Assembly: GCA_011048855.1 (NCBI GenBank)
Contig: DSCZ01000167.1
Location: forward strand, 1 to 5,177
From: Desulfobacteraceae bacterium
GTDB taxonomy: Bacteria; Desulfobacterota; DSM-4660; Desulfatiglandales; Desulfatiglandaceae
Length of the DNA stretch: 5,177 nucleotides
Direction of reading: 5' to 3'
Within the stretch, counting starts at the first letter, position 1. The number at the start of each line of letters is the position of its first letter. The notes under the pieces are model-generated. The model saw nothing but the letters and a program-made list of their open reading frames with translations. It had not been told where the DNA came from and did not search any database. This document shows positions 1 to 5,177 of this stretch, in pieces. Made by a program: the position numbers and the translations under genes.

Positions 1-1
1 A

Positions 2-1837
2 GGTAACGTGCTGTTCCGGCGCCGAGTGGTGCGTGGCGACGCAGCCGCGGCTTTTCCATGGTGCGCGGCCGGCGTCCGGAAAACCTACAAAACTTCGTTT
101 CTCGAGCACTGCTACCTGGAACCCGATGCCGGCGCCGGCTGGGTCGACTCCGACGGCACCCTGGTTATTGTCGCCTCTACGCAGAATCCTCACTACGATC
201 ATGCCGAAGTCGCGACCATCCTCGGGTTGGAGGACAGCCGTTTAAGAATCATACAGGCGGCGACCGGCGGTGGATTTGGATCCAAACTGGACCTCAACGT
301 CCAGGGGTTCATCGGACTCGCGCTCTATTACCTCCAGAGACCGGTGCGTTATATATACAGCCGGGAAGAGTCCTTTATCGCAACCAGCAAGCGCCACGCT
401 CTGATCATGGAAATGAAAACCGGGGCCGGAAAAGACGGCAGGCTGCGCGCAATGGAATGCCGAATTTTTTGCGACACAGGTGCCTATGGATCCTACGGTA
501 TCGCGGTGGCTTCCCGTGCCGCAGTTCACGCCTCTGGCCCATATGAGGTTGAACATGTCAACACCGAGGCGCTGTGCGTTTATACGAACAACCCGGTGGC
601 TGGAGCTATGCGAGGTTTCGGAACGCCCCAGGTTGCCTTCGCTCACGAATCCCAGATGGATCTCCTGGCACAGGAATTAGGCATCGACCCGTTCGAAATA
701 AGGCGCATCAATGCGCTGCGCGCCGGATCCGTAACCCCTACGGGGCAGAAGCTCGAAGCCAGTGTCGGAATAGCCGAGTGTCTCGACGCGGTAGAACAAA
801 AATATGAAAACGCCCGTTCCTCGCTCCGGAATGCCGCCCCTTCGCCGTTCGTCCGCCGGGGTGTTGGGTTGGGAGCCATGTGGTACGGCATAGGCAATAC
901 CGGGATGCAGAACCCGTCCACGGCGCAGGTTGAAATAAGCCTGGACGGCCAGGTCACGTTGTTCACGGGGTGTGCTGACATCGGCCAGGGTTCTACAACC
1001 GTGCTTGGTCAAATTGCGGCCGGGACGCTTGGCCTTGCTTCCGAGGATATCCGGATGGTTGTCGCGGATACGAAATTTACCACCAATGCAGGGGCGACCT
1101 CGGCCAGCAGGCAGACCTACATTTCCGGAAACGCGGTCAAGGATGCCGCGTCCAAGCTGGCCGATGTGCTGCTGACCGAAGCTGTCGACGCGATGAAAAT
1201 ACCGAAGGATTCCCTCGCGCTGGACGGAGGATTCGTCGTAAGCAAGAACGATCCGGGCCGTCGGACACCTTTCTCGAAGTTGGCGGCTCGGGCCCATCGC
1301 AAGGGAATACCGCTTCGGTGGCAGGGCTATTTCGACCCGGTGACCTCCCCGCTGGACCCGGAAACAGGGAGCGGTTCGCCGTATGCGACCTATGCCTATG
1401 CATGTCATGTAGTCGAGGTTACGGTCGATGTCACCACGGGAGAAGTGATGGTGGATCGGGTGGCAGCGGCTCACGACGTAGGCAAAGCCATACACCCGGA
1501 AGGTGTTGTCGGCCAGATCTGCGGGGGGGTGGCAATGGGTGTGGGATTTGCGCTGATGGAGGAATTTATACCCGGTGTAACGGCCTCTATGAAGGATTAT
1601 CATATCCCCACCACGAGCGACATGCCCGATGTGGTCCCGATCATCGTGGAATGCACCGAACCGACCGGGCCGTTCGGGGCCAAGGGCGTTGGAGAACCAG
1701 CGCTCATCCCGACCGCTCCTGCGGTGTTGAATGCCATTTCTCATGCACTGGGAACCAGGATATATCATCTTCCAGCCAACCTTGAACGGGTGCTGGAAGC
1801 CGCCCTGTCGAGCGGTCAATCTGAAAAAAGGAGATAG
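2..1837 (+). CDS. Molybdopterin-binding subunit of a xanthine dehydrogenase-family hydroxylase, probably nicotinate dehydrogenase (5' truncated)
   Basis: This subunit carries the molybdenum cofactor that hydroxylates an aromatic N-heterocycle with water; electrons leave through separate 2Fe-2S and FAD subunits not seen here. The frame is open from base 2 and gives 611 residues. The first residues (GNVLFRRRVVRGD) match an internal motif of the family, so about 150 N-terminal residues are missing upstream. Numbering from base 2, visible motifs are TQNP (60-63), GGGFGSK (89-95), AMRGFGTPQ with Arg204 where bovine xanthine oxidase has substrate-stabilising Arg880, GCADIGQG (323-330), and GAKGVGEP near the C-terminus, whose Glu565 (bases 1694-1696) is the expected catalytic base. 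The position of bovine Glu802, which contacts purines, appears to be Leu96, arguing against a purine substrate. Nicotinate is inferred from the enamidase and reductase genes that follow. The family call is firm; the substrate is inferred. E. barkeri splits this subunit into NdhL and NdhM, but here it is continuous. Confidence 0.9.
   Translation, partial: GNVLFRRRVVRGDAAAAFPWCAAGVRKTYKTSFLEHCYLEPDAGAGWVDSDGTLVIVASTQNPHYDHAEVATILGLEDSRLRIIQAATGGGFGSKLDLNVQGFIGLALYYLQRPVRYIYSREESFIATSKRHALIMEMKTGAGKDGRLRAMECRIFCDTGAYGSYGIAVASRAAVHASGPYEVEHVNTEALCVYTNNPVAGAMRGFGTPQVAFAHESQMDLLAQELGIDPFEIRRINALRAGSVTPTGQKLEASVGIAECLDAVEQKYENARSSLRNAAPSPFVRRGVGLGAMWYGIGNTGMQNPSTAQVEISLDGQVTLFTGCADIGQGSTTVLGQIAAGTLGLASEDIRMVVADTKFTTNAGATSASRQTYISGNAVKDAASKLADVLLTEAVDAMKIPKDSLALDGGFVVSKNDPGRRTPFSKLAARAHRKGIPLRWQGYFDPVTSPLDPETGSGSPYATYAYACHVVEVTVDVTTGEVMVDRVAAAHDVGKAIHPEGVVGQICGGVAMGVGFALMEEFIPGVTASMKDYHIPTTSDMPDVVPIIVECTEPTGPFGAKGVGEPALIPTAPAVLNAISHALGTRIYHLPANLERVLEAALSSGQSEKRR
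1828..1833 (+). promoter_or_regulatory. Ribosome binding site for the enamidase gene
   Basis: AAGGAG sits 8 bases before the ATG at 1842 and overlaps the last codons of the Mo-subunit gene. It decides the start: the frame stays open upstream to 1731, but that extension lies inside the preceding gene and lacks the conserved amidohydrolase N-terminus, which begins at this ATG (MPRTILTNIG). Confidence 0.85.
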
Positions 1838-1841
1838 AAGA

Positions 1842-3029
1842 ATGCCCAGAACAATCCTGACGAACATCGGAACGATTATCAGCGGTGACATAGCCGAACC
1901 GCTGCTCGATAAGGATACCATCTCGATCAAAGACGGCCTCATCGAACAAATTTCAACTTCCGCGGAGCTCAAACCAGAGGCGGGCGACACGGTGATCGAC
2001 TGCTCCGGAACCACGGTCACACCGGGCCTTATCGACTCCCACTGCCATGTCATCCTGGGGGATTATACTTCCCGTCAAAAGCAGCTCGGCTTCATTGAAA
2101 GCGAACTGCACGGCGGGGTGACCACCATGATATCTGCGGGGGAAGTACACCTCAGTGGGCGCCCGAAGGACCCCGCAGGCACGAAGGCGCTCGCGATCCT
2201 CGCCGCCAAAGCCTGGGCGAATTTCAGGCCCGGCGGGGCCAAGGTGCTGGGCGGTGCGTTGATTCTTGAAAAAGGCCTTGAAAGAAAAGATTTCGAAGAA
2301 ATGGCCCGTGAGGGGGTGCGCGTGGTTGGTGAAATCGGGCTCGGAAGCGTCAAAGAGCCGGAGGACGCGGCCCCGATGGTGGAGTGGGCCAGGGAGTTGG
2401 GCATGACGGTGATGATGCACACCGGGGGGACATCTATCCCGGGGAGCAGTACAGTCACCGCCGACCAGGTGATACGGACGAACCCTCATATCGCCTCGCA
2501 TGTCAACGGAGGGCCGACGGCCGTTGCGCTTGAAGAAGTCAAAAGGCTTGTCGATGAGACGAAACTCGCTATCGAAATCGTTCACTGCGGGAACCCGAAG
2601 ATGGCCGTCGAAGCCGCAAATCTCTGCGTAAAGGCAAAGGCTCTGGATCGTATGATCATAGGCAATGACGCCCCCTCCGGAACCGGGGTGGTCCCCCTGG
2701 GTGTCCTGCGGGTAATTAACCACCTCGCCGGCCTGACCGACGTCAAAGGCGTAGAAGCCGTTTGCATGGCTACAGGCAACACGGCACGCATTTACCGGCT
2801 GAATCGAGGGCTTGTTGCCGAAGGGAAGGAAGCGGACCTGGTTATCATGGACGCACCGATGGGTTCGGTGGGAGAGGATGCAGTCTCTGCAATCGAGGCC
2901 GGTGATGTTCCGGGAGTGGCGATGATTCTTGTGGACGGGGAAATCGTCGTCTCGAAAAGCAGAAACACCCCGCCACCGAAGCGGAAACCCACGGTTTCCC
3001 AATATGGTGGTGGAGAGGTCACAGCATAA
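1842..3029 (+). CDS. ena: Enamidase (1,4,5,6-tetrahydro-6-oxonicotinate amidohydrolase)
   Basis: Enamidase hydrolyses 1,4,5,6-tetrahydro-6-oxonicotinate to 2-formylglutarate and ammonia, the ring-opening step of nicotinate fermentation; it is a cytoplasmic Fe-Zn enzyme of the amidohydrolase superfamily. The protein has 395 residues, close to my recollection of about 385 for the E. barkeri enzyme. The N-terminal beta-sandwich strands (1-60) lead into PGLIDSHCH, giving metal ligands His67 and His69. Further ligand candidates are Glu164 in GEIGLG (in place of a carboxylated Lys), His193 in MMHTGG, His220 in SHVNGG, and the catalytic Asp276 in GNDAPSGTG. The C-terminus has the usual EADLVIMD and DGEIVV strands. 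Stretches such as HGGVTTMISAG, HTGGTSIPGSSTVTAD and KSRNTPP agree with the E. barkeri sequence as I remember it; no alignment was run. A 4-base gap and a strong Shine-Dalgarno site tie it to the Mo-subunit gene. Alternatives such as dihydroorotase-like enzymes fit less well. Confidence 0.92.
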   Translation: MPRTILTNIGTIISGDIAEPLLDKDTISIKDGLIEQISTSAELKPEAGDTVIDCSGTTVTPGLIDSHCHVILGDYTSRQKQLGFIESELHGGVTTMISAGEVHLSGRPKDPAGTKALAILAAKAWANFRPGGAKVLGGALILEKGLERKDFEEMAREGVRVVGEIGLGSVKEPEDAAPMVEWARELGMTVMMHTGGTSIPGSSTVTADQVIRTNPHIASHVNGGPTAVALEEVKRLVDETKLAIEIVHCGNPKMAVEAANLCVKAKALDRMIIGNDAPSGTGVVPLGVLRVINHLAGLTDVKGVEAVCMATGNTARIYRLNRGLVAEGKEADLVIMDAPMGSVGEDAVSAIEAGDVPGVAMILVDGEIVVSKSRNTPPPKRKPTVSQYGGGEVTA

Positions 3030-3082
3030 TGATCACCGCCCTATCAATTATATGCCATCTATTCCAGGGTAATTGCCAATGA
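3029..3082 (+). other. Possible 17-codon coupling or leader reading frame between ena and hnr
   Basis: The enamidase stop overlaps an ATG in the sequence TAATG, and GGAGAGG (3012-3018) lies 10 bases before it. The short frame encodes MITALSIICHLFQGNCQ and ends in a TGA that overlaps the reductase ATG (ATGA, 3079-3082). It therefore fills the intergenic gap exactly and could carry ribosomes from ena to hnr. It resembles no peptide I know. Chance is a fair alternative for so short a frame. Confidence 0.25.
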
Positions 3083-3085
3083 TAG
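3041..3085 (+). repeat. Imperfect inverted repeat around the reductase start codon
   Basis: CTATCAATTA (3041-3050) can pair with TAATTG (3070-3075) plus ATAG (3082-3085). The right arm is interrupted by six bases (CCAATG) that contain the start codon. The 19-base loop holds the likely weak ribosome site AGGG (3066-3069), 9 bases before the ATG. A hairpin here could limit initiation at hnr. The stem is AT-rich and short, so its stability is doubtful. It lacks a U-tract and is not a typical terminator. Confidence 0.3.
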
Positions 3086-4593
3086 TTGATCTGGAAAAAT
3101 GCATTGGTTGCGGTTACTGCGTCAGAGACTGTCCTGTTGGAGCAGTACGGCTGGTCGAAAAGAAAGCCGTAATACAGGAAAATTGCACAGAATGCGGAGC
3201 CTGTATCAAGGTTTGCGAGCAGGGTGCGCTCAAAAAAGATCCGGTACCCGCGCCTGGAGCCGTGATCTGCGATGCCTGCCCGATAGCCTGCAATGTGAAG
3301 GATGGATTCCCGGGCGCCTGCCACCGCTACCGGAATGAAGCAGGGCGCCTTGTGCGCGTGACACCCCTCCACTCCTTTGAAAACGTCGAAAACATCGTCG
3401 GGCCTGAACCTTCGGAAGTCATACGAACACCGATTGTAACCGGCATCGGTGCCGGCACCACCTACCCGGACTGCAAGCACGCGCCGGTGATCGTAGAAGG
3501 CAGCCGCAGCAATGTGGATGTCGTCACCGTGGTGACCGAAGCGCCTCTCAGCTACAGCTCGATCCTCGTCAAGATCGACACCGACGTGCCGGTGGGAGAG
3601 GAAGGAGCTGATGTGCTCGCTGGAAAGCGGAAGGTGGGCATCGTTATAACAGAACAATACGGCTCCAAAATGCTCTCGATCGGCGGGGTGAACCTTCTCA
3701 CCGGAAAAGACGGCATCGTGGTAGCCCGTACCATAGCCGATATCGCAAATAGAAAGCCGGTCAAGCTTGCGGTCAGAGAAGGAAGCAGGCTGGAGCTCCA
3801 GGTGGGTGAAACGCCGGTTATCAACGGAGACCGTCCTGCAAGCATGCGAGTGGGCTGCGGAAGTGCCACATTGGGACTGTTCGCCCCCCACTGCCGGGAG
3901 GCGGCCGATGAAGTTATCATCCTTGACAGCCATTTGACCAGCTTGATGAGCGAGCATGCGGCCGGCCGTTTCGTCGGTGCGGAACCTTCGGGGGTGAAGC
4001 TTGCATTCCGAATGAGCACCCCCGGGCGTTATTTTGGAGATCATGGCAGCGGATGGGGCGGAACTTCAATAACCGACCCCCTTGATTTAATCTCCAGCGT
4101 AGACATGACGGCGGCACGGCCGGGTATGACGATCTTTGTGACCGAGACCACCGGCCGGAACGGCTTACTTTACCGGGTGAACGACAGCGGTGGACTGAGC
4201 GAAATCCCGCTCACCCATAAATGCCGACAACTCCTGGAGGCGATCCGCGCCGCCTGCGAACCTTCGAGGGTTTCAGCCGTTTACATGGGCGGCACGGGAG
4301 GCAGCGCACGGGCGGGTGTAACGCTTTACCCGATAAAACTCACCCAAGCAGTGCACGGTTCCAGGGCCGTTTTAACGGTGGGCGGAAGCCCGGTGTATGT
4401 GCTTCCCGGCGGCGGTATTAATTTCATGGTGGACGTCGAGCGTGTAAAAACAGGGTCGTTTTACTGGACACCCACCCCGGCGACCATCTGCCCCGTAGAA
4501 TATACGATGACCAAAAAGGAGTATGAAGAAATGGGCGGCCATATCGAAGCGTTGAAACCTTTTCGACCCCCCGGAGGCGTTGCACCCGAGTGA
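3079..4593 (+). CDS. hnr: 6-Hydroxynicotinate reductase, ferredoxin-dependent iron-sulfur flavoprotein
   Basis: The predicted reaction is ferredoxin-dependent reduction of 6-hydroxynicotinate to 1,4,5,6-tetrahydro-6-oxonicotinate, the substrate of the adjacent enamidase. The 504-residue protein opens with a two-cluster ferredoxin domain: Cys8, 11, 14, 18 and Cys36, 39, 42, 46. A third group follows, Cys64, 67, 71 and 81 (CX2CX3CX9C). The E. barkeri enzyme is reported to hold two 4Fe-4S clusters, one 2Fe-2S cluster and covalent flavin, so this group is the natural candidate for the 2Fe-2S site. Residues from about 110 to 504 form a large domain with glycine-rich stretches (GDHGSGWGG 320-328, MGGTGGSARAG 403-413, VLPGGGINFMVD 441-452) that I cannot assign to a common fold. 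There is no signal peptide or membrane segment. ATG 3079 is preferred to an in-frame TTG at 3073; a stop at 3070-3072 excludes anything longer. The function rests on cluster content and gene context, not on an alignment. Confidence 0.8.
   Translation: MIVDLEKCIGCGYCVRDCPVGAVRLVEKKAVIQENCTECGACIKVCEQGALKKDPVPAPGAVICDACPIACNVKDGFPGACHRYRNEAGRLVRVTPLHSFENVENIVGPEPSEVIRTPIVTGIGAGTTYPDCKHAPVIVEGSRSNVDVVTVVTEAPLSYSSILVKIDTDVPVGEEGADVLAGKRKVGIVITEQYGSKMLSIGGVNLLTGKDGIVVARTIADIANRKPVKLAVREGSRLELQVGETPVINGDRPASMRVGCGSATLGLFAPHCREAADEVIILDSHLTSLMSEHAAGRFVGAEPSGVKLAFRMSTPGRYFGDHGSGWGGTSITDPLDLISSVDMTAARPGMTIFVTETTGRNGLLYRVNDSGGLSEIPLTHKCRQLLEAIRAACEPSRVSAVYMGGTGGSARAGVTLYPIKLTQAVHGSRAVLTVGGSPVYVLPGGGINFMVDVERVKTGSFYWTPTPATICPVEYTMTKKEYEEMGGHIEALKPFRPPGGVAPE
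4573..4577 (+). promoter_or_regulatory. Ribosome binding site for the UPF0280 gene
   Basis: GGAGG lies inside the end of hnr, 12 bases before the GTG at 4590. The spacing is somewhat long, but the GTG overlaps the hnr stop (GTGA), a classic coupling arrangement, and this favours it over the in-frame GTG 4632 or ATG 4635. Confidence 0.55.
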
Positions 4594-5177
4594 ACCGGGA
4601 GCAGACGATTCATGCGCTCGATTCCGGGGCCGTGATGGCTGAATGCGGTCCAATGAGGCTTGTTATCTCGTCGTTCGTCGGAAAGGTGCCCCAGAGAGAG
4701 ATGAACATTCGTGCGGCCAAGGAATCATTCAGTTTCCTGGCACGCGTGTCCGCCGTAAAAGACAGACTGCAGCATCCCCTCAAATCGGTACCGGACGACC
4801 TCAGCGAGCCAATAGCACGTGAGATGGTTCGTAGCGCCTGCATGATCGGGGATCCACAACTAACACCGATGGCTGCGGTCGCCGGGAGCCTTGCGGCTGC
4901 AACCGCAGACTTCCTGTTCGACCGGGGAATGACCCGCGTGATCGTAAACAACGGCGGTGATATTGCGGTGCGCCTGGCAGGCGGGCAAAAAGTCAGGGTG
5001 GGTGTCAGGGACGATGTCACCCGGAATTCATGGTCTCGCGTGATCGCGCTTGACGCCGGCCGCACTTCATGGGGCGTCGCCACAAGCGGACTTGGTGGAA
5101 GAAGCTTTACGTCGGGAATAGCATCTGCAGCCACCGTGATCGCTGCAACGGCATCGGTCGCCGACGCCGCCGCAACG
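4590..5177 (+). CDS. UPF0280 family protein, ApbE-like fold (3' truncated)
   Basis: The frame is open for 196 codons to the window end without a stop. The family is usually about 240-250 residues, so perhaps 50 are missing. Family features seen are ECGPMRLVISSFVGK (18-32), DPQLTPMAAVAGSLA (88-102), VNNGGDIAVRL (119-129), and VATSGLGGRSFTSG followed by a segment ending ADAAAT (163-196). The GGDI, ATSG and DAxAT elements recall ApbE, the FAD:protein FMN transferase, and UPF0280 structures are grouped with ApbE by fold. The ApbE loop containing His-x-x-Asp-Pro-x-Thr-Gly, normally between ATSG and the final helix, is absent, so identical chemistry cannot be assumed. The biochemical role of the family is unknown to me. 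Its start overlaps the hnr stop by four bases, so the two proteins are probably made together; a role in flavin attachment or reductase maturation is inferred only. The start could instead be ATG 4635, just before the conserved ECGPMR block. Confidence 0.85.
   Translation, partial: MNREQTIHALDSGAVMAECGPMRLVISSFVGKVPQREMNIRAAKESFSFLARVSAVKDRLQHPLKSVPDDLSEPIAREMVRSACMIGDPQLTPMAAVAGSLAAATADFLFDRGMTRVIVNNGGDIAVRLAGGQKVRVGVRDDVTRNSWSRVIALDAGRTSWGVATSGLGGRSFTSGIASAATVIAATASVADAAAT

Follow-up and report, generated by a model that had tools for sequence, protein, structure and literature searches.

A UPF0280 gene beside 6-hydroxynicotinate reductase as a probable maturation gene and a candidate for flavin attachment

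Why does a gene of the UPF0280 family directly follow the gene for a 6-hydroxynicotinate reductase (HNR)? In the 2006 work of Alhapel et al., the HNR of E. barkeri is reported to contain covalently bound flavin, and we know of no explanation for the route by which the enzyme acquires it. Among openly licensed papers, the passages returned by a literature search held nothing on flavin attachment to HNR, and UPF0280 as a name had no match in that literature. The window, by which we mean the whole 5,177-nucleotide stretch of DNA analysed here, carries four co-directional genes, for a Mo hydroxylase subunit, an enamidase, an HNR homologue and a UPF0280 protein. Their features are as follows.

2..1837, + strand: molybdopterin-binding subunit of a xanthine dehydrogenase-family hydroxylase, 5' end open (Pfam MoCoBD_1 and MoCoBD_2)
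1842..3029, + strand: enamidase (match to E. barkeri enamidase 2vun, 507 bits, E 2.5e-151)
3079..4593, + strand: HNR homologue, 504 aa (ATG at 3079, TGA at 4591-4593)
3079..3249, + strand: 2[4Fe-4S] ferredoxin domain, HNR residues 1-57 (domain match and PDB search)
3268..3321, + strand: Cys64, Cys67, Cys71 and Cys81 of HNR (kept in 56/56 HNRs)
3856..3864, + strand: Cys260-Gly261-Ser262 in the GCGSA motif of HNR, Ser262 being the modification site proposed post hoc
4590..4593, + strand: GTGA overlap of the HNR stop and the UPF0280 start (GTG at 4590-4592)
4590..5177, + strand: UPF0280 / COG2122 gene of the HNR-linked long subfamily, cut by the window end (NF003322)
4953..4964, + strand: GGDI element of UPF0280, residue 122
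5079..5105, + strand: ATSGLGGRS element of UPF0280, with ATSG at residue 164
5163..5177, + strand: DAAAT element of UPF0280, residue 192, counterpart of the ApbE Asp/Thr element

The overlap of the reductase stop with the UPF0280 start, described in an earlier note on this DNA, is seen in the ORF coordinates, and the UPF0280 frame runs for 196 of about 283 residues before the window ends. The sequence match supports a firm enamidase assignment and, with it, a likely nicotinate-type reductive route for an N-heterocycle; the Mo hydroxylase subunit would by context be nicotinate dehydrogenase-like. The window HNR, which sits in an operon with both, is 49% identical over its full length to the HNR of a near-twin of E. 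barkeri (L067), itself 98.2% identical to the HNR of genome G704. The predicted HNR model has a pLDDT of 93.4. PDB fold searches clearly matched the ferredoxin part alone and gave no convincing match for the catalytic part, which, by the tool's own warning, is no proof of a new fold. Cys64, Cys67, Cys71 and Cys81 are likely ligands of a further Fe-S cluster.

How regular is the pairing? The earlier note had made its proposal depend on an enrichment of UPF0280 beside hnr homologues, and such an enrichment is what the surveys gave. A contig scan with one genome per species found 49 HNR loci, at three of which (L001, L008 and L023) the contig stops too soon after HNR for a judgement. UPF0280 lies directly downstream of HNR at 41 of the 46 assessable genome loci, or at 42 of 46 when L044 is counted, where it lies about 3.5 kb downstream. 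HNR stands without a nearby UPF0280 at L024, L045, L046 and L047, and likewise at L065, whose contig stops about 680 bases past HNR, and L068, the second HNR of G005. A plasmid search (E limits of 1e-20 for HNR and 1e-8 for UPF0280, the latter with a query from L051) returned 26 records with HNR and 27 with UPF0280. By coordinate comparison, all 26 plasmid HNRs are adjoined by UPF0280 with a gap of at most about 580 bases; five of these 26 records were viewed with annotation.

The two genes also occur together at the level of whole genomes. The draw comprised 297 genomes of the phylum to which strain NaphS2 belongs (labelled Desulfobacterota here); at most 5 to 8 candidates per genome were scored, and each was assigned to a class by its score and model coverage. 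HNR was found in 48 genomes and HNR-type UPF0280 in 48, with 47 genomes common to both (Fisher p 1.7e-52, uncorrected for shared ancestry), a count in which the UPF0280 of G582, cut at a contig end, is taken as the long type. UPF0280 lies just downstream at 45 of the 51 HNR places in this draw. G549 (C300) and G551 (C58) hold an HNR with UPF0280 on another contig only, C240 of G405 carries an L047-type HNR gene, and the cases in G577, G520 and G630 are split or fall at a contig end. HNR occurs in 2 of 294 genomes in the phylum of G008 (Planctomycetaceae, going by the record title of L049), with UPF0280 adjacent in both. The class of G005 (a Clostridiaceae record) has four HNR places in 3 of 391 genomes; those in G005 C147 and G276 have an adjacent UPF0280, and those in G377 and the second G005 copy lack one. 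By record titles, the pair is spread over Desulfobacteraceae and relatives, Clostridia, Alpha- and Betaproteobacteria, and Planctomycetaceae. The Planctomycetaceae HNR (L049) nests within the Adiutrix/Smac51 group in the tree, and may therefore reflect transfer or mis-binning.

Does the pairing include the enzyme for which covalent flavin is reported? Two genomes of one genus, G276 and G704, were examined. The G704 enamidase is identical to 2vun and its 2-hydroxymethylglutarate dehydrogenase to 3cky, both of which we take to be E. barkeri proteins, so G704 is E. barkeri or indistinguishable from it. Its gene order is hnr, UPF0280, hgd, ndhF, ndhS, ndhL, ndhM, transporter, enamidase, with some of these names assigned from position, and the hnr and UPF0280 frames overlap. 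In the near-twin G276, NdhL matches 3hrd. HNR and UPF0280 are paired in both genomes, and in G704 UPF0280 therefore adjoins the HNR that is reported to contain covalent flavin. The nicotinate fermentation cluster of E. barkeri groups HNR, enamidase, Mo hydroxylase and UPF0280 as the window does, but its Mo subunit is split in two and hgd lies beside UPF0280, whereas the Mo subunit of the window is a single chain. Since UPF0280 adjoins HNR in most of the examined genomes with both, E. barkeri included, we consider it very probable that UPF0280 is a dedicated maturation factor for HNR, whatever the chemistry.

What kind of protein is UPF0280? The truncated window protein scores 139.6 bits (E 1e-40) against NCBIfam NF003322 (PRK04334.1-2), for which the full-length cut-off is 290. 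Its best PDB sequence match is 2o34 (DVU1097; E 6.6e-5), which, like MA1715, we take by its length to be a short form of the family; the other three PDB sequence matches are SAKe6BE proteins (E 0.04-0.06). We compared the fold through a full-length relative, P0122, which is 86% identical to the window protein. P0122 has the DVU1097 (2o34) fold and the ApbE fold, which bears out the earlier note on this point. Against the Pfam ApbE model, with a cut-off of 25.6, the truncated window protein (19.9 bits) and P0122 (22.4) score below and another relative, P0128, narrowly above (26.4).

The GGDI, ATSG and DAxAT elements read by the earlier note are kept at residues 122, 164 and 192 (the last as DAAAT), and GGD occurs in 51/51 HNR-type UPF0280 proteins. 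The ApbE loop HxxDPxTG is absent from the window protein, again as the note had it, and its strict form was found in 0/51 long UPF0280 proteins, 0/11 short ones and 7/15 ApbEs from the same kind of genomes. Because just 7 of the 15 ApbEs carry the strict motif, we dropped it as an ApbE hallmark; a histidine 10-20 residues after TSG is a fairer test. That histidine is present in all 14 ApbEs (of 15) having both anchors, and in 2/51 long and 0/9 short UPF0280 proteins. Thus 49 of 51 HNR-type UPF0280 proteins differ in this residue from ApbE (Ftp, FAD:protein FMN transferase, PF02424). The median spacing from TSG to ADxxAT is 24 in HNR-type UPF0280 versus 42 in ApbE, and passages of PMC5764234 report the view that the homology of COG2122 with ApbE stops short of the flavin-binding region. 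Two further differences concern the client. According to PMC12052999, ApbE targets carry the motif D-x-x-[ST]-G-A-[ST], which was found in 0/56 HNRs, and ApbE is typically membrane-anchored and periplasmic (some are cytosolic), whereas we take the HNR here to be cytosolic.

Is the pair then a dedicated flavin-attachment system, as the earlier note proposed? The dedicated pairing stood up in the surveys. Because UPF0280 is without the ApbE histidine loop and HNR without the ApbE target motif, the flavin attachment is something that we infer. We put at about even the chance that UPF0280 is a divergent ApbE-type flavin transferase for HNR, where our estimates for flavin transfer, sulphur or Fe-S delivery, chaperoning, a pathway enzyme and chance treat these readings as exclusive. 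Against flavin transfer stand the description of the relative MA1715 as a sulphur-trafficking protein, the canonical ApbE that the E. barkeri near-twin also encodes, and the existence of HNRs without a nearby UPF0280. If flavin transfer is correct, UPF0280 would bind FAD and Mg2+ in an ApbE-like cleft (the GGD, TSG and ADxxAT elements) and transfer the FMN moiety of FAD to HNR, with release of AMP. The FMN target would most probably be Ser262 in the GCGSA motif. The bound flavin would take electrons from the iron-sulphur clusters of HNR and reduce the pyridone ring, along a presumed route that starts at the ferredoxin domain and passes the Cys64/67/71/81 cluster before reaching the flavin.

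Why Ser262? In the 63 aligned HNRs with UPF0280, 64 columns are invariant, and only at Ser262 do all five HNRs without UPF0280 differ (Ala, Ala, Ala, Gly and Thr); the number of such columns expected from the separate rates is 0.09. The 63-versus-5 count omits four rows at contig edges and three whose genomes have UPF0280 at another place. The partial HNRs L023, L036 and L040 were left out of the alignment, and L044, with UPF0280 3.5 kb off, is within the 63. Most other invariant residues are kept in the HNRs lacking UPF0280. Ser262 is also kept in the three HNRs whose genomes hold UPF0280 elsewhere and in pairs examined later (E. barkeri G704, G901 and G1006). In the tree, the five HNRs without UPF0280 fall in three places: L045-L047 form one clade, L065 lies within a Clostridia group in which the other members carry UPF0280 (99/97), and L068 sits at the midpoint root at the end of a very long branch. 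The program flags the branches of L065 and L068 as long. Support at one of the joining forks is low (83/53), and a single change is enough for the program's group test, which leaves unlabelled rows out of account and is compatible with a single origin. Since Ser262 was picked after looking, and from five sequences, we put it forward as a hypothesis. Two alternative candidate sites are Thr466, which differs in four of those five sequences, and Cys260, which all of them keep. A reading of GSAT as an inverted ApbE motif found no support, as Thr264 is variable in HNRs with UPF0280: L053 has Ala there, and L050 and L143 have Ser.

UPF0280 is COG2122, and the earlier note had called it a family of unknown function. 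For biochemical activity this holds in the literature passages seen, which name a phenotype only; for physiology it does not. Passages of PMC5764234 report from mutant fitness that COG2122 is required, with DUF39 and a NIL/ferredoxin protein, for homocysteine synthesis in D. vulgaris, cite MA1715 as important at low sulphide in Methanosarcina, and suggest a persulphide role. In a passage of PMC12068725, MA1715 is termed a sulphur-trafficking protein. Does the HNR-linked protein belong to this system? Two forms can be told apart in 20 HNR-bearing genomes that were hand-chosen from HNR loci and searches rather than drawn. The short form (about 245 aa) is present in 12 of the 15 genomes with HcyBio, in one of them as a fragment, and in 0 of the 5 without it; the long form is present in 18 of the 20. 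No long UPF0280 was found anywhere in the assemblies of G377 and G404, whose completeness is unstated. The forms occur together in 10 of the 20 genomes (the short one of G011 is a fragment at a contig end) and therefore look non-interchangeable. CTSS, GHS and one invariant Cys each occur in 11/11 short forms; the long form has GGRS in 44/51 and no conserved Cys, the best column reaching 22/51. Long and short profiles match at E 4e-28. The short subfamily (DVU1097/2o34, MA1715, DvMF_0044) thus belongs to the same family and has a ferredoxin-type partner (passages of PMC5764234), but it follows DUF39/HcyBio rather than HNR, and the HNR-linked long subfamily is distinct from it. The near-twin G276 has a single UPF0280 and no DUF39/HcyBio match, so a homocysteine role there is unlikely.

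Might UPF0280 nevertheless deliver sulphur to HNR, or aid Fe-S cluster or persulphide formation on it as proposed for MA1715 in methanogens, with flavin uninvolved? The homocysteine requirement, the persulphide suggestion and the term given to MA1715 would all fit, as would the Fe-S nature of HNR and the invariant cysteine of the short form. However, each form tracks its own client and the long form has no conserved cysteine, so a cysteine-based sulphur relay is not simply transferable to the HNR-linked form; the coexistence of the two forms argues in the same direction. Moreover, five aligned plasmid HNRs that are without the N-terminal ferredoxin cysteines still have UPF0280. We regard sulphur delivery as unlikely.

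Could HNR instead flavinylate itself? Spontaneous formation is common among covalent flavins, and many arise unaided. UPF0280, which has no ApbE histidine loop, would then be a flavin-delivery chaperone or stabilising partner, and Cys260, present in 56/56 HNRs, would be a possible site. However, the five HNRs that have no UPF0280 retain Cys260 as well, so this residue leaves the pairing unexplained. In the passages seen of PMC4767422 and PMC12052999, ApbE-fold proteins of tested function are transferases or FAD pyrophosphatases, and self-flavinylation seems to us quite improbable.

A role for UPF0280 in the pathway itself, as an enzyme that works on a small-molecule intermediate when N-heterocycles are broken down, would suit the catabolic operon setting: HNR-linked UPF0280, Mo hydroxylase and enamidase are all present in 23 of 31 wide-flank loci. 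At six of the 31 loci UPF0280 is present but the window queries detected no enamidase and/or no Mo subunit, although L052 and L053 do have a Mo hydroxylase by their annotation; L050 shows neither across 21.5 kb. L045 has an HNR of another class, an enamidase and a Mo subunit without UPF0280. The E. barkeri pathway is said to be complete without UPF0280, and a pathway enzyme is in our view very unlikely. That the neighbourhood is mere chance, which the earlier note had allowed for, has a practically negligible probability given the pairing counts, and we found no point in its support.

The new element here is an ApbE-fold protein with a probable new dedicated client, HNR; the COG2122 phenotype elsewhere was already known. 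A single reductase, a single neighbour gene and a single candidate serine make the pair a direct test case for flavin transfer by UPF0280. If correct, flavin transfer would give an attachment system whose motif and catalytic residues are unlike those of ApbE and which might serve for protein labelling. It would also offer a lead on how COG2122 acts in homocysteine synthesis in methanogens and sulphate reducers. A wider idea, which we hold tentatively and think more doubtful than not, is that COG2122 proteins use the ApbE fold to install a cofactor, each form in its own client. The long form would flavinylate a serine of the cytosolic HNR by a chemistry that needs neither the histidine nor the target motif of ApbE, and DUF39/HcyBio would be served in a corresponding way by the short form. 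Protein flavinylation would then have a second system, and the homocysteine gene would turn out to be a maturation factor.

Is HNR itself a remote DUF39/HcyBio homologue? Against the HcyBio/DUF39 (PF01837) profile, HNRs reached E 0.025-0.053 and an unrelated decoy E 0.027; the HNR-HcyBio score was 25.1, and 2 of 60 column shuffles scored at least 24. The look-alike VDVVT stretch is non-significant, and the homology is kept as a lead only. Fusions of HNR with UPF0280 were suggested by two long frames (867 and 818 aa) and rejected, as UPF0280 is a separate frame in both. In G591 a long UPF0280 occurs where no HNR was found, and its neighbour resembles, by eye, a TRAP transporter. The 27th plasmid record with UPF0280, a Hydrogenophaga plasmid, carries UPF0280 copies flanked by IS1071 elements.

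The HNRs of three surveyed loci (L045, L046 and L047) form a separate class, 44-45% identical, in which ACGAA replaces the GCGSA motif. These HNRs are accompanied by enamidase and Mo hydroxylase, and UPF0280 is absent from their vicinity.

UPF0280 also occurs away from HNR. On a plasmid of Hydrogenophaga sp. BPS33 (L132, 1099-12840), it is found with a Rieske oxygenase in repeated modules flanked by IS1071, and the plasmid record contains no HNR match at E 1e-20. In genome G591, a UPF0280 gene of the long, HNR-linked type (L148, 9101-9967) adjoins transporter-like genes, and a search of this genome did not find HNR.

Five plasmid HNRs (L050-L054) retain Cys64, Cys67, Cys71 and Cys81 and are missing the N-terminal ferredoxin cysteines. 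Because these cysteines are missing and a ferredoxin-NADP reductase is annotated at four of the five loci (the exception is L050), we suggest that the electron donor of these five HNRs differs. Genes annotated as 'amino acid synthesis family protein', or ORFs resembling them by eye, lie after UPF0280, after HNR or beside enamidase at the following loci:

L051, 12488-13647: two annotated genes after UPF0280, plasmid
L053, 12446-13710: two annotated genes after UPF0280, plasmid
L054, 12365-13527: two annotated genes after UPF0280, plasmid
L153, 9048-9626: similar ORF (by eye) after HNR
L067, 529-1314: similar ORF (by eye) beside enamidase, E. barkeri-type cluster

A VDVVT-type stretch is common to HNR residues 146-160 and residues 47-62 of DUF39/HcyBio, the homocysteine synthesis family; this likeness was not significant by profile comparison. 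Finally, the Mo hydroxylase subunit is divided into two chains in E. barkeri (NdhL and NdhM), whereas the window encodes it as a single chain (2-1837).
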